Translations under genes and position numbers: made by a program
Shown here: positions 1-64,000 of the stretch, one piece after another
How positions within the stretch are numbered: the first letter of the stretch is position 1
How the letters are laid out: every line of letters begins with the position of its first letter
Origin: Hyphomicrobiales bacterium
Lineage (GTDB): Bacteria; Pseudomonadota; Alphaproteobacteria; Rhizobiales; Rhizobiaceae
Reading direction: 5' to 3'
NCBI GenBank assembly: GCA_017305835.1
Contig: JAFKJY010000047.1
Coordinates: 1 to 64,000, forward strand
Length of the DNA stretch: 64,000 nucleotides
Notes under the pieces: model-generated
The model's input: only the letters and a program-made list of their open reading frames with translations
What the model was told of the DNA's origin: nothing
Databases searched by the model: none

Positions 1-341
1 ATCTGGTCGCCGATCCGCATCAGCGGGTTGAGGGCCGTCATCGGCTCCTGGAAGATCATCGACAGGCGGCGGCTGCGGATGCGCCGGAAGCCCGCCTCGC
101 CGAGGCCCTGGATCTCCCCGCCTTCGAGCAGGATGCGGCCGGCCGTCAGCCGCAGGCTGGCGGGCAGCAGGCCCATCACGGCGTGGGCGACGACCGACTT
201 GCCGGAGCCCGATTCGCCCACCATGCAGAGCGTCTCGCCGCGGCGCAGCGAGAACGAGATGTCCTCGGCCGCATGCGCCCGCTGGCCGGACGCCGGCAGC
301 GCGACCGTCAGGCCCTCGACCCTGAGCGCGTCGGCGGTCAT
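1..341 (-). CDS. Peptide-type ABC importer ATPase (DppD/OppD family), N-terminal part only
   Basis: First 113 residues of an ATP-hydrolysing subunit of a dipeptide/oligopeptide-type ABC importer; the rest lies beyond the left edge. The reading shows Walker A GESGSGKS (residues 42-49) and the Q-loop FQEPMTALNP (97-106), the form usual in DppD/OppD and unlike MalK. The ATG (341-339) overlaps the TGA of the upstream permease gene as ATGA, so the two are probably translationally coupled. It would energise the permeases encoded at 338-2154 from the cytoplasmic face. The substrate cannot be read from this fragment, and no binding-protein gene for this transporter lies inside the window. Confidence 0.9.
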   Translation of the reverse strand, partial: MTADALRVEGLTVALPASGQRAHAAEDISFSLRRGETLCMVGESGSGKSVVAHAVMGLLPASLRLTAGRILLEGGEIQGLGEAGFRRIRSRRLSMIFQEPMTALNPLMRIGDQ

Positions 342-1180
342 CGCATCGTCCCCAGTGCGCTGCGCGGGTTGAGCGCCTCGTTCAGCGCCTCGCCGAGGAA
401 GTTGATGGCGAGCACGGTGAGGAAGACGGCCAGTCCCGGCATCACGCTCACCCACCAGGCGGTGCGCAGCACGGTGCGCGAGGCGCCGACCATGTAGCCC
501 CAGCTCATCAGGTTGGGGTCGCCGAGGCCGATGAAGCTGATTGCCGCCTCCAGCAGGATCGCGGTCGCCACCATCAGCGAGGCCATGACGACGATCGGGC
601 CGAGCGCGTTGGGCAGGATCTCGCGCAGGATGATCGAGGCGTCGCCGCGGCCCGACAGCACGGCGGCCTCGACGAACTCGCGGTTGCGCAAGATGAGGAA
701 CTCGCCGCGCACGAGGCGGGCGACAGGCGGCCACGAGACGACCGAGATGGCGATGATGATGGAGCCGATGCTTGGCGTCAGGATCGCCACCAGCACGAGG
801 GCGAGCATGAAGTGCGGAACGGTCTGGAACAGCTCGGTGAGCCGCATCAGCGCGTCGTCGACGACGCCGCCATAATAGCCGGCGACGGCGCCGACGAGCA
901 TGCCGAGCAGGAAGGGCAGGGCGGTGGCGACGATGCCGACCAGCAGCGAGACGCGGGCGCCGTAGAAGATGCCCGACAGCAGGCTGCGGCCGATCGTGTC
1001 GGTGCCGAGCAGGAAGCCGTCGCTCAGCGGCCGCGCCATCGGCGGGCCGACCACCTCCCACGGGCCGCCCGGGAAGACGAACGGCGCCGACAGCGCCATG
1101 GCGACAACGACGAGCAGGATCGCGGCCGAGGCGACGAAGACGATGTCCCTGCGCGGCAGGCGGGCGGCCAGGCGTCTCAT
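338..1180 (-). CDS. Peptide-type ABC importer permease (DppC family)
   Basis: Inner-membrane permease of 280 residues, the usual DppC length. One hydrophobic segment lies near residues 15-35, followed by the typical periplasmic stretch ending in LLGTDTIGRS and a five-helix permease core. The cytoplasmic EAA loop reads VLSGRGDASIILREILPN, which docks on the ATPase. The ATG at 1180 overlaps the stop of the DppB-like gene as ATGA, and its own stop overlaps the ATPase start the same way, so the three genes form a tightly coupled operon. Homologues carry di-/oligopeptides, but also opines, nickel and glycosides, so the substrate is open. Confidence 0.92.
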   Translation of the reverse strand: MRRLAARLPRRDIVFVASAAILLVVVAMALSAPFVFPGGPWEVVGPPMARPLSDGFLLGTDTIGRSLLSGIFYGARVSLLVGIVATALPFLLGMLVGAVAGYYGGVVDDALMRLTELFQTVPHFMLALVLVAILTPSIGSIIIAISVVSWPPVARLVRGEFLILRNREFVEAAVLSGRGDASIILREILPNALGPIVVMASLMVATAILLEAAISFIGLGDPNLMSWGYMVGASRTVLRTAWWVSVMPGLAVFLTVLAINFLGEALNEALNPRSALGTMR

Positions 1181-2154
1181 GCGCGGGCCCCCGTGCGCGG
1201 GTCGATGAGCAGATAGAGCCCGTCGACGATCAGGTTGGCGACCACGACGAGCAGCGAGGTGACGAAGAAGACGGCGAGCAGCGTGTTGTAGTCGCGCTGG
1301 AGCACCGCGTTGAAGGCGAGCAGGCCGAGGCCGGGCCAGCCGAAGATCGTCTCGATGATGATCGCGCCGCTGAGGAGCTGTCCGACCTGCACGCCGGCGA
1401 GCGTGACGATCGGCAGCACGGCATTGCGCAGCGCGTGCACGAAGAGGATGCGGCGGCGGCCGACGCCCTTGGCCCGCGCCGTCTTGATGAAGTCCATGTC
1501 GAGCGTCTCGACCATGCTGGCGCGGGTCATGCGCGCGTAGAGCGCGAGGTAGAAAAGGGTGAGCGTCAGCACCGGCAGGACGAGGTGGCGCAGCCGGTCG
1601 AGGAGGGCCGGGAATCCGCTCTCCGGCCCGCCGATCATGGTGCGCCCGAAGGCGGGCAGCCAGTTGAGCTCGACCGAGAAGACCAGCACCAGCAGCAGGC
1701 CGACCCAGAACAGCGGCGTCGCGTAGAAGATCAGCGAGACGGCGGTCGAGACGCGGTCCCAGACGCCGCCGCGGTTGACCGCCGCCAGCGTGCCCAGCAG
1801 CACGCCCGCGGCGAGCGCCAGAACGAAGGCGGTGGCTGTGATCTCCAGCGTCGAGGGCAGCCGCTCCCAGATGATGTCGGCGACCGGACGGCGCTCGCGG
1901 TAGCTCATGCCGAAATCGAGTACGGCGAGCTTCTGGAGATAGATGCCGAGCTGCACCGGCAGCGGCTCGTCGAGGCCGAAATCGGAGCGGAGCTGGGCGA
2001 GGTAGGTCGCGTCGGCGTCGCCGCTCTGGCCGGCGATCACGGTGGCCGGGTCGCCCGGCGCGACCCTGATCAGCAGGAAGTTGAGGATAGCGACGGCGAG
2101 CACGATGAGGCAGGCCTTGACCAGCCGCCCCAGCACGTAGCGGAAGGCGCGCAT
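1177..2154 (-). CDS. Peptide-type ABC importer permease (DppB family)
   Basis: Inner-membrane permease of 325 residues. It has an N-terminal membrane helix (VLGRLVKACLIVLAVAILNF), the DppB-typical RVAPGDPA segment after it, and the EAA loop ARAKGVGRRRILFVHALRNA that contacts the ATPase. It is the promoter-proximal gene of the minus-strand operon continuing into the DppC-like permease and the partial ATPase. The upstream intergenic stretch (2155-2327) holds a perfect inverted repeat at 2263-2276. A GntR-type regulator ends immediately upstream in the same direction. Together they suggest control by that regulator, but I could not place a convincing -35/-10 pair. Confidence 0.92.
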   Translation of the reverse strand: MRAFRYVLGRLVKACLIVLAVAILNFLLIRVAPGDPATVIAGQSGDADATYLAQLRSDFGLDEPLPVQLGIYLQKLAVLDFGMSYRERRPVADIIWERLPSTLEITATAFVLALAAGVLLGTLAAVNRGGVWDRVSTAVSLIFYATPLFWVGLLLVLVFSVELNWLPAFGRTMIGGPESGFPALLDRLRHLVLPVLTLTLFYLALYARMTRASMVETLDMDFIKTARAKGVGRRRILFVHALRNAVLPIVTLAGVQVGQLLSGAIIIETIFGWPGLGLLAFNAVLQRDYNTLLAVFFVTSLLVVVANLIVDGLYLLIDPRTGARA

Positions 2155-2262
2155 CAGACGGCCGTCCCGCAGGCACGCCCGGCCCGCATCCCGTGTCGTT
2201 CGATTTCCGGCACCTTCTCCTCCACTCGCTGGCAGCCTATCCGGCGGACCGCCCGCCGGCTG

Positions 2263-2276
2263 GTATCAGATGATAC
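2263..2276. promoter_or_regulatory. 14-bp palindrome, candidate GntR operator
   Basis: Perfect inverted repeat GTATCA-GA-TGATAC, about 110 bp upstream of the DppB-like start and 50 bp beyond the GntR-type gene. The size and two-base spacer match operators of GntR-family dimers. It stands out as the only AT-rich word in this GC-rich gap. The cognate regulator is inferred from proximity only. Confidence 0.5.
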
Positions 2277-2327
2277 ACAACCGGAAGGGGTGCCGAAGGG
2301 TGACCGGGGCGAGGGTGGCGCGGGGCG

Positions 2328-3116
2328 CTAGCCCTTCAGGTCGACGGAGAAGTCGAGCCGAACGAGGTCGCCGCGGAAGAAGAGGTGGCCGAAATAGATG
2401 ATCGTGCCGGTGCCGTCGCGGATGATGCGGCGCAGCTCGGCGATCGGCGCGGCCTCGTGGATGCCGAGGTTGCGGGCGAGCTTCAGGTCGGCCTCGCCGA
2501 TGGTCAGCGTCTGCTGGATCTGGCCGAGATCTGCGTGGCGCGCGGCCAGCCGTTCGAGGATCGGCCGCGTTTCGCCGGCCTTGCTGTCGAGACCCGCATA
2601 GGTCGCGCTGTCGATCAGGATCTCGGTCATGGCGACGGGATGCGGGAACTCGGAATGATGGTGCAGGTGGACGACGCGGTGATAGGCCTCGCTCTGGCGG
2701 CCCTCGGCCGGCGCGACGGGCAGCGGCCGCCCCCACGGCCCGCTTTCCAGCTCGGTGACGACGATCGATGAGGAATGGGTCTCCAGCTCGGCCAGGTTGA
2801 GCGCCAGCGTGAACCAGCGGCGGTCGAGCGGGTGGGCGGTGACCGAGCTGCCGCGCCGGTCGCGATGGCGGGCGATCAGTCCCTCGTCGGCCAGGAGGTC
2901 GAGCGCGTGGCGGACGGTGACGCGGCCGACCTCGAATTCCTCGACCAGCGCGTCGAGCGCCGGCAGGCGATCGCCCGGCTGCCACTCGCCGGAGGAAATG
3001 CGGCGGCGCAGCACCGAGGCGACGCGGCGATAGGTGGAGATGCCCAGACGCTGCGGGCGATCGGCTGCGCGCATGGAGCGGGCCTGTTTCGGCGGCGACT
3101 TGGAAGGCTGCTTCAC
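2328..3116 (-). CDS. GntR-family transcriptional regulator, HutC subfamily (UTRA domain)
   Basis: Cytoplasmic repressor-type regulator of about 262 residues. The N-terminal winged helix-turn-helix is clear: YRRVASVLRRRISSGEWQPG, then LPALDALVEEFEVGRVTVRH and a wing RHRDRRGSSV. A C-terminal UTRA effector domain follows, ending FGHLFFRGDLVRLDFSVDL. UTRA domains of this class sense sugar phosphates, amines or histidine derivatives. I prefer the GTG at 3116 because GGGAG lies 7 bases before it; an in-frame ATG at 3182 lacks a comparable site. It lies between the sugar-acid island and the peptide-type importer and could regulate either. The palindrome at 2263-2276 is the nearest candidate operator. 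Confidence 0.87.
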   Translation of the reverse strand: MKQPSKSPPKQARSMRAADRPQRLGISTYRRVASVLRRRISSGEWQPGDRLPALDALVEEFEVGRVTVRHALDLLADEGLIARHRDRRGSSVTAHPLDRRWFTLALNLAELETHSSSIVVTELESGPWGRPLPVAPAEGRQSEAYHRVVHLHHHSEFPHPVAMTEILIDSATYAGLDSKAGETRPILERLAARHADLGQIQQTLTIGEADLKLARNLGIHEAAPIAELRRIIRDGTGTIIYFGHLFFRGDLVRLDFSVDLKG

Positions 3117-3231
3117 ACTCGTTCTCCCGGTGCCGCTGCCGGCTCCCTCGGAAACACCGCCGGCGCAGGGCGGCGATGTCACTAGCGCATAAGCGCCGTC
3201 TTGTCACAATCGCGCAGGGCTGCGGCCATGC

Positions 3232-4356
3232 CTACCGGACCTCGAAGCGCTCGAAAACCTCCTGCCTGACGACGTCGCCCAGCCCGGGCGCACCGGACAG
3301 GCGCTGCCTGCCGTCCTCGACCACAGGCGCTTCTTCGAGCAGCATGTCGAACAGCGGGTTGGGCAGCGAATCCATCTCCAGCCAGGACATGCCGTCGATC
3401 GCGGCGCTGAGATGGGCGCTGGCGTAGAGGCCGACGGGACCGCCATACATGTGCAGGCAGGCGCGGCGGCCGGCGGCGAGGATTTCGCGGCAGACGCGGC
3501 CGCCCTCGCTGATGCCGCCGGTCTTGGTGATGTCGGGCTGGACGACGTCCGGCCGGATGGTGTCGAGGATGTGCCGGAAGCCGGCGAGGCGGTAGGCATT
3601 CTCGCCGAGCGCCACCGGCGGGCGCACGGGCTCGTCGCACCACGCGACATAGGCGTCAGGATCGTCGACGAGGAACGGCTCCTCCAGCCAGCCCAGCTCC
3701 AGCCCGGCGAGCGCGGCGGCCAGCGGGCGCAACGTCTCGAGCGTGAAGGACTGCGTTGCGTCGGCCATCAGCGGCCGCGCGCCGGCAATAGTGCGGGCTT
3801 CGCGCAGCCGGTCGAGGAGTTGCGGGTCGCTGCCGGGGACGCGGAACTTGAAGCGGGTGTGGCCGAGGGCGGCCATGTCCTCGATCGCCGCCGGGCGGCG
3901 GATCGGCAGGTTGGTGGCGTAGACGTCGACGCCACCGAGCGACGTGCTGCCGCGGATATAGTCGCAGAGCGGCAGGCCGGCGCGGCGGGCGAGCAGGTCC
4001 CACATCGCGATGTCGGCGCCGCACAGCGCCTGCTGGAAGGGACCGACGGCGCCGAGCTGGTTGGCGAGCGCGCGCATGGTGCCCGCCAGCATCCCGTAGA
4101 GCGCGGCCGGGTCGTCGAGCGTGCGGCCGACGAGCGCCGGGCGGACCACGTTGGTCAGGATGTCGACGCGCTCGCGGCAGCCCCAGGGCGGGAAGTTGCC
4201 CCACGCCTCGCCGACGCCCCACGCGCCGTCGACCGTCTCGATGCGGACGAGGATGTTGTGGCGGGTGGTGACCGTGCCGAAGGGCGCGACGATCGGCGTT
4301 TCGAGCGGCGCGGCGACGAGCGCGACGCGGACCCTGTCGATGACGGGCGCGGTCAA
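3232..4356 (-). CDS. Enolase-superfamily dehydratase/racemase (mandelate racemase-like)
   Basis: Protein of 374 residues with the two-domain enolase-superfamily plan: N-terminal capping domain (about 1-125), then a modified TIM barrel. Visible active-site elements are Lys170 and Arg172 (FKFR, in place of the usual KxK), metal ligands Asp199 (MADA), the LEEP glutamate near 225 and Glu252 (GEN), and the Asp275 (QPDITK)/His302 (LHMYGG) dyad of the mandelate racemase subgroup. Such enzymes abstract the alpha proton of an acid sugar, usually dehydrating it to a 2-keto-3-deoxy acid. It starts at TTG (4356) with GAGG a few bases upstream, directly after the MalG-type permease gene. The substrate is probably an aldonate or aldarate, by context. 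Confidence 0.85.
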   Translation of the reverse strand: MTAPVIDRVRVALVAAPLETPIVAPFGTVTTRHNILVRIETVDGAWGVGEAWGNFPPWGCRERVDILTNVVRPALVGRTLDDPAALYGMLAGTMRALANQLGAVGPFQQALCGADIAMWDLLARRAGLPLCDYIRGSTSLGGVDVYATNLPIRRPAAIEDMAALGHTRFKFRVPGSDPQLLDRLREARTIAGARPLMADATQSFTLETLRPLAAALAGLELGWLEEPFLVDDPDAYVAWCDEPVRPPVALGENAYRLAGFRHILDTIRPDVVQPDITKTGGISEGGRVCREILAAGRRACLHMYGGPVGLYASAHLSAAIDGMSWLEMDSLPNPLFDMLLEEAPVVEDGRQRLSGAPGLGDVVRQEVFERFEVR

Positions 4357-4366
4357 CGACGCCTCG

Positions 4367-5203
4367 TCACTTGACGGCGCCGGCGACGCGTCCGGGCGAG
4401 ATGCGGCCCTGGATCGGCAGGAACAGCAGGAAGACGGGCAGCGTCGTCACCACCGAGGCCGCCATCACAGCGCCCCAGTCGACGTAGTCGTCTCCGAAAT
4501 ACTGGTAGAGGCCGAGCGGCAGCGTCTTCAGCTCGGTCTGCGTGAGGAAGGCGAGTGCGAACAGATATTCGGTCCAGCAGAGCAGGAAGGCGTAGGTGGC
4601 GGTCGCCACGAAACCGGGCAGCATGACCGGGCAGATGATCATCCAGATCACCTGCCAGCGCGAGGCACCGTCGATGATTGCCGCCTCGTCGAGGCTCTTG
4701 GGCACCGTCACCAGATAGCCGACCAGCATGTAGACTGAGAAGGGGATGGTGAAAGCGGTGTAGGTCAGGATCATCCCGACATAGCTGTTGATCAGGTTGA
4801 GCGTGGCGAAGGCCACGAAGAGCGGGTTGATCAGCACGATCCACGGGAAGACCTGGCCGAACAGAATCGCCATGAACAGGGTGCGCTTGAAGCGGAACTC
4901 GAAGCGCGAGAAGGCGTAGGCCGCCATGATCGACAGCGCGGTCGACACCACGGTGGCGACCACGCAGATGACCAGGCTGTTGAAGATGAAGCGGCCGAAG
5001 CCCGCCTGGAAGATGCGGAGATAGTTGCGGAAGGTGAGCGTCTCGGTCGACGACAGCAGGCCGCCGCCGGGACGGAACGAGCCGACCAGAACGTAGATCG
5101 CCGGGTAGACCAGCACGAACAGCGTGACGACGGCGAACAGCAGGATGACGATGAGCCGCCAGGCGCCGGGGTCGCGCCAGTGGCGGGAGCCGGTCGCGGC
5201 CAT
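4367..5203 (-). CDS. Sugar-type ABC importer permease (MalG family)
   Basis: Inner-membrane permease of 278 residues belonging to carbohydrate-type (CUT1) importers. The N-terminal helix LIVILLFAVVTLFVLVYPAI precedes a periplasmic loop and five further helices. The EAA loop reads EAAIIDGASRWQVIWMIICP, the contact point for a MalK-type ATPase. The ATG at 5203 overlaps the stop of the MalF-type gene (ATGA), and the enolase-superfamily gene follows within about 10 bases. The matching ATPase is not in this operon: it is encoded divergently at 8577-9638, which links the two arms of the island. Confidence 0.92.
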   Translation of the reverse strand: MAATGSRHWRDPGAWRLIVILLFAVVTLFVLVYPAIYVLVGSFRPGGGLLSSTETLTFRNYLRIFQAGFGRFIFNSLVICVVATVVSTALSIMAAYAFSRFEFRFKRTLFMAILFGQVFPWIVLINPLFVAFATLNLINSYVGMILTYTAFTIPFSVYMLVGYLVTVPKSLDEAAIIDGASRWQVIWMIICPVMLPGFVATATYAFLLCWTEYLFALAFLTQTELKTLPLGLYQYFGDDYVDWGAVMAASVVTTLPVFLLFLPIQGRISPGRVAGAVK

Positions 5204-6099
5204 CACAGCGTCTCCTCGAGCTGGCGCTGCGCGACGAGCCGCAGGTACAGGATGCCGAAGGCGCCCATGACGACCGCCATCACCATGCCGATGGCCGAGC
5301 TGTAGCCGAGGCGGAAATCGACGAAGGCCTTCAGGTAGACCTCGGTGGCGAGCACGTTGGTGAAGGTGCCCGGACCGGCGCCGGTGGCGAGCCAGACATA
5401 GACGAAGTTGTTGAACGACCAGAACACCGACATCAGCCCCAGCACGAGGATGGCGGGCATCAGGAAGGGCAGCGTCACGAAGCGGAAGGTTTGCCACGAA
5501 GTCGCGCCGTCGAGTTCGGCCGCCTCGTAATATTCCTCCGGCACGGTCTGCAGGCTGGAGAGCAGCGACAGCGCGATCAGCGGCACCGTGTTCCACAGCA
5601 TGATCAGCACGATCGAGGGCCAGACGGTGCGGATGTCGGCGAGGAAGGCGATCGGCTGGCTGATGAGGCCGAGGCCGATGAGGGCATCGTTGACGAAGCC
5701 GTTGCGCTCCAGGAGGAAGCGCCAGATCACCACCGCCACGATCGGCGGCGTCGCCCAGGGGATGAGGAGCGCGAAGCGCGAGACGGCGGCGAGCCGCAGC
5801 ACACGCATGGCGCGGGTATTGAGCAGCAGCGCGATGCCCAGGCCGAACAGCAGGCGCAGCACGACCGAGGTGGCCGTCAGCCAGATGAAGGTGTTGAAGA
5901 GGATGTGGTTGAATTCGCCGCTGTGGAACAGCTCGCGGTAGTTGGCGAGGCCGACCCAGTTGCCGCCCTTCTTCATGCCGAGCAGCGACAGGTCGGTGAA
6001 GGAGATGCGCAGGTTGTCGAAGATCGGATAGCCGTAGAAGAGGACCAGGAGCACCATCGACGGCAGCAGCATCGTGGTGATGAAAAGCCTGTCGCGCAT
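5203..6099 (-). CDS. Sugar-type ABC importer permease (MalF family)
   Basis: Inner-membrane permease of 298 residues. The first helix near residues 7-27 (TTMLLPSMVLLVLFYGYPIF) is followed by the usual CUT1 pattern FTNYRELF-like periplasmic segment (here GLANYRELFHSGEF) and the EAA loop EAAELDGATSWQTFRFVTLP. It pairs with the MalG-type permease encoded immediately downstream with ATGA overlap. It lies 36 bases after the binding-protein gene, giving the standard E-F-G order. Confidence 0.92.
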   Translation of the reverse strand: MRDRLFITTMLLPSMVLLVLFYGYPIFDNLRISFTDLSLLGMKKGGNWVGLANYRELFHSGEFNHILFNTFIWLTATSVVLRLLFGLGIALLLNTRAMRVLRLAAVSRFALLIPWATPPIVAVVIWRFLLERNGFVNDALIGLGLISQPIAFLADIRTVWPSIVLIMLWNTVPLIALSLLSSLQTVPEEYYEAAELDGATSWQTFRFVTLPFLMPAILVLGLMSVFWSFNNFVYVWLATGAGPGTFTNVLATEVYLKAFVDFRLGYSSAIGMVMAVVMGAFGILYLRLVAQRQLEETL

Positions 6100-6135
6100 G
6101 CTGCTCCTGGACCCGGTTCTACGTCTCGACCGATC

Positions 6136-7410
6136 TTACGGCATCTGCTTGCCGATTTCGGCCAGCAGCTCCTTGGCAGCATCCTCCGTCGAGACCTGTC
6201 CCGACAAGGCCTTGCCGAAGGCGCGCTGCGTGGCGTTCCACAGCGTGCCGATCGGAACCGGCCCGCTGGCATAGGCGCCCCAGGTGCGGGCGAAGGGGAA
6301 CTGCTCGGCGAAGCCCTTCAGCGGAGCGCCGAAGTCGATCTGCTTCAACAGCGAGTTCTGCGCCGGGAACTGGGTGCGGTAGAAATTCGCGAAGACGCCC
6401 TGCGAGGCCATGTACTTGACGAACTTCCACGCCTCGTCCGGATGCTTGGTGTTGGCGTTGATGACGAGCATGCGGCCGCCGATCATCGAGCTCTTGGTGT
6501 CCGGCTGGTGCGGGAAGGGACCCGACGCGAAAGGCGGCTCCTTGCCCGGATTGGCGTCGGCATAGGCCTTGAGGATTTCCTTGTAGGTGTTGGGCGGCAT
6601 GGCGCCCATCGCCTGGTTGCCGCTGACGAGCGCCTGCATGATCGCCGGATCGTGCGCGTCGCTGGCGGCGAGGTTCGACTGCGGGTTGTCGCCGCCGTCC
6701 ATGTACTGCTTGTAGTAGTTCATCGCCGCGACGACGTCCGCGGGCTCCAGGCCGAGCGCGTAGGAGCCGTCCTGCTTCTGCACGATCAGCGCCTTGCCTT
6801 CCGACCACCAGTAGAAGTTGGCGAGGAACCACATGGCGCCGGAGGCGGAGCTGCCGGCCGGGAAGCCGAAGCCGGCCTTGCCGGTCTTCTTGTAGACGGC
6901 CTCGCTGTCCTTGCGCATGTCCTCCCAGGTCGTCGGCAGACTGTCTATGCCGGCCTCCTTGAGCAGGTCGGTGCGGTAGACCATCGCCCAGGTGTCGGTC
7001 GTCCAGGGCAGGCCGTAGATCTTGCCGTCCTTGCCGTGGGCGAGGTCCTGCGCGGCGAAGTCGGCGAAGCCGTTGGGCGGCGGATCCTTCTGCAGGAAAT
7101 CGTCGAGCGCGAGCGTGGCGCCCGCGTCGCCCATCTCGGTGACCCAGACCTGCGCCACGTGGGCGACGTCCGGCCCCTGGCCGACGGCGGCCTCGCGCAG
7201 GAACTGGTTGCGCGCGTCCTTCCAGCCGATGCGCTGCAGCTCGACCTTGATGTCGGGGTTCTGCTTCTGGAACTCGTCGATCGCCCCGCGGACTTCCTGC
7301 TCGGTGTCGTTGAAGCGGAACGTGATGGTGACGGGATCAGCGGCGGCGATGCCGGCTGTTCCCACGATCGCCGCGCTCGCGATGAGCCCGGCGGCAAGCA
7401 ATTTGAGCAT
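6136..7410 (-). CDS. Periplasmic sugar-binding protein (family 1, MalE/UgpB-like)
   Basis: Solute-binding protein of 424 residues for the MalF/G permeases downstream. The N-terminus is a Sec signal peptide (MLKLLAAGLIASAAIVGTAG, cleavage probably after AAA), and the mature part begins DPVTITFRFNDTEQEVRGAI. The start is ATG 7410, because GGAGGA precedes it by 5-6 bases; longer readings run across the promoter. It is the first gene of the minus-strand operon. A consensus-like promoter (TTGACA, 17 bp, TATGGT) at 7484-7512 is overlapped by a 26-bp inverted repeat, which suggests repression by an inducer-responsive regulator. Confidence 0.92.
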   Translation of the reverse strand: MLKLLAAGLIASAAIVGTAGIAAADPVTITFRFNDTEQEVRGAIDEFQKQNPDIKVELQRIGWKDARNQFLREAAVGQGPDVAHVAQVWVTEMGDAGATLALDDFLQKDPPPNGFADFAAQDLAHGKDGKIYGLPWTTDTWAMVYRTDLLKEAGIDSLPTTWEDMRKDSEAVYKKTGKAGFGFPAGSSASGAMWFLANFYWWSEGKALIVQKQDGSYALGLEPADVVAAMNYYKQYMDGGDNPQSNLAASDAHDPAIMQALVSGNQAMGAMPPNTYKEILKAYADANPGKEPPFASGPFPHQPDTKSSMIGGRMLVINANTKHPDEAWKFVKYMASQGVFANFYRTQFPAQNSLLKQIDFGAPLKGFAEQFPFARTWGAYASGPVPIGTLWNATQRAFGKALSGQVSTEDAAKELLAEIGKQMP

Positions 7411-7476
7411 GGCTTCCTCCCATATGCCCGAAATGGCCTCCACGGCTCCGGCCGATGGCCGGTCCGAATTCCCGAT

Positions 7477-7502
7477 TAACAGAACCATATGTAATCCTGT
7501 TA
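7477..7502. promoter_or_regulatory. Operator 1 of a matched pair (TAACAG-N14-CTGTTA)
   Basis: Perfect 6-bp arms separated by 14 bases. It covers the spacer and -10 region of the leftward promoter of the binding-protein gene. A second copy with the same arms and spacing (AACAG-N14-CTGTT) lies at 7564-7587, and the inner bases GAAC-YAT and the C before CTGTT also match. The position implies repression of the leftward operon. The cognate protein is not identified. Confidence 0.65.
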
Positions 7503-7512
7503 TTGCTGTCAA
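7484..7512 (-). promoter_or_regulatory. Promoter of the leftward sugar-import operon
   Basis: On the minus strand, -35 TTGACA (7512-7507) and -10 TATGGT (7489-7484) are separated by 17 bp. This would start transcription near 7477, giving a leader of roughly 65 bases before the ATG at 7410. Operator 1 overlaps it. Confidence 0.6.
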
Positions 7513-7548
7513 ACGATGCGCATCGGAACGTCGACGAGGTGCGGGCGA

Positions 7549-7577
7549 TTGACGATCCCGAACAACAGAACTATCAA
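7549..7577 (+). promoter_or_regulatory. Promoter of the rightward lactonase/MalK/UxaA operon
   Basis: -35 TTGACG (7549-7554) and -10 TATCAA (7572-7577) with a 17-bp spacer. The predicted start near 7584 gives a leader of about 27 bases before the TTG at 7611, which supports that start over longer in-frame readings. Operator 2 (7564-7587) covers the spacer, -10 and start point. Confidence 0.6.
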
Positions 7578-7587
7578 TGGACCTGTT
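7564..7587. promoter_or_regulatory. Operator 2 of a matched pair (AACAG-N14-CTGTT)
   Basis: The arms AACAG (7564-7568) and CTGTT (7583-7587) have the same 14-base spacing as operator 1, 86 bp away, with additional shared inner bases. It lies over the rightward promoter. Two identical-format sites on two divergent promoters argue for a single regulator controlling both arms, possibly with looping. Confidence 0.65.
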
Positions 7588-7610
7588 TTAATCGGCTGAA
7601 AGTTCGACCG

Positions 7611-8555
7611 TTGCGGCAAAGGATCGATGCTCACCATCACCTGTGGAAACTCGGCCACTTCCCCTATGACTGGCTGAGCCCGGACGCGCCGCCGCGCCCG
7701 TTCGGCGACCATACGGGAATCAAGCACGACTATCTGGCGAGCGACTATGCGCGCGACATGGCGGGCACCGGCGTCGTCGCCTCGGTCTTCGTCGAATCGA
7801 GCGCCAACGCGCCGGGCGCGGGCGAGGTCGAGTGGGTCGAGGGGCAGGCCGACGGCGGCAGAATGCCCGCCGCGTCGGTGGGCTATGTCGACCTGCGGCG
7901 CCCGGACGCAGGCGAGGTCCTGTCCGGCTTCCAGCGGTCGCCGCGCATGCGCGGCATCCGCATGTCGCTCGCCTGGGACGCGACGCGGCCGCGATGGCGC
8001 TTCGTCGAGACGCCCGACATCATGGGCACGCCGGAGTTCCGGCGCGGGCTCGCCGAGCTCGACCGGCGCGGGCTGGTGTTCGACACGCTGGTGGTGCCGG
8101 CGCAGCTCGCCGAGCTGGCCGGGGTGGCGCGTGCCTTCCCGGACCTGCAGATCGTCGTCAACCATCTCGGCACGCCGCTGCACGACACGCCGCAGGACGC
8201 GGCCGAATGGAGCGAAGGCATGCGCGCCTGCGCGGCATGCCCGAACATGGCGGTCAAGCTGTCGGGCCTGTGGGTGATCGACCGCGGCTGGGCGCCCGAG
8301 CGGATCGCCGGGCCGGTGCGCATGGTGGTCGAGGCGTTCGGCGCCGACCGCTGCATGTGGACGAGCAACTATCCGGTCGAGAAGCTGATGTGCCGCGTGG
8401 ACGACCAACTCCGCAACCTGGAGGCGGTGCTGGAGGATCTCCCCGAGGACGACAAGGACATGATCTTCCGGGGCACGGCCGCGCGGGTCTACCGCATCCC
8501 GCTCGCCGCCGAGGCGGCCGCGGTTGACGGCGCCCGGCAATCCGTTGCCAGATAG
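7611..8555 (+). CDS. Amidohydrolase-family lactonase-like enzyme
   Basis: Metal-dependent TIM-barrel hydrolase of about 314 residues. The N-terminal RIDAHHHLW motif is typical of the amidohydrolase_2 group that includes L-rhamnono- and L-fucono-lactonases and related dicarboxylate lactonases. Further features are a WTSNYPVEK segment with the late conserved region and NHLGTP with the strand-6 histidine. I place the start at TTG 7611: it gives the family's normal N-terminus and lies downstream of the inferred promoter. The upstream in-frame ATG (7455) would put the leader and operator inside the gene, and its extra 52 residues match nothing. It probably opens a sugar lactone before dehydration. 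Confidence 0.8.
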   Translation: MRQRIDAHHHLWKLGHFPYDWLSPDAPPRPFGDHTGIKHDYLASDYARDMAGTGVVASVFVESSANAPGAGEVEWVEGQADGGRMPAASVGYVDLRRPDAGEVLSGFQRSPRMRGIRMSLAWDATRPRWRFVETPDIMGTPEFRRGLAELDRRGLVFDTLVVPAQLAELAGVARAFPDLQIVVNHLGTPLHDTPQDAAEWSEGMRACAACPNMAVKLSGLWVIDRGWAPERIAGPVRMVVEAFGADRCMWTSNYPVEKLMCRVDDQLRNLEAVLEDLPEDDKDMIFRGTAARVYRIPLAAEAAAVDGARQSVAR

Positions 8556-8576
8556 GACGAGCCGGGAGGAAGGGCA

Positions 8577-9638
<1,062 letters not shown>

Positions 9639-9672
9639 CCCGGCGCGGACACGAATGCAGCAGGGGAAGGCG

Positions 9673-10506
9673 ATGGCGGCCGGACGGGACGGACTGGACA
9701 ACGAGCGCCGCGTGGCGGAGCGCTTCTCGATGGCCGGGCGCAAGGCGCTGGTGACCGGCGGCAGCGTCAGCATCGGCCGCGAGATCGCGCTGGCCTTCGC
9801 CGAGGCCGGGGCGGACGTGGCGATCCAGTATGCACGGGCGGCCGACATCGGTTTCGGCCGCGACGACGCGGCCGACGCGACGGTGGCCGAGATCACCGGC
9901 CGCGGCCGGAAAGGCGCGGCGGTCGAGGCGGATTTCGCCGTGGCGGGCGAGGCGGGCCGCAGCGCCGCGGAGGCGCGAAGGCTGCTCGGCGGCCTCGACG
10001 TGCTCGTGGTCTGCGCCTCGATCCAGTACCGCACGCCGTTCGAGGACGTGACGGCCGAGCAGATCGAGCGGCAGATACAGGTCAACTTCAAGGCGACGAT
10101 CGAGCTGATGCAGGCGGTGCTGCCGTCGATGCGGGAGGCAGGCTTCGGCCGCATCCTGACGATCGGCAGCGTCAACCAGATCGCGCCCGAGCCGGTGCTG
10201 TCGGTCTATGCGGCGCTCAAGAGCGCGCAGAACAACCTCGCCTTCAACCTCGCGCGCGAATACGCGCCGCACGGCATCACCATCAACAATTTGTCGCCGG
10301 GGCTGATCGCGACGGAACGCAACAAATGGCGCCGCGAGGACGCCGCAGCCTGGAGGGCGATCGAGCAGGATTGCAGCCCGATGCGGCGGGCCGGACGGCC
10401 CTCCGAGATGGCGGGTGCCGCGCTCCTGTTCTGCTCCGAGGCCGGGTCCTACATCACCGGCGCCGATCTTCAGGCGACGGGTGGCCGCCACCTCGCCTGG
10501 AGCTAG
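9673..10506 (+). CDS. Short-chain dehydrogenase/reductase
   Basis: NAD(P)-dependent oxidoreductase of 277 residues. The nucleotide-binding loop is TGGSVSIGRE (a slight variant of TGxxxGIG), followed by the VCASIQ strand, catalytic Ser in TIGSVNQ and the YAALK Tyr/Lys pair. ATG 9673 has GGGGAAGG just upstream; the earlier ATG at 9655 is less well placed. By context it should oxidise a sugar to its lactone or a 2-keto-3-deoxy acid to a diketo acid. It lies between the MalK ATPase and the split UxaA genes in the rightward arm. Confidence 0.85.
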   Translation: MAAGRDGLDNERRVAERFSMAGRKALVTGGSVSIGREIALAFAEAGADVAIQYARAADIGFGRDDAADATVAEITGRGRKGAAVEADFAVAGEAGRSAAEARRLLGGLDVLVVCASIQYRTPFEDVTAEQIERQIQVNFKATIELMQAVLPSMREAGFGRILTIGSVNQIAPEPVLSVYAALKSAQNNLAFNLAREYAPHGITINNLSPGLIATERNKWRREDAAAWRAIEQDCSPMRRAGRPSEMAGAALLFCSEAGSYITGADLQATGGRHLAWS

Positions 10507-10535
10507 AACGGGCGGAGCGGCCGGAAAGCGCTGCG

Positions 10536-11702
10536 ATGGCGGAACGGACCTTTCTCGGATTTCCACGCGCAGGCGGCCGCGCCGGCACGCGCAACCACCT
10601 GCTGGTGCTCGGCATCAACGGCCTCGTCGCGGCGCCGGCCGGCCAGATCGCGGCCGCGCTGCCGGGATGCAGGCTGGTCGCCACGCCCTACGGGCGCGGC
10701 CAGTTCGGCGCCGACAAGGAGCTGCATTTCCGCCAGCTCGTCGGCCTCGGTGCGAATCCCAACAACGGCGCGGTGCTGATCGTCGGCGCGGACCGCAAGT
10801 CGTCCGACGCGGTTGCGGCGGAGATCGCCCGCCGCTCGCCGGCGCCGGTCGAGGCGGTGACGCTCGACGACACGCATGAGGACGCGTTCGAGCTGGTGGC
10901 GCGGGCGGTGCGCATGGGCGTGCGGCTGACGCGCGAGGTCTCTCGCGCGCGGCGCGAGCCGGTGCCGGTCGCGCAGCTCTATCTCGGGCTCGAATGCGGC
11001 CATTCCGACGCCAGCTCCGGGCTGGCGGCCAATCCGCTCGCTGGTGCGCTGGCCGACCGGCTGGTGGATGCCGGCGGGACGGCCGTGGTCGGTGAGACGC
11101 TGGAATGGCTGGGCGCGGAGCATGCGCTGCACAGCCGCGGCGCGCATGCGGGCGTGGGCGACAGGATCGTCAGCGCGGTGGTGGCGCGGGAGCGCGCCGT
11201 CACGGCGGCCGGTGTCGACCTCCTCGGCGACAATCCCGGGCAGGAGAACATCCGCGGCGGCCTGTCGACCATCGAGGAGAAATCGCTCGGCGCCATCGCC
11301 AAGGCCGGCCGCCACCCGGTGCAGGACGTGCTCGGCTTCGCCGAGCCGCCGTCGGCAGGCGGGCTCCACCTGATGGACGGGCCGAGCTATTCGCCGGAAT
11401 CGATGGCCGGCTTCGTCGCCTCCGGCACGCAGATGATCCTGTTCACGACCGGGCCGGGCAACAGCTATTGCAGCCTGATCGCGCCGACCATCAAGATCAG
11501 CGCCCATCCGGCCGCCTGCGCGCGGCTGGAGGGCCAGCTCGATTTCGACGCCAGCGCGGTGCTCGAGGCGCGCATGTCGCTCGACGCGGCGGCCGACGCG
11601 CTGTTCGCCTCCCTGATCGACTTCGCCTCCGGCGCGCTGACCTGGGGCGAGGCGGCGGGGCAGGGCTCGGAATGCTTCACGCGGATCGGGCCGTCGCTGT
11701 GA
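10536..11702 (+). CDS. UxaA-family dehydratase, large (C-terminal) subunit
   Basis: Protein of 388 residues matching the C-terminal domain of altronate/galactarate dehydratases, iron-dependent enzymes that remove water from sugar acids. Recognisable segments are GYPRAGGRAGTRNHLLVL-like (FPRAGGRAGTRNHLLVLG), GLECGHSDASSG, DNPGQENIRGGLSTIEEKS and MDGPSYSPESMAGFVASGTQ. The conserved cysteines CGHSD and NSYCS fit metal binding. The SAF-type small domain that completes the enzyme is a separate gene overlapping its stop codon. The large part therefore comes first, the reverse of the order in the fused UxaA protein. Confidence 0.88.
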   Translation: MAERTFLGFPRAGGRAGTRNHLLVLGINGLVAAPAGQIAAALPGCRLVATPYGRGQFGADKELHFRQLVGLGANPNNGAVLIVGADRKSSDAVAAEIARRSPAPVEAVTLDDTHEDAFELVARAVRMGVRLTREVSRARREPVPVAQLYLGLECGHSDASSGLAANPLAGALADRLVDAGGTAVVGETLEWLGAEHALHSRGAHAGVGDRIVSAVVARERAVTAAGVDLLGDNPGQENIRGGLSTIEEKSLGAIAKAGRHPVQDVLGFAEPPSAGGLHLMDGPSYSPESMAGFVASGTQMILFTTGPGNSYCSLIAPTIKISAHPAACARLEGQLDFDASAVLEARMSLDAAADALFASLIDFASGALTWGEAAGQGSECFTRIGPSL

Positions 11703-12001
11703 GCGGGCCCGCGGAAGATGCCGGCTGGGACGCGGTGCGGATCGCGGACGACGACGACGTGGCGGTCGCGCTGCGCGATCTCATGGGCACTGTCCGCGTC
11801 CGCTGCGGCGACCGGATCGGGCAGGTGAAGCTGCCGCAGCCGATCCCCTTCGGCCACAAATTCGCCCTCGCCGACCTTCCCGCCGGCCACGAGGTGAAGA
11901 AATACGGCGCCCCGATCGGCCGGCTGACCAGTCCTGTCCGGCGCGGCGAGCACGTCCATGTCCACAACCTTAAGAGCCGGCGGGCCGGGCCGGCGGGTTG
12001 A
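11699..12001 (+). CDS. UxaA-family dehydratase, small (SAF-domain) subunit
   Basis: Small cytoplasmic protein of 100 residues starting at GTG 11699, which overlaps the TGA of the large subunit (GTGA). The core GQVKLPQPIPFGHKFALADL is the SAF-domain signature found at the N-terminus of altronate and galactarate dehydratases, and the tail GEHVHVHNLKS closes the fold. It almost certainly forms a complex with the large subunit. It ends the sugar-acid operon; an AT-rich promoter/operator for the next island begins 17 bases later. Confidence 0.85.
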   Translation: MSGPAEDAGWDAVRIADDDDVAVALRDLMGTVRVRCGDRIGQVKLPQPIPFGHKFALADLPAGHEVKKYGAPIGRLTSPVRRGEHVHVHNLKSRRAGPAG

Positions 12002-12017
12002 GGCTGGTGGGCGGTGG

Positions 12018-12049
12018 TTGACTCGCCCAAATTATATTATAAAATTTCC
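12018..12049 (+). promoter_or_regulatory. Promoter with FCD-island operator, site 1
   Basis: -35 TTGACT (12018-12023), 16-bp spacer, -10 TAAAAT (12040-12045). A degenerate palindrome centred on 12037 contains the core ATATTATAAAAT (12034-12045). The same 28-bp arrangement, with the same hexamers, spacer and core, recurs at 13786-13813, and the core recurs inverted at 19047-19058. It drives the hydrolase-like and 2-hydroxyacid dehydrogenase genes. Confidence 0.6.
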
Positions 12050-12087
12050 ACTTGAGATGCTGCCCAACCCCATGGGCAGGTGCACGG

Positions 12088-12765
12088 GTGGACGATCCGA
12101 TGGCGCTGCGGCCGGTCGAATTCCGCTTGAGCGACGGCGAGACGATCGCCGGCGTCGAGGAGGAAGACCACTCGGGCCATTTCACGCTCGTCTTCCTGCA
12201 TGAAACCGGCGCCGATCTCGACGCCCTGCTTCCGATCTTCGGCCAGGTCGGGCTGCGGGAGGCGCGCAAGATCGCCCTCGACCTGCCGGGCCACGGGCTA
12301 TCATCCGGCAGCTTCGATGCGGCCGGTGCCGGCGACGTGCTGGCGGAGCTGCGAGACGCCATGCGCGAGCGGGGCTGGGCGCCCTTCCTGTTCGTGGCGG
12401 CCGGGACGCTGGCACCGCATGCGCTCGAACTGGCGGATGCGGCCGACACTCTGGGCCTGTGCCTCGTCTCGCCCCGCACGGGCGGCGAGGGGATCGGCAC
12501 CGTGCCGCGCTGCCCCGTGCTCGCGTTCGTGTCGTCGAGCGACGGCGCGGCCGCGGCGGACTGGCTCGCGGTCCGGGCCGCCCTGAATTCCTGGTGGATG
12601 TCGGTGTCGATCGGGGCCGATCATGCGGCGCTGGTGTCCGGCGACGGGCCGGCCGGCAGCCAGATCGCCTCGCATCTGCAGGGCTTCGCCCGCGACATGT
12701 ATGTGACAAGCCCGCTTCTGGCCGGACGGACCGCCCCGGCGGCGGATCCGCATCCGGGTGGATGA
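12088..12765 (+). CDS. Alpha/beta-hydrolase-fold protein lacking the nucleophile
   Basis: About 225 residues with the strand-3 segment FTLVFLHETGAD (HxTG oxyanion-hole type) and strand-4 DLPGHGLSSG, both standard in alpha/beta hydrolases. The nucleophile elbow, expected as GxSxG, reads FVAAGTLAPH and has no Ser, Cys or Asp in the right place. A late His occurs in GADHAALV. It may be a non-catalytic relative, a binding protein or a lyase using other residues. Start GTG 12088 (GGCAGG upstream) or ATG 12100; both follow the inferred promoter. It is the first gene of the FCD-type island and is followed by a dehydrogenase. Confidence 0.6.
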   Translation: MDDPMALRPVEFRLSDGETIAGVEEEDHSGHFTLVFLHETGADLDALLPIFGQVGLREARKIALDLPGHGLSSGSFDAAGAGDVLAELRDAMRERGWAPFLFVAAGTLAPHALELADAADTLGLCLVSPRTGGEGIGTVPRCPVLAFVSSSDGAAAADWLAVRAALNSWWMSVSIGADHAALVSGDGPAGSQIASHLQGFARDMYVTSPLLAGRTAPAADPHPGG

Positions 12766-12784
12766 CGAAAGGCCGGAGGGCCGG

Positions 12785-13723
12785 ATGCGCGTGACATTCT
12801 GGGCGAGATTGCCCTTCGCAGCGCAGGTGATCGAGGAGCGGTTGCGCGCCGTCGACGGCGCCGAGGTGACCGTGGTGCGCAGCCTGCCGGACCTGCTCGC
12901 CGCCCTCCCGGGCACGCGGTTCCTCGTCCTGATCGACGCCCCCGTGGAGCAGGCGCGCGCGGTGACCGAGCGTCTGGCGGCGCCGGGCAACACGGTCGGC
13001 GCGCTGCATTTCAATTCCGCGGGGCGCGAGGGCTTCGAGGCGGCGGGGATTCCGGGCGGCATCGTCGTGACCAATGCGGAGGGCGCGCTCGCGCCCAGCG
13101 TGGCGGAGCACGCGATGGCGCTGGCGCTGGCGCTCGGCCGGCGGCTGCCCGACGCGCTCGCCGCGCAGGGGCGCATGGAATGGAACCAGGGCATCGCCGC
13201 CGGCATGCGGTCGCTGGAAGGCGGCACGCTGCTGCTCGTCGGGCTGGGCCATATCGGACGCGCGGTCGCCGCGCGTGCCCGCGCTTTCGGCATGAAGGTC
13301 ATCGCGGCGACGCGGCGTCCGCGTGCCGATCCGCTGGCGGAGGAGGTGCACGGCCTCGCGGCGGTCCCCGACCTTGCGGCGCGCGCCGACCTGATCGTCA
13401 CCTGCATCGCGCTTTCACCGGAAACGCGCGGGATCATCGGCCGTGCGGCGCTGGCCGACTGCCGGCCCGGGACGTTGCTCGTCAATGTCGGCCGCGGCGG
13501 GCTGGTCGATACGGATGCACTGATCGAGGCGCTCGCCACGGGCCGCGTCGCCGGGGCCGGGCTCGACGTCACCGACCCCGAGCCGCTGCCTCCGGGGCAT
13601 CCGCTGTGGCGCGCGCCGAATCTCATCGTCACCAGCCATGTCGCCGGCGCCGGCCGGCGCGGCGAGGAGCGGATCGCCGAGGCCGCGGTCGAGAGCCTGC
13701 GGCGCTTCATGGCCGGCCTGTGA
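12785..13723 (+). CDS. D-isomer-specific 2-hydroxyacid dehydrogenase
   Basis: NAD-dependent dehydrogenase of 312 residues interconverting a 2-hydroxy acid and a 2-oxo acid. The cofactor domain holds GLGHIG (Rossmann loop). The catalytic Arg is in NVGRGGLVD, the Glu in DPEPLP, and the catalytic His in TSHVAG. ATG 12785 follows GGAGGG closely; a longer ATG at 12758 has no better site. By context it may make or consume the 2-oxo acid handled by the aminotransferase encoded at 17817-18986. Confidence 0.87.
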   Translation: MRVTFWARLPFAAQVIEERLRAVDGAEVTVVRSLPDLLAALPGTRFLVLIDAPVEQARAVTERLAAPGNTVGALHFNSAGREGFEAAGIPGGIVVTNAEGALAPSVAEHAMALALALGRRLPDALAAQGRMEWNQGIAAGMRSLEGGTLLLVGLGHIGRAVAARARAFGMKVIAATRRPRADPLAEEVHGLAAVPDLAARADLIVTCIALSPETRGIIGRAALADCRPGTLLVNVGRGGLVDTDALIEALATGRVAGAGLDVTDPEPLPPGHPLWRAPNLIVTSHVAGAGRRGEERIAEAAVESLRRFMAGL

Positions 13724-13785
13724 AGGCCGGAAACCGGCCGTTCCATGCCGAAAACCGGCGAAAACAGCGAATTTTTGCAGTTCTG

Positions 13786-13817
13786 TTGACTTCAGGATTT
13801 GATATTATAAAATCCTG
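13786..13817 (+). promoter_or_regulatory. Promoter with FCD-island operator, site 2
   Basis: -35 TTGACT (13786-13791), 16-bp spacer, -10 TAAAAT (13808-13813). A 25-bp palindrome at 13793-13817 has arms CAGGATTT and AAATCCTG, with 11 of 12 half-site positions symmetrical about T13805. It lies over the spacer and -10, so a bound repressor would block the promoter of the first binding-protein gene. This is the best-formed member of the three-site family. Confidence 0.72.
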
Positions 13818-13853
13818 AGACCTTAACGAGAGGGAAACAAGGGAGGATTGGAC

Positions 13854-15491
13854 GTGGATTCGAATGACCAGCCGGTTGCCCGTGCACTCACCGCGTACAC
13901 CGAGAAGAAGCTGAGCCGGCGCGACTTCGTGCGCTTCACCGCCGCGCTCGGCGTGACGAGCCTCGGCGCCGCCGAACTGCTCGCCGGCGCCGCTCCGGCC
14001 CGCGCCGACGAGGCGAAGACGGGCGGCAAACTGATCGAGGGCTACGACCGTACGCTCAGCGTCCTCGACCCGATCAAGTCGACTTGGGCCGATCCGGGCC
14101 TCGTCGCGATCTACGAGCCGGTCGTGGTGCGCAACCTCGACGGCGTCGTCGTTCCCTATCTCGCGACCGCCTTCAAGCCGAGCGAGACCGAGTGGCGCCT
14201 GAAGGTGCCGGCCGGCCGGACCTTCCAGTCCGGCGCGCCGCTCACCGCCGAGGCGGTGCAGAAGGCGCTGACCCTGATGGTCACGCCGAATGTCGGCCAG
14301 AACGCCGTCTTCTACACGGCGGTCTCGGGCATCGACGTCGACGGCGACGAGGTCGTCATCCACCTGAAGTCGCCGCGCCAGGGCCTCGGCGAGGTGCTGG
14401 CCACCGAATATGCGGCGATCCCCAACGTCGACAAGCGCGAGCAGGTCGGCGTCGGCTCGTTCGGCTCCAAGGAAGCGGACGGCTCCGGCCCGTTCAAGCT
14501 CGACGAGTTCGTGTCCGGCTCGCATGTCCGCGTCGCCCGCTGGGACGGCTACAAGGGCGGCGCCGACTTCTTCGAGAACAAGGGCGCGGCCCATCTCGAC
14601 GCGGTCGAATGGGTGCCGATCCTGGAGCCGTCGCAGCGCGCGCCGGAAATCGAGACGGGCGCCGTCCACTGCGTGAAGAACCCGCCTGCCGCCGACGTGG
14701 AGCGGCTGAAGTCGAACCAGGACCTCGTCGTCCTCGAGTTCCCCGAGACGTCGAACTTCTTCCTGCTGCCCAACATGAAGCGCACGGACCTCGGCTTCGA
14801 CGACCTGCGGGTGCGCCGCGCGCTCAGCCTCGCCGTCGACCGCGAAGGCATCGTCAAGGCGATCCTGCGCGGCGGCGCCGAGGTCACCAACGGCCCGGCT
14901 TCCAGCGGCTGGCGCTATTTCGAGCCGGAGGTGAAGAAGTTCAACAACTACGATCCGGCCGCCGCCGCAGCGCTTCTCGACGAGGCGGGCTGGAAGCTCA
15001 ACGGCGACACGCGCGAGAAGAACGGCGTCAAGCTCGCCTTCATCGCCATCAACCTCACCGACGTGATCGAGAACCAGGTCATGGCGGCGATCGCGGACAT
15101 GTTCGCCGAGCTCGGCATCAAGATGCAGGTGACGAGCCTCGAAGGCGCGGCCTTCCGCGAGCAGCGCCCGAAGGCGGACCTGTTCGGCTACAAGTGGCTG
15201 TGGAGTGTGCCGGCGGACGTGATCCCGTTCTTCATCCGCGGCTACCAGCCGAACGACCAGCCGGAGGCGAAGGAAGCGCTCGACGCGTTCAAGGAGTGGG
15301 AAGGCGCCCGCTCCGACGAGGAGCTGCAGAAGGCCAGCAGCAAGGCGCAGCTCGTCGTCGCCGAGAAGCTGCCGATCATCCCGATCTACACGCCCAACAC
15401 GGTCTGGGCGCACAACAAGAAGGTGCATGGCTGGCGGCCGAACCGCTTCAACCTCTACCCCTTCTACAACGACGTCTGGCTGGATAGCTGA
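13854..15491 (+). CDS. Family-5 (peptide-type) solute-binding protein with Tat-like signal
   Basis: Exported binding protein of 545 residues for a peptide/opine-type ABC importer. The N-terminus holds KLSRRDFVRF, a good twin-arginine motif, followed by a short hydrophobic stretch and a likely cleavage after ARADEA. The mature part has family-5 features: WRLKVPAGRTFQSGAPLTAE, DDLRVRRALSLAVDRE and the late WRPNRFNLYPFYNDVW. GTG 13854 has GGGAGG at 7 bases; the TTG at 13848 is too close to that site. It probably delivers substrate to the permeases encoded at 23708-26628. A strong hairpin follows at 15508-15543. Confidence 0.88.
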   Translation: MDSNDQPVARALTAYTEKKLSRRDFVRFTAALGVTSLGAAELLAGAAPARADEAKTGGKLIEGYDRTLSVLDPIKSTWADPGLVAIYEPVVVRNLDGVVVPYLATAFKPSETEWRLKVPAGRTFQSGAPLTAEAVQKALTLMVTPNVGQNAVFYTAVSGIDVDGDEVVIHLKSPRQGLGEVLATEYAAIPNVDKREQVGVGSFGSKEADGSGPFKLDEFVSGSHVRVARWDGYKGGADFFENKGAAHLDAVEWVPILEPSQRAPEIETGAVHCVKNPPAADVERLKSNQDLVVLEFPETSNFFLLPNMKRTDLGFDDLRVRRALSLAVDREGIVKAILRGGAEVTNGPASSGWRYFEPEVKKFNNYDPAAAAALLDEAGWKLNGDTREKNGVKLAFIAINLTDVIENQVMAAIADMFAELGIKMQVTSLEGAAFREQRPKADLFGYKWLWSVPADVIPFFIRGYQPNDQPEAKEALDAFKEWEGARSDEELQKASSKAQLVVAEKLPIIPIYTPNTVWAHNKKVHGWRPNRFNLYPFYNDVWLDS

Positions 15492-15507
15492 TCGTTTCCC
15501 GACCTGC

Positions 15508-15543
15508 GGGCCGGTCGCGGAGGGAAATCTCCGCGGCCGGCCC
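15508..15543 (+). other. Strong intergenic hairpin between the two binding-protein genes
   Basis: A 15-bp stem (15508-15522 with 15529-15543, one G-T wobble) encloses the 6-base loop GGAAAT. No T-run follows, so it is unlikely to be an intrinsic terminator. Stable hairpins after binding-protein genes usually protect the upstream mRNA and set the high binding-protein to transporter ratio. Confidence 0.6.
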
Positions 15544-15582
15544 GTCCCTTCGCCAGCATCCAGCTTCAATCCCGGAATTCTC

Positions 15583-17130
15583 ATGCCCGACGCCGCGAAC
15601 CCCGTGCTCCGCGAGGCCTTCGAATACGAGTTCAGCCCGCTCGATCCGGTCGGCGGCGCGCATATCGACCCGCCGAGCAACGCCGTCTACGAGACGATCG
15701 TGGTCAAGGGCACGGACATGAAGCCGGCGCCGTCGCTGGCGCGGTCCTGGAGCCAGAGCGCCGACGGCCTCGAATGGCGGTTCGAGCTGCGGCCGGGCCT
15801 GCGCTTCCATTCGGGCGCGGCCTGCGATGCGCCGGCGGTGGCGGCCGCGCTGCACCGCTGCCGGATCCGCGACGGCCGGACGCCGCAGCGGCACTACTGG
15901 GATCCGGTGGATTCGGTCCGGTCCGAAGGAGACCGCGCGATCGTCATCCGCTCGCACTATCCCACCACGCGGGTGATGTCGCTCCTGTGGGGCACGCATA
16001 CGCTGATCTTCAACGAGGCGACGCGCGACCAGGACGATCCGTTCAGCTACGGCTTCTCGGTCGCCGACGGGACCGGCCCGTTCAGGCTCGTGTCGCTCTC
16101 CGACGACCGCGTGGTCACGGAGCGGGCGCCGACCTATGCCGGCTCGCCGGCTCCGTTCCTGCGCAACGGCAGCGCCGAGGTTCCGCTCGCCGGCGTCGAG
16201 TGGCTGGCGGTCACGTCGGCGGCCGAGCGCCTGCGCATGCTCGATCGCGGCGAGGTGGACTGCCTGCATGCGCCGCCGCCGGCGGACGTCGAGGCGGTCG
16301 GCCGCGATCCCCGCTTTCGCGTGCTGACGTCGAAGCAGTCTTCCAACGTCTATTTCGCGCTCGACTGGGCGCGGCGCGAGCTCGGCTTCGACGACATGCG
16401 CGTGCGCCGGGCGATGTCGCTCGCGATCGACCGCGCGGCGATCATCGCGGCGGTGGTGGCGGGGCAGGGGCGGGCGACCTACGGGCCGCTGCCGCCCGAA
16501 TCCGAGTTCTACCGGCCCGAGGTCGATGCCAGGGGCCGCCATGATTTCGCCGAGGCCGCGAGGCTGCTCGACGCGGCCGGGTGGCGTCCCGGCGAGCGCG
16601 GCCTGCGATGGAAGGACGGCCGGCCGCTCTCGTTCGGCTGCCTCGTCCAGCGCGACGACGTGCTCGAAGGCACGGCGCGGGAAATCGCCCGCCAGCTTCG
16701 CCCGCTCGGCATCGAGATCTCGATCGAGGCGGTGAAGCCGTTCCTTCCCTTCTACCAGCGGCTTCGCCAGGGCACCGAAAGCTTCGTGTCCAAATGGCTG
16801 TGGGAAGACCCTGTGGATGCGCTGATCGGATTCACCTCAACTTTGGGTCAAAGTCGGATAAACTGGCAACATGCTTCGATTCCGCGGCTCGATGCGGCCT
16901 TCGATGCCTGGTGCAGGGCGGGCGACGATGCCGGGCTTGCCGCAGCGGCGGGCACGGTGCAGGACGTGATCGCCGCCGAGCTGCCGCTGATCCCGCTGTT
17001 CACGCCGACCGATTTCTGGGTGCACCGGGCGGAGGTGACGGGATGGCGGCCGGTGGCGGGCAATCTATATCCATTCTATCAGGACGTCGCGATCGGGCAG
17101 TCCAGCAGGGGGTTGGCGCGTGGAGAGTAA
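15583..17130 (+). CDS. Family-5 solute-binding-protein fold without a signal peptide
   Basis: Protein of 515 residues co-linear with the exported binding protein just upstream: EWRFELRPGLRFHSGAACDA, DDMRVRRAMSLAIDRAAI and WRPVAGNLYPFYQDV correspond to the same segments there. It begins directly with the mature-type sequence MPDAANPVLREAFEYEFSPL and has no signal. The in-frame extension upstream contains no hydrophobic stretch. It should therefore stay in the cytoplasm unless a start has been missed. Its end overlaps the start of the FCD-type regulator by 11 bases. The fold is clear; the role is unknown. Confidence 0.75.
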   Translation: MPDAANPVLREAFEYEFSPLDPVGGAHIDPPSNAVYETIVVKGTDMKPAPSLARSWSQSADGLEWRFELRPGLRFHSGAACDAPAVAAALHRCRIRDGRTPQRHYWDPVDSVRSEGDRAIVIRSHYPTTRVMSLLWGTHTLIFNEATRDQDDPFSYGFSVADGTGPFRLVSLSDDRVVTERAPTYAGSPAPFLRNGSAEVPLAGVEWLAVTSAAERLRMLDRGEVDCLHAPPPADVEAVGRDPRFRVLTSKQSSNVYFALDWARRELGFDDMRVRRAMSLAIDRAAIIAAVVAGQGRATYGPLPPESEFYRPEVDARGRHDFAEAARLLDAAGWRPGERGLRWKDGRPLSFGCLVQRDDVLEGTAREIARQLRPLGIEISIEAVKPFLPFYQRLRQGTESFVSKWLWEDPVDALIGFTSTLGQSRINWQHASIPRLDAAFDAWCRAGDDAGLAAAAGTVQDVIAAELPLIPLFTPTDFWVHRAEVTGWRPVAGNLYPFYQDVAIGQSSRGLARGE

Positions 17131-17797
17131 TGGCGGCGAACGTGCGATTGTCTCGCAGGTCGAGCGCGTCTACGAGAGCATGCGGCGCGCGATCCTCGAC
17201 GGACGCTACCAGCCGGGCAAGCCGCTGCGGCTGAACGTCATCGCGAGCGAGAACAAGGTCAGCTTCATCCCGGTCCGGGAGGCCCTGCGCCTGCTGGAAG
17301 CGGCGCGGCTGGTCGAGATCATCCCCAACAAGGGCGCGCGCGTGGCCGAGGTGTCGGAAGCCGACATGGTCGACGCCTACGCGCTGAGGATCATCCTCGA
17401 GGGGATCGCGATCGAGAAGGCATGCACCCTGATCACCGACCAGGAGATCGAGGAGGCGTCGGAGTTGCTCGAGGAGATGGTGGCGGCGTTCGAGGCCGGC
17501 GACCTCGAGCTTTCCGCCACGACGCACCGCGCCTTCCACTTGGCGCTCTATCGCGCCGCCCGCTCGACCTGGCTCATCCATCTTGTCGAGCTGCTGATGT
17601 CCAACACCGACCGCTACCGCCGGCTGCTCACGCCGGCGAGGCCGTCGGACGCCCATCTCGGGGTGATCCGCACGCAGCACACCGGCATCCTCAACGCCGT
17701 CAAGGCGCGCGATCCGGCGCTCGCGACGAAGCTGCTGCGCGCGCATCTCGAAGACACGCTGGCGCGCTACAAGGCGGGCCTCGCCGAGCGCGTGTAG
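17120..17797 (+). CDS. GntR-family regulator, FadR/FCD subfamily
   Basis: Regulator of 225 residues. The winged helix spans about residues 10-75 (VYESMRRAILDGRYQPGKPL, then FIPVREALRLLEAARLVEII), followed by an all-helical FCD effector domain. The FCD metal/ligand residues can be seen in THRAFHLALYRAA and the late RTQHTGILNAVKARD. GTG 17120 has AGGGGG upstream and overlaps the preceding gene. FCD domains sense organic acids. It is the only regulator in this island, so it is the natural candidate to bind the palindromes at 12025, 13793 and 19043. It converges on the aminotransferase gene. Confidence 0.9.
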   Translation: MESNGGERAIVSQVERVYESMRRAILDGRYQPGKPLRLNVIASENKVSFIPVREALRLLEAARLVEIIPNKGARVAEVSEADMVDAYALRIILEGIAIEKACTLITDQEIEEASELLEEMVAAFEAGDLELSATTHRAFHLALYRAARSTWLIHLVELLMSNTDRYRRLLTPARPSDAHLGVIRTQHTGILNAVKARDPALATKLLRAHLEDTLARYKAGLAERV

Positions 17798-17816
17798 GTA
17801 AGTGCGGCCGTCGGCC

Positions 17817-18986
17817 TCAGGCGGCTGCCGTCGCCCTGGCCCGGACGTAAGCCGCGAGGCGGCCGAGGCCTTCGACGAGATCGGCGTCCGCGCTCGCGAG
17901 CGAGATGCGCAGGAAGCCCTCGCATTCGGCACCGAAGGCGCTGCCCGGCGTGGTGCACACCGCGCAATCCCTGAGCAAGGCGAGCGCGACATCCTTCGAC
18001 GGCATGCCGGTGCCGCGGATATCGACCATGATGTAGAGCGCCCCGTCGGGCCGCACATAGCCGATGCCGGCCGCATCGAGCAGCGCCATGGCGGAGTCGC
18101 GCCGGCGCCTGTAGGCCTCGACCATCTCCGCGACGGGGCCCTGCGAGCCCGCGAGCGCGGCGATGCCCGCCGCCTGCGCCACGGCCGAGGCGGCGGAGAC
18201 GGCGGCGGCCTGCATGCGGGTCACGTGGCGCGACACGGCGGCGGGCGCGACGAGGTAGCCGAGGCGCCAGCCGGTCATCGCGTAGGTCTTGGAGAAGGAG
18301 AAGGCCGACAGCACGCGCGAGGAATCGATCGCCTCCATCGCGCCGATGGCGTGGTGCCGGCCCTCGAAGACGATCTCGTCGTAGCACTCGTCGGCGATGA
18401 TCCAGATGTCGCGCCGCGCGGCGAGGTCGAGCAGCTTCCTCAGCTCGTCGCGCGCGAACAGGACGCCGGTCGGGTTGCCGGGCGAATTGACGATGATGGC
18501 GCCGGTGCGGCCGGTGATCGCCCGCTCGACCGCGCCGACTTCGAGCTGGAAGCCGCCGTCGGCGGAGAGCGGATAGGGCGACACCCTGCCGCCGGCGAGG
18601 CCGACCATCGCGGGATAGCCCGCCCAGCCAGGGTCGGGCACCAGCACGTCCATGCCCGGCTCGATCGTGGCGAGAAGCGCGAGATAGAGCGCGCCCGTCG
18701 CGCCGACCGTGACGTTGACGTTCTCCACCCCACAGGCGAGCCCGTTGACGCGGCCGACCTTCGCCGCGACCGCCTTGCGCAGCTCCATCAGGCCGGAATT
18801 CGGCGGATAGCCGACGCGGTTCCTCGACGCCCAGTCGAAGGCGGCCTCGGTGATCGCGCGCGGCGTCTGGAAGTTCGGGTCGCCGATCTCGAGGCGCAGG
18901 ACGCCGGGGATCGTGGCGGCGAGATCCATCATCTCGCGGATGCCGGACAGGGGAACGGCGTCGGTGCGACTGGAGATCTTCGGCAT
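17817..18986 (-). CDS. Class I/II PLP-dependent aminotransferase
   Basis: Fold-type I aminotransferase of 389 residues. Visible landmarks are NSPGNPTG (substrate/PLP Asn), ADECYDEIVF (PLP N1 Asp and Tyr), the PLP lysine in SFSKTYAMTGWR and the substrate Arg region FLRISLA. It resembles aspartate/aromatic or N-succinyldiaminopimelate-type aminotransferases. It would transaminate an amino acid released by the M20 enzyme of the same island. It is transcribed leftward from a TTGCCA/TATAAA promoter at 19049-19077 that overlaps the shared operator. Confidence 0.87.
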   Translation of the reverse strand: MPKISSRTDAVPLSGIREMMDLAATIPGVLRLEIGDPNFQTPRAITEAAFDWASRNRVGYPPNSGLMELRKAVAAKVGRVNGLACGVENVNVTVGATGALYLALLATIEPGMDVLVPDPGWAGYPAMVGLAGGRVSPYPLSADGGFQLEVGAVERAITGRTGAIIVNSPGNPTGVLFARDELRKLLDLAARRDIWIIADECYDEIVFEGRHHAIGAMEAIDSSRVLSAFSFSKTYAMTGWRLGYLVAPAAVSRHVTRMQAAAVSAASAVAQAAGIAALAGSQGPVAEMVEAYRRRRDSAMALLDAAGIGYVRPDGALYIMVDIRGTGMPSKDVALALLRDCAVCTTPGSAFGAECEGFLRISLASADADLVEGLGRLAAYVRARATAAA

Positions 18987-19042
18987 GTTTCCCCCGCTTG
19001 GATGTGGTCCGGCATCGACGGCGACGTGACGCCCTTGCGATG

Positions 19043-19077
19043 CAGGATTTTATAATATAATGATTTGGGCATGGCAA
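19043..19077. promoter_or_regulatory. Divergent promoter region with FCD-island operator, site 3
   Basis: The sixteen bases 19043-19058 are identical to the reverse complement of the operator at 13793-13817; the other half is degenerate. Leftward -35 TTGCCA (19077-19072) and -10 TATAAA (19054-19049) are 17 bp apart and serve the aminotransferase gene. A rightward -10 TATAAT (19056-19061) with a weak TTGCGA (19035-19040) may serve the FAA hydrolase gene. Confidence 0.6.
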
Positions 19078-19127
19078 TGCGGCGCGGTGCCGGAGGGCGG
19101 GCCGCGGCGTCAATCCGGGGAGGAAAC

Positions 19128-20012
19128 ATGCGACTCGTCCGTTTCGAGACCGCGCGGGGCAGGCAATCGTGGGGCTGGCTCAGCCCGACCGATCCGGGCA
19201 CGGTGCTCGAGCCCGTCGGCCCGGTCGCGGCGCGGCCCTTCGAGGAGTCCCTGGGCGACATCGCGGGCCTGGTCGCGGCGCTCGGCAAGGTCGACACGCT
19301 GACCCACGACCTCGCCGCGCTGAAGCTTTTGGCGCCGATCGCGAGGCCCTCCAAGATCATCGCCGTCGGCCGCAACTACCGCGCCCACGCGGCCGAGGGC
19401 GGCAACCAGGTTCCGGAGGAGCCGATCGTCTTCGGCATCATGCCGAGCGCGATCACCGGCCCCTACGAACCGGTCGAGCTGCCGGGCATCTCCGACCAGG
19501 TCGACTGGGAGGGCGAGCTCGGCGTCGTCATCGGCCGCACGGCGCGCCGCGTCCCGCGCGCAAGGGCCATCGACCACATCGCCGGCTACGTCGTCCTCAA
19601 CGACATCAGTTGCCGCGACCTGCAACGCAAGGACGGCCAGTGGACCCGGGCCAAGTCCTTCGACAGCTTCAAGCCGATGGGGCCCTGCATGACCACGGTC
19701 GACGAGCTCGGCCTGGCCGAATCGCTCGCCATCTCGGTCAAGGTCAACGGGGTGCAGAAGCAGCAGGCGACCACCGACCAGATGGTCTTCCCGGTCGCCG
19801 AGCTGATCGAGTTCATCAGCGCCTTCTGCACGCTCATGCCCGGTGACGTCATCGCCACGGGGACCCCGTCGGGGGTCGGCATGGGCGGCAAGCCGCCGCG
19901 CTATCTCGATGCCGGCGACACGGTGGAGACCGAGATCGAGGGCATCGGCCGGCTGTTCAACCGGATCGTCGCAACGAGCGCAGCCGCCACGAAGGAGCCG
20001 AGCCTTGCCTGA
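19128..20012 (+). CDS. Fumarylacetoacetate hydrolase-family protein
   Basis: Protein of 294 residues. The catalytic FAH domain runs from about residue 75: IIAVGRNYRAHAAE, DWEGELGVVIGRTARRV, NDISCRDLQRKDGQWTRAKS, and GDVIATGTPSGVGMGG near the end. The metal ligands expected are the Glu pair of WEGE and the following Asp. Relatives hydrolyse beta-diketo acids (acylpyruvates, 2,4-diketo-3-deoxy sugar acids) or isomerise catechol ring-cleavage products. GGGGAGG precedes the ATG. The adjacent SDR gene overlaps its end. An FAH plus SDR pair is what the last steps of the L-rhamnose/L-fucose diketo pathways use. Confidence 0.87.
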   Translation: MRLVRFETARGRQSWGWLSPTDPGTVLEPVGPVAARPFEESLGDIAGLVAALGKVDTLTHDLAALKLLAPIARPSKIIAVGRNYRAHAAEGGNQVPEEPIVFGIMPSAITGPYEPVELPGISDQVDWEGELGVVIGRTARRVPRARAIDHIAGYVVLNDISCRDLQRKDGQWTRAKSFDSFKPMGPCMTTVDELGLAESLAISVKVNGVQKQQATTDQMVFPVAELIEFISAFCTLMPGDVIATGTPSGVGMGGKPPRYLDAGDTVETEIEGIGRLFNRIVATSAAATKEPSLA

Positions 20013-20814
20013 CACCAGGAAATCCGGCGAGCACGCCGATCACGTCGCACTGGTCACCGGCGCCGCGAGCGGCATCGGCCGCGGCACCGCGCTGCGCATG
20101 GCGGAGGAAGGCTGGGGCGGCGTCGTCATGGTCGACCGCGATGCCGCTCTCCTCGAAAGATCGGCCGCGGAGGTCCGCTCGAAAGGCGCCCGGGTCTTTC
20201 CGCTCGTGGCCGACCTCAGCGACCTCGTCCGCTGCGAAGCCTTGGTCGGCGAGGCGGTGAAGGCCGCCGGACGGCTCGACCAGGTGGTCAACTCCGCGGC
20301 GATCGCCCGGCCGGCGATAGCGGTCGTCGACTACGACCTCGCCAAGTTCCGGCAGGACATGGACGTCAACCTGTCGGCCGGCTTCATCCTCGGCCGCGAC
20401 CTCGCCCGCCATCTGATCGCCGCCAAGCGGCCGGGCGCCGTCGTCTTCATCGCCTCGATCAACGCGCAGGGCGCCGGCGTCGGCTCGGTCGGCTACTGCG
20501 CGTCGAAGGCGGGCGTGGTGGCGCTGATGAAGGTGATGGCGGCCGAGCTCGGCGAGCACGGCATCCGGGTCAACTCCGTCAGCCCCGGCCCGACGGACAC
20601 GCCGCGCTCGGTCGGGCGTGTCGGCGAGAAGGTGATGGAGCGGCTGCGCAGCCGCTTCGACGGCGCCGCGCTGCGGCGGCTGGGGCAGCCCTCCGAGATC
20701 GCCGACGCGGTCATCTATCTCTGCTCGGACCGGTCGAGCTACGTTTCCGGCCACGATCTCGTCGTCGACGGCGGGCTGATGGCCAGCGTCTACGTTGCCG
20801 CGAAGCCGGAGTAG
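20005..20814 (+). CDS. Short-chain dehydrogenase/reductase
   Basis: Oxidoreductase of 269 residues with VTGAASGIGRG (cofactor loop), VNSAAIA, catalytic Ser in FIASINAQ and YCASK (Tyr/Lys). I start it at TTG 20005, where AAGGAG lies 7 bases upstream and the frame overlaps the FAA hydrolase stop by 8 bases; no ATG in the proper place exists. It is presumably coupled to FAA hydrolase expression and acts on the same pathway intermediate. Confidence 0.86.
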   Translation: MPDTRKSGEHADHVALVTGAASGIGRGTALRMAEEGWGGVVMVDRDAALLERSAAEVRSKGARVFPLVADLSDLVRCEALVGEAVKAAGRLDQVVNSAAIARPAIAVVDYDLAKFRQDMDVNLSAGFILGRDLARHLIAAKRPGAVVFIASINAQGAGVGSVGYCASKAGVVALMKVMAAELGEHGIRVNSVSPGPTDTPRSVGRVGEKVMERLRSRFDGAALRRLGQPSEIADAVIYLCSDRSSYVSGHDLVVDGGLMASVYVAAKPE

Positions 20815-20822
20815 ATGGCGCA

Positions 20823-21572
20823 ATGAAGCTGACCGACACGACCTATCTCGTCGGTGGCGGCACCTGGGGCGGGATGGGGCTCACCCCCGGCCCCGACTGC
20901 AACGTCTATCTGATCGACGGCGGCGGCGCGCTCGCGCTGATCGACACGGGCTCGGGCGTCGCCGGCTCGCCGGAGGCGATCGCGCGCTGGATCACCGGCC
21001 ACGGCTTCGCGCTCTCCGACGTCGGGACGATCCTGCTTACCCACATGCACGGCGACCATGTCGGCGGGGCGGCGGCCCTCGCCGCGATGACCGGCGCGGA
21101 GGTGTTCGCCTCGCCGCTCACGGCCGGCGTGCTCGCCGCGGCCGACGAGGAGGTGTCGTCGATCCGCATCGCGCGCGACGCCGGCATCTATCCCGCCGAT
21201 TTCAGGCTCGCCCCGCTTGCGGGCGTCAAGCTGCTCGATGACGGCGCGAGCGTGACGGTCGGCGCGGTGACGCTGACGGCGATCCCCACGCCGGGGCACA
21301 GCGAGGGCCATCTCTCCTTCCTCGCGACCGCGCCGAAGCGGCGCGACCTGTTCGCGGGCGACATCGTCTTCTGGCGCGGGCGCGTGCTGATGCAGGCGAT
21401 CCCCGGCTGCGACGTGATGGCGACGGCGCGCTCCATCGAGCGCCTGGCGGGCCTCGGCCCGATCGACGGGCTCTTTCCCGGCCACGGCGCGGTGACGCTG
21501 TCGGGCGCGACCCGGCACATCAACTCCGCCGCCGAGCATGTGCGGGCGCTGCGCGTCCCGCCGGCCCTGTGA
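20823..21572 (+). CDS. Metallo-beta-lactamase-fold hydrolase
   Basis: Protein of 249 residues with the complete binuclear zinc set: THMHGDHVGG (HxHxDH), PTPGHSEGH (third His), FAGDIVF (bridging Asp) and FPGHG (last His). The sequence begins TYLVGGGTWGGMGLTPGPDC, an unusual glycine-rich opening. Glyoxalase II-like thioesterases, lactonases and phosphodiesterases share the fold, so the substrate cannot be named. The gene stands between the SDR and M20 genes, 8 bases after the former and touching the latter. Confidence 0.85.
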   Translation: MKLTDTTYLVGGGTWGGMGLTPGPDCNVYLIDGGGALALIDTGSGVAGSPEAIARWITGHGFALSDVGTILLTHMHGDHVGGAAALAAMTGAEVFASPLTAGVLAAADEEVSSIRIARDAGIYPADFRLAPLAGVKLLDDGASVTVGAVTLTAIPTPGHSEGHLSFLATAPKRRDLFAGDIVFWRGRVLMQAIPGCDVMATARSIERLAGLGPIDGLFPGHGAVTLSGATRHINSAAEHVRALRVPPAL

Positions 21573-21580
21573 GGATGGAC

Positions 21581-22771
21581 ATGCCGGCACCGATAGCCGC
21601 CGACCGGGAGGAGGTCGCCCGCAGGCTCGAACGCTACGTCGCGGTCGATTCCCCCAACCCGGCGCTCGAGCCGGGGCAGGGCGAGGCGGAGATGGCCGAC
21701 CTTCTCGCGGCCGATCTGACCGAACTCGGCGCCCGCATCGTCCGCCAGGAGGCGTTGCCGGGACGGCGCAACGTCATCGGCCGCTTCGACGTCGATCCCG
21801 CGCTGCCGACGATCGTGCTGGACGCCCATGTCGACACCGTGCCGCGCGGCGAGGCGGGCGGCCCGCGCTGGCAGGGAGATACGCTGTTCGGCCGCGGCGC
21901 CTGCGACAACAAGGGTTCGCTCGCGGCCATGGTCGAGGCGGCGCGGCTGTGGCTCCGGCTCGGCCGGGCGCGCGCCTGCAACCTCGTCGTCCTCGGCACC
22001 GTCGACGAGGAAGTCTCGGTGAAGGGCGCCGAGGCGGCGGCCGACATCATCGGCCGGGCCGACCTCATCGTCGTCGGCGAGCCGACCAACCTCTCCATCG
22101 GCGTCTGGCACAAGGGCACGACGCGCTTCGCCATAGAGACGACCGGGCGGAGCTGCCATTCCTCCATGCCGGAGCGCGGCGACAACGCGATCGACCGCAT
22201 GGCCATCGTGCTCTCCCGCATCGCCGGGCGCGTCAGACCAGCGATTGCCGCCATGCGCTACGAGGACGGCGTGTCCTGCGTCATGAGCGTCGGCGCGATC
22301 GCCGGCGGCGGCCCGCTCAACCAGGTGCCCGACCATTGCCGGATCGGGATCGACGTGCGCCGCGTGCCCGGTGTCGACAGCGAAATGATCGTGGCGGCGT
22401 TCGACGAGGCGCTGGCCGACCTGATCGCCGAAGGCCATGTCGGGCGCGGCGCCCCCTTCATCTCTTCGCGCAGCTTCCGCACCACGGCGCCGGACGCGCT
22501 CGTCGACCTGCTTCTCGACTGCGCGCGCCGCAGGGTGCCGCAGGCGGGGCGGATCGGCCTTCCCTTCGGCACCAACGCCAACCGGCTCGACCGCTTCGGC
22601 GCGCCGATCGTGGTGACCGGCCCCGGCCACATCGAATACGCCCACACCGCCGACGAGCAGATCGAGCTCGGCGAGGTGGTGCAGGCGGCGGACTTCTACC
22701 TCGATATCCTTCGCCGCGCGCCGGCGCTGCTTGCCGCCTCGCGGCGAGGGGCGACGGCGCCGGCCACATGA
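21581..22771 (+). CDS. M20-family amidohydrolase (ArgE/DapE-type deacylase)
   Basis: Zinc-dependent amidohydrolase of about 396 residues. Metal and catalytic residues are visible in VLDAHVDTVP (His/Asp), GRGACDNKGS (bridging Asp), VDEEVSVKGAE (catalytic Glu pair), VGEPTN and the last His in EYAHTADEQ. A dimerisation lid lies between. Family members cleave N-acyl amino acids, dipeptides or carbamoyl groups. The ATG at 21581 follows GAGG by about 6 bases; GTG 21569, overlapping the preceding stop, is the alternative. It fits intracellular hydrolysis of the imported compound, releasing an amino acid for the aminotransferase. Confidence 0.86.
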   Translation: MPAPIAADREEVARRLERYVAVDSPNPALEPGQGEAEMADLLAADLTELGARIVRQEALPGRRNVIGRFDVDPALPTIVLDAHVDTVPRGEAGGPRWQGDTLFGRGACDNKGSLAAMVEAARLWLRLGRARACNLVVLGTVDEEVSVKGAEAAADIIGRADLIVVGEPTNLSIGVWHKGTTRFAIETTGRSCHSSMPERGDNAIDRMAIVLSRIAGRVRPAIAAMRYEDGVSCVMSVGAIAGGGPLNQVPDHCRIGIDVRRVPGVDSEMIVAAFDEALADLIAEGHVGRGAPFISSRSFRTTAPDALVDLLLDCARRRVPQAGRIGLPFGTNANRLDRFGAPIVVTGPGHIEYAHTADEQIELGEVVQAADFYLDILRRAPALLAASRRGATAPAT

Positions 22772-22799
22772 GCAACGGACAAACTGCGGGAGACTTCGG

Positions 22800-23636
22800 A
22801 TGCCGATAGCCAGGATCAACGGTGGCGAGATCAACTACAAGGTGACGGGCAGCGGGCCGGCCCTCGTGCAGGTGCCGGGCGCGGCGACCGGCATCCAGGG
22901 CTACATGCGCATCACGCCCTATCTGGAGAAGCACTTCACGGTGCTGGACTACGATCCGCGCGGCTACGGCGATTCCTCGCGCAGCGACAGGCTCGGCTTC
23001 GACGTCTGGTCGAAAGACATGGCCGCGCTGATCGACCATGTCGGCTTCGACACCTTCATGTTCCACGGCGCCTCGATGGGCTCGACCTTCGCCCTCGACT
23101 TCACCGCCAAGCACCCGGAGCGGGTGACGGCGATGGTGCTGAGCGGCTGCACCGCCAAGAACGACGTGACGTCGCGGGCGCAGTTCCGCACCTGGAAGGC
23201 GCTGGCCAAGGCCTACGGCATCGGCAGCCGTGAGCTCGCCGACATCATGGCCACGCATTCGCTGACCCGCAAACTGCTCGACGAGCCGGGGATGGGCGAG
23301 ACCTTCATCGACGGGCTCGCCAGGCAGCTCGTCAAGACGGTCTCGCTGGAGGCATATGTCGCGGCCTGCGATTATCTCATCAATGTCGACGTGACCGACC
23401 GGCTCGCCTCGATCACGGTGCCGACGCTGATCATGGTCGGCGACGAGGACGTGCTGACGCCGGCCGTGCAGGGGCCGACGGGCTGCGGCGGCAGGCAGAT
23501 CTTCGACGCGCTCGCCGCCTGCAAGACCAAGGAGTATTTCGTGCTGGAGGGGTCGGCGCACAGCAACATGCGCGACGTGCCGGACATCGCCGCGAAGGCC
23601 ATCATCGACTTCGCGGCCCGCGTCCTGGCGAAGTAG
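22800..23636 (+). CDS. Alpha/beta hydrolase
   Basis: Hydrolase of 278 residues with an intact triad: the elbow GASMGS (nucleophile Ser), VGDEDVLTP (Asp) and GSAHSNM (His). The oxyanion segment is VQVPGAATG in place of the common HGxxG. It begins MPIARINGGEINYKVTGSGP, like epoxide/enol-lactone and ring-fission hydrolases. It closes the enzyme part of the island and is followed after 71 bases by the permease genes. Substrate unknown. Confidence 0.83.
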   Translation: MPIARINGGEINYKVTGSGPALVQVPGAATGIQGYMRITPYLEKHFTVLDYDPRGYGDSSRSDRLGFDVWSKDMAALIDHVGFDTFMFHGASMGSTFALDFTAKHPERVTAMVLSGCTAKNDVTSRAQFRTWKALAKAYGIGSRELADIMATHSLTRKLLDEPGMGETFIDGLARQLVKTVSLEAYVAACDYLINVDVTDRLASITVPTLIMVGDEDVLTPAVQGPTGCGGRQIFDALAACKTKEYFVLEGSAHSNMRDVPDIAAKAIIDFAARVLAK

Positions 23637-23707
23637 GCGAGGGCAGCCGGCCGCCTCGACGCGCGCGAGGAAGCCGGCCTTCACGGACTGCGGAAGGGAC
23701 GGAGCCG

Positions 23708-24667
23708 ATGCTCGAGGCCATGGAACGCTGCCCGGTCTGCGCGAGGCTGTACGCGATCGTCGTGCGCCTCGCCTATTCGGCGCTGGTGCTGCTCCTCGTC
23801 GCGATCGTCGCCTTCGTCGGCCTGCGCCTGGCGCCGGGCGACGTGACGACGCAGCTCCTCGACCCGTCGCGCGCCACGCCCCAGGAGCTCGCCTTCCTGC
23901 GCCACCAGCTCGGCCTCGACCAGCCCATCCACATCCAGTTCCTGCAATATCTCGCCGGCCTGCTGCAGGGAGACCTCGGCCTGTCGCTGATCACCCGCGA
24001 GACGGTCGTCTCGATCGTCGCCAATGCCGGCATCTACTCGATCTCGCTCGCGGTGACCGCCTTCGTCCTGATCTTCGCCCTGGCGATCCCGCTTGGCCTC
24101 ACCGCCGCGATCTGGCGCGGCTCGGCGATCGACGCGGCCGTGCGCGGGATCTCAGGGGTGATGATGGCGACGCCCAACTTCGTGCTCGCCGTCGTGCTGA
24201 TCAACCTGCTCGCGGTGCAGGCGGGCTGGCTGCCGGTGGCCGGATCGGGGAGCTGGAAGCATCTCGTCCTGCCGGCGCTGGTTCTCGCAGCCGAGCCGCT
24301 CGGCTTCGCCACGCGGCTGGTACGCACCTCCTATCTGGAGCAGGCGGGCGCGCAATATGCCGACGCGATGCGCATGCGCGGCCTCTCCGAAAGCGTCATC
24401 CGATGGCGCCACATCATGCGCAACGCACTGCTGCCGGTCATCTCGCTGGGCGCCGTGCAGGTGCGCACGCTGGTCGGCTACACGCTGATCGTCGAGACGA
24501 TCTTCCGCTGGCCGGGCCTCGGCAAGCGCCTCGTCGACAGCGTTCTGACGCGCGACTACCAGGTCGCGCAGGGGCTGACGATCCTGCTCGCAGCGGTGGT
24601 CGTGGTGGCGACGCTGGTCTCGTCCTTCCTCTACCGTGCGGCCGATCCGAGGGTGCGTGACGAATGA
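23708..24667 (+). CDS. Peptide-type ABC importer permease (DppB family)
   Basis: Inner-membrane permease of 319 residues. The first helix (ALVLLLVAIVAFVGLRLAPG) is followed by the DppB-typical FLRHQLGLDQPIHIQFLQYL. The EAA loop is ADAMRMRGLSESVIRWRHIM. Its short cytoplasmic N-terminus carries a CPVC motif (MERCPVCARL), which is not usual for the family. Its stop overlaps the start of the fused permease-ATPase gene (ATGA). Confidence 0.9.
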   Translation: MLEAMERCPVCARLYAIVVRLAYSALVLLLVAIVAFVGLRLAPGDVTTQLLDPSRATPQELAFLRHQLGLDQPIHIQFLQYLAGLLQGDLGLSLITRETVVSIVANAGIYSISLAVTAFVLIFALAIPLGLTAAIWRGSAIDAAVRGISGVMMATPNFVLAVVLINLLAVQAGWLPVAGSGSWKHLVLPALVLAAEPLGFATRLVRTSYLEQAGAQYADAMRMRGLSESVIRWRHIMRNALLPVISLGAVQVRTLVGYTLIVETIFRWPGLGKRLVDSVLTRDYQVAQGLTILLAAVVVVATLVSSFLYRAADPRVRDE

Positions 24668-26628
24668 CCGCGACCATCGATTTCGACGCGCCTGCCTCTC
24701 CCTCTGCCTCCGTCGCGGCCGACGGCAGCTTGCGCAGGATCGTCAGGGGCGTGCCGTGGCCGCTGCTGGCGGCGGTCGCGCTGTTCTTCGTCGCCGGCGC
24801 GATCGGCCTCGTCTTCCTCGTCGCGCCCGATCTCAAGCCGCTGGTCTTCAAGCAGTCGTTGATGCGGGCTTTTTCGGCACCGCTGTCGCGCGGCGGCTTC
24901 CTCGGGGCCGACCAGCTCGGCCGGCCGCTGGAGTGGCGGCTGCTCGCCGGCCTCGGCATCTCGCTTGGCGCGGCCGCCGCGGTGACGCTGATCGCCTCGG
25001 TCCTCGGCCTGGCGATGGGCCTGCTCGGCGGCTTCTTCGGACTGACGGCGGACCGGCTGGTGACGGTGGTCATCGACCTGACCTGGGCCTATCCGACCAT
25101 CCTGCTGGCGGTGGTGATCGCCGGCATCCTCGGCCCCGGCGTCTGGACGGTGATCTGGGCGCTCGGCCTGACGCTGTGGGCGGCGCTGGCGCGCATCGTG
25201 CGGGCGCAGGTGCTGGTGCTGCGGGAGCAGGATTTCGTGCTCGCCGCGCAGGCGCTCGGCTACAGCCGGTTCTATATCGCCACACGCCATCTCATCCCCA
25301 ACCTGATGCCGATCGTGATCCTGATGGCGACGCTGTTCGTGGCGCTCACCATCATCGCGGAGGCCGGCCTGTCCTTCATCGGCCTGGGCGCGCAGTCGCC
25401 GACGCCGAGCCTCGGCAAGACGCTGGCGGAAGGCTTCTCCTTCGCAAGTTCCTCGATCTGGCCGCTGGTCTTCGGCGCGCTGACCATGATCTCTCTCGTG
25501 ATCGTGCTCAACGCCTTCGGCGACCGCGTGCGCGACATCCTCGACCCGAAGGGCCGCGTGCCGCTGCCGGGCCGCAGGCTGCGCGACGCGGCGCGGCGTG
25601 CGGAGGCGGCATTGCCTGCTCGCGCCGTGGACAGGGACGCCGTGATCGCGGTCGACGACGTGTCCGTCGCCATCCACGGCCGGCGCGGCGCGACGACGGC
25701 GGTCTCGGACCTGTCGCTTACGCTGCGGCCCGGCCAGACGCTCGGCATCGTCGGCGAGAGCGGTTCCGGCAAGTCGCTGTCGGCCCGCGCCATCACCGGC
25801 CTGCTGCCGGAAGGCTTGAGCCTCTCGGGCGGGCGCGTGTTCTGGGACGGCGTCGACATTGCGGGCCTGCCGGCGGAGAAGCTGCGCGACCGCCGCGGCC
25901 GCTTCGTCGCCATGGTGTTCCAGGACGCGCGGGCGAGCCTCGATCCGCTCTACACGATCGGCGAGCAGGTCAGCGAGTCGCTCGCGGCCCACTTTCCAGG
26001 CCCGCGGCGCTCGTTCCGGCCGAAGGTGCTGGAGATGCTGGCGCGCGTCGGCCTGTCCGACCCCGAGATCTTCTACGACCGCTACCCGCACCAGCTCTCC
26101 GGCGGTCAGCTCCAGCGCGCCGCACTCGCCGGCGTGCTTGTGCTCGAGCCGCGGGTGCTGATCGCCGACGAGCCGACGACGGGCCTCGACGCGACGACCC
26201 AGAAGAAGATCGTCGCGTTGGTGAAGGCGCTGCAGCGGGAGATGAACATGAGCGTCATCTGGATCTCGCACGACCTCGACCTGGTCGGCGAGATCGCCGA
26301 CGAGATCGTCGTGGCCTATGCCGGCCAGCCGGTCGAGATCGGGACGGTCGAAGAGGTGCTGAAGCGCCCCGCCCACCCCTACACGCTCGGCCTGCTCGAA
26401 AGCCGGCCGCAGGCGACGATGGCGCCCAAGTCGCCGCTCCGCTCGGTCGGCGGCACGGTTCCGGATCCCGGCGACTGGCCGCCTGCGTGCCGTTTTGCGC
26501 CGCGCTGCCGCCGTGCGCTCGCCATCTGCGGGACGACGCCGCCACCGATGGAACTGTTCGACGAGGGGAGCGGCCGGCGGCTGCGCTGCTACAATCCCGA
26601 GCCGGGCGCGGCGGAGGCGGGGGCATGA
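24664..26628 (+). CDS. Fused permease-ATPase of a peptide-type ABC importer (DppC-DppD)
   Basis: A single 654-residue reading frame joins two proteins that are usually separate. Residues 1 to about 295 are a DppC-type permease (EAA loop ALGYSRFYIATRHLIPN, ending RVRDILDPKGR). A linker of about 25-30 residues follows. From about 322 comes a DppD-type ATPase with Walker A GESGSGKS (about 363), signature LSGGQLQR (about 477), Walker B LIADEPTTGLD (about 498) and the C-terminal CRFAPRCRRALAIC cluster (about 609), which in the OppD/DppD class can carry an iron-sulfur site. No frameshift is needed. It overlaps both neighbours by ATGA. Confidence 0.9.
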   Translation: MTATIDFDAPASPSASVAADGSLRRIVRGVPWPLLAAVALFFVAGAIGLVFLVAPDLKPLVFKQSLMRAFSAPLSRGGFLGADQLGRPLEWRLLAGLGISLGAAAAVTLIASVLGLAMGLLGGFFGLTADRLVTVVIDLTWAYPTILLAVVIAGILGPGVWTVIWALGLTLWAALARIVRAQVLVLREQDFVLAAQALGYSRFYIATRHLIPNLMPIVILMATLFVALTIIAEAGLSFIGLGAQSPTPSLGKTLAEGFSFASSSIWPLVFGALTMISLVIVLNAFGDRVRDILDPKGRVPLPGRRLRDAARRAEAALPARAVDRDAVIAVDDVSVAIHGRRGATTAVSDLSLTLRPGQTLGIVGESGSGKSLSARAITGLLPEGLSLSGGRVFWDGVDIAGLPAEKLRDRRGRFVAMVFQDARASLDPLYTIGEQVSESLAAHFPGPRRSFRPKVLEMLARVGLSDPEIFYDRYPHQLSGGQLQRAALAGVLVLEPRVLIADEPTTGLDATTQKKIVALVKALQREMNMSVIWISHDLDLVGEIADEIVVAYAGQPVEIGTVEEVLKRPAHPYTLGLLESRPQATMAPKSPLRSVGGTVPDPGDWPPACRFAPRCRRALAICGTTPPPMELFDEGSGRRLRCYNPEPGAAEAGA

Positions 26629-27416
26629 GCCGGGGCGACGTGCTTCTGTCGGTCGAGCACCTGTCGAAGACCTATCGCGGCCAGGGCGGCCGTCCCGCGC
26701 ACAAGGCGCTCGACGACGTTTCGCTCGAGCTGCGGGCCAGCGAGACGCTCGGCATCGTCGGCGAGAGCGGGTCGGGCAAGTCGACGCTCGCGCGCGTCCT
26801 CGTCCGCCTGACCGGCGCGGACAGCGGCCGGGCCGACTATTGCGGCGTCGACCTGCTGCGCGCCCGCGGCGCCGACGCGCTGTTCCTGACGCGGCAGATT
26901 CAGATCGTCTTCCAGGATCCCAATTCCTCGATGAATCCGCGGCGGACCATCCGCCAGGCGCTGCTGGAGGCGGCACGGGTCGCCGAGCACCCTCCCGCCG
27001 ACATCCAGGGAAGCCTCGCGCGCATGATGGAGGCGGTCGGCCTGTCGCGCGAGAAGCTCGACGCCTATCCGCACCAGCTCTCCGGCGGCCAGCGCCAGCG
27101 CGTCGCGATCGCCCGCGCGCTCGCCGTCTCGCCGCGTGTGGTGGTGGCCGACGAATGCGTCAGCGCGCTCGACGTCTCGGTGCAGAGCTCGATCCTCAAC
27201 CTGATGCTCGAACGGCAGCGCGAGCTCGGCCTCGCCTATGTGTTCATCAGCCACGACCTCTCGGTCGTGCACCACATGAGCGACCGGATGATCGTCATGC
27301 GGTCCGGCCGCATCGTCGAGGCGGGAAACCCGTCCGAGATCATGCGCAATCCGCAGGATCCCTACACGCGCGAGCTGATCGCCTCGGTACCCGGCAGCGG
27401 CTTTCGGGCGGCGTAG
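26625..27416 (+). CDS. Peptide-type ABC importer ATPase (DppF family)
   Basis: ATPase of 263 residues with Walker A GESGSGKST (about 45-53), Q-loop FQDPNSSMNP, signature LSGGQRQR and Walker B VVADECVSALD. The Walker B glutamate is in ADEC where most relatives have ADEP. It ends soon after the switch region, without the long C-terminal tail of many DppF proteins. It completes the transporter with the DppB-like permease and the fused permease-ATPase and ends the rightward island. Confidence 0.9.
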   Translation: MSRGDVLLSVEHLSKTYRGQGGRPAHKALDDVSLELRASETLGIVGESGSGKSTLARVLVRLTGADSGRADYCGVDLLRARGADALFLTRQIQIVFQDPNSSMNPRRTIRQALLEAARVAEHPPADIQGSLARMMEAVGLSREKLDAYPHQLSGGQRQRVAIARALAVSPRVVVADECVSALDVSVQSSILNLMLERQRELGLAYVFISHDLSVVHHMSDRMIVMRSGRIVEAGNPSEIMRNPQDPYTRELIASVPGSGFRAA

Positions 27417-27432
27417 GCACGCTCGCCGGGCC

Positions 27433-28101
27433 TCAGTCGCGCAGTTCGCCGACGAGCTGGGCGACGAAGTCGCGCATGTACTGGGTGCGCTCCTGCGCGA
27501 GGCGGCGGCCTGCGTCCGTCTGCATCGTGGTCGCCAGGCTCCACAGCTTCACCTCGAAATGATCGAGGGCGAACTTCTTGTCGTCGAGCGGCCGGTGTTC
27601 GGCCAGCGGGTCGCCGCCGTCGAACAGACCGCTGCCGAGCATGCCCGCGATGTAGAAGGCGCGTGCGATGCCGATCGCGCCCAGTGCCTCGATGCGGTCG
27701 GCGTCCTGCAGGATGCGCGCCTCCAGCGTCTGCGGCTTCTTGCCGGCGGAGAAGCTGTGGGTCTCGATCGCATGGCAGGCCGCCTCGATGCGCGCCTCGT
27801 CGATGCCCAGCTCGCGCAGGATCGGCCGCGCGGCATCCGCCGACATGGCCGAGGCCCGCGAGCGGTCGGGATGGTTCTTCGGCAGGTTGACGAGGTCGTG
27901 CAGATAGGCCGCGCAGGCGAGCGTCACCGCATCGGCGCCACCTTCGGCCTGGGCGATGCGCAGCGCCATGCGCAGCACCCGGCGCGAATGGTGCACGTCG
28001 TGGCTGCCGTCGGAGCCGTCGTCATGGGCCGAAAGCACCGCCTCCAGGCGCTCGCACAAGGGTTGCAGCGCCTGGTTGCCGGCGGTCGCGTCAGTCTTCA
28101 T
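27433..28101 (-). CDS. HD-domain metal-dependent phosphohydrolase
   Basis: Protein of 222 residues with the HD signature: DVHHSRRVLRMA (first His), AAYLHDLVN (His-Asp pair), HAIETHSF and ILQDADRIEALGAIGIARAF (last Asp). It resembles the YfdR/YedJ group, whose members act on nucleotides or related phosphates. It is the last gene of the operon with MalF, MalG and MalK, and its ATG overlaps the MalK stop (ATGA). In a cluster with SAH-hydrolase-like and adenosine-deaminase-like genes, a nucleotidase role is plausible but inferred. Confidence 0.85.
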   Translation of the reverse strand: MKTDATAGNQALQPLCERLEAVLSAHDDGSDGSHDVHHSRRVLRMALRIAQAEGGADAVTLACAAYLHDLVNLPKNHPDRSRASAMSADAARPILRELGIDEARIEAACHAIETHSFSAGKKPQTLEARILQDADRIEALGAIGIARAFYIAGMLGSGLFDGGDPLAEHRPLDDKKFALDHFEVKLWSLATTMQTDAGRRLAQERTQYMRDFVAQLVGELRD

Positions 28102-29237
28102 CTGCTGGATACCTGTCGTCTCGGGAGGGCCTCGGCGGCGAAGTCGATCCGGCCGCCGTCCGCGCCGAAGAAGTGGAGATGCCGCGGCGGGACGGAGACC
28201 GTTATAGTGCCGTCGAGCGGTGTGCCAACCGGAACCCGCACGCGCAGCAGCCTTTCCCCAAGCCGCAGCGTCACCAGCACCTCGGTGCCGAGGAGCTCGC
28301 GGCGCTCGATCGGCGCGGAGACGGTGAGCCCGCCCTCGGCCGCCGGCCCGAGCGCGACCTCCTCGGGACGGAAGCCGAGCACGACCTCGCGTCCGGCGGG
28401 ATAGCCGTCGAGCCGCGCTTCCGCCCCGTCGCCGGTGGTCAGGCGCCCGTCGGCGGTCTTGCCCTCGATCAGGTTCATGCGGCCCATGAAGTCGGCGACG
28501 AAGGTGTTGCGCGGCGCAAGGAAGACATCCTCGGGGCTGCCCTGCTGCTCGATGACGCCGCCGCGCATGACGACGAGATGGTCGGCCAGCGTCAGCGCCT
28601 CGGTCTGGTCGTGGGTGACATAGATGGTGGTGGCGCCGATCTGGCGCTGCAGCGCGCCGAGCTCGGCCCGCATCTCGGCCCGCAGCTTGGTGTCGAGGTT
28701 GGACAGCGGCTCGTCCATCATCAGCACGTCCGGCCCGCGCACGATGGCGCGCGCGATGCCGACGCGCTGGCGCTGGCCGCCCGACAGCTCGGAGGGGCGC
28801 CGCCCCAGATAGTCCTCGATGCGCACCAGCCGCGCGGCGGCCGCCACCCGCCGCTCGATGTCGGGCTTGGGCATGCGCGCCATGCGCAACGGGAAGCCGA
28901 TGTTGCCGGCCACCGTCTTGTCCGGATAGAGCGCGTAGTTCTGGAACACCATGGCGACGCCGCGCCGCTCCGCATCCACCTTGGTGACGTCGCGCTCGCC
29001 GAAGCGGATCGTGCCGGCCGAGGTGTCCTCCAGCCCGCAGACGCAGCGCAGCAGGGTGGTCTTGCCACACCCCGACGGACCGACGATGACGGTGATCCTG
29101 CCGGCCGGGCAGGTCAGCGAGAGATCGGTGAAGGTCGGGCGCGCGGCGCCCCTGTAGGTCTTGCCGAGGCCGGCGAGGGTGACTTCGGGGGCGCTGCGGC
29201 GCGCGGGCGGTGCGGTGGTCTTGCCGTCTGGCATCAT
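28098..29237 (-). CDS. Sugar-type ABC importer ATPase (MalK/UgpC family)
   Basis: ATPase of 379 residues: Walker A GPSGCGKTT (about 53-61), Q-loop FQNYALYPDK, signature LSGGQRQR, Walker B VLMMDEPLSNLD and H-loop THDQTEAL, then the MalK-type regulatory domain. The N-terminal extension MMPDGKTTAPPARRSAP is longer than usual, so the true start may be internal. It energises the MalF/G permeases of the same operon and probably serves the binding protein encoded at 35234-36493. Confidence 0.92.
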   Translation of the reverse strand: MMPDGKTTAPPARRSAPEVTLAGLGKTYRGAARPTFTDLSLTCPAGRITVIVGPSGCGKTTLLRCVCGLEDTSAGTIRFGERDVTKVDAERRGVAMVFQNYALYPDKTVAGNIGFPLRMARMPKPDIERRVAAAARLVRIEDYLGRRPSELSGGQRQRVGIARAIVRGPDVLMMDEPLSNLDTKLRAEMRAELGALQRQIGATTIYVTHDQTEALTLADHLVVMRGGVIEQQGSPEDVFLAPRNTFVADFMGRMNLIEGKTADGRLTTGDGAEARLDGYPAGREVVLGFRPEEVALGPAAEGGLTVSAPIERRELLGTEVLVTLRLGERLLRVRVPVGTPLDGTITVSVPPRHLHFFGADGGRIDFAAEALPRRQVSSR

Positions 29238-29268
29238 GCCTGAATGGACCTTTCCCTGGCTCGGCCGG

Positions 29269-30111
29269 TCACTCGACCTGGCCGGCGGACATCGCGATGC
29301 CGTTGATGAACTGCCTCTGCGCCAGCAGGAAGCCGACGAGCAGCGGCAGCACGGAGAGCGTGGCGGCCGCCATCTGCGGGCCGTAGTCGCTGCCGAGCTC
29401 GGCGTCGAGGAAGCGCACGATGCCGAACGGCACGGTGGCGGCCGCGTCCGAACGCAGCACGAAGGACGGCCAGAAATAGTCGTTCCAGTGCGACACGAAG
29501 GAGAAGATGCCGAAGGTGACCAGTGCCGGCCGCGCCATCGGCAGCACCACCGAGAACAGCGTGTGGAAGGCGCCGGCGCCGTCGAGCCGCGCCGCCTCGA
29601 AGACGGAGCCCGGGATGGCGAGGAAGAACTGGCGCAGCAGGAAGACGCCGAAGGCGTTGGCCACGAAGGGCAGGATCAGCGCCGAGCGCGTGTCGATCAG
29701 GCCGAACTGGGCGAGGATCACGTAGACCGGGATCGCGGTGACCTGATAGGGGATCATCAGCGCGCCGAGCACGATCCACAGGCTCAGCTCGCGGCCGGAA
29801 AAGTGCAGCCGCGCCAGCGCATAGGCCGCCGGCACGCAGACGATGACCTGGCCGATGAAGATGGCGACCACGACGAAGATGCCGTTGAAATAATAGCGCA
29901 GGATCGGCACCTCCGCGAAGACGCGGCGGAAATTGTCGAGCGTGACGGTGCCGAGCGTCAGCATGTTGCCGGAGAAGATCTCGGCTTCTGGCGTCAGCGC
30001 GGCGCGGATCATCAGCCAGAACGGCAGCAGCATGAAGATCGCGCCGGCTGCGAGCGCCACATGCACGGCGATCTGGCCGGGCGCGAAGGGCGAGGTGGAA
30101 CGTTTCGTCAC
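29269..30111 (-). CDS. Sugar-type ABC importer permease (MalG family)
   Basis: Inner-membrane permease of 280 residues starting at GTG 30111, which overlaps the MalF stop (GTGA). The first helix is near residues 14-34 (VHVALAAGAIFMLLPFWLMI). The EAA loop is EAARLDGAGAFHTLFSVVLP, and the C-terminus AQRQFINGIAMSAGQVE is characteristic of MalG-type CUT1 permeases. It lies between the malF-like and malK-like genes of the LysR-controlled island. Confidence 0.92.
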   Translation of the reverse strand: MTKRSTSPFAPGQIAVHVALAAGAIFMLLPFWLMIRAALTPEAEIFSGNMLTLGTVTLDNFRRVFAEVPILRYYFNGIFVVVAIFIGQVIVCVPAAYALARLHFSGRELSLWIVLGALMIPYQVTAIPVYVILAQFGLIDTRSALILPFVANAFGVFLLRQFFLAIPGSVFEAARLDGAGAFHTLFSVVLPMARPALVTFGIFSFVSHWNDYFWPSFVLRSDAAATVPFGIVRFLDAELGSDYGPQMAAATLSVLPLLVGFLLAQRQFINGIAMSAGQVE

Positions 30112-31043
30112 CGGCTGCCCGCCCTTTCGAGGCGCCGCGAGGCGCGCTTCTGGATCCATGTGGCGAGCAGCGCGAAGGCGAGCAGCACCACGGTGACGAC
30201 GGCGCCGCCGCCGATGTCGAAATAATAGATGCCGCGCTTCCACAGCAGGTAGGTCAGCGTCTCGGAGCTGGCCGCCGGGCCGCCCTTGGTCATGGTCGCG
30301 ATGGTGTCGAAGATGCGCAGTGCCTGGATCGAGCTGATGACGGCGGCGAAGACGGTTGCCGGGCCGAGCGCGGGCCACGTCACGTGCCAGAAGCGGTGCC
30401 AGGCCGAGGCGCCGTCGATCCGCGCCGCCTCCAGCAGATGCTTCGGTACGCCGGCCAGCCCGGCGAGGTAGACGATAGCCACGAAGCCGATCTGCTGCCA
30501 GTTGCCGACGAGGGCGACGGCGGGCAGCGACAGGTCGCTGGAGTTCAGCCAGTCGGTGAGCCCCATCCACTTGCCGACCGTCTGGTCGACAAGCCCGCGC
30601 CGCGCCAGGAACATCCAGCGCCAGACGATCGACATGGCCACCAGCGTGGCCGCGACCGGCAGGAAATAGGCCGCCCGCCAGAAGCTGCCGCCCGCCCTCA
30701 GGCCGTTGATGCCGAGCGCGACGAGGAGGCCGAGCACCATCGAGGGCGGCACCGTCAGCAGCGCGTATTCGATGGTCACCACGATCGAATTGGCGATCTC
30801 GCCGCGGCCGATCGCCTGCTGGATGTTGCGCAGGCCGGTGAACTTCCATGTGCCGGCCAGGATGTCGACGTTGAAGAACATCAGGGCGACGGTCAGCACG
30901 CCGGGCGCCAGCACGAAGATGCCGATCAGCACGATGAGCGGCGACACGAAGACGTAGGGCTCCAGCCGGCGCGACAGCCAGCGGCGCGGCAATGGCCGCG
31001 ACGGCTCGGCGAGAATGTCGGCGTCGGCGACGGCTGTCGTCAT
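30108..31043 (-). CDS. Sugar-type ABC importer permease (MalF family)
   Basis: Inner-membrane permease of 311 residues. First helix FVSPLIVLIGIFVLAPGVL, CUT1 segment FTGLRNIQQAIGRGEIANSI, EAA loop EAARIDGASAWHRFWHVTWP. The ATG at 31043 has AAGGGGA about 10 bases upstream. It is the first gene of the malF-malG-malK-HD operon. A LysR box is centred about 83 bp upstream of its start, the position expected of an activator's recognition site. Confidence 0.92.
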   Translation of the reverse strand: MTTAVADADILAEPSRPLPRRWLSRRLEPYVFVSPLIVLIGIFVLAPGVLTVALMFFNVDILAGTWKFTGLRNIQQAIGRGEIANSIVVTIEYALLTVPPSMVLGLLVALGINGLRAGGSFWRAAYFLPVAATLVAMSIVWRWMFLARRGLVDQTVGKWMGLTDWLNSSDLSLPAVALVGNWQQIGFVAIVYLAGLAGVPKHLLEAARIDGASAWHRFWHVTWPALGPATVFAAVISSIQALRIFDTIATMTKGGPAASSETLTYLLWKRGIYYFDIGGGAVVTVVLLAFALLATWIQKRASRRLERAGSR

Positions 31044-31118
31044 GGCGCTTGGTTTCCCCTTCGAGCGCGACACTAACAAAGGCCCGCCCGGCCGTGTGAT
31101 AGCATTCGGCACGGCCTG

Positions 31119-31133
31119 ATAGGCAGCCTCTAT
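31119..31133. promoter_or_regulatory. LysR-type box A upstream of the MalF/G/K operon
   Basis: ATAG-N7-CTAT inverted repeat fitting the T-N11-A rule. On the minus strand it reads ATAG..G.TGCCTATC.GGC, and the same word recurs at 37477-37491 upstream of the MBL gene. The box starts 76 bp before the malF-like ATG. A possible second half-site GCTATCA lies nearer the promoter (31098-31104), as expected for an activation site. Confidence 0.65.
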
Positions 31134-32113
31134 TGGGCCGCCTCGCCGGCCGGCGCCGCGCCGCTCGCGAGCCTGCGCGCCACCAGCAGGAAGCGCTCCA
31201 GTTGCGGGTTGAGGCTCTGCCGCTGCCAGTAGAGGCCGAGCCGGATCGGCCGCAGCGGCGGCTCGGTGGGCCGCACCACCATGCCATCCGGGATCTGGAT
31301 CGTGTCGGGCGAGACCAGGCAGGCGGCGCCGCTTGAGTTGGCCAGCCCGATCTGGGCCGAGACGTTGGTCACTTCGGACGGGTGCAGCCGCGGCTCGATG
31401 CCGAGGTCGCGCAGGGCGGCGAGCTGGTAGTCGTAGTGGGCGGGATGGTGTGTCCGGGGCAGCAGGATGATCTCGAACTGCGCCACGTCGCGTGGTGCCA
31501 GCGCGCGCTTGCGCGCCAGCGGCGAGCTCGCCCGGAAGCACAGATTGTAGGGCGCCGACCAGAAGATCAGGTGGTCGAGGGTGCGCGGCAGCTCGACCGG
31601 CGTCGGCAGCGACAGGAAGCCCGCGACCAGCCGCCCCTGCCGCAACTCGTTGCACATCTCGATCGCCGACATCTCGACGACGTGCGGCTGGAGGCTCGGA
31701 TAGGCGCGCTTGACCTCGGCCAGCAGGTGCTCGATCTGCGGATAGCTTTGGTAGCTCGGGATGCCGATGCGCAGCGGCTGGTCGGAATATTCGGGCCTGA
31801 GCTGCTCCAGCGCCGCGCCCATGCTGGCCAGGATGGGCGTGATCCGCTCCAGCAGGCCCCGGCCTTCCGGCGTCAGCGAGAAGCCGCTGGAGCCGCGCTC
31901 GACCAGCGACACCTCCAGCGCCTGCTCCAGCTTGGCGATCTGCTGGCTGAGGGTGGGCTGGCTCACCGACAGGCCAGCCGCGGCGACGCGGAAGTTCTTC
32001 CGCCGCGCCAGCTCGACGAAATAGATGAGCTGCCTCAGGCTCACGCGCCTGAGCAGCCGCGCCGCTTCGCGCGATATGATTGCGTCGTCGTTTCGTACCA
32101 CGCGCCGGCCCAC
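31130..32113 (-). CDS. LysR-family transcriptional regulator
   Basis: Regulator of about 327 residues. The winged HTH is LRQLIYFVELARRKNFRVAA, then LSVSQPTLSQQIAKLEQALE, and the rest is a periplasmic-binding-type effector domain (QPLRIGIPSYQSYPQIEHLL onward). LysR proteins act as tetramers on T-N11-A boxes. Two matching boxes sit at 31119-31133 and 37477-37491. The start is uncertain: GTG 32113 opens the frame but has no clear ribosome site, and the homology begins near VSLRQLIYF. It lies inside the cluster it probably controls, in the same orientation as all nine other genes. Confidence 0.9.
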   Translation of the reverse strand: MGRRVVRNDDAIISREAARLLRRVSLRQLIYFVELARRKNFRVAAAGLSVSQPTLSQQIAKLEQALEVSLVERGSSGFSLTPEGRGLLERITPILASMGAALEQLRPEYSDQPLRIGIPSYQSYPQIEHLLAEVKRAYPSLQPHVVEMSAIEMCNELRQGRLVAGFLSLPTPVELPRTLDHLIFWSAPYNLCFRASSPLARKRALAPRDVAQFEIILLPRTHHPAHYDYQLAALRDLGIEPRLHPSEVTNVSAQIGLANSSGAACLVSPDTIQIPDGMVVRPTEPPLRPIRLGLYWQRQSLNPQLERFLLVARRLASGAAPAGEAAQ

Positions 32114-32139
32114 CTGACGGACGTGCAGGAGTTCGGCGC

Positions 32140-32167
32140 CTTATACACCGTGGTTGTGACAGGCAAA
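32140..32167 (-). promoter_or_regulatory. Possible promoter of the LysR gene
   Basis: Minus-strand -10 TATAAG (32145-32140), with TTTGCC 16 bp or TTGCCT 15 bp upstream. It would start transcription about 20 bases before the GTG at 32113. The -35 is poor, so this is tentative. Confidence 0.35.
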
Positions 32168-32176
32168 ATGCGCCGG

Positions 32177-32197
32177 CCGGCCGCACGCGGCGGCCGG
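32177..32197 (-). terminator. Possible intrinsic terminator after the SAH-hydrolase-like gene
   Basis: Perfect 8-bp GC-rich stem (CCGGCCGC with GCGGCCGG) with a 5-base loop. On the minus strand it is followed, after a short gap, by TTTT (32168-32165). The T-run is short and displaced, so termination would be partial. It separates the upstream operon from the LysR gene. Confidence 0.4.
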
Positions 32198-32217
32198 GCG
32201 GAGCAGACGCGGCGGAA

Positions 32218-33414
32218 TCAGGCCGCCGCGGGCGCCTCGTCGACCCAGGCCCGCACCGCCAGCGCGGCGACCTCGGCCTCGATGTCGGCCCGCACGCTGT
32301 GCACGCCGGCCGGCAGCGCGCGGCCGTGGCGGGCGAGCTGCTCCAGGCTGAGCGATTGCAGCGCAAGGCCGAGATCCATGATCTCGATCGGGTTGCCGTC
32401 GCCGGCCGCGAGGTTGATCAGGTTGCCCTTGGCGACGAGATAGATGCGGCGGCCGTCCTGAAGCCGCAGCGCCTCGACATGCTCCCTGACCTGCACCGTC
32501 TCGACGGCGAGCGCGCGCAGGTGCGGCAGGTCGATCTCGGTGGCAAAGTGGCCGGCATTGGCGATCAGGCAGTTGTCGGGCAGCAGGGCCAGCATGCGGG
32601 CGTCGAGCGCATTCGTCCTGCCGGTCACGGTCACGACGATGTCGGCGATCGGCAGCGCGTGGTCGAAGGGGAGCGTGCGGAAGCCCTCAAGATGCGCCTC
32701 CAACCGCGTCATCGGGTCGGTGTCGACCACCACGACATGCGCCCCCATGCCGCGCAGCCGCTGCGCCACGCCCGAGCCGCAATAGCCGTAGCCTATGAGC
32801 ACCACGGTCTTGCCGTGCAGCATCAGATTGGTCGCGCGCATCAGACCGTCGACCACGGAGCTGCCGACGCCATAGCGGTTTTCGACCACGCGCTTGGCGC
32901 GCGTGTCGTTGATGACCCAGGTGGCGAAGCCGAAGGGCGGCATCTCCTCGCGCAGGCGGTAGCCGCCGGTGGTCGTCTCCTCGGTGGCGCCGCGCAGCGT
33001 GCCCTTCAGCCCGGCGAAGGGCACCTCGACGGCGATCAGACCGTGCAGGTCGGCGCCGTTGTCGGCGATCAGGTCGGGGCGGCCCGACAGAACCGCCCGG
33101 CAATGGTCGAGATGCTCCTCATAGGTCTCGCGGCGCGCGCCGAAGGCGACGACGCCCGGCATCTCGTTGAGGGCGGCCGCCACGTCGTCCTGCGTCGAGC
33201 CGGGGCTGCCGGTGACGCGGATCTTCGCGCCCCCGGCCGTCAGCGTCTCGACCCAGACGCCGGTCTTGGCCTCGACATGCAGGCAGATGCCGATGGTCAG
33301 CCCCTCGAACGGGCGCTCCACGGCGAAGCGGGCGCGGATGCGCTCCATGATGGGCATGTGCGCCCGCGCCCATTCGATGCGTGTCCGGCCGGACCGGATC
33401 GTTTCCTCGCGCAT
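32218..33414 (-). CDS. Divergent S-adenosylhomocysteine hydrolase-like protein
   Basis: Protein of 398 residues of the adenosylhomocysteinase family, which uses bound NAD to split or form thioether nucleosides. Matching regions: CLHVEAKTGVWVETL, GSTQDDVAAAL, GATEETTTGGYRL, INDTRAKRVVENRYG, the Rossmann loop GYGYCGSG and NAGHFATEID. Aligned by eye to human SAHH, redox/catalytic His55, Glu156, Lys186 and His301 are kept. Thr57 becomes Glu, Glu59 becomes Lys, Asp131 Asn, Asp190 Glu and His353 Asn; the C-terminal Lys/Tyr tail is absent. The substrate is therefore probably not SAH. Start ATG 33414 follows AAGGAG. It neighbours an adenosine-deaminase-like gene. Confidence 0.8.
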   Translation of the reverse strand: MREETIRSGRTRIEWARAHMPIMERIRARFAVERPFEGLTIGICLHVEAKTGVWVETLTAGGAKIRVTGSPGSTQDDVAAALNEMPGVVAFGARRETYEEHLDHCRAVLSGRPDLIADNGADLHGLIAVEVPFAGLKGTLRGATEETTTGGYRLREEMPPFGFATWVINDTRAKRVVENRYGVGSSVVDGLMRATNLMLHGKTVVLIGYGYCGSGVAQRLRGMGAHVVVVDTDPMTRLEAHLEGFRTLPFDHALPIADIVVTVTGRTNALDARMLALLPDNCLIANAGHFATEIDLPHLRALAVETVQVREHVEALRLQDGRRIYLVAKGNLINLAAGDGNPIEIMDLGLALQSLSLEQLARHGRALPAGVHSVRADIEAEVAALAVRAWVDEAPAAA

Positions 33415-33500
33415 GTCTGCTCCTTGCATGGCGGCGTCCGCATGATCGCATCGCGGCTGCCGCTCCTGAACTTCGTTTGCCGGGTGGGCGATCGGCGAAT

Positions 33501-34475
33501 TCAATTTGCGCCCAGCCTTTCCCGCAGCCCGGCCCGCTCCGCCGTCGTCGCGAAGCCTGCCTCGACCGCGTTGCGCGTCAGCCCGCGCAGCTCCGCCTCG
33601 GTGAAGCCGAAATGGCGCGCGGCGATCTCGTATTCGGCGGCGAGCGAGGTGCGGAAGAAGGGCGGGTCGTCAGAGTTGAGCGTGACCTTCACGCCGGCGT
33701 CGTGCAGCCGCCGCAGCGGATGCGCGGCGAAGTCCGGGTAGAAGCCCAGCATGACGTTGGAGCCGGGACAGACTTCGAGGGTCACACCCCTGTCGGCCAG
33801 CTCTTCGACCAGCGCCGGGTCCTCGACGGCGCGCACGCCATGGCCGATGCGGGTGACGCCGGGGATCGACAGCGCCTCGCGCACGCTCTGCGGCCCCGCC
33901 GCCTCGCCGGCATGGATGACGATGCCGAGCCCGGCGTCGCGCGCGATGGCGAAGGCGTGGGCGAACTGCGCCGGCGGATGCGTCGCCTCGTTGCCGGCGA
34001 GGTTGACGGCCCTGACGCTTTGCCGCCGCAGCCCGGCCGCCCAGCGGGCGGTCGTCTCGCAGGCTTCGGCGCCGTCGTGCCGAACCAGCACGACCTGCAG
34101 GGCGCAGAGCGGCCCGCCGGCCGCCCCTGCCTCGGCCATCGCCGCCTCGACCGCGTCGAGCGCGGCTTCCGGCGCGAAGCCGTTCTGGCGCGGCAGGTCG
34201 GGCCAGAAGATCATCTCCTGGTAGACGACGCCGGCCTGCGCGGCCGCATCGAGGTAGTCGCGGGTGATGTCGTAATAGTCCCGCTCGTCACGCAGGCAGG
34301 AGCCGACGACCCGCGTCAGCTCCAGGAAGTCGGGGAAGTCGACGTAGCGGTAGCCGCCGTCGGGGCCGAAGCAGGCCTGCGGCAGCCGCACGCCGTGGCG
34401 GGCGGCGAGCCTGCGGGCGCGCTCGGGGCTGACGGTGCACTCCAGATGGACGTGCAACTCCGCTTTCGGGACCAT
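33501..34475 (-). CDS. Adenosine/adenine deaminase-family protein
   Basis: Zinc-dependent deaminase of 324 residues. Metal and catalytic residues are all visible: ELHVHLE (two His), VIHAGEAAG (His and catalytic Glu), RIGHGVRA (His) and LNSDDPPFF (Asp pair). The opening HLECTVSP replaces the HLDGA/HLEGA of classical enzymes, so the purine-binding lid may differ. It would convert an adenosine-like product to its inosine form in the cytoplasm. It lies between the HAD hydrolase and the SAH-hydrolase-like gene, an ordering that suggests consecutive steps. Confidence 0.85.
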   Translation of the reverse strand: MVPKAELHVHLECTVSPERARRLAARHGVRLPQACFGPDGGYRYVDFPDFLELTRVVGSCLRDERDYYDITRDYLDAAAQAGVVYQEMIFWPDLPRQNGFAPEAALDAVEAAMAEAGAAGGPLCALQVVLVRHDGAEACETTARWAAGLRRQSVRAVNLAGNEATHPPAQFAHAFAIARDAGLGIVIHAGEAAGPQSVREALSIPGVTRIGHGVRAVEDPALVEELADRGVTLEVCPGSNVMLGFYPDFAAHPLRRLHDAGVKVTLNSDDPPFFRTSLAAEYEIAARHFGFTEAELRGLTRNAVEAGFATTAERAGLRERLGAN

Positions 34476-34479
34476 CGTC

Positions 34480-35145
34480 TCAGCCCCGCCTGGTCCGGCC
34501 GGACAGGTCCACGACCCGGCGCGCCGCGTCGAGCAGCGTGTCGGCGACGGGCGCGCCGGTGGCTGCCAGCCGGTGCGCGGCGTTCATGCCGGTGGTCACC
34601 AGCACGGTCTTCGCGCCGAGCGCATGGGCGGCGAGGAAATCGTCGACCGTGTCGCCGATCAGCGTGATGCGGGTCGGCTCGCAGCCGAGCGCGGAGATGT
34701 GGCGGCGCAGGCTCTCCACCTTCTTGTCCTGGCCGAGGACATGCGCCCCGTCGACCCGCATGAAGAAGTCGCGGATGCCGCGCAGGCCGACGAGCTCCTG
34801 CAACTCCTCGTCGGGGGCCATGGACAGGATCGACTGGCCGATGCCGTGCTCGCGCAGCAGCGCGAGCGACTGCAGTGCGTCGATGGCGAGCGGCAGGTCG
34901 CGCTTGACCGGCTCGTAGGCATCGACGTAGCGCCGCATCGAGGCCTCCATCTCGTCGGCCGTCGGGTCGCGCCCGACGAGCTGGCGGAAGAAGTCGGAGA
35001 AGGGCCGGGTGTGCGCGCTGCGGATGTCGTCATGGGTGACGTCGGCGCGCCCGGCATTGCGGATCATCACCGCCGAGACCTCGGCTGTGATCTCGAAATC
35101 GTCGAGGAGCGTTCCGTTCCAGTCCCAAACGACGTGATCGACCAT
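34480..35145 (-). CDS. HAD-superfamily hydrolase with DxN motif I
   Basis: Protein of 221 residues with the HAD plan: motif I WDWNGTLLDD (nucleophile Asp8), a helical cap from about residue 15, motif III Lys in GQDKKVESL and motif IV IGDTVDD. The second Asp of DxD, normally the general acid/base in phosphatases, is Asn10. DWNGT variants occur in part of the HAD-IA group and may mark slow or non-phosphatase activity. It starts at ATG 35145, 4 bases before the ADA-like gene in the operon order. It could dephosphorylate a nucleotide or sugar phosphate. Confidence 0.83.
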   Translation of the reverse strand: MVDHVVWDWNGTLLDDFEITAEVSAVMIRNAGRADVTHDDIRSAHTRPFSDFFRQLVGRDPTADEMEASMRRYVDAYEPVKRDLPLAIDALQSLALLREHGIGQSILSMAPDEELQELVGLRGIRDFFMRVDGAHVLGQDKKVESLRRHISALGCEPTRITLIGDTVDDFLAAHALGAKTVLVTTGMNAAHRLAATGAPVADTLLDAARRVVDLSGRTRRG

Positions 35146-35166
35146 GATGCTTCCAATTCCAGATGC

Positions 35167-35207
35167 CGCGGGGCGCGGGACGGCGCCGGAGCGCGCGGCG
35201 CCCCGCG
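35167..35207 (-). other. Intergenic hairpin downstream of the binding-protein gene
   Basis: Perfect 10-bp arms CGCGGGGCGC (35167-35176) and GCGCCCCGCG (35198-35207) around a 21-base loop that is itself GC-rich. No T-run follows. It lies between the binding-protein stop and the HAD start, so it probably stabilises the upstream mRNA and lowers downstream expression, like the hairpin at 15508-15543. Confidence 0.55.
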
Positions 35208-35233
35208 ATCGTGGTTGTTGCGGGCAAGACCGA

Positions 35234-36493
35234 TCAGTTGTCGGCCAGCAGTTCCTTCATGCGGGCGTTCAGGTCGGCCGCGCCCTGCTCGGGGCTCACC
35301 GAGCCGTTGAGCACGCTGAACTGGATGTCGCCGAAGACGTTGTGGAACTCGGTGTTGGCGCGGCCCGGCATGGCGTACCAGATGCCCGCCTTCTGCGCGT
35401 TCACGGCCTTGAAGGCGGGGTTCTGCGCGAAGTAGTCGCCGAGCAGGTCCGGCTTGTCGACGGCGGCGGTGTTGTGCGGCACGGTGGCGGTCGCCTTGAC
35501 GATCCTGGCCACGTTCTCCGGGCTCACCAGCGCCGACAGCGCCGCGCAGGTCGCCTTCTGCTTCTCCGGGTCGGTCGCCAACATGACGAAGCCGTTGCCG
35601 GAAGCGGTTGCGACCACGCTGCCGTCGTCGGCGATCGGCATCGGCGCGAGCGTCGTCTCGAAGCCGAGGCCCTTGGTCAGGCCCGGATAGGACGAGGCCG
35701 AGAACACCATCATGCCGAGGTCGCCGGATCGGAACAGCGCCGCGAACTCGCCCCAGAAGGCCGATGGCGCGATGGCCGGCATGTACTTCTTCTCGACCAT
35801 CTCGCGCATGAAGGCGAAGGTCTTGACGGTGGCCGGATTGTCTGCGGTCGGCTTGCCTTCCGCGTCGACCCAGTGGCCGCCGGCCGATTCCATCTGCGAG
35901 CCGAACAGATAGGTGTTGGGCATGTACATCAGTACGCCGAACTTGCCCTTGTCGGCGTCGGACAGCTTGGCCGCCGCCTCGCGCAGCGCGGTCCAGTTGG
36001 CCGGCGGGTTGGCCGGGTCGAGGCCGGCGGCCTTGAAGGCGGCAACGTTGATGTAGAGCGCCGGAAGCGTGGTGTAGAACGGCATGGCGTAGAGCTTGCC
36101 GTCGGGACCGCGGAAGCTGTCGAGCAGGCCGGCGTCGAGCTGGGCCTTCAGCTCCGGCTGGCCGTCGATGCAGGCGTCGAGCGGCTGGGCGCGGCCGGAA
36201 TTGACGAAGGTGGCGAACACCGCGCCGGTGACGCGCACGGCGTCCGGCGGAGAGCCGGCGACGATGTCGGCCAGCACCTTCTGCGTCGTCTCGATGTCGG
36301 ACTTGTTGTCCATCTGCAGGTCGACCACGACGTCGGCCGACGCGGCGTCGAAGGCCGAGAAGATGTCCTTGAGGATGTCGCCGTTCTGCTTCTCCTGGCC
36401 GGAGACGATCCGGACCTGGGTTTCGGCGATGGCAGGCGCGGCGGCGAGCGAGAGCAGGGTTCCCGCGAGCAGTGCCTTGAAGAGCGGTTTCAT
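35234..36493 (-). CDS. Periplasmic binding protein (family 1, MalE/UgpB-like)
   Basis: Binding protein of 419 residues. Signal peptide MKPLFKALLAGTLLSLAAAP with cleavage probably after AIA. The mature part has family-1 features: VRIVSGQEKQNGDILKDIFS, LPALYINVAAFKAAGLDPAN, and a C-terminal region ending FHNVFGDIQFSVLNG. ATG 36493 has GGAGAA at 7 bases. It presumably feeds the MalF/G/K complex encoded at 28098-31043. It is separated from that operon by three enzyme genes and the regulator, which suggests those enzymes act on the imported compound. Confidence 0.9.
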   Translation of the reverse strand: MKPLFKALLAGTLLSLAAAPAIAETQVRIVSGQEKQNGDILKDIFSAFDAASADVVVDLQMDNKSDIETTQKVLADIVAGSPPDAVRVTGAVFATFVNSGRAQPLDACIDGQPELKAQLDAGLLDSFRGPDGKLYAMPFYTTLPALYINVAAFKAAGLDPANPPANWTALREAAAKLSDADKGKFGVLMYMPNTYLFGSQMESAGGHWVDAEGKPTADNPATVKTFAFMREMVEKKYMPAIAPSAFWGEFAALFRSGDLGMMVFSASSYPGLTKGLGFETTLAPMPIADDGSVVATASGNGFVMLATDPEKQKATCAALSALVSPENVARIVKATATVPHNTAAVDKPDLLGDYFAQNPAFKAVNAQKAGIWYAMPGRANTEFHNVFGDIQFSVLNGSVSPEQGAADLNARMKELLADN

Positions 36494-36552
36494 GAGTGTT
36501 CTCCGGATATCGTTGTCGTTTGGCAGTCGGGCGCGCCCGCGGCGCGGGCGCC

Positions 36553-37398
36553 TCAAAGTCGGATGCTGGTCGTTTCCACCGCGAGTTCGACGGCCGTATT
36601 GCATTCGGCCTTGGCCGCATCGAGCGCGGACGGTCCGTCCTCGAGCGCGGCGAGATGGGTGAGCAGGAGGCGCCGGGCGCCGCTGGCGCGCGCCAGCCGG
36701 CCGGCTTCCGCTGGGCTCATATGGGCGCCGCCGGGCGGGTGCGAGCCCGAGAAATGGCCCTCCGCGACCAGCAGGTCGGCGTCGCGGGCGAAATCGACCA
36801 GCGGCCCGTGCCAGCGCGTGTCGCCCGTATAGACGAGGCGCTTGCCGGCATGGTCGATGCGCATCGCGACCGCACCCGGAATATGGTCGACGGGCAGCGT
36901 GTCGACGGTGACCGGGCCGAGATCGACGCGCGCACCGGGGGCGAACTCGACGACGTCGAACACGTCGAACATCCAGTCGCGGCCGGCCCGCGCCACCTCG
37001 CGCAGCGAGGCGAAGCCGGGGCCGAGTTCGTCGTCGGTGAACGTCCAATACTTGTGGCCGAACAGGCCCGACAGCCGTTCCAGATAGGCCGCGCCGCCTT
37101 CCGGCATGGCGAGCTTCACCCGGTGCAGCGTGCGGTGCTTGATCCACTCCGTCATCAGCGCGTAGCCGACGGCGACGAGGTCGAGCGTGTGGTCCGGGTG
37201 GATGTGGGTGATCGTGATCGCGTCGACGTCGACGGCGCGACCCAAAGCCAGCAGCCGCGCCGCCACCCCCGGCCCGCAGTCGAGGAGGATGCGACTGCCG
37301 GCCGTTTCGACGAGATAGCCCGAGCAGGCATGGCCGCCATACGGATAGCCGCCGGCAGCACCCAGCACGGTGAGAACGATCTCGTTCCGATCGGGCAT
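36553..37398 (-). CDS. Metallo-beta-lactamase-fold hydrolase (RNase Z/AtsA-like)
   Basis: Protein of 281 residues. The zinc motif is THIHPDHTLD (HxHxDH), with DTLPVDHIPG (His), VYTGDTRWH (bridging Asp) and LLLTHLAAL (late His). This is the layout of RNase Z, arylsulfatase AtsA and cyclic-nucleotide phosphodiesterase relatives. ATG 37398 gives the natural N-terminus MPDRNEIVLTVLGAAGGYPY; longer frames run into the regulatory region. It is promoter-proximal in the LysR-controlled unit, with box B 79 bp upstream of its start. A phosphodiester or sulfate ester substrate would fit the cluster. Confidence 0.83.
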   Translation of the reverse strand: MPDRNEIVLTVLGAAGGYPYGGHACSGYLVETAGSRILLDCGPGVAARLLALGRAVDVDAITITHIHPDHTLDLVAVGYALMTEWIKHRTLHRVKLAMPEGGAAYLERLSGLFGHKYWTFTDDELGPGFASLREVARAGRDWMFDVFDVVEFAPGARVDLGPVTVDTLPVDHIPGAVAMRIDHAGKRLVYTGDTRWHGPLVDFARDADLLVAEGHFSGSHPPGGAHMSPAEAGRLARASGARRLLLTHLAALEDGPSALDAAKAECNTAVELAVETTSIRL

Positions 37399-37427
37399 CC
37401 CTGTCACCTGCACCTCAACTGCCCGGC

Positions 37428-37491
37428 ATCCTATCCGAGCCTCGCGGGAGGCAGATGACGGAAATCCCGATGCCCGATAGGCAACGGCTAT
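37428..37491 (-). promoter_or_regulatory. LysR-type box B and probable promoter of the MBL operon
   Basis: ATAG-N7-CTAT at 37477-37491 matches box A at 31119-31133, including the shared TGCCTATC and the following GGC. A minus-strand -10-like TAGGAT lies at 37433-37428. With transcription starting near 37421, the box centre is at about -63, the classical LysR recognition position. Box A has the same distance to its gene within 3 bp. Confidence 0.62.
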
Positions 37492-37566
37492 CACCGGAAC
37501 GACGGAGCGGTCGCGACCGCGGATGCTGCGGATTGTCGCAGAGCCGCGGCACTTCTGTTCCGCCAT

Positions 37567-37607
37567 TTGATCCGGCTCAAAGTGGAATATAATAGTCCAG
37601 TTTATAT
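37567..37607 (+). promoter_or_regulatory. FNR/NnrR-type box and promoter of the ABC-nnrS operon
   Basis: TTGATCCGGCTCAA (37567-37580) fits TTG-N8-CAA and differs from the FNR consensus TTGAT-N4-ATCAA at one position. With -10 TTATAT (37602-37607), the box centre lies about 41 bp before the predicted start, the class II activation geometry. A second TATAAT (37588-37593) is also present. This suits activation by an NO- or oxygen-responsive Crp/FNR protein; nnrS was named for NnrR control. Confidence 0.6.
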
Positions 37608-37651
37608 GGACCAGTTCCGCTCATCCGGCGGATGCAACATCAGGAGCCGTC

Positions 37652-38668
37652 ATGCCGAGACCGACACCCTTCTCCACCGCCATCGACCGCCGCGCCGTGC
37701 TGGCCGGCATGGGCAGCGCCGCGGCGTTGCCGCTTCTGGCAGCCGCCGCAGGCCGCGCGTCGGCCGCCGCGCTGGCGGAGCTCGCCCTCTACGGCCCGCC
37801 GGCCGGCCCCTCCATCACGCTGGCGCATGCCGCCGCCTCCGGGGCGCTCGCCTCGATCGCCGACAAGGTGAGCTTCAAAGTCTGGCGCAACCCCGACGAA
37901 ATGCGCGCCGGCCTCACCTCGGGCACGATGCAGGCGGTGGTGCTGCCTGTGCAGGCGGCCGCCGGCCTCTACAATCGCGGCTTCCCGCTGAAGCTGCTCA
38001 ACGTGATGACCAAGGGCCTGCTCTACGTCATCTCCGCCGATACGGCGGTGGCCGGCTTCGCCGACCTCAAGGGCAGGAAGCTCGCCGTGCCGTTCCGCAA
38101 CGACACGCCGGACCTCGTGCTGGCGCGGCTCCTGAAGCACGAGAAGCTGACGGCCGGCACGGACCTGACCGTGGAGACGGTCGGCTCGCCGGTCGAGGCG
38201 ATCCAGATGCTGCTCGCCGGCAGGGTCGACGCCGTGCTGGCGCCTGAGCCGGCGATCTCGGCAGCCATCATCCGGGCCAAGGGCGCCGGCAAGACGATCG
38301 CCCGCGTCATCGACATCCAGAAGGTCTGGGGCGAGGTGAGCGGCGGGCAGCCGGTGCTGCCGCAGGCCGGCCTGGCGCTGACGAACGCCTTCACCGGGGC
38401 CAATCCCGGCGCCGCCGACGCCCTGCAGGAGGCGCTTGAGAAGGTGGCGGCCGCCGTCAACGCCGTGCCGGAGAAGGCGGCGGCGGACGCCGCGGACGCG
38501 CTGGAGATGCCGGCCCCGGTGATCGCCGCGTCGGTCGCGACGTCGAACCTCGTGGCCGCGCGCGCCTCGACCATGCGGGCCGAGATCGAATCCATGCTGA
38601 CGACGCTGTCGGACGCCGACCCCGCCCTGATCGGCGGCAAGCTGCCCGACGACGGCTTCTATCTCTGA
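37652..38668 (+). CDS. ABC substrate-binding protein (NMT1/TauA-like) with Tat-like signal
   Basis: Exported protein of 338 residues. The N-terminus DRRAVLAGMGSAAALPLLAA is a short twin-arginine-type signal. The mature part has the periplasmic type II fold of nitrate/sulfonate/taurine/pyrimidine-precursor binders: MRAGLTSGTMQAVVLPVQAA, FADLKGRKLAVPFRNDTPDL, and AIQMLLAGRVDAVLAPEPAI. It heads a four-gene unit with its permease, ATPase and nnrS. The cargo is unknown; the association with nnrS points to a role during nitric-oxide stress or denitrification. Confidence 0.85.
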   Translation: MPRPTPFSTAIDRRAVLAGMGSAAALPLLAAAAGRASAAALAELALYGPPAGPSITLAHAAASGALASIADKVSFKVWRNPDEMRAGLTSGTMQAVVLPVQAAAGLYNRGFPLKLLNVMTKGLLYVISADTAVAGFADLKGRKLAVPFRNDTPDLVLARLLKHEKLTAGTDLTVETVGSPVEAIQMLLAGRVDAVLAPEPAISAAIIRAKGAGKTIARVIDIQKVWGEVSGGQPVLPQAGLALTNAFTGANPGAADALQEALEKVAAAVNAVPEKAAADAADALEMPAPVIAASVATSNLVAARASTMRAEIESMLTTLSDADPALIGGKLPDDGFYL

Positions 38669-38672
38669 GCCG

Positions 38673-39485
38673 ATGATGGGCGCGGCGCTGTCCCGGCTCG
38701 GCCGCACGGGAAGCTTCCTGTGGTCGGCCTGGTCCGGGCTCGCCGCGCTGGCGCTGCTGGCGGCGGCGTGGCAGGCGGGCCACGAGGCCTATGGCGAGTT
38801 CATCCTGCCCGCCCCGCTCGACACGCTTGCCGCCGGCTTCGCCATCCTCTCCGACCCGAAGGCGTGGGAGGTGGCGCTGCTCACCGGCACCCGCGCCGTC
38901 GAGGGCTTTGCCGTCTCGGCGCTGGCCGGCGCGGCGCTGGGGTTGGCGGCCGGCTACTCGCCGGCGACGCTGAGGCTGGCGCGGCCGCTGGTGACCGTGC
39001 TGCTCGGCGTGCCGCCGATCGCCTGGATCGTGCTCGCCATGATCTGGTTCGGCTCCACCGACGGCACCGTCATCCTCACCATACTGGTCTCGGCCGGGCC
39101 GCTGGTCTTCGTCGGCGTGGCCGAGGGCGTGATGACGCGCGACCGTGGGCTGGACGACATGGCGCGCGCCTTCGGCGCCGGCCCGATCCGGCGACTGACC
39201 ACGCTCGGCCTGCGCCACGTCGCGGCGCATCTCTTCCCGGCGCTGGTGGTGGCGCTCGGCATGGGCTTCAAGGTCGCCGTCATGGCCGAACTGCTGGCCA
39301 ATGTCGGCGGCATCGGCGGCGAGCTGGCGCGAAGCCGCGCCAATCTCGACGTGGCCGGCGCGCTCGCCTGGGTGACGATCGCGGTCGCCGCGCTGATCGT
39401 GGTCGAATACGGCATCGTGCATCCGGTCCGCTCCGAGTTCGAGCGCTGGCGGGCGGCAGCGCGGCCGTGGGGCGTCAAGCGATGA
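38673..39485 (+). CDS. ABC importer permease (TauC/SsuC family)
   Basis: Inner-membrane permease of 270 residues with six predicted helices. The opening segment AYGEFILPAPLDTLAAGFAI is typical for nitrate/sulfonate/taurine permeases. The EAA loop is DDMARAFGAGPIRRLTTLGL. It starts 5 bases after the binding-protein stop and overlaps the ATPase gene (ATGA). Confidence 0.88.
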   Translation: MMGAALSRLGRTGSFLWSAWSGLAALALLAAAWQAGHEAYGEFILPAPLDTLAAGFAILSDPKAWEVALLTGTRAVEGFAVSALAGAALGLAAGYSPATLRLARPLVTVLLGVPPIAWIVLAMIWFGSTDGTVILTILVSAGPLVFVGVAEGVMTRDRGLDDMARAFGAGPIRRLTTLGLRHVAAHLFPALVVALGMGFKVAVMAELLANVGGIGGELARSRANLDVAGALAWVTIAVAALIVVEYGIVHPVRSEFERWRAAARPWGVKR

Positions 39486-40231
39486 GCGCGCTCGCCCTTT
39501 CCCGCATCGGCCACGCCTATTTCGGCCGCACGGTGCTCGACCATATCGACCTTGCCGTCGCCCCGGGCGAGATCGTGGCGCTGGTCGGCCCGTCCGGCTG
39601 CGGCAAGAGCACGCTCGTCCACATCGCAGCCGGCATCGTCGAGCCGCTGCGCGGCACGGTCGCGACCCGCTACCGCCGCCACGCGATGGTGTTCCAGGAG
39701 CCGCGCCTGCTGCCGTGGGCGAACGCGCGCGACAACATCGCCTATCCGCTGCGGCTTTCGGGCGCGCCGCGCCACGAGCGCCGTGCGCGCGCGGAAGCCG
39801 CGGCCGCGCGGGCCGCCTTCGATGCCGTCGACCTCGACAAATATCCGGTGGAGCTGTCCGGCGGCATGCGCCAGCGCGTGGCGATCGCGCGGGCGCTCGC
39901 GGTCGAGCCGGACTTCGTCTTCTTCGACGAGCCGTTCACCGCGCTCGACGCCGCGCTCAAGCGGCGCATGCAGGACCTCGTCATCGAGGCGGCGGAAGGT
40001 GCGCATTTCGGTGCGCTGTTCGTCACCCATGACCTGATGGAGGCGGCGCGGATCGCCCACCGCATCGTCGTGCTGGAGCTGTCCGGCAACGGCATAGCGG
40101 GCGAGCGGGCGCTGCCCGGCCGGCCGGGCGAGCGGGAGGACGCCGAGGTGTTCGCGACGGTGCAGGCCTTCCTGCGGGCCGACCCGCTGTTCCGCCACAT
40201 CCACGACGTCGACGAGCGCAGGGTGGCCTGA
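39482..40231 (+). CDS. ABC importer ATPase (TauB/SsuB family)
   Basis: ATPase of 249 residues with Walker A GPSGCGKST, Q-loop FQEPRLLPWANARDN (the form characteristic of TauB/SsuB/NrtD), signature LSGGMRQR, Walker B FVFFDEPFTALD and H-loop THDLMEAA. It pairs with the permease encoded just upstream. The nnrS start codon lies 3 bases after its stop, so the four genes are probably one mRNA. Confidence 0.92.
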   Translation: MSALALSRIGHAYFGRTVLDHIDLAVAPGEIVALVGPSGCGKSTLVHIAAGIVEPLRGTVATRYRRHAMVFQEPRLLPWANARDNIAYPLRLSGAPRHERRARAEAAAARAAFDAVDLDKYPVELSGGMRQRVAIARALAVEPDFVFFDEPFTALDAALKRRMQDLVIEAAEGAHFGALFVTHDLMEAARIAHRIVVLELSGNGIAGERALPGRPGEREDAEVFATVQAFLRADPLFRHIHDVDERRVA

Positions 40232-40233
40232 CC

Positions 40234-41448
40234 ATGCTCGCCCCTTCCGAGCGCCTACCGGCGCCGACCCTGCGCGACGTCCTCGGCGACGAGGGTTTTC
40301 GCGTCTTCTTCCCGCTCGGCGCGCTCTACGCCGCGATCTGGCCGCTGCAATGGGTGCTGGTTTTCGGCTTCGACCTGCCGCTCGCCCGTACCACTCCGCC
40401 CGGCCTGTGGCATGCGCACGAGATGATCTTCGGCGCCTTCGGCGCGGCGCTGATCGGCTTCATCACCACGGCGGTCCCGGAATGGACCGACACGCCGAGG
40501 TTGCAGGGCCGGCGGCTGTTCGCGCTGGCGGGCCTGTGGGGCACGGGGCGCCTCGTCGGCTTCCTCGGCGCCGACGCGCTCGGCCTGCTGGGCGCGGTTG
40601 CCGACGCCGCGTGGCTGGCGGCGCTCGGCGGCTATGTGGCGCTGGTTTCGTGGCGCAAGCGGACGGACCGGCTGCTCGCCTTCGTGTTCTGGATCTCGGC
40701 GCTGCTCGCCGCGCAGCTTGCGGTCAGCTACGCCTTCCTGACCGGCAACGTCGCGCTGGCGCAACTGCTGCTCCATTGCGCGGGCTTCGTCTTCCTCGGC
40801 CTGCTGGGTCTCGCGCTGTCGCGCATCACCGTCCCGGTCACCAACCTCGTGCTCGACCCGAGCGAGGAGACCTCTCCCTTCCGGCCGCATCCCGGCCGTC
40901 GGCACCTCGCCTCGGGGCTGGTCGCCGTGGCCGTGGCAGGCGAGCTCGCCGGCCTTTCCGAAGCGGTGCGGGGCTTCCTGATGATCGCGGCGGGCGCGGC
41001 CTTCATGGACCGCATCGGCGAGGCGTTCATCGGCCGCGAGGCGCTGCGCGCCGAAATCCTCGTGCTGGCCGGATCGAGCGGCTTCGCCGGCGCGGGCCTG
41101 CTGCTGGTCGGTGCTGCGCGCCTCGGCGCCCCCTTTGGCGAGGTGCCGGGCCAGCACATGGCCCTGATGGGCGGGCTGGGCATCGGCGTGCTCGCCGTGT
41201 TCTCGATCGCCGGGCTGCTGCACACCGGCCAGAAGCTCGTCTTCCCGCGCGGCGCCAAGCTCGCCTTCGTCTGCGCGATCGCCGCCGTGCTGCTGCGGGC
41301 GCTGCCGGATCTCGGCCTGATGCCACAGCCGCCCGGCCCGCCCTATGCGGCGGTCTCGCTGCTGTGGGCGGCGGCCTTCCTGTCGTGGCTCTGGAGCTAC
41401 TGGCCGCTGCTGCGCGACCCGGCGACGCTCGAAGCCGAGAGTTGCTGA
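40234..41448 (+). CDS. nnrS: NnrS family membrane protein (nitric oxide stress)
   Basis: Polytopic protein of 404 residues with about twelve hydrophobic segments. The NnrS signature GLWHAHEMIFGAFGAALIGF, with its two His, is followed by TAVPEWTDTPRLQGRRL. Further features are LLHCAGFVFLGLL and LLHTGQKLVFPRGAK. Known members are haem- and copper-containing proteins that relieve nitrosative stress. It ends the operon that begins with the NMT1-like binding protein. An NsrR-type regulator converges on it 12 bases downstream. Confidence 0.9.
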   Translation: MLAPSERLPAPTLRDVLGDEGFRVFFPLGALYAAIWPLQWVLVFGFDLPLARTTPPGLWHAHEMIFGAFGAALIGFITTAVPEWTDTPRLQGRRLFALAGLWGTGRLVGFLGADALGLLGAVADAAWLAALGGYVALVSWRKRTDRLLAFVFWISALLAAQLAVSYAFLTGNVALAQLLLHCAGFVFLGLLGLALSRITVPVTNLVLDPSEETSPFRPHPGRRHLASGLVAVAVAGELAGLSEAVRGFLMIAAGAAFMDRIGEAFIGREALRAEILVLAGSSGFAGAGLLLVGAARLGAPFGEVPGQHMALMGGLGIGVLAVFSIAGLLHTGQKLVFPRGAKLAFVCAIAAVLLRALPDLGLMPQPPGPPYAAVSLLWAAAFLSWLWSYWPLLRDPATLEAESC

Positions 41449-41460
41449 GCGCCGGCTGCT

Positions 41461-41907
41461 TCAGGCCGCCTGGTCGGCGATGCCGAGCAGGGGGGCGAGT
41501 GCAGCCCGGTTGTGCAGGATGTCGGCCAGCGTGTATCTGTCGAGCACCGCGAGATAGGCGTCCAGCGCTTCCGACAGCATGCCTTTCAGCCTGCATGCCG
41601 GGGTGATGACGCAGGCGTTGCCGCGCGCCTGCAGGCACTCGACCAGCGCGAACTCGTCCTCGGTGGTGCGCATCAGCGCGCCGACATTGATGGCCTCGGG
41701 GGCCATGGCGAGGCGGAGGCCGCCGGCCCGGCCGCGCGTGGTGCCGATATAGCCCAGCCTGCGCAGCCGCAGCGCCACCTTCAGCAGGTGGCTGTGCGAC
41801 AGCCCGTAGGCGCCGGCGATGTCGCTCACCGTGGCGGTGCGCTCCGGTTGCGTGCCGAGATAGATCAGGATACGCAGGGCGTAGTCGGTGTGGGACGTCA
41901 TGCGCAT
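41461..41907 (-). CDS. nsrR: Rrf2-family regulator, NsrR-like (nitric oxide sensor)
   Basis: Protein of 148 residues. It opens MRMTSHTDYALRILIYLGTQ and continues VSDIAGAYGLSHSHLLKVAL (HTH), GYIGTTRGRAGGLRLA (wing) and a cluster Cys-x7-Cys-x5-Cys ending ITPACRLK, the NsrR-type iron-sulfur site. The spacing between the first two cysteines is longer than the four residues of the E. coli protein. The late YTLADIL is also an NsrR feature. ATG 41907 has GGAGAGG upstream. It should be a repressor released by NO; nnrS next door is a natural target. RirA or IscR-type assignments are less likely. Confidence 0.83.
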   Translation of the reverse strand: MRMTSHTDYALRILIYLGTQPERTATVSDIAGAYGLSHSHLLKVALRLRRLGYIGTTRGRAGGLRLAMAPEAINVGALMRTTEDEFALVECLQARGNACVITPACRLKGMLSEALDAYLAVLDRYTLADILHNRAALAPLLGIADQAA

Positions 41908-42041
41908 GGCGCGGCCTCTCCGGATGCGGCGAGCTTCAAAGCGTCCCGACGGCCAGGCCGGAAGCGGCAGCGCTTCAGCGATTCCCCAATGATATACGAC
42001 AGGTGGCGGCGCGTCTCGAATCCAGCCGCGCCGCCGGTCCG

Positions 42042-42830
42042 CTATTCCCCGGCCGGCCGGTCGTTCCCCATGCTGCGCAACGGCACGACGACCGTGTGGC
42101 CGTCGACCCTGCCGACGCTGGCGCTGACGCCGTAGGTGTCCCTGATCAGGTCCGGCGTGACGACGGCCGCCGGCGCACCGTCGGCGACCAGCCTTCCCCC
42201 GCTCATCATCACGACGCGGTCGGCATAGCGCAGCGCGAGGCTGAGGTCGTGGATGGCGACCACCACCGCCACCGCCTCGGCACGGGCGATCGCCGCGACG
42301 TGCTCGAACGTGTCGAGCTGGTGGCGCAGGTCGAGCGCGCTCGTCGGCTCGTCGAGCAGGAGCAGGCGTGGCTCCTGTACGAGCGCGCGGGCGAGGAACA
42401 CGCGCTGGCGCTCGCCGCCGGAAAGGTGGGACAGCGGCCGTTCGGAAAACTCCAGCAGGCCGAGGCGCTCCAGCGTCTCGAAGACGCGCCGCCGGTCGCC
42501 GCCGTCGGTGCCGCTCATGTGCGGGAGCCGGCCGGCCATCACGCATTCCGCCACGGAGCAGTCGGCGGTGTCGCCCGCCTGCTGCGGCATGTAGGCCGCA
42601 ACCCGCGCGATCTGCCTGCGCGTCATCCCGGCGATCGGCGTCCCGGCCAGCGCAAGCGTGCCGTCCGACAGCTTCACGAGCCCGTTCAGGCTGCGCAGCA
42701 GCGTGCTCTTGCCGGCGCCGTTGGGGCCGATCAGGGCGATCATCTCGCCCGGCGCGACGCAGAAGTCGACATCGCGCAGGATGTCGCGGCCGCCGCGCCG
42801 CACGCCGATGCCCTTCGCCTCGACGATCAT
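42042..42830 (-). CDS. Iron-chelate/haem/cobalamin-type ABC importer ATPase (FecE family)
   Basis: ATPase of 262 residues with Walker A GPNGAGKST, Q-loop MPQQAGDTAD, signature LSGGERQR, Walker B LLLLDEPTSALD and AIHDLSLALRYAD, the FecE/FepC/BtuD form. Its ATG overlaps the permease stop (ATGA). It is the last gene of the binding protein-permease-ATPase unit; the NsrR-like gene follows in the same direction after 134 bases. Confidence 0.9.
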   Translation of the reverse strand: MIVEAKGIGVRRGGRDILRDVDFCVAPGEMIALIGPNGAGKSTLLRSLNGLVKLSDGTLALAGTPIAGMTRRQIARVAAYMPQQAGDTADCSVAECVMAGRLPHMSGTDGGDRRRVFETLERLGLLEFSERPLSHLSGGERQRVFLARALVQEPRLLLLDEPTSALDLRHQLDTFEHVAAIARAEAVAVVVAIHDLSLALRYADRVVMMSGGRLVADGAPAAVVTPDLIRDTYGVSASVGRVDGHTVVVPLRSMGNDRPAGE

Positions 42831-43915
42831 GCGGACGCCCTGCCGCGGTTGCGCATGACGAGGTGCAGGAATACGGGGACGCCGAGATAGGCGACGGTGA
42901 TGCCGACCGGCAGCACCGTCGGCGCGAAGAGCAGGCGCCCGGCCGCATCGGCCGCCAGCAGCAGCCACGCGCCGACGACGGCCGAGAAGGGCAGCAGCAG
43001 GCGATGGTCGGTGCCGATGATCATGCGCGCCATGTGCGGCGCGACCAGGCCGACGAAGCCGATCACCCCGGTGAAGCTTATGACGGTGGCGGTCAGCAGC
43101 ACGGCGGCGATGCAGACGACGAAGCGCACCCGCTCGACCGGGATGCCGAGGCTGCGCGCGAAATCGTCGCCGCCGCTGGCGATGGCGTTGAGCGGCCAGG
43201 CGTAGCGCATGAGGAGCGGCCATGTGGCGAGGGAGACGGCCGCGAGTGCCACCACGGCTGGCCAGCCGGCGCGGGTCAGGCTGCCGAAGGTCCAGTGGAC
43301 GACCGAGGCGAGCTGCTCCTCCGAGGCGAGGAACTGGATCGTCGCTGTGCCGGCCATGAACAGGTACATCAGCGCGATGCCGGTGAGGATGACCGTCTCC
43401 GGCGAGGTGCCGACGCGCAGGCCGGCGCCGAAGACGATCAGCGCGCACAGCAGCGCCAGCACGAAGGCGCTGCCGACGATGAGCCACTGGCCGATGGCCA
43501 GCCCGCCGAGCCCGAGGATGATGGCCAGCGAGGCGCCGAAGGCGGCCGCGGCCGATATGCCCAGCGTGTAGGGGCTGACCAGCGGATTGCGCGTGACGCC
43601 CTGCATGACGGTGCCGGCGAGGCCGAGCGCGGCGCCGCCGAGGATGGCCATGGCGATGCGCGGCAGCCGCAGATGGCTGACCACGGTCACGTCACTCGGC
43701 TTGAGGTCGTCCGCCAGCGGCGCGCCGAGCAGATGCGCGACGATGGCCGCCACCTTGCCGAGGCCGAGACCGGCGGCGCCGATCGTCGCGCACCAGAGCG
43801 CGAAGACGGCCATGCCGATCGCGCCCGCGGCGATGCCGAGAAGGCGCGACCGGAACAGCCGGACATGGCGCCGGGCGGCGGCATCGGCCGCCCCGGCGCC
43901 CGCGGGAGCCGCCAT
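42827..43915 (-). CDS. Iron-chelate-type ABC importer permease (FecCD family)
   Basis: Inner-membrane permease of 362 residues with about ten helices, the BtuC/FecCD plan. Diagnostic segments are LRLPRIAMAILGGAALGLAG, MQGVTRNPLVSPYTLGISAA, and FVGLVAPHMARMIIGTDHRL (cytoplasmic coupling region). The start abuts the stop of the binding-protein gene with no gap. Only one FecCD-type permease gene is present, so it should act as a homodimer. Confidence 0.9.
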   Translation of the reverse strand: MAAPAGAGAADAAARRHVRLFRSRLLGIAAGAIGMAVFALWCATIGAAGLGLGKVAAIVAHLLGAPLADDLKPSDVTVVSHLRLPRIAMAILGGAALGLAGTVMQGVTRNPLVSPYTLGISAAAAFGASLAIILGLGGLAIGQWLIVGSAFVLALLCALIVFGAGLRVGTSPETVILTGIALMYLFMAGTATIQFLASEEQLASVVHWTFGSLTRAGWPAVVALAAVSLATWPLLMRYAWPLNAIASGGDDFARSLGIPVERVRFVVCIAAVLLTATVISFTGVIGFVGLVAPHMARMIIGTDHRLLLPFSAVVGAWLLLAADAAGRLLFAPTVLPVGITVAYLGVPVFLHLVMRNRGRASA

Positions 43916-44971
43916 CTAGCGGCTTTCGGAGGAGGTGTGCCGGCCGGGATATTTCGCGCCCTGCCAGGCCTCGATCCATTCGCGCATGACGGCGTCGGGA
44001 TCGACGTCGGCGAAGCGGTCCGGATGCAGCCACTTCGCGAGCTGCAGCGCGCCGACCATCTTGGAGACGCCGCCGGCGACGTAGTAGCTCATCAGGTAGA
44101 CCTTGCCGTCCTTGACGGCATTGCTGTCGGCGAGCGCGGGCCGCGCCTTCAGCTCGGCCACCAGCGCCTGCGCCTTCTCCGCCGGCACGGCGGCCAGCAC
44201 GGCCGGCGTGAGGCGCAGCACGACGTCGGGATTGGCGGCGGCGATGTCCTCCGGCTCCACCGTGAAGATGTTCACGTTGCGGTTGGATTCGGGCAGCGTC
44301 GCCACGTCGATGTCGCCGAACAGGCTGCGGCCGCCGGCCGCCGCGATCATGTCGTGCCAGCCCGAGCCCTTGAGGATGGTGACGTTCTCGCGGTCCGCCT
44401 CGAAATAGACCTTCGGCTGCTCGACGCCGGAGACGCGCTCGGCCAGGAGGTCCATGTGCTTGCGGAAGAAGGCGTTGAGGCCGTCGGCGCGGTCCTTGTT
44501 GCCGGTGAGCAGGCCGAGCATGGAGACGTTCTCCTCGTGCTTCAGCACGTCCCAGCCGGTCAGCACGACGACGGGGATGCCGAAGGGCGCCAGCTTCTCG
44601 CGCGCCTCCTGCCAGGCGCCGTTGCGCGGCACGATCAGCAGGTCCGGCTTCTGCGCCACCACGCTCTCGTAGTCGATCTGGCCCTGGTTGGCCGCGACGA
44701 CGCGGGCCTCCTCGATCTCCGGCCAGTAGTCGCGGTCCATCCACGCATCGCGGTCGAGGCCGGCGACGGCGTCGGACCCGGCCACGGCGCGGACGAATTC
44801 GGTGTTGTAGCGGTTGAGCGCGACGATGCGTTTCACCGGCCCGTCGAAATTCGCCTCGTAGCCGCTCTCGTCGACGATCCTGATCGGTTCGGCCCATGCC
44901 GACGACACGAGCATCGACAGGCCGAGCGCGGCCATCGCGGAGACTATGCCCCCACGAAGAAATCCAGTCAT
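43916..44971 (-). CDS. Periplasmic binding protein for a metal chelate (FepB/BtuF-type)
   Basis: Protein of 351 residues. Signal peptide near 1-30 (MTGFLRGGIVSAMAALGLSM, cleavage after AWA). The class III binding-protein features follow: PVKRIVALNRYNTEFVRAVA, IDYESVVAQKPDLLIVPRN and LKARPALADSNAVKDGKVYL. ATG 44971 follows AGGGGG by about 6 bases. Substrates of this family are ferric siderophores, haem or cobalamin. No TonB-dependent receptor gene lies nearby, so the ligand stays open. Confidence 0.88.
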   Translation of the reverse strand: MTGFLRGGIVSAMAALGLSMLVSSAWAEPIRIVDESGYEANFDGPVKRIVALNRYNTEFVRAVAGSDAVAGLDRDAWMDRDYWPEIEEARVVAANQGQIDYESVVAQKPDLLIVPRNGAWQEAREKLAPFGIPVVVLTGWDVLKHEENVSMLGLLTGNKDRADGLNAFFRKHMDLLAERVSGVEQPKVYFEADRENVTILKGSGWHDMIAAAGGRSLFGDIDVATLPESNRNVNIFTVEPEDIAAANPDVVLRLTPAVLAAVPAEKAQALVAELKARPALADSNAVKDGKVYLMSYYVAGGVSKMVGALQLAKWLHPDRFADVDPDAVMREWIEAWQGAKYPGRHTSSESR

Positions 44972-44998
44972 TTCAACCCCCTGGTACTGCCCTCTGAT

Positions 44999-45043
44999 AA
45001 AGTGGAATTTGATAGTCATATTTAAAGCCGGACCCGGCCGCAA
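44999..45043 (-). promoter_or_regulatory. AT-rich promoter of the FecBCD-type operon
   Basis: Minus-strand -35 TTGCGG (45043-45038) and -10 TATGAC (45020-45015) are 17 bp apart. The stretch 44999-45017 on the plus strand matches 17 of 19 bases with 37579-37597 in the nnrS-operon promoter. A metal- or NO-responsive site is possible, but I cannot assign it. The rest of 45044-45131 is GC-rich with no clear signal. Confidence 0.45.
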
Positions 45044-45131
45044 GGGGGGTCGAGACGAAATGTCCGGGAGAAGGCGGCCGGCCGTTCGGGACGCGTCAGG
45101 CCCGGTGCGCGGTGGCGTGAAGCCTGCCGGC

Positions 45132-45827
45132 CTAGGGCTGACTCGGCATCTGGAACCTGTAGCCGACGCCGGGTTCGGTCAGGATGATCGCCGGGTCGGT
45201 CGGGGAGCGCTCGACCTTGGCCCTGAGCTGGCCGATGAACACGCGCAGATATTGCAGGTCGTGCGCATGGGCCGGTCCCCACACGCCGGTGAGCAGGGCC
45301 TTGTGCGTGACCACGCGGCCGGCGTGGCGGGCGAGCACCAGCAGCAGGTCGTATTCCTTCGGCGTCAGCCGCAGCGGCCTGCCGTCGCGCGAGACCCGGC
45401 GGCGCACCGCGTCGATCTTCAGACCGTCGACCTCGATCCCGGCGAATTCGTCGTCTGCCTGCGGCCGGTGGCGCAGGGCGGTGCGGATGCGGGCGGTCAG
45501 CTCGCCGATGCCGAACGGCTTTTCGACATAGTCGTCGGCGCCGAGGTCGAGGGCCGCGATCTTCTCCGCCTCGCGGTCGCGCGCCGAAAGCACGATGACC
45601 GGCAGCGGCGACCACGCCCGCAGCCTCGCGATCACTTCCTTGCCGTCCATGTCAGGAAGGCCGAGGTCGAGGATCATCAGCTCGGGCGCGCGGGTGGCGG
45701 CGAGCCGCAGCGCGTCGGCGCCCGTTCCCGCCTCGATCACCTCGTAACCGGCCGCTTCCAGAGCCGGGTGCAGGAACCGGCGGATCTGCGGTTCGTCGTC
45801 GACGACGAGGATGCGCGGCGGGCTCAT
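45132..45827 (-). CDS. kdpE: Response regulator KdpE
   Basis: OmpR-type response regulator of 231 residues. Receiver domain: acidic pair VDDEP, phospho-acceptor Asp in LMILDLGLPDMDG, ADDYVEKPFG with the conserved Lys. C-terminal winged helix: LTPKEYDLLLVLARHAGRVV and RVFIGQLRAKVERSPTDP. The start overlaps the kdpD stop (ATGA). It activates kdp transcription when phosphorylated by KdpD under low potassium or osmotic stress. Confidence 0.95.
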   Translation of the reverse strand: MSPPRILVVDDEPQIRRFLHPALEAAGYEVIEAGTGADALRLAATRAPELMILDLGLPDMDGKEVIARLRAWSPLPVIVLSARDREAEKIAALDLGADDYVEKPFGIGELTARIRTALRHRPQADDEFAGIEVDGLKIDAVRRRVSRDGRPLRLTPKEYDLLLVLARHAGRVVTHKALLTGVWGPAHAHDLQYLRVFIGQLRAKVERSPTDPAIILTEPGVGYRFQMPSQP

Positions 45828-48520
45828 GGCGCGGGCACCGGCTCGACGGGGAAGCGCATGGTGAAGCGGGTGCCGCGGCGCCTGACCGCCGGGCTCTCGG
45901 CGCGGATCGTGCCGCCCATCGCCTCGACGAAGCCCTTGGCGATGGCGAGCCCCAGCCCGGTGCCGGGCTTGCGCCCGTCCGCCTTGCCGCGCCGGAAGAA
46001 TTTCTCGAACACGCGCTCCAGGTCCTTGGGCGGGATGCCCTTGCCGAGATCGGTCACCGACAGCGTGACGGCGTCGCCGTCGCGCCGCGCATAAACGCTG
46101 ACCGGCTCGCCGCCGCCATATTTGAGCGCATTGTCGATCAGGTTGAACAGCGCCTGGCCGAGAAGCACGCTGTCGGCCCGGATCAGCGGCAGGTCGCGGG
46201 CGATGCTCGTCTCGACCTTGCGGCCCGGGAAATAGCGCTCGGCGCGCTTGATCGTCGAGCGCACGACGTCGGCGGCGTCGACCCAGTCGTTCTTCGCCTC
46301 GACCGTGCCCGCGTCGATGCGCGTCATGTCCAGCAGGTTGGCGACGAAGCGGTTCAGCCGCTCGCTCTCCTCCTCGATCGACTGGAGCAGGTCGTCGCGC
46401 GTCTGCGGCTTCATCCTGTCGCCGAGCTCGCGCAGGCTGGTCACGGCGCCGGTGATGGTGGCGAGCGGCGTCTTCAGGTCGTGTGAAACCGACGACAGCA
46501 GCGCGGCGCGGAAGCGGTCGCCCTCGAGCTTCGCCGACTGCTCCAGCATGTCGCGCGACAGCCGCGCGCGGTCGATGGCAATCGCCGTCTGGTCGAGGAT
46601 GGCACCGAGCACCACCTCGTCCTCGCCGCCTTCGGGAGAGGCGCCGTCCTGCTGCAGCCCGACGACGCCGACGACGCCCGCCGGCCCGGCCAGCGGGCGG
46701 AACTGGAAGGCGCTCGCCGGCAGCGTGCCGGTGCCGAAGCCCGCCGCTTCCCTCTTCTCCCAGGCCCAGCGCGCGGCGGTCATGTCGGAGACGCCTAGCT
46801 CGGTGTCGGGCGGCCATGCCGCGGCGAGCGCGATGTCGCCGTCGCCGGGCAGCAGGAAGACGACGTTGCGTCTCGACACGCCCTGTAGCTGCGTGACGGC
46901 GGCCCACACCACGTCGTCCACCTTCACGGCCGCCGAAAGCTTGCGCGAGAAGTTGTAGAGCGCCTGCGTGGCGGCCGCCCGCTCGCTCGCCACCCGCGCA
47001 TGCTCGCTGAGGCGCGAGGCCATGCCGCCGGCCAGCATCGCCACCGCGACGAAGGTGACGAAGCCGACGACCTCGTGCGGCTGGGCGATGAAGAGGCTGT
47101 GGACGGGGTGGATGAACAGGAAATTGTAGGCCAGCGCCGACAGCACCGCCGCGACCAGCGCCGAGGCATAGCCGCCGTAGATGGCGGCGAGCAGCACGGC
47201 GACGAGGTAGAGCAGAGCCACGTTTGGCAGGGCGATCACGCTGTCGAGCGCATAGCCGATGGCCGAGGCGACGGCGACCACGCCGACCGCGACGCCGATC
47301 GTGCGCAGCGGCTTCGCCAGCCAGCCGCGCGGCGGCGCGAGGCGCGGCCTCGCCGCAGGCGCGGCGACGTCGGTCACCACATGCACGCCGAGGCCGGGCA
47401 CACGCGAGATCAGCGCGTCGGTCAGCGATATCCTGAAGCGCGAGAGCCCGCCCTGCCGGCCCGCGCCGATGACGATCTGCGTGGCATGCTCGCGCCGCGC
47501 CTGCGCCAGGATCTCCTCGACGAAGTCGCGGCCGGTGACGCGCCGCGTCTCGGCGCCGAGCTGGGCGGCGAGCTTGAAAGTCTGGTCGAGACGCCGCACG
47601 GCCTCGGGCGTCAGCGGCTGGTCGGCCCGCTCGATCGAGATGCAGAGCCAGGGCGCGTTCAGCCCGGACGCCATGCGGGCGGCCTGCCGCACGACCTTTT
47701 CGGAGAGCTGGTCCGGCCCGATGCAGACAAGCAGCCGCTCGGCCGACTGCCAGGGCAGCTCGATGGCGTTCTGCCTCATATAGTCGACGACCTGGGTGTC
47801 GACCCGCGCCGCCGTGCGGCGCAGCGCCAGCTCGCGCAGGGCGGTGAGGTTGCCGAGGCGGAAGAAGCTCTCCGCCGCGCGCTTGGCGTTGTCGGGGACG
47901 TAGACCTTTCCCTCGCGCAGCCGCTCCAGAAGCTCGGCGGGCGACAGATCGACAAGCAGGATCTCGTCGGCATGGCCGAGGACCTTGTCGGGCACGCGCT
48001 CGCGCACCGGCGTGCCGGTGATCTGCGCCACCACGTCGGACAGGCTCTCGATGTGCTGGACGTTGAGCGCGGTCCAGACGTCGATGCCGGCGTCGAGCAG
48101 CTCCTCGATGTCCTGATGGCGCTTCGGGTGCCGGCTGCCCGGCGCGTTGGTGTGCGCCAGCTCGTCGACCACGACGATGCGGGGCCGTCGCACCAGCGCG
48201 GCGTCGATGTCGAACTCTTCCAGCGCGCGGCCCTGATAGTCGAGGACCTTGCGCGGCAGCGCCTCCAGCCCGTCGAGCAGGGCGGCGGTGTCGGCGCGGC
48301 CGTGCGTCTCGACCAGCCCGACGACGATGTCGGCGCCGTCGGCCTTCACGCGGCGGGCGCGCGTCAGCATGGCATATGTCTTGCCGACGCCGGGCGCGGC
48401 GCCGAGGAAGATCGTCAGGCGGCCGCGGGCCGTGCGGTCCGTCAGCGCCAGCAACGCGTCAGGGTCGGGCCTCGCCTCGTGCGTCTCGCCGGTCTTCGCC
48501 ATTCGGTCAGTTGCGCCCAT
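45824..48520 (-). CDS. kdpD: Potassium/turgor sensor histidine kinase KdpD
   Basis: Membrane sensor kinase of 898 residues, full length. N-terminal KdpD domain with a Walker A FLGAAPGVGKTYAML and Walker-B-like VVVDELAHTNAPG. Then come a universal-stress-protein domain (LLVCIGPDQLSEKVVRQAAR), four transmembrane helices (about 400-500) and a GAF-type region. The kinase core has SSVSHDLKTPLAT (phospho-His), NLIDNALKYGGG and GTGLGLAIAKGF. ATG 48520 overlaps the kdpC end by 14 bases; ATG 48502 is an alternative. It phosphorylates KdpE. Confidence 0.95.
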   Translation of the reverse strand: MGATDRMAKTGETHEARPDPDALLALTDRTARGRLTIFLGAAPGVGKTYAMLTRARRVKADGADIVVGLVETHGRADTAALLDGLEALPRKVLDYQGRALEEFDIDAALVRRPRIVVVDELAHTNAPGSRHPKRHQDIEELLDAGIDVWTALNVQHIESLSDVVAQITGTPVRERVPDKVLGHADEILLVDLSPAELLERLREGKVYVPDNAKRAAESFFRLGNLTALRELALRRTAARVDTQVVDYMRQNAIELPWQSAERLLVCIGPDQLSEKVVRQAARMASGLNAPWLCISIERADQPLTPEAVRRLDQTFKLAAQLGAETRRVTGRDFVEEILAQARREHATQIVIGAGRQGGLSRFRISLTDALISRVPGLGVHVVTDVAAPAARPRLAPPRGWLAKPLRTIGVAVGVVAVASAIGYALDSVIALPNVALLYLVAVLLAAIYGGYASALVAAVLSALAYNFLFIHPVHSLFIAQPHEVVGFVTFVAVAMLAGGMASRLSEHARVASERAAATQALYNFSRKLSAAVKVDDVVWAAVTQLQGVSRRNVVFLLPGDGDIALAAAWPPDTELGVSDMTAARWAWEKREAAGFGTGTLPASAFQFRPLAGPAGVVGVVGLQQDGASPEGGEDEVVLGAILDQTAIAIDRARLSRDMLEQSAKLEGDRFRAALLSSVSHDLKTPLATITGAVTSLRELGDRMKPQTRDDLLQSIEEESERLNRFVANLLDMTRIDAGTVEAKNDWVDAADVVRSTIKRAERYFPGRKVETSIARDLPLIRADSVLLGQALFNLIDNALKYGGGEPVSVYARRDGDAVTLSVTDLGKGIPPKDLERVFEKFFRRGKADGRKPGTGLGLAIAKGFVEAMGGTIRAESPAVRRRGTRFTMRFPVEPVPAP

Positions 48521-49070
48521 CGAGCGCGAGGTTCAGTTGCAGCACGTTCACGCGCGGCTCGCCGACGATGCCCAGGAGGCGGCCCTCGGTCTGCCGCTCC
48601 ACGAGCGCGGCCAGATCCGCCTCGGCCATGCCGCGCGCCGCGGCGACCCGCGCGATCTGGCCCTTGGCATACTCCGGCGAGATATGCGGGTCGAGTCCGG
48701 AGCCCGAGGCGGTGGCCGCGTCGGCGGGGATGGCGGTCAGGCCGGCGGCGCGCAGGCGCCCAACCTCGGCCGCGACGCGCCCGGAGAGCGCGGCCGAGGT
48801 CGGCCCGAGATTCGAGCCGGTCGAGGCGGCGGCGTTGTACGGAGCGTCCGCGGTCACCGACGGGCGCGGCCAGAAATGGCGCGGGTCGGAGAAGGCCTGG
48901 CCGATCAGGGCAGAGCCGACGACGGTTTCGCCGTCGCGGATCAGGCTGCCGTTCGCCTCCCAGGGCGCGGCGACCTGCGCGACGCCGGTGATGGCGAGGG
49001 GATAGGCGATGCCGGTGAGCATGGTCATGAGGACGACCATGACGATGGCCGGGCGGAGTGTCGAAAGCAT
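48507..49070 (-). CDS. kdpC: K+-transporting ATPase subunit C
   Basis: Membrane-anchored subunit of 187 residues. One N-terminal helix (AIVMVVLMTMLTGIAYPLAI) is followed by a periplasmic domain with GSALIGQAFSDPRHFWPRPS, TGSNLGPTS and the LDPHISPEYA motif. It assists potassium binding by KdpFABC. It follows kdpB directly and overlaps kdpD. Confidence 0.96.
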   Translation of the reverse strand: MLSTLRPAIVMVVLMTMLTGIAYPLAITGVAQVAAPWEANGSLIRDGETVVGSALIGQAFSDPRHFWPRPSVTADAPYNAAASTGSNLGPTSAALSGRVAAEVGRLRAAGLTAIPADAATASGSGLDPHISPEYAKGQIARVAAARGMAEADLAALVERQTEGRLLGIVGEPRVNVLQLNLALDGRN

Positions 49071-49072
49071 GT

Positions 49073-51100
49073 TCACACCAGATTGAGCGCCGAGACGGCG
49101 AGGTCGACGAGCCTGATGCCGGCAAAGGGCAGCGCGAGGCCGCCGACGCCGTAGACGAGCAGGTTGCGGCGCAGCAGGGCGGCCGCGCCCACCGGCCGGT
49201 AGGAGACGCCGCGCAGCGCCAGCGGGATCAGGGCGACGATGATCAGCGCGTTGAAGATCACCGCCGACAGGATCGCCGATTGCGGCGAGGAAAGGCCCAT
49301 GACGTTGAGCGCCGACAGACCCGGATAGGTGGCCACGAACAGCGCGGGGATGATGGCGAAGTATTTGGCGACGTCGTTGGCGATCGAGAAGGTGGTGAGC
49401 GAGCCGCGCGTCATCAGGAGCTGCTTGCCGATCTCGACGATCTCGATGAGCTTGGTCGGGCTGGAATCGAGGTCGACCATGTTGGCGGCCTCGCGCGCGG
49501 CCTGCGTGCCGGTCTGCATGGCCACCCCGACATCGGCCTGCGCCAGCGCCGGCGCGTCGTTGGTGCCGTCGCCGCACATGGCGATCAGGCGGCCGCCCTT
49601 CTGCTCGTTGCGGATGTAGGCGAGCTTGTGCTCGGGCGTCGCCTCGGCGAGGAAGTCGTCGACGCCCGCTTCCGATGCGATCGCAGCGGCGGTGACAGGG
49701 TTGTCGCCCGTCACCATGACGGTGCGGATGCCCATGGCGCGCAGCGCGGCGAAGCGCTCCTTGATGCCAGGCTTCACCACGTCCTTGAGATGCACGATGC
49801 CCAGCAGCCTGTCGCCGTCGGCGACCGCGAGCGGCGTGCCGCCGGTGCGGGCGACGCCGTCGACGGCGCGGGCGAACTCGGCCGGCGCGTCGCCGACGGC
49901 GATGCCGGCGAAGCGCAGCACCGTGTCGACCGCGCCCTTGCGCAGCCGCCGGCCGCCGATGTCGACGCCGGACAGGCGCGTCTCGGCGGAGAACGGCACG
50001 ACAGCGTCCGGCCTGGCGTCGGGCTGCGCCAGCCCGAGGCTGCCTGTCGCCAGCGCGACGATCGAGCGACCCTCCGGGGTCTCGTCGGCGGCGCTGGCGA
50101 GCAATGCCGCCGAGGCCAGCTCGCTCTCGGCGACGCCGGCGACAGGCAGGAACTCGCTCGCCATGCGGTTGCCGAAGGTGATCGTGCCGGTCTTGTCGAG
50201 CAGGAGGGTGTCGACGTCGCCCGCGGCCTCGACGGCGCGGCCGGACGTGGCGATGACGTTGAAGCGCACCAGCCGGTCCATGCCGGCGATGCCGATGGCC
50301 GACAGCAGGCCGCCGATGGTCGTGGGGATCAGCGTCACCAGCAGGGCCGACAGGACCGTGACCGAGAGCACGGTCTGCGAGTAGCCGGCGAGGCCCCACA
50401 GCGTGACGACGGCGATCAGGAAGACGAGCGTCAGGCCCGAGAGCAGGATCGACAGCGCGATCTCGTTCGGCGTCCTCTGGCGCTCGGCCCCTTCGATCAG
50501 GGCGATCATGCGGTCGACGAAGGACGAGCCGGGCGCGGCGGCGATCCTGATCTTGAGCACGTCGGAGAGCACCTGCGTGCCGCCGGTGACGGCCGAGCGG
50601 TCGCCGCCGGATTCGCGGATGACCGGCGCGGATTCGCCGGTGACGGCGCTCTCGTTGACCGAGGCGATGCCCTCGATCACCTCGCCGTCGCCCGGGATCA
50701 GATCGCCGGCGGAGACGATGACGACGTCGCCGACCTTCAGCTCGGTCGCGGCGATCGTCTCCTCGCGCCCGCCGGTCAGGCGGCGGGCCGTGAGCTCGGA
50801 GCGCGTGCGGCGCAGCGCGTCGGCCTGCGCCTTGCCGCGGCCCTCGGCGACCGCTTCCGCGAAGGTCGCGAACAGCACGGTGAACCAGAGCCAGGCTGCG
50901 ACCTGGCCGGAGAACACGGCGTTTCCGCCCGTCGCGAGATCGCGCAGGAAAAAGAGCGTGACCAGCGCCGCCACCACCTCGGTGACGAAGATCACCGGGT
51001 TGCGGACGAGCTGGCGCGGGTCGAGCTTGACGAAGGCGGCCTTCGCGGCCGGCAGCAGGATCGCCGGGTCGAGCAGGCTGCGGGAGGTGAGCGTGGTCAT
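49073..51100 (-). CDS. kdpB: K+-transporting P-type ATPase subunit B
   Basis: Catalytic subunit of 675 residues. The P-type motifs are VTGESAPV (actuator), [12 protein letters not shown] with the phosphorylated Asp near residue 300, [12 protein letters not shown] and [20 protein letters not shown] (hinge). It couples ATP hydrolysis to inward high-affinity potassium transport through KdpA. It lies between kdpA and kdpC. Confidence 0.97.
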
Positions 51101-51109
51101 GGGCGTGCC

Positions 51110-52819
51110 TCAGAAGGTCTGGCCGGCCAGCATCGCGAAATGCTCGACGATCGGCCCGAGCGCCAGCGCGGGGAAGAACTGCAGCCCGCCGAGGATGACG
51201 ATGATGCCGGCGAGCAGGCCGACGAAGAGCGGGCCGTCGGTCGGGAAGGTTCCGGCCGAGGCCGGCACGCGCGTCTTGGCGGCGAGCGAGCCGGCGATCG
51301 CCAGCACCGGCACGGCATAGGCGAAACGGCCGAGAAGCATGGCGATGCCCAGCGTGGTATTGTACCAGGGCGTGTTGGCGGTCAGCCCGCCGAAAGCCGA
51401 GCCGTTGTTGCCGGCCGCCGAGGTGAATGCGTAAAGGATCTCCGACAGGCCGTGCGGGCCGCCCGTGCCGATGCCCGCCACCGCGAAGGGCAGCATGGCT
51501 GAGGCGGCGGAAAAGCCGAGGATCGCCAGCGGCAGGATCAGCACGGCGAGCATGGCGTATTTCATCTCGCGCGCCTCGATCTTCTTGCCGAGCAGCTCCG
51601 GCGTGCGGCCGACCATCAGGCCGGCGACGAAGACCGCGAGGATGGCGAACACGACCATGCCGTAGAGGCCGGAGCCGACGCCGCCGGGCAGCACCTCGCC
51701 GAGCTGCATGAGGAACATCGGCACCAGCCCGCCGAGCGGGGTCAGCGAGCCGTGCATGGCGTTGACGCCGCCGTCCGAGAGCCCGGTCGTGGCCGCCGCA
51801 TAGGCCGCCGTCATGGCCTGGCCGAAGCGGACCTCCTTGCCCTCCATGTTGCCCATCGCGGGATCGACGCCGAGCGCGGAAAGGACAGGGTTGCCGGACG
51901 TCTCGGCCCAATAGACGGCGCCTGTGCCGACGATCAGGAACAGCGCGGTGACCGCGAGGAAGGCCCAGCCCTGCCGGCGGCTGCCGACCATCTGGCCGAA
52001 GGCGTAGACGAGCGCGGCCGACACGCCGAGCATGGCGACGATGTTCAGATAGTTCGACAGCGCGGTCGGGTTCTCGAACGGGTGCGCGGCGTTGACGTTG
52101 AGGAAGCCGCCGCCATTGGTGCCGAGCTGCTTGATCGCCTCCTGGCTGGCGATCGGCCCGAGCGCGATCGTCTGCTGCGCGCCCTCGACGGTCGTGGCGG
52201 CGACGGAGCCGGCCAGCGTCTGCGGCAGGCCCATCAGCACGAAGGCGAGCGCGACGACCACCGCGAGCGGCAGCAGCACGTGGAGCGTGGCGCGGGTCAT
52301 GTCGACCCAGAAATTGCCGAGCGCCGTTGCGCCGGAGCGGACGAAGGCGCGCGTGAGCGCTAGTGCGACGGCAATGCCGGCCGCGGCCGAGACGAAGTTC
52401 TGCACCGTCAGCCCGGCCATCTGGCTGAAATGGCTCATGGTCGTCTCGCCACCATAGGACTGCCAGTTGGTGTTGGTGACGAAGCTGACGGCGGTGTTGA
52501 AGGCGAGATGCGGCGCAAGGCCGCCGAAGCCCTGCGGGTTGAGCGGCAGGAAGGCCTGCAGCCGCAGGATCGCATAGAGCGCGGCGAAGCCGGCGATGCT
52601 GAAGGCGAGCAGCGAGAAGGCGTAGGCGAGCCAGCCCTGCTCCCTGGCTGGGTCGACGCCGGCGGCGGCATAGAAGCCGCGCTCGACGGGCCCGAGCACG
52701 GGCGAAAGGAAGGTGCGCTCGCCGGACAGGGCGCGGGCCATGTAGAGACCGAGCGGCTTCACCAAAGCGAGCATGACGAGGAAGAGCAGCGCGAGCTGCA
52801 GCCATCCGATGACGGACAT
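51110..52819 (-). CDS. kdpA: K+-transporting ATPase subunit A
   Basis: Channel-like potassium-binding subunit of 569 residues and about ten helices. The repeated selectivity-filter loops are seen in [38 protein letters not shown] and [12 protein letters not shown]. It follows kdpF in the minus-strand operon. Confidence 0.97.
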
Positions 52820-52840
52820 GGGGGAAACGTCCTGAAGGGG

Positions 52841-52927
52841 CTAGAAGCGCTCGGGGCGGATGAGCGTCGCGACGAGGTAGGCGCCGAGCGCCAGCGCCAC
52901 CGCGAGGCCGATGAGGGCTTCGATCAT
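52841..52927 (-). CDS. kdpF: K+-transporting ATPase subunit F
   Basis: Single-helix peptide of 28 residues: MIEALIGLAVALALGAYLVA followed by TLIRPERF, the characteristic KdpF ending. It stabilises the KdpFABC complex in the inner membrane. The start lies 4 bases after the stop of a further small membrane-peptide gene. Confidence 0.93.
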   Translation of the reverse strand: MIEALIGLAVALALGAYLVATLIRPERF

Positions 52928-52931
52928 GGCG

Positions 52932-53015
52932 TCAGATCCCGTCCAGCGCGCGGGCGTAGAGCCCGAGCAGCAGCAGCGTGCCGCAGCCGAGTGCCAGATA
53001 GAGGAGGTCGAGCAT
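52932..53015 (-). CDS. 27-residue hydrophobic peptide leading the kdp operon
   Basis: Reading from ATG 53015: MLDLLYLALGCGTLLLLGLY, then ARALDGI, one probable transmembrane helix. CGGAG lies 6 bases before the ATG. A similar tiny gene upstream of kdpF occurs in other alphaproteobacterial kdp operons as I recall; no function is established to my knowledge. It could be an additional Kdp-associated subunit or a leader peptide coupling translation to kdpF, whose own ribosome site is weak. Confidence 0.65.
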   Translation of the reverse strand: MLDLLYLALGCGTLLLLGLYARALDGI

Positions 53016-53021
53016 GACGGT

Positions 53022-53044
53022 CTCCGAAGGTGATTTCTTCGGAG
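53022..53044 (-). promoter_or_regulatory. Hairpin sequestering the ribosome-binding site of the kdp operon
   Basis: Perfect 8-bp stem CTCCGAAG (53022-53029) and CTTCGGAG (53037-53044) with a 7-base loop. In the minus-strand mRNA the 3' arm contains the GGAG that serves the ATG at 53015. Pairing would hide it, so initiation of the first kdp peptide may depend on opening the hairpin. Confidence 0.55.
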
Positions 53045-53062
53045 GCGAGGATGGCGCGGGAC

Positions 53063-53115
53063 CGCATAAGGATGCGCTGCGGAAGATGGCATGCGCGCAT
53101 AAGGAAAAGATAAGG
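53063..53115. repeat. Helically phased ATAAGG repeats in the kdp control region
   Basis: ATAAGG (CCTTAT on the mRNA-like strand) occurs at 53066, 53099 and 53110, spaced 33 and 11 bp, i.e. whole turns of the helix. The first two are embedded in an identical 10-mer, CGCATAAGGA. This fits repeated contacts by a regulator dimer such as KdpE on one face of the DNA, though the -10 region may overlap one copy. Confidence 0.5.
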
Positions 53116-53131
53116 CCGGACGGCCGATCCG

Positions 53132-54265
53132 TCAGCCCGCCACGGCGCGGGCGATGACCATGCGCTGGATGTCGCTGGTGCCTTCGTAGATCTGGCAGAC
53201 GCGGACGTCGCGGTAGATGCGCTCGACGGGGAAGTCGGCGACATAGCCGTAGCCGCCATGGATCTGGATGGCGTCGGAGCAGACCTGCTCGGCCATCTCG
53301 GAGGCGAACAGCTTTGCCATCGAGGCTTCCTTCAGGGCGGGCCGCCCCGCCTCGCGCAGCGTGGCTGCGTGCAGCACCATCTGGCGGGCCACCTCGATCC
53401 TGGTCGCCATGTCGGCCAGCCGGAACGCCACCGCCTGGTGCTCGACGATCCTGACGCCGAAGCTCCTGCGCTCCTGCGCATAGTTCCGCGCCGCCTCGAA
53501 GGCCGCGCGCGCCATGCCGACCGACTGGGCGGCGATGCCGATGCGGCCGCCTTCCAGGTTGGAGAGCGCGATGCGGTAGCCTTCGCCTTCGGCGCCGAGC
53601 ATCTGGTCGGCGCCGACCTCCATTTCCTCGAAGACGAGTTGCGCGGTGTCGGACAAATGCTGGCCGAGCTTGCGCTCGATCGAGGCGACCCTGTAGCCCG
53701 GCGTGGAGGTGGGCACGATGAAGGCGCTGATGCCGCGCTTTCCCGCGTCAGGATCGGTGACGGCGAAGACGATCGCCACGTCGGCGCTGCGGCCCGAGGT
53801 GATGAACTGCTTGGTGCCGTCGAGCACCCAGCCTTTGCCGCCGCGGCGGGCGCGTGTCTTCAGGGCGGATGCGTCCGAGCCGGCCTGCGGCTCGGTCAGC
53901 GCGAAGGCGCCCAGCCACTCGCCGCGCGCCATGGGCCGCAGGAAGTGATGCTTCTGCTCCTCGGTGCCGAAGCGCAGGATCGGCGCGCAGCCGACGGAAT
54001 TGTGGACGCTCATGACGGTGGACATCGCGCCGTTGCCGGCGGCGATCTCCTCCAGCGCCAGCACGTAGCTGACATGGTCGCTCGCCGCACCGTCATAGGC
54101 TTCCGGCACGAGCATGCCCATCAGCCCCAGCGCGCCCATCTCGGCGATGCGGTCGCGCGGGAACTCGCCGGTGCGGTCCCATTCGGCCGAGAAGGGCGCC
54201 AGACGCTCGGCCGCGAAGCGGCGCGCCATATCGCGCACCATGTCCTGCTCGGGGGTGGGGATCAT
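53132..54265 (-). CDS. Acyl-CoA dehydrogenase with canonical catalytic Glu
   Basis: FAD-dependent dehydrogenase of 377 residues introducing a 2,3-double bond into an acyl-CoA. Visible landmarks: [19 protein letters not shown] (FAD/substrate loop), [34 protein letters not shown] and the catalytic base in [12 protein letters not shown] 54265 has GGGAGG about 8 bases upstream. It is divergent from the TetR-type regulator, with overlapping promoters and a palindrome at 54306-54317. It resembles short/branched-chain enzymes. Confidence 0.92.
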
Positions 54266-54293
54266 TCGCGGTGCCTCCCTGCGCCTGCGGCGT

Positions 54294-54321
54294 TTGACAG
54301 TCATTTACTAGCGAGTATATG
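54294..54321. promoter_or_regulatory. Divergent promoter and palindromic TetR operator
   Basis: Rightward -35 TTGACA (54294-54299) and -10 TATATG (54316-54321), 16 bp apart, serve the TetR gene. The palindrome TACT-AGCG-AGTA (54306-54317) lies in the spacer. A leftward -35/-10 pair (TTGTCG, 17 bp, TAGTAA) crosses the same site towards the acyl-CoA dehydrogenase gene. Binding would repress both directions. Confidence 0.55.
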
Positions 54322-54377
54322 GATTACCGACAAGAACGATTGTTGCCTGCAGGTAACGGGAATCGGCGGGGCAGAAA

Positions 54378-55016
54378 GTGGCATCTTCGGCGAAGGCGCT
54401 GTGGCCGAGCGTGGAGGACAGGGAGCGCGAGCGGCGCGAGAAGCGCGAGGCCGTGCTGCATGCCGCCGTGCGCTCGTTCAACGAGAAGGGCTTTCATGCC
54501 ACCTCGCTCGACGACGTGGCGAATGCGCTCAACGTCACCAAGCCGACGATCTACCACTACTTCGCCAACAAGGACGAAATCCTGTTCGAGTGCGTGCGGC
54601 GCGGGCTGGACAGCATCCGCCACGCCGCCGAGGCGGTGGAATCGGAGGGCGGCGGCGGCCTGGAGCGCCTGAGGCGCCTGATGCGCGACTACGCAATCAT
54701 CATGACGCGGGATTTCGGCATGTGCGTCACGCGCACGGCCGACCACGAGCTGTCGGGCGACAGCCGCGCCAAGTTCCGGGCGCTCAAGCGCGAGATCGAC
54801 CAAACCGTGCGCCGCGTGGTCGAACAGGGCATGGCCGACGGCAGCATCGCGGGCGGCGATCCCCGCCTCGTGACCTTCACGCTGACCGGCGCGCTCAACT
54901 GGATCGCCCACTGGTACGACCCCAGGGGCGCGCTCGGCGCCGAGGACGTGGCGGACGCCGCCGTCGCGACGCTCGTCGGCGGCCTCGCCCCGCGTCGCTT
55001 GCAGGGAGAGCGCTGA
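54378..55016 (+). CDS. TetR-family transcriptional regulator
   Basis: Regulator of 212 residues starting at GTG 54378. The HTH domain is REAVLHAAVRSFNEKGFHAT then LDDVANALNVTKPTIYHYFA. The C-terminal helical domain resembles that of regulators of acyl-CoA catabolism. It starts the rightward operon (NPD-like protein, crotonases, thiolase, ThDP enzyme), whose next ATG overlaps its stop by one base. It probably represses that operon and the divergent acyl-CoA dehydrogenase until an acyl-CoA ligand binds. Confidence 0.9.
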   Translation: MASSAKALWPSVEDRERERREKREAVLHAAVRSFNEKGFHATSLDDVANALNVTKPTIYHYFANKDEILFECVRRGLDSIRHAAEAVESEGGGGLERLRRLMRDYAIIMTRDFGMCVTRTADHELSGDSRAKFRALKREIDQTVRRVVEQGMADGSIAGGDPRLVTFTLTGALNWIAHWYDPRGALGAEDVADAAVATLVGGLAPRRLQGER

Positions 55017-55978
55017 TGGCGATGCCGGCGATCCTCGCGAACAGGCTGCGGATCCCCGCGATCGCCGCGCCGATGTTCCTCACCTCGGGTCCCGACCTGG
55101 TGGTCGAGGTCTGCCGGTCCGGCCTGCTCGGCACCTTCCCGGCGCTGAACCAGCGCACCAGCGACGGCTATGCCGCGTGGCTCGACGAGATCGCCGGCCG
55201 GCTCGCGGATCATCCGGGCGCCGCGCCCTTCGGCGTCAACCTCATCGTGCACAGGTCCAATCCGCGCTTGCAGGCGGACCTCGACATCACCGTGCGCCAC
55301 AAGGTGCCGCTGGTGATCACCTCGCTCGGCGCGGCGCGCGAGGTGGTCGAGGCGGTCCATTCCTATGGCGGGCTCGTCTTCCACGACGTGATCAGCCGCC
55401 GGCACGCCGAGAAGGCGGCTGAAGCGGGGGTGGACGGGATCATCGCGGTGGCGGCGGGAGCGGGCGGCCATGGCGGGACGCTCAGCCCCTTCGCGCTGGT
55501 GCCGGAGATCGCGTCCTTCTTCTCCGGCGCCGTCATCCTTTCGGGCGCCATGAGCACGGGCCGCCACATCGCGGCGGCGCGCATGCTCGGCGCCGACCTC
55601 GCCTATCTCGGGACGCGCTTCATCGCCACGCGCGAGGCGCTGGTACCGCAGGCGCAGAAGGAGATGGTGCTCGCCGCGAAGGCCGCGGACATCGTCTACA
55701 CGCCGGCGATCTCGGGCGTGAACGCCAATTTCATGCGCCGGAGCATCGTCGCCGCCGGCCTCGATCCCGACAATCTCGCGCCGCACGGCGCGCTCGACAT
55801 GCAGAACGAGGCGAAGGCCTGGAAGACGGTCTGGTCGGCGGGGCAGGGCGTGGGCTCGATCGACGACGTTCCCGGCGCGGCCGAGCTCTGCCGGCGGCTC
55901 GTCGCCGAATACGAGGCGGCCATGCGCGCGGCGGCCAGCGATCCGTTCGTGCGGCCGGCGCCGGCCGTGGGGAATTGA
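55016..55978 (+). CDS. Nitronate monooxygenase-like FMN protein
   Basis: TIM-barrel flavoprotein of 320 residues. Segments: IPAIAAPMFLTSGPDLVVEV, FGVNLIVHRSNPR, GVDGIIAVAAGAGGHGGTLS (FMN phosphate region) and ALGADLAYLGTRF-like (MLGADLAYLGTRFIAT). Family members oxidise nitronates or act as enoyl reductases in polyketide and terpenoid routes. In CoA-degradation islands a flavin-linked redox step on an enoyl intermediate is as likely as nitronate detoxification. GGGAGAG precedes the ATG. Confidence 0.83.
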   Translation: MAMPAILANRLRIPAIAAPMFLTSGPDLVVEVCRSGLLGTFPALNQRTSDGYAAWLDEIAGRLADHPGAAPFGVNLIVHRSNPRLQADLDITVRHKVPLVITSLGAAREVVEAVHSYGGLVFHDVISRRHAEKAAEAGVDGIIAVAAGAGGHGGTLSPFALVPEIASFFSGAVILSGAMSTGRHIAAARMLGADLAYLGTRFIATREALVPQAQKEMVLAAKAADIVYTPAISGVNANFMRRSIVAAGLDPDNLAPHGALDMQNEAKAWKTVWSAGQGVGSIDDVPGAAELCRRLVAEYEAAMRAAASDPFVRPAPAVGN

Positions 55979-55989
55979 GGAGACAGCCG

Positions 55990-56772
55990 ATGTCGGACCC
56001 GATCGTCGTCGCCAGCGCCGGAGGCGTCGCGGAGATCCGCTTCAACCGGCCCGAACGGCTCAACGCGCTCGACGTGGAGCTGGCCCGGGCCTTCGAGGCG
56101 GCGGCGGCGCGCGTCACGGCCGACCCGGACGTGCGCGTCGTCGTGGTCTCGTCGGCGGGCCGAGCCTTCGTGGCGGGCGGCGACCTGGCGCATTTCCACC
56201 GTGCGGCCGACAAGCCGGCGGCGGCGGCCGAGCTGATCGATCCCATCCATGCCGGTCTGAAGGCGCTGGCGCGGTCCCCGCAGATCGTCATCTGCAGCGT
56301 CAAGGGCGCGGTCGCGGGCGCCGGCATGTCGCTGGCGCTCGGGCTCGATCTGGCGATCGCGGCCGACGACGCCACCTTCAACCTCGCCTATGCGCGCGTG
56401 GCGGCCTCGCCCGACTGCGGCGGCTCCTGGGCGCTGCCGCGCCTCGTCGGATACCGTCGCGCGCTGGAGATCGCGCTGCTGTCGGAAACCATCGACGCGG
56501 CGGAGGCGCTACGGCTCGGCCTCGTCAACCGCGTCGTGCCGCGGGCGGATCTGGAAGCCGAGACGGCGAAGCTCGCCGCCCGCCTCGCCGCCGGGCCGGC
56601 CGTGGCGCAGGGCAACATCAAGTCGCTGATGCGCCTGTCGCTCGAGCGCGACCATGCCGCCCAGCTCGACGCCGAGGCGCGCGCTTTCGGCGAATGCGCC
56701 GCGACAGCCGACTTCACCGAGGCGGTCGACGCCTTCCTCGGCAAGCGCAAGCCGCAATTCATCGGCCGCTGA
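55990..56772 (+). CDS. Crotonase-fold protein, PaaG-like isomerase type
   Basis: Enoyl-CoA hydratase/isomerase-fold protein of 260 residues. The oxyanion segments are AFVAGGDLAHF and VKGAVAGAGMSLALG. Both glutamates of true hydratases are missing: the GGGCEL position reads GAGMSL, and the second lies in LAYARVAASPDCGGSW. The Asp of SPDCGG matches the acidic residue used by PaaG and delta3-delta2 isomerases. It probably shifts a double bond or ring, leaving hydration to the protein encoded at 57928. Confidence 0.82.
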   Translation: MSDPIVVASAGGVAEIRFNRPERLNALDVELARAFEAAAARVTADPDVRVVVVSSAGRAFVAGGDLAHFHRAADKPAAAAELIDPIHAGLKALARSPQIVICSVKGAVAGAGMSLALGLDLAIAADDATFNLAYARVAASPDCGGSWALPRLVGYRRALEIALLSETIDAAEALRLGLVNRVVPRADLEAETAKLAARLAAGPAVAQGNIKSLMRLSLERDHAAQLDAEARAFGECAATADFTEAVDAFLGKRKPQFIGR

Positions 56773-56797
56773 GCCGGCAGAACGGAGTTCCCACCCC

Positions 56798-57927
<1,130 letters not shown>

Positions 57928-57931
<4 letters not shown>

Positions 57932-58977
57932 GTGCGCTGCCCGCCAGCGACGGCACCGGCTGCGATCCCGTCGCTGCGCCGTCGCTGCCGGGCGCGGCGA
58001 AAGGGCAAAGCGCGCCGATCTTCGGCAACGACGCGGCCTCGATCCGGGATCTCGGCGACGGCGTCGCCTGCTTCGAGATCCATACCAAGATGAACAGCCT
58101 CAGGCCCGAGGTCCTCGACGTGCTGGAGTTCGCCGTCGACAGGGGCGGACGCGCCTTCGACGCGCTGGTCATCGGCAATGACGATCCCCGCGCCTTCTCG
58201 GTCGGGGGCAACTTCCCGGTGATGCTCGGCATGCTGGAGCGCGGGGATTTCGCCGCGTTCGAGGCCTTCACCCGGCGCGGGCAGGCGCTGCTGCTGCGGA
58301 TGAAATACGCGCCGTTCCCGGTCGTCGCGGCGGCGCACGGCTTCACGCTCGGCGGCGGCTGCGAGCTGATGCTGCACGCGGACGCGATCGTGGCCCATGC
58401 GGACCTCAAGGCCGGGCTGCCGGAGGTCAAGGTCGGGCTCATCCCCGCCTGGGGCGGGTGCACGCAGGTGCTGCTGCGCGCCCAGACCGAGCCGCACGGC
58501 GCGCGCGGTCCGGCCGCCGCGCTCGCCAGTGCCTTCCGGACGATCTTCGGCGGTACCATGACGGGCTCGGCACGCGAGGCGCAGGCCGCGGGGCTCCTGC
58601 GGGCCAGCGACCGCGTCGTGGCGGATCGCGACCGGCTCCTCGGGGAGGCGAAGCGCCGGGCGCAGGATCTTCTGGCAGACGGCTATGCCGCGCCGCCGCG
58701 CGCAAGGATCGATGCCGCGGGCCGCTCGGGCATGCTGGGCGTCGTCAACACGATCCGCGGCGAGCATGCCGCCGGGCGGCTCTCGGCGGCCGACCTCGCC
58801 ATGGCGGAGGAACTGGCCTTCCTGCTTTCGGGCGGCGGCGAGGCCGTTCCCCGCCCGCGCGGCGAGGACGAGATGATGGCGCTCGAATGCGAGACCCTGA
58901 TGCGGCTCGTCAGCCGCCCCGGCGCGCTCGACCGCATGCGCCACATGCTGGCGACGGGAAAGCCGCTTGCGAACTGA
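57928..58977 (+). CDS. Stand-alone enoyl-CoA hydratase domain of the FadN/FadB type
   Basis: Protein of 349 residues corresponding to the C-terminal crotonase part of a bifunctional 3-hydroxyacyl-CoA dehydrogenase/enoyl-CoA hydratase. After a free N-terminal stretch, the linker-like ASIRDLGDGVACFEIHTKMN begins the domain. Both catalytic glutamates are present: GGGCELMLHAD and GLPEVKVGLIPAWGG. A helical tail (about 250-349) follows. The Rossmann dehydrogenase domain is absent from this gene. The SDRs encoded at 60638 and 63575 may supply that step. Confidence 0.82.
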
Positions 58978-58995
58978 TTGGGAGGAGAAGCCGAC

Positions 58996-60615
58996 ATGGC
59001 CGATGCAAAAGTCCACCAGATGCTGGCGCGTGCGCTCGCCGAAAGCGGGCTCGGGCCGCTGTTCGGGCTGGTGGGCGACGCCAATCTCTACATGGTCGAC
59101 AGTTATGTGCGGGAATATGGCGGCCGCTATTTCAGCGCCGCCAACGAGAACGGCGCGGTGCTGATGGCGCTGGGCTGTGCGGCCGTGTCGGGCAAGGTCG
59201 GGCTCGCCACCGTCACCCACGGGCCGGCGGTGACCAACACGCTGACGGCGCTGGTGGAGGGCGTAAAATCCTACACGCCGATCGTGCTCCTGTGCGGCGA
59301 CACGGCCGCCGCCGACCGCGAGAACCTGCAGAACGTGGCGCAGCGAGACGTGATCCTGGCGACGGGCGCGGGATTCGAGCAGATGCGTTCGCCGGCCACC
59401 GCGCTCGACGACCTCGCAAGGGCGATCCGGCGGGCGCAGGCGGAGCGCCGGCCGATCGCCTTCAACATGCCAACGGACTTCCAGCACATGCCGGCGTCCC
59501 ATGCGACGGGGCCGCTCGCGCTCGGCTCCCCGCCGCACGCGATCACGCCGCAGGGCGACGGGCTGGACGACGCCATCGGCATCATCGCGGCGGCGAAGCG
59601 GCCGATCGTGCTCGCCGGTCGTGGCGTCTGCGACGACGAAGCGCGCGCGGCGCTGCTGCGTCTGGCGCGGCGTCTCGAGGCGCCCGTCGCGACGACGCTC
59701 AGGGCGCGTTCGCTATTCCGGGGCGAGCCCTACAATCTCGGCATATTCGGAACGCTGAGCGCGCCGGACGCCATCGACGCGATCCTGAAGGCCGACTGCG
59801 TGGTCGCCTTCGGCGCCAGTCTGACGAGCTACACCACCTCGAACGGCTCGCTTCTCGACGGCAAGCGCGTCGTCCAGGTCAGCGCCCGCGCCGGCGATCT
59901 CGGCAACAATTTCGTGCCGGACGTCGGCCTCGTCGGCAGCGCGCGGGAGACGGCGGACACGATCGTGCGCTGGCTCGACGAGGCCGAGATACCGCCTTCG
60001 GGCTTCACGGGAGAGTTGCCCGCGCAGGGGCTGGCGGCGCACCCGGCCCCCGCGCGGTGGATGGGGGAGGGCCTCGATTTCCTCGAGACGCTGGCGGCGC
60101 TCGACGAGATGCTGCCGCCGGAGCGCATCCTGACGGTCGACGGCGGCCGCTACATGGTCAAGTCGCTGGAGCGCATCGGGGTCGCTGAGCCGCGCCGTAT
60201 GGTGCATACGGCGAGCTTCGGGTCGATCGGCCTCGGCATGGCCTATGCCATCGGCGCCGGCGCGGCGGAGCCGGACCTGCCGGTCGTGCTGTTCATCGGC
60301 GATGGCGGCTTCATGCTGGGTGGGCTCACCGAGTTCAACACGGCCGTCCGCCATGGCAGCAACCTCACCGTCGTCGTGTGCAACGACGGCAGCTATGGCG
60401 CCGAGCACGTCCAGCTCCGCGCCAAGCAGATGGACCCGAGCCTCATCCTGTTCGACTGGCCGGATTTCGCGCCGGTGGCGCAGGCACTGGGCGGGCGCGG
60501 CGTGACGGTGCGCACGCCGGCCGACCTGGAGCGCGCGCGCGCCGAGATCGCCAAGGGCGGCAAGCCGCTGCTGATCGACCTCAAGCTCGACCCGGACCGG
60601 ATGCCCTTCCACTGA
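58996..60615 (+). CDS. ThDP-dependent enzyme (acetolactate synthase/decarboxylase superfamily)
   Basis: Protein of 539 residues in the three-domain ThDP plan. The Pyr domain has the cofactor-activating Glu in AANENGAV and THGPAVTNTLTALVEG. A central domain follows. The PP domain carries the metal/diphosphate motif GDGGFMLGGLTEFNTAVRHG ending in NDGSYG. Relatives include acetolactate synthase, benzoylformate decarboxylase, oxalyl-CoA decarboxylase and 2-hydroxyacyl-CoA lyase; the FAD/ADP site was not resolved by eye. Start ATG 58996 has GGGAGGAG. In a CoA island a C-C lyase or decarboxylase on a 2-oxo or 2-hydroxyacyl intermediate is likely. Confidence 0.84.
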   Translation: MADAKVHQMLARALAESGLGPLFGLVGDANLYMVDSYVREYGGRYFSAANENGAVLMALGCAAVSGKVGLATVTHGPAVTNTLTALVEGVKSYTPIVLLCGDTAAADRENLQNVAQRDVILATGAGFEQMRSPATALDDLARAIRRAQAERRPIAFNMPTDFQHMPASHATGPLALGSPPHAITPQGDGLDDAIGIIAAAKRPIVLAGRGVCDDEARAALLRLARRLEAPVATTLRARSLFRGEPYNLGIFGTLSAPDAIDAILKADCVVAFGASLTSYTTSNGSLLDGKRVVQVSARAGDLGNNFVPDVGLVGSARETADTIVRWLDEAEIPPSGFTGELPAQGLAAHPAPARWMGEGLDFLETLAALDEMLPPERILTVDGGRYMVKSLERIGVAEPRRMVHTASFGSIGLGMAYAIGAGAAEPDLPVVLFIGDGGFMLGGLTEFNTAVRHGSNLTVVVCNDGSYGAEHVQLRAKQMDPSLILFDWPDFAPVAQALGGRGVTVRTPADLERARAEIAKGGKPLLIDLKLDPDRMPFH

Positions 60616-60637
60616 AGGAAGGGCAGGGCAGTTCGGT

Positions 60638-61459
60638 TCAGCCCCGCGCCTTGCGCGGCTTGCCGGAATGGGTGAAGCCGGGATCGCGGTAGGTGCGCTC
60701 GGCGGTGAGCGCGTCCTCCGACAGGTATTTCGTGCTGCTCCAGCCGCCGTCGACGGCCAGCACCTGGCCGTTGATCCAGCCCGACGCGGGCGAGGACAGG
60801 AACAGGATCGCCTGCGCGACGTCCTCGGGCGTGCCCATGCGTGGGGCCGGCGTCATGTCGAGGTTCATGCGCCGGAACCCTTCGTCCTCGAGCCGGTGGA
60901 AGGTCATCGGCGTCGGGATGACGCCGGGCGCCACCACGTTGGAACGCACGCCCGACGATCCGTACTGCGCGGCGAGGTGGGTGGTGAGCGCGTTGAGCCC
61001 GCCCTTGGCGGCCGAATAGGCGCCGCCGCGCAGGCCGCCGAGGATCGAATAGGTCGAGCTGACGTTGACGATGGTCGCCTCGTCGCCGAACGCCTTCAGC
61101 GCCTCGCGGCAGAAGCGGAAGGGCGCGCGCAGCATCAGGCCGAGGAAGTAGTCGAGGGTAGCATCGTCGGTCTCGTGCACCGGCTTGGGGCTGCCGATGC
61201 CGGCATTGTTGACGAGATGGTCGAGCCGGCCGAAACGCTCCATAGCGAAGCCGACGGCGCGGGCCGGCGCCTCGTCGGCACCGGCGTCGAGCGCGATCGT
61301 CGCGACCGGCGCCGCGCCGCCGGCGAGTTCGGCTTCCATGGCCGCGAGCTTCTTGGGGTCGCGGGCCACGCCGACGACCGCCACGCCGGCCTCCACGAAA
61401 GCGCGCGCGGTGGCGAGGCCGATGCCGCTGGAGGCGCCGGTGATGAGGGCAACGCGCAT
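60638..61459 (-). CDS. Short-chain dehydrogenase/reductase
   Basis: Oxidoreductase of 273 residues: ITGASSGIGLA, VNNAGIG, catalytic Ser in VSSTYSILGG and YSAAK (Tyr/Lys), with a typical C-terminal GQVLAVDGGW. AAGGA lies upstream of the ATG, inside the junction with the preceding acyl-CoA dehydrogenase gene, whose stop is one base away. It converges on the ThDP-enzyme gene. A 3-hydroxyacyl-CoA dehydrogenase role is plausible, as the hydratase gene lacks that domain. Confidence 0.87.
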   Translation of the reverse strand: MRVALITGASSGIGLATARAFVEAGVAVVGVARDPKKLAAMEAELAGGAAPVATIALDAGADEAPARAVGFAMERFGRLDHLVNNAGIGSPKPVHETDDATLDYFLGLMLRAPFRFCREALKAFGDEATIVNVSSTYSILGGLRGGAYSAAKGGLNALTTHLAAQYGSSGVRSNVVAPGVIPTPMTFHRLEDEGFRRMNLDMTPAPRMGTPEDVAQAILFLSSPASGWINGQVLAVDGGWSSTKYLSEDALTAERTYRDPGFTHSGKPRKARG

Positions 61460-61460
61460 G

Positions 61461-62441
61461 TCAGGTCCTTTCGTGTGCTGGTCGAAGCGGCGCCATCGGT
61501 GCCGGAAGATCGAGGATCGGTCGGGCTTCCCCGAGCCGTGAGAGCAGGTGTGCCTGCTTGACGAAATGGTGCGCGTCGGCCTCCGCCGAGAAGCCGATGC
61601 CGCCATGGATCTGGACGCAGGCGCGCGCATTGGCGAGCGCTGTGCGCGGCGCCAGCCGGCGCAGCGCCGCCACCTGGAATTCCGCATCCGGCCGGCCGTC
61701 GGCGAGTGCGATCGCGGCGATGTCGAGCTGCGCCGACAGCATCTCGGCGGCGATCGCCATGTTGGCGCAATGGTGCTTGATCGCCTGGAAGGCGCCGATC
61801 GGCTTGCCGAACTGCTGGCGCAGGCCGGCATAGGCGACGGCGAGGTCGCGGGTCGCTTCGGCGACGCCGAGCAGTTGCGCGGAGACGAGCAGGTCGGCCG
61901 TGGCAAGCACGCGCGCATCGTCGCTTCGCGCGACAGCGCCTGCGTCGCCGGGCATGCGCGCGACGGCCAGCGAGCGGCCGAGGCCCGCCTCGGGCTGCGC
62001 ATGCGCGATCTCGACGAGGGCGAGGCCGCGATCCTCGAAGAGCAGCGCCATCTCCGCATTCGCGGGATCGAGAAGCAGGATGTCGCCGCCGCTGGCGACG
62101 GCGAGGCAGGCCTGGCGCTCCAGCCCGGCGAAGGCGGCGGCTAGGTCGGCCATGCCGGCCCGCCGGGCGACCGCCGCGGCCAATGTGGCCGCCAGCGCGC
62201 GCGGCGAGACGAGGTGGCGGCCGAGCAGCGCATGGAGCAGCGCTTCCTCGACCAGCGTGAAGCCGGCGCCGCCCTCGGGTTCCGGAACCGAGAGCGAGAA
62301 GGCGCCGAATTCGGCGAGCGGCGCGAGGTCGTCCGGCCGGCCCTCGCGCAGCCGCGCGACGGGGAAGCCTGTGGCGAGCAAAGCGCCTGCGGCGTCGAGG
62401 ATCTGGCGCTGGTCCTCGGAGCGGTTGAGGTCGAAGCTCAC
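61461..62441 (-). CDS. Acyl-CoA dehydrogenase-like subunit, small, no canonical Glu
   Basis: Protein of 326 residues, shorter than the usual 380. It begins MSFDLNRSEDQRQILDAAGA and shows the C-terminal helical domain with RQQFGKPIGAFQAIKHHCAN and ACVQIHGGIGFSAE. No YEGT-type catalytic Glu is seen at the end. Small members with this architecture form heteromers with a larger partner in steroid and terpenoid degradation. GTG 62441 has GGGAG, which overlaps the stop of the larger dehydrogenase gene, so the two are coupled. Confidence 0.85.
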   Translation of the reverse strand: MSFDLNRSEDQRQILDAAGALLATGFPVARLREGRPDDLAPLAEFGAFSLSVPEPEGGAGFTLVEEALLHALLGRHLVSPRALAATLAAAVARRAGMADLAAAFAGLERQACLAVASGGDILLLDPANAEMALLFEDRGLALVEIAHAQPEAGLGRSLAVARMPGDAGAVARSDDARVLATADLLVSAQLLGVAEATRDLAVAYAGLRQQFGKPIGAFQAIKHHCANMAIAAEMLSAQLDIAAIALADGRPDAEFQVAALRRLAPRTALANARACVQIHGGIGFSAEADAHHFVKQAHLLSRLGEARPILDLPAPMAPLRPAHERT

Positions 62442-62445
62442 GGCG

Positions 62446-63567
62446 CTACTCCCGCGGCAGGCCGAGCACGCGCTCGGCGATGATGTTGCGCTGGATCTCC
62501 GCCGTGCCGCCCGCGATCGTCTCGCTGTAGGCCTCGAGGTAGTCGTGGCTCCAGTCGTTGTCGACCAGCGCCTCCGGGCCGATGATGTCCATCGCGGTGC
62601 GGTAGATGCGCTGGGCGAGCTCCGCGAAATGGAGGCGCATCATCGAGCCGTCGGACTGCGTGGCCGGCTCGCGCAGCACCATGCGATAGGTCATGGCGCG
62701 CAGCGCCGCGGCCTCCGCGCGCAGGTCCGCGAGGCGCTCGGCCAGCGCGGTGCCGGGCTGCGGCCCGGCCAGCGCGATCAGGTCCTCGACCTTCACCGAC
62801 AGCTCGAACTGCAGCCCCATGGCCGCCGTCTTGCGCTCGAAGCCGAGCGTGGTCATCGCCACGCGCCAGCCGTCGTTCAGCGCGCCGACCACGTTGGAGA
62901 GCGGGATGCGGACGTCGTCGTAGAACACCTCGGCGAAATGCGACACGCCGGCCATGTTCACGATTGGCCGCACGGTGATGCCGGGCGTTCGCATGTCGCA
63001 GATCACCCAGGACAGGCCCTTATGCCGCTTCGAGCCCGGCTCGGTGCGGATCAGCAGCTCCTGGAAGTCGGCGACGTCGGAATAGCTCGACCAGATCTTC
63101 TGCCCGTTGACCACGAGGTGGTCGCCGTCGACCGTACCCGTCGTCTTCAGCGAGGCGAGGTCCGAGCCGGAGCCGGGCTCGGAAAAGCCCTGGCACCACA
63201 GCGCCTCGCCCGACAGGATGCGCGGCAGGTGGAAGGCCTTCTGCTCGTCCGTGCCGCAGGCGATCAGCGTCGGCCCGGCATGGTTGAGCCCGACGAAGGT
63301 GCAGTCGAGCGCGGACGGCGCGCGGGCGCGGACATATTCCTCGTACCAGATCAGGATGCGCTGCGGCGGCAGGCCCTGTCCGCCGAACTCCTTCGGCCAG
63401 CCGATGCCGGCCCAGCCGCCCTGCCGGCAGCGCGCGAGCCAGGCACGCGCGAAGTCGGATGCGGCCCTGCCTTCGTGCGGCGCGCGGGCGGCCGGCACGT
63501 TGGCGAGCAGCCACTGCCGCGCGGCCGCGCGGAAGGCCTCGTCCTCGGGGGTGGTCTTCAACTGCAT
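62446..63567 (-). CDS. Acyl-CoA dehydrogenase, large partner subunit
   Basis: Protein of 373 residues. FAD/substrate loop CQGFSEPGSGSDLASLKTTG, NGQKIWSSYSDVADF, WVICDMRTPGITVRPI and the C-terminal IAGGTAEIQRNIIAERVLGL. The position of the common catalytic Glu (YEGT) is AGGT, so the base must come from elsewhere, as in several FadE-type enzymes. It is coupled to the smaller dehydrogenase gene by 4 bases and probably forms an alpha2beta2 enzyme with it. Confidence 0.88.
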   Translation of the reverse strand: MQLKTTPEDEAFRAAARQWLLANVPAARAPHEGRAASDFARAWLARCRQGGWAGIGWPKEFGGQGLPPQRILIWYEEYVRARAPSALDCTFVGLNHAGPTLIACGTDEQKAFHLPRILSGEALWCQGFSEPGSGSDLASLKTTGTVDGDHLVVNGQKIWSSYSDVADFQELLIRTEPGSKRHKGLSWVICDMRTPGITVRPIVNMAGVSHFAEVFYDDVRIPLSNVVGALNDGWRVAMTTLGFERKTAAMGLQFELSVKVEDLIALAGPQPGTALAERLADLRAEAAALRAMTYRMVLREPATQSDGSMMRLHFAELAQRIYRTAMDIIGPEALVDNDWSHDYLEAYSETIAGGTAEIQRNIIAERVLGLPRE

Positions 63568-63574
63568 CGGGCTA

Positions 63575-64000
63575 TCAGGACATCCAGCCGCCGGCGACGT
63601 CGACGACGCTGCCGGTCATGTAGCTCGAATCGTCGCCGGCGAGGAACCGCACGACGGTGGCGATCTCCACCGGCCGGCCGACGCGGCCCATGGCGACGCT
63701 GTACATCTGCCGCTCCATCTGCGTGGCGTCGACGTCGGCGGCCATCGGCGTGTCGATCGTGCCCGGCGCGATGGCGTTGACGCGGATGCCGTGCGGCGCC
63801 AGCGTCTTGGCCATGCTGCGGGTCAGGCCGATGAGGCCGGCCTTGGACGTGCCGTAGGGGATGATCGGGCTGCCGAGCTTGCCGTTGATCGAGGCGATGT
63901 TGACGATGCTGCCGCCCGTGCCGGCGGCAACCATGCGGCGCGCCAGCTCCTGGCTGAGCAGGAAGGGCGCGCGCAGGTTGACGGCGAGCACGCGGTCGAG
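63575..64000 (-). CDS. Short-chain dehydrogenase/reductase, C-terminal part
   Basis: At least 142 C-terminal residues of an SDR; the N-terminus with the cofactor loop lies beyond the right edge. Visible: VLAVNLRAPFLLSQELARRM, catalytic Ser in VNIASINGKLG, YGTSK (Tyr/Lys) and GSVVDVAGGWMS at the end. It is followed by the two coupled acyl-CoA dehydrogenase genes in the same direction, 7 bases apart, so it belongs to the same operon. Confidence 0.88.
   Translation of the reverse strand, partial: LDRVLAVNLRAPFLLSQELARRMVAAGTGGSIVNIASINGKLGSPIIPYGTSKAGLIGLTRSMAKTLAPHGIRVNAIAPGTIDTPMAADVDATQMERQMYSVAMGRVGRPVEIATVVRFLAGDDSSYMTGSVVDVAGGWMS

Follow-up and report, generated by a model that had tools for sequence, protein, structure and literature searches.

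Described enzymes of the SAHH fold and the window locus

Both the S-adenosylhomocysteine (SAH) hydrolase (SAHH) superfamily and its hypoxanthine motif are already known. In SAHH, Asp131 has been assigned as the proton donor to C4', the 2'-OH is held by Asp190 and Glu156, and, in the mouse enzyme, the contacts between His353 and the base are made through the main chain (PMC4647836). The hypoxanthine motif, HxExK, has been tied by assays and crystal structures to a preference for S-inosyl-homocysteine (SIH), its Glu bonding N1 of hypoxanthine and its Lys bonding O6 (Koeppl et al., 2024, PMC10978960). SAHHs are also known to release the base as a side reaction, as adenine or hypoxanthine turned up in all set-ups with them (PMC10978960). 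The fold has also been recruited elsewhere: AgmF, from angustmycin A biosynthesis, is a SAHH-fold dehydratase that acts on a non-SAH nucleoside and recycles its own NAD+, and its Asp129 and Asp188 are essential, the alanine mutants being dead (PMC8599513).

We analysed a 64,000-nucleotide stretch of DNA from a Hyphomicrobiales bacterium (the window), which carries a paralogue of this superfamily (SAHHp). Its open reading frame starts with ATG preceded by AAGGAG, and its GC3 of 0.93 is similar to that of a neighbouring gene. The protein matches the Pfam families AdoHcyase_NAD (7.8e-44) and AdoHcyase (2e-23), and the NCBIfam adenosylhomocysteinase model NF004005 above its cut-off (411 vs. 275), but misses the equivalog cut-off of TIGR00936 (386 vs. 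497.6 bits). Structure prediction, as proposed in the earlier note on this DNA, gave a SAHH fold: the AlphaFold2 model, made from a 26-sequence alignment, has a mean pLDDT of 93.2 and a Z of ~55 against the SAHH structures of Synechocystis, Sulfolobus, M. maripaludis and Pyrococcus. SAHHp is thus a predicted NAD-using relative of the SAH-recycling enzyme. The idea of a paralogue beside a housekeeping copy hinged on there being another ahcY in the genome, and a separate canonical one is present on contig C141 (G000:C141:31177-32556), whose product is ~31% identical to SAHHp.

SAHHp is the fifth gene of a ten-gene run on one strand (Table 1), which, from strand and spacing, we infer to be one transcript. 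The deaminase is the only match to A_deaminase (PF00962) in the genome, and therefore may simply serve general purine salvage. Directly upstream of the run lies a divergent SsuABC/NMT1-type ABC transporter (window positions 37652-40231). Rfam and tRNA scans of the window gave no matches.

Table 1. Genes of the ten-gene run, in their order along the strand (window positions).
Feature	Position	Strand	Evidence or remarks
MBL-fold hydrolase, cyclic-nucleotide phosphodiesterase / RNase Z-like	36553..37566 (start may be 37398)	minus	NF041851 2.1e-37, below its cut-off
UgpB-like carbohydrate-type ABC solute-binding protein, 419 aa	35234..36493	minus	profile matches
HAD-family phosphatase	34480..35145	minus	HAD_2 1.2e-13
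Adenosine-deaminase family protein	33501..34475	minus	PF00962 2.3e-83; N-terminal metal motif HVHLE
SAHH-superfamily paralogue (SAHHp), 398 aa	32218..33414	minus	HxExK, Asn131, Glu190, no Asn80, no C-terminal Lys/Tyr tail
LysR-family regulator	31130..32041	minus	45% identical to the LysR divergent from the Pseudovibrio orthologue (L010)
ABC permease, UgpA-like	30108..31043	minus	named by position and by eye
ABC permease, UgpE-like	29269..30105	minus	profile matches
ABC ATPase, UgpC/MalK-like	28098..29237	minus	profile matches
HD-domain phosphohydrolase, PRK10119-like	27433..28101	minus	37% identical to the HD half of the Clostridia MBL-HD fusion

Active site and base pocket

Residues are given in human SAHH numbering with window numbering in brackets, from alignments of SAHHp with solved SAHHs and with the AhcY encoded on C141. 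These alignments agree with every substitution that the earlier note had read by eye. His55 (H46), Glu156 (E146), Lys186 (K174) and His301 (H289) are kept, as are Asn191 (N179) and the GxGxxG NAD loop (GYGYCGSG); Thr57 is changed to Glu (E48), Glu59 to Lys (K50), Asp131 to Asn (N119), Asp190 to Glu (E178) and His353 to Asn (N341). Overlooked in the earlier note was the deletion of a single residue, Asn80, from the lining of the putative homocysteine access channel; the window clade has lost it. Mutants of Asp130 and Asp189 in rat SAHH reportedly have a kcat below 1%, a figure that we do not use as evidence.

The changes differ in what they say about function. SAHHp lacks the canonical adenine-binding motif HxTxE/Q and reads H46-V-E48-A-K50 (HVEAK) in its place, an HxExK motif. 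The proposal of a new substrate therefore stands insofar as the substrate is probably not SAH, but the Glu57/Lys59 pocket is the published fingerprint of SIH preference (PMC10978960), and we have dropped the idea of a pocket of unfamiliar meaning. The exchange at His353 tells little about the pocket on its own, because the base contacts there are made by the main chain (PMC4647836). Nor is the missing C-terminal Lys/Tyr tail distinctive. Its absence is real: SAHHp ends in VRAWVDEAPAAA, the genome's own AhcY in PEHYRY, and when SAHHp is aligned with its best-matching archaeal PDB chain, the match also stops ~20 residues short of that chain's C-terminus. However, archaeal-type enzymes are known to be short at the C-terminus too.

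The earlier note had also seen a retained oxidation-elimination engine, and half of this survives. The 3'-oxidation set (His55, Glu156, Thr157, Lys186 and the NAD loop) is present. Since Asp131, the C4' proton donor (PMC4647836), is Asn, the 3'-oxidation half appears to be kept and the C4'-C5' elimination half altered.

SAHHp thus shares with canonical AhcY (its own on C141, and human SAHH, 1LI4) the fold and the residues His55, Glu156, Thr157, Lys186, Asn191 and His301, and differs in both base-binding side chains, Asp131, Asp190, the channel residue Asn80 and the tail. The SIHH-type enzymes (M. jannaschii SIHH, PfuSAHH (7R37/7R38) and MmaSAHH (7R3A)) resemble it in fold, NAD domain, HxExK, the lack of a 40-residue insert and a short C-terminus. 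The window clade differs from them by Asn131, Glu190, Asn353, the deletion of Asn80 and a C-terminus that is shorter still.

A coupled Asn131/Glu190 branch and its gene neighbourhoods

We classified 125 sequences from the gathered loci after dropping duplicate places. Glu57/Lys59 with Asn131 and Glu190 occur together in 55 of them, Asp131 with Asp190 in the other 70, and no sequence has a mixture. The 55 paralogues span Proteobacteria, Bacillota, Actinobacteria and Chloroflexi; further phylum-wide matches in Actinobacteria and Bacillota (~36-46% identity to their own queries) are unclassified by motif and were excluded from the clade. With these residues fixed throughout the 55, the pattern in the window is not a matter of chance. 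His55, Glu156, Thr157 and Lys186 are invariant in all 55, so selection evidently keeps 3'-oxidation, and a dead protein is unlikely given that catalytic residues are invariant across several phyla. The gate/catalytic residue His301 is less constant, being replaced in 5 of the 55: the paralogues at L018, L019, L022, L024 and L035 have Ala, Met, Gln or Cys there, with the 3'-oxidation residues intact.

The earlier note had suggested a tree against true AhcY. In ours, from which 42 motif columns were left out, a branch with bootstrap 100 and SH-aLRT 99 sets the Asn131/Glu190 sequences apart. On the opposite side are canonical AhcY and the enzymes of Pyrococcus, M. maripaludis, Thermotoga, Sulfolobus and Synechocystis (five structurally characterised SAHH/SIHH), so that the window clade is separated from the characterised SIHHs. 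This tree is unrooted and does not give the order of ancestral and derived states. The long-branched Vibrio nigripulchritudo sequence was omitted from it and fell on the same side in a quick tree. We found no description of this coupled bacterial branch or of its nucleoside-operon setting in the open-licence literature searched.

HxExK is wider than the coupled change, occurring also in 8 of the 70 Asp131/Asp190 sequences. Several SAHHs outside the branch have settings of their own. At L026:7167-15153, an HxExK SAHH with the Asp pair kept lies with an MtnA-like IF-2B protein, a CRP-family regulator and a PnrA nucleoside ABC system. Actinobacterial/MAG SAHHs at L047:7390-11113, L042 and L044 have HxExK, the Asp pair and a GDGNPIEIMD-type motif, and the one at L047 adjoins a SAM hydroxide adenosyltransferase, a methyltransferase and an arginase/agmatinase-family protein. 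A SAHH homologue on a haloarchaeal plasmid (L135:2169-7257; HLEQK, with EQTT replacing EETT) is found beside QueT/ECF transporter genes.

Close orthologues of SAHHp (54-64%) are scattered over Agrobacterium rubi, Pseudovibrio, Kordiimonas, Shewanella, Vibrio, Photobacterium, Ferrimonas and gamma MAGs. With a strict cut-off on family-wide samples, they or the rhizobial clade were found in 8/169 Vibrionaceae genomes and in 15/171 genomes of the Agrobacterium family. Canonical AhcY is present alongside the orthologue in the window genome, Agrobacterium, Pseudovibrio, Kordiimonas and two gamma MAGs; in 14 orthologue-bearing genomes of Vibrio, Photobacterium, Shewanella and Ferrimonas it is absent and LuxS is present. 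As these hosts have one or the other, SAH recycling there is handled by something other than SAHHp. One Vibrio splendidus genome has two SAHHp copies (L012, L017), each with its own LysR and NupC.

The closest parallel to the window is an operon on a conjugative plasmid of V. nigripulchritudo (L060), which reads nucleoside hydrolase-SAHHp-adenosine deaminase-ribokinase-DeoR..NupC. Its SAHHp, annotated only as adenosylhomocysteinase, shares with the window protein the coupled Asn131/Glu190, HxExK and an adjacent deaminase, and differs in its sequence (~39% identity) and in having another transporter and regulator. An Actinobacteria MAG has ribokinase-nucleoside hydrolase-SAHHp, where only reading and tblastn identify the ribokinase. 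In Vibrio and Photobacterium the arrangement is SAHHp-NupC and the LysR gene is divergent, and NupC is more distant in Shewanella. The Clostridia neighbours are a CRP-family gene, an MBL-HD fusion and a PnrA/BMP-type nucleoside ABC system. These fusions (L030:6489-8006 and L031:6554-8047) lie in the nucleoside-importer operon, opposite SAHHp, and join two domains that are encoded by separate genes in the window; the MBL half at L030 matches the anti-Pycsar Apyc1 family (1.7e-45).

We scored loci for a nucleoside deaminase, hydrolase, phosphorylase, ribokinase or nucleoside transporter within 8 kb. Such neighbours occur at 17/66 clade loci vs. 1/51 other SAHH loci (canonical 0/42; Fisher p 0.0002), a contrast that is inflated and serves only as a guide, because the panel derives from the clade loci themselves and many of the loci are related. 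Rhizobial clades C and D have none of the neighbours scored, and their contexts (GFO/IDH/MocA, HAD, zinc ADH, IclR) show no consistent theme.

Candidate reactions of SAHHp

Our preferred reading, held tentatively and at a little under even chances, is that SAHHp serves catabolism, using NAD+ to act on a modified hypoxanthine nucleoside instead of SAH. Its parts are not equally firm. Since HxExK is a tested SIH/inosine fingerprint (PMC10978960), the substrate class is strongly suggested to be a hypoxanthine nucleoside. Neighbours in four of six clades point with moderate force to catabolism, and the deaminase that adjoins SAHHp in both the window and the V. nigripulchritudo operon speaks for the same role. 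Chemistry on the 5' side, with Glu178 as a relocated base, is at best hinted at. More generally, the inosine signature, the lost catalytic acid and the place next to a deaminase within a transport operon indicate that SAHHp probably degrades or repairs an unusual imported nucleoside.

In the pathway that we envisage, a purine would enter as nucleoside or nucleotide through the UgpBAEC-like transporter, any phosphates would be stripped by the MBL, HAD and HD hydrolases, and the adenosine deaminase would turn adenine into hypoxanthine. SAHHp would bind the deaminated product via Glu48 (N1) and Lys50 (O6), and its bound NAD+ would oxidise the 3'-OH with Lys174, Glu146 and Thr147. The resulting 3'-keto group would let a substituent leave. 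Given the invariant His46, this would most likely happen on the 5' side, and the carboxylate would come from Glu178 in place of Asp131. Addition of water and re-reduction of the ketone would give inosine or a closely similar product, which a nucleoside hydrolase or phosphorylase would split so that the ribose could be used. Against this reading, the transporter is of the sugar/glycerol-phosphate type, clades C and D are without the nucleoside neighbours scored, and the deaminase may belong to general salvage.

The residues themselves point in two directions. An invariant His55 would favour 5'-side chemistry after 3'-oxidation. The change of Asp131, the C4' proton-transfer residue, to Asn and the replacement of His301 in some members would argue against ordinary 5' elimination and, with the deletion of Asn80, favour chemistry elsewhere. 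It is conceivable, though we would give it only about one chance in three, that this widespread bacterial branch switched chemistry altogether: 3'-oxidation of hypoxanthine nucleosides would be kept, the C4' acid/base replaced and the 2'/3'-side carboxylate lengthened, giving another redox-neutral reaction (redox base loss or epimerisation of an unusual sugar) within nucleoside-scavenging operons.

A serious rival, though less likely than the preferred reading, is an NAD-dependent nucleosidase, losing the base as redox glycosidases do, or an enzyme that epimerises some unusual nucleoside sugar; in either, the 3'-keto intermediate, without Asp131, would react at C2'/C1'. Several residues are on its side: the oxidation residues are kept and the C4' acid/base lost in 55/55, the 2'-OH contact Asp190 is always Glu in the clade, channel Asn80 is deleted in the window clade, His301 is replaced in some members, and base loss is an established side reaction (PMC10978960). 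However, His55, which contacts the 5'-oxygen and activates water, never varies, a nucleosidase would be redundant in the two operons that have a nucleoside hydrolase, and we found no precedent for either activity in the superfamily.

SAHHp as a true S-inosyl-homocysteine hydrolase on a deamination-first SAH route, in which the neighbouring deaminase makes SIH and SAHHp converts it to inosine and homocysteine, is improbable. HxExK and the adjacent deaminase do parallel the DadD-SIHH route of M. jannaschii (PMC10978960), and the PDB relative 7r3a from M. maripaludis is named as such an enzyme; the deaminase of that route is a DadD-type SAH deaminase, and the one beside SAHHp belongs to the PF00962 family. 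But the SIH-preferring Pfu and Mma enzymes and that of T. maritima retain Asp131, Asp190 and the channel Asn-Pro, the Asn131/Glu190 clade lies outside them at 100/99, its hosts already recycle SAH via AhcY or LuxS, and the gene is sporadic, as its count in Vibrionaceae illustrates.

An AgmF-like dehydratase, forming an exocyclic double bond on the sugar, is very unlikely. AgmF does set a precedent for the SAHH fold on a non-SAH nucleoside with self-recycled NAD, but its two essential aspartates are the very positions changed in SAHHp to Asn119 and Glu178 (compared through the published mutants), and its biosynthetic setting differs from an operon that looks catabolic and in which we saw no nucleoside-antibiotic genes. 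We give almost no credence to the ideas that SAHHp is a spare SAH hydrolase next to AhcY or that it regulates without catalysing anything. The NF004005 call would fit a SAH hydrolase, but the TIGR00936 score is far under its cut-off, Thr57, Glu59, Asp131 and Asp190 are all changed, and catalytic residues that stay constant over several phyla do not suit a dead protein.

Annotation pipelines name these proteins adenosylhomocysteinase. Under that name, genomes that recycle SAH via LuxS seem to own a SAH hydrolase, and a branch in which two catalytic residues have changed in perfect concert goes unseen. If the reaction of SAHHp is new, the SAHH fold would gain a nucleoside chemistry for scavenging unusual purine nucleosides, and the Asp131/Asp190 pair would be a simple sequence marker separating methyl-cycle from catabolic enzymes.
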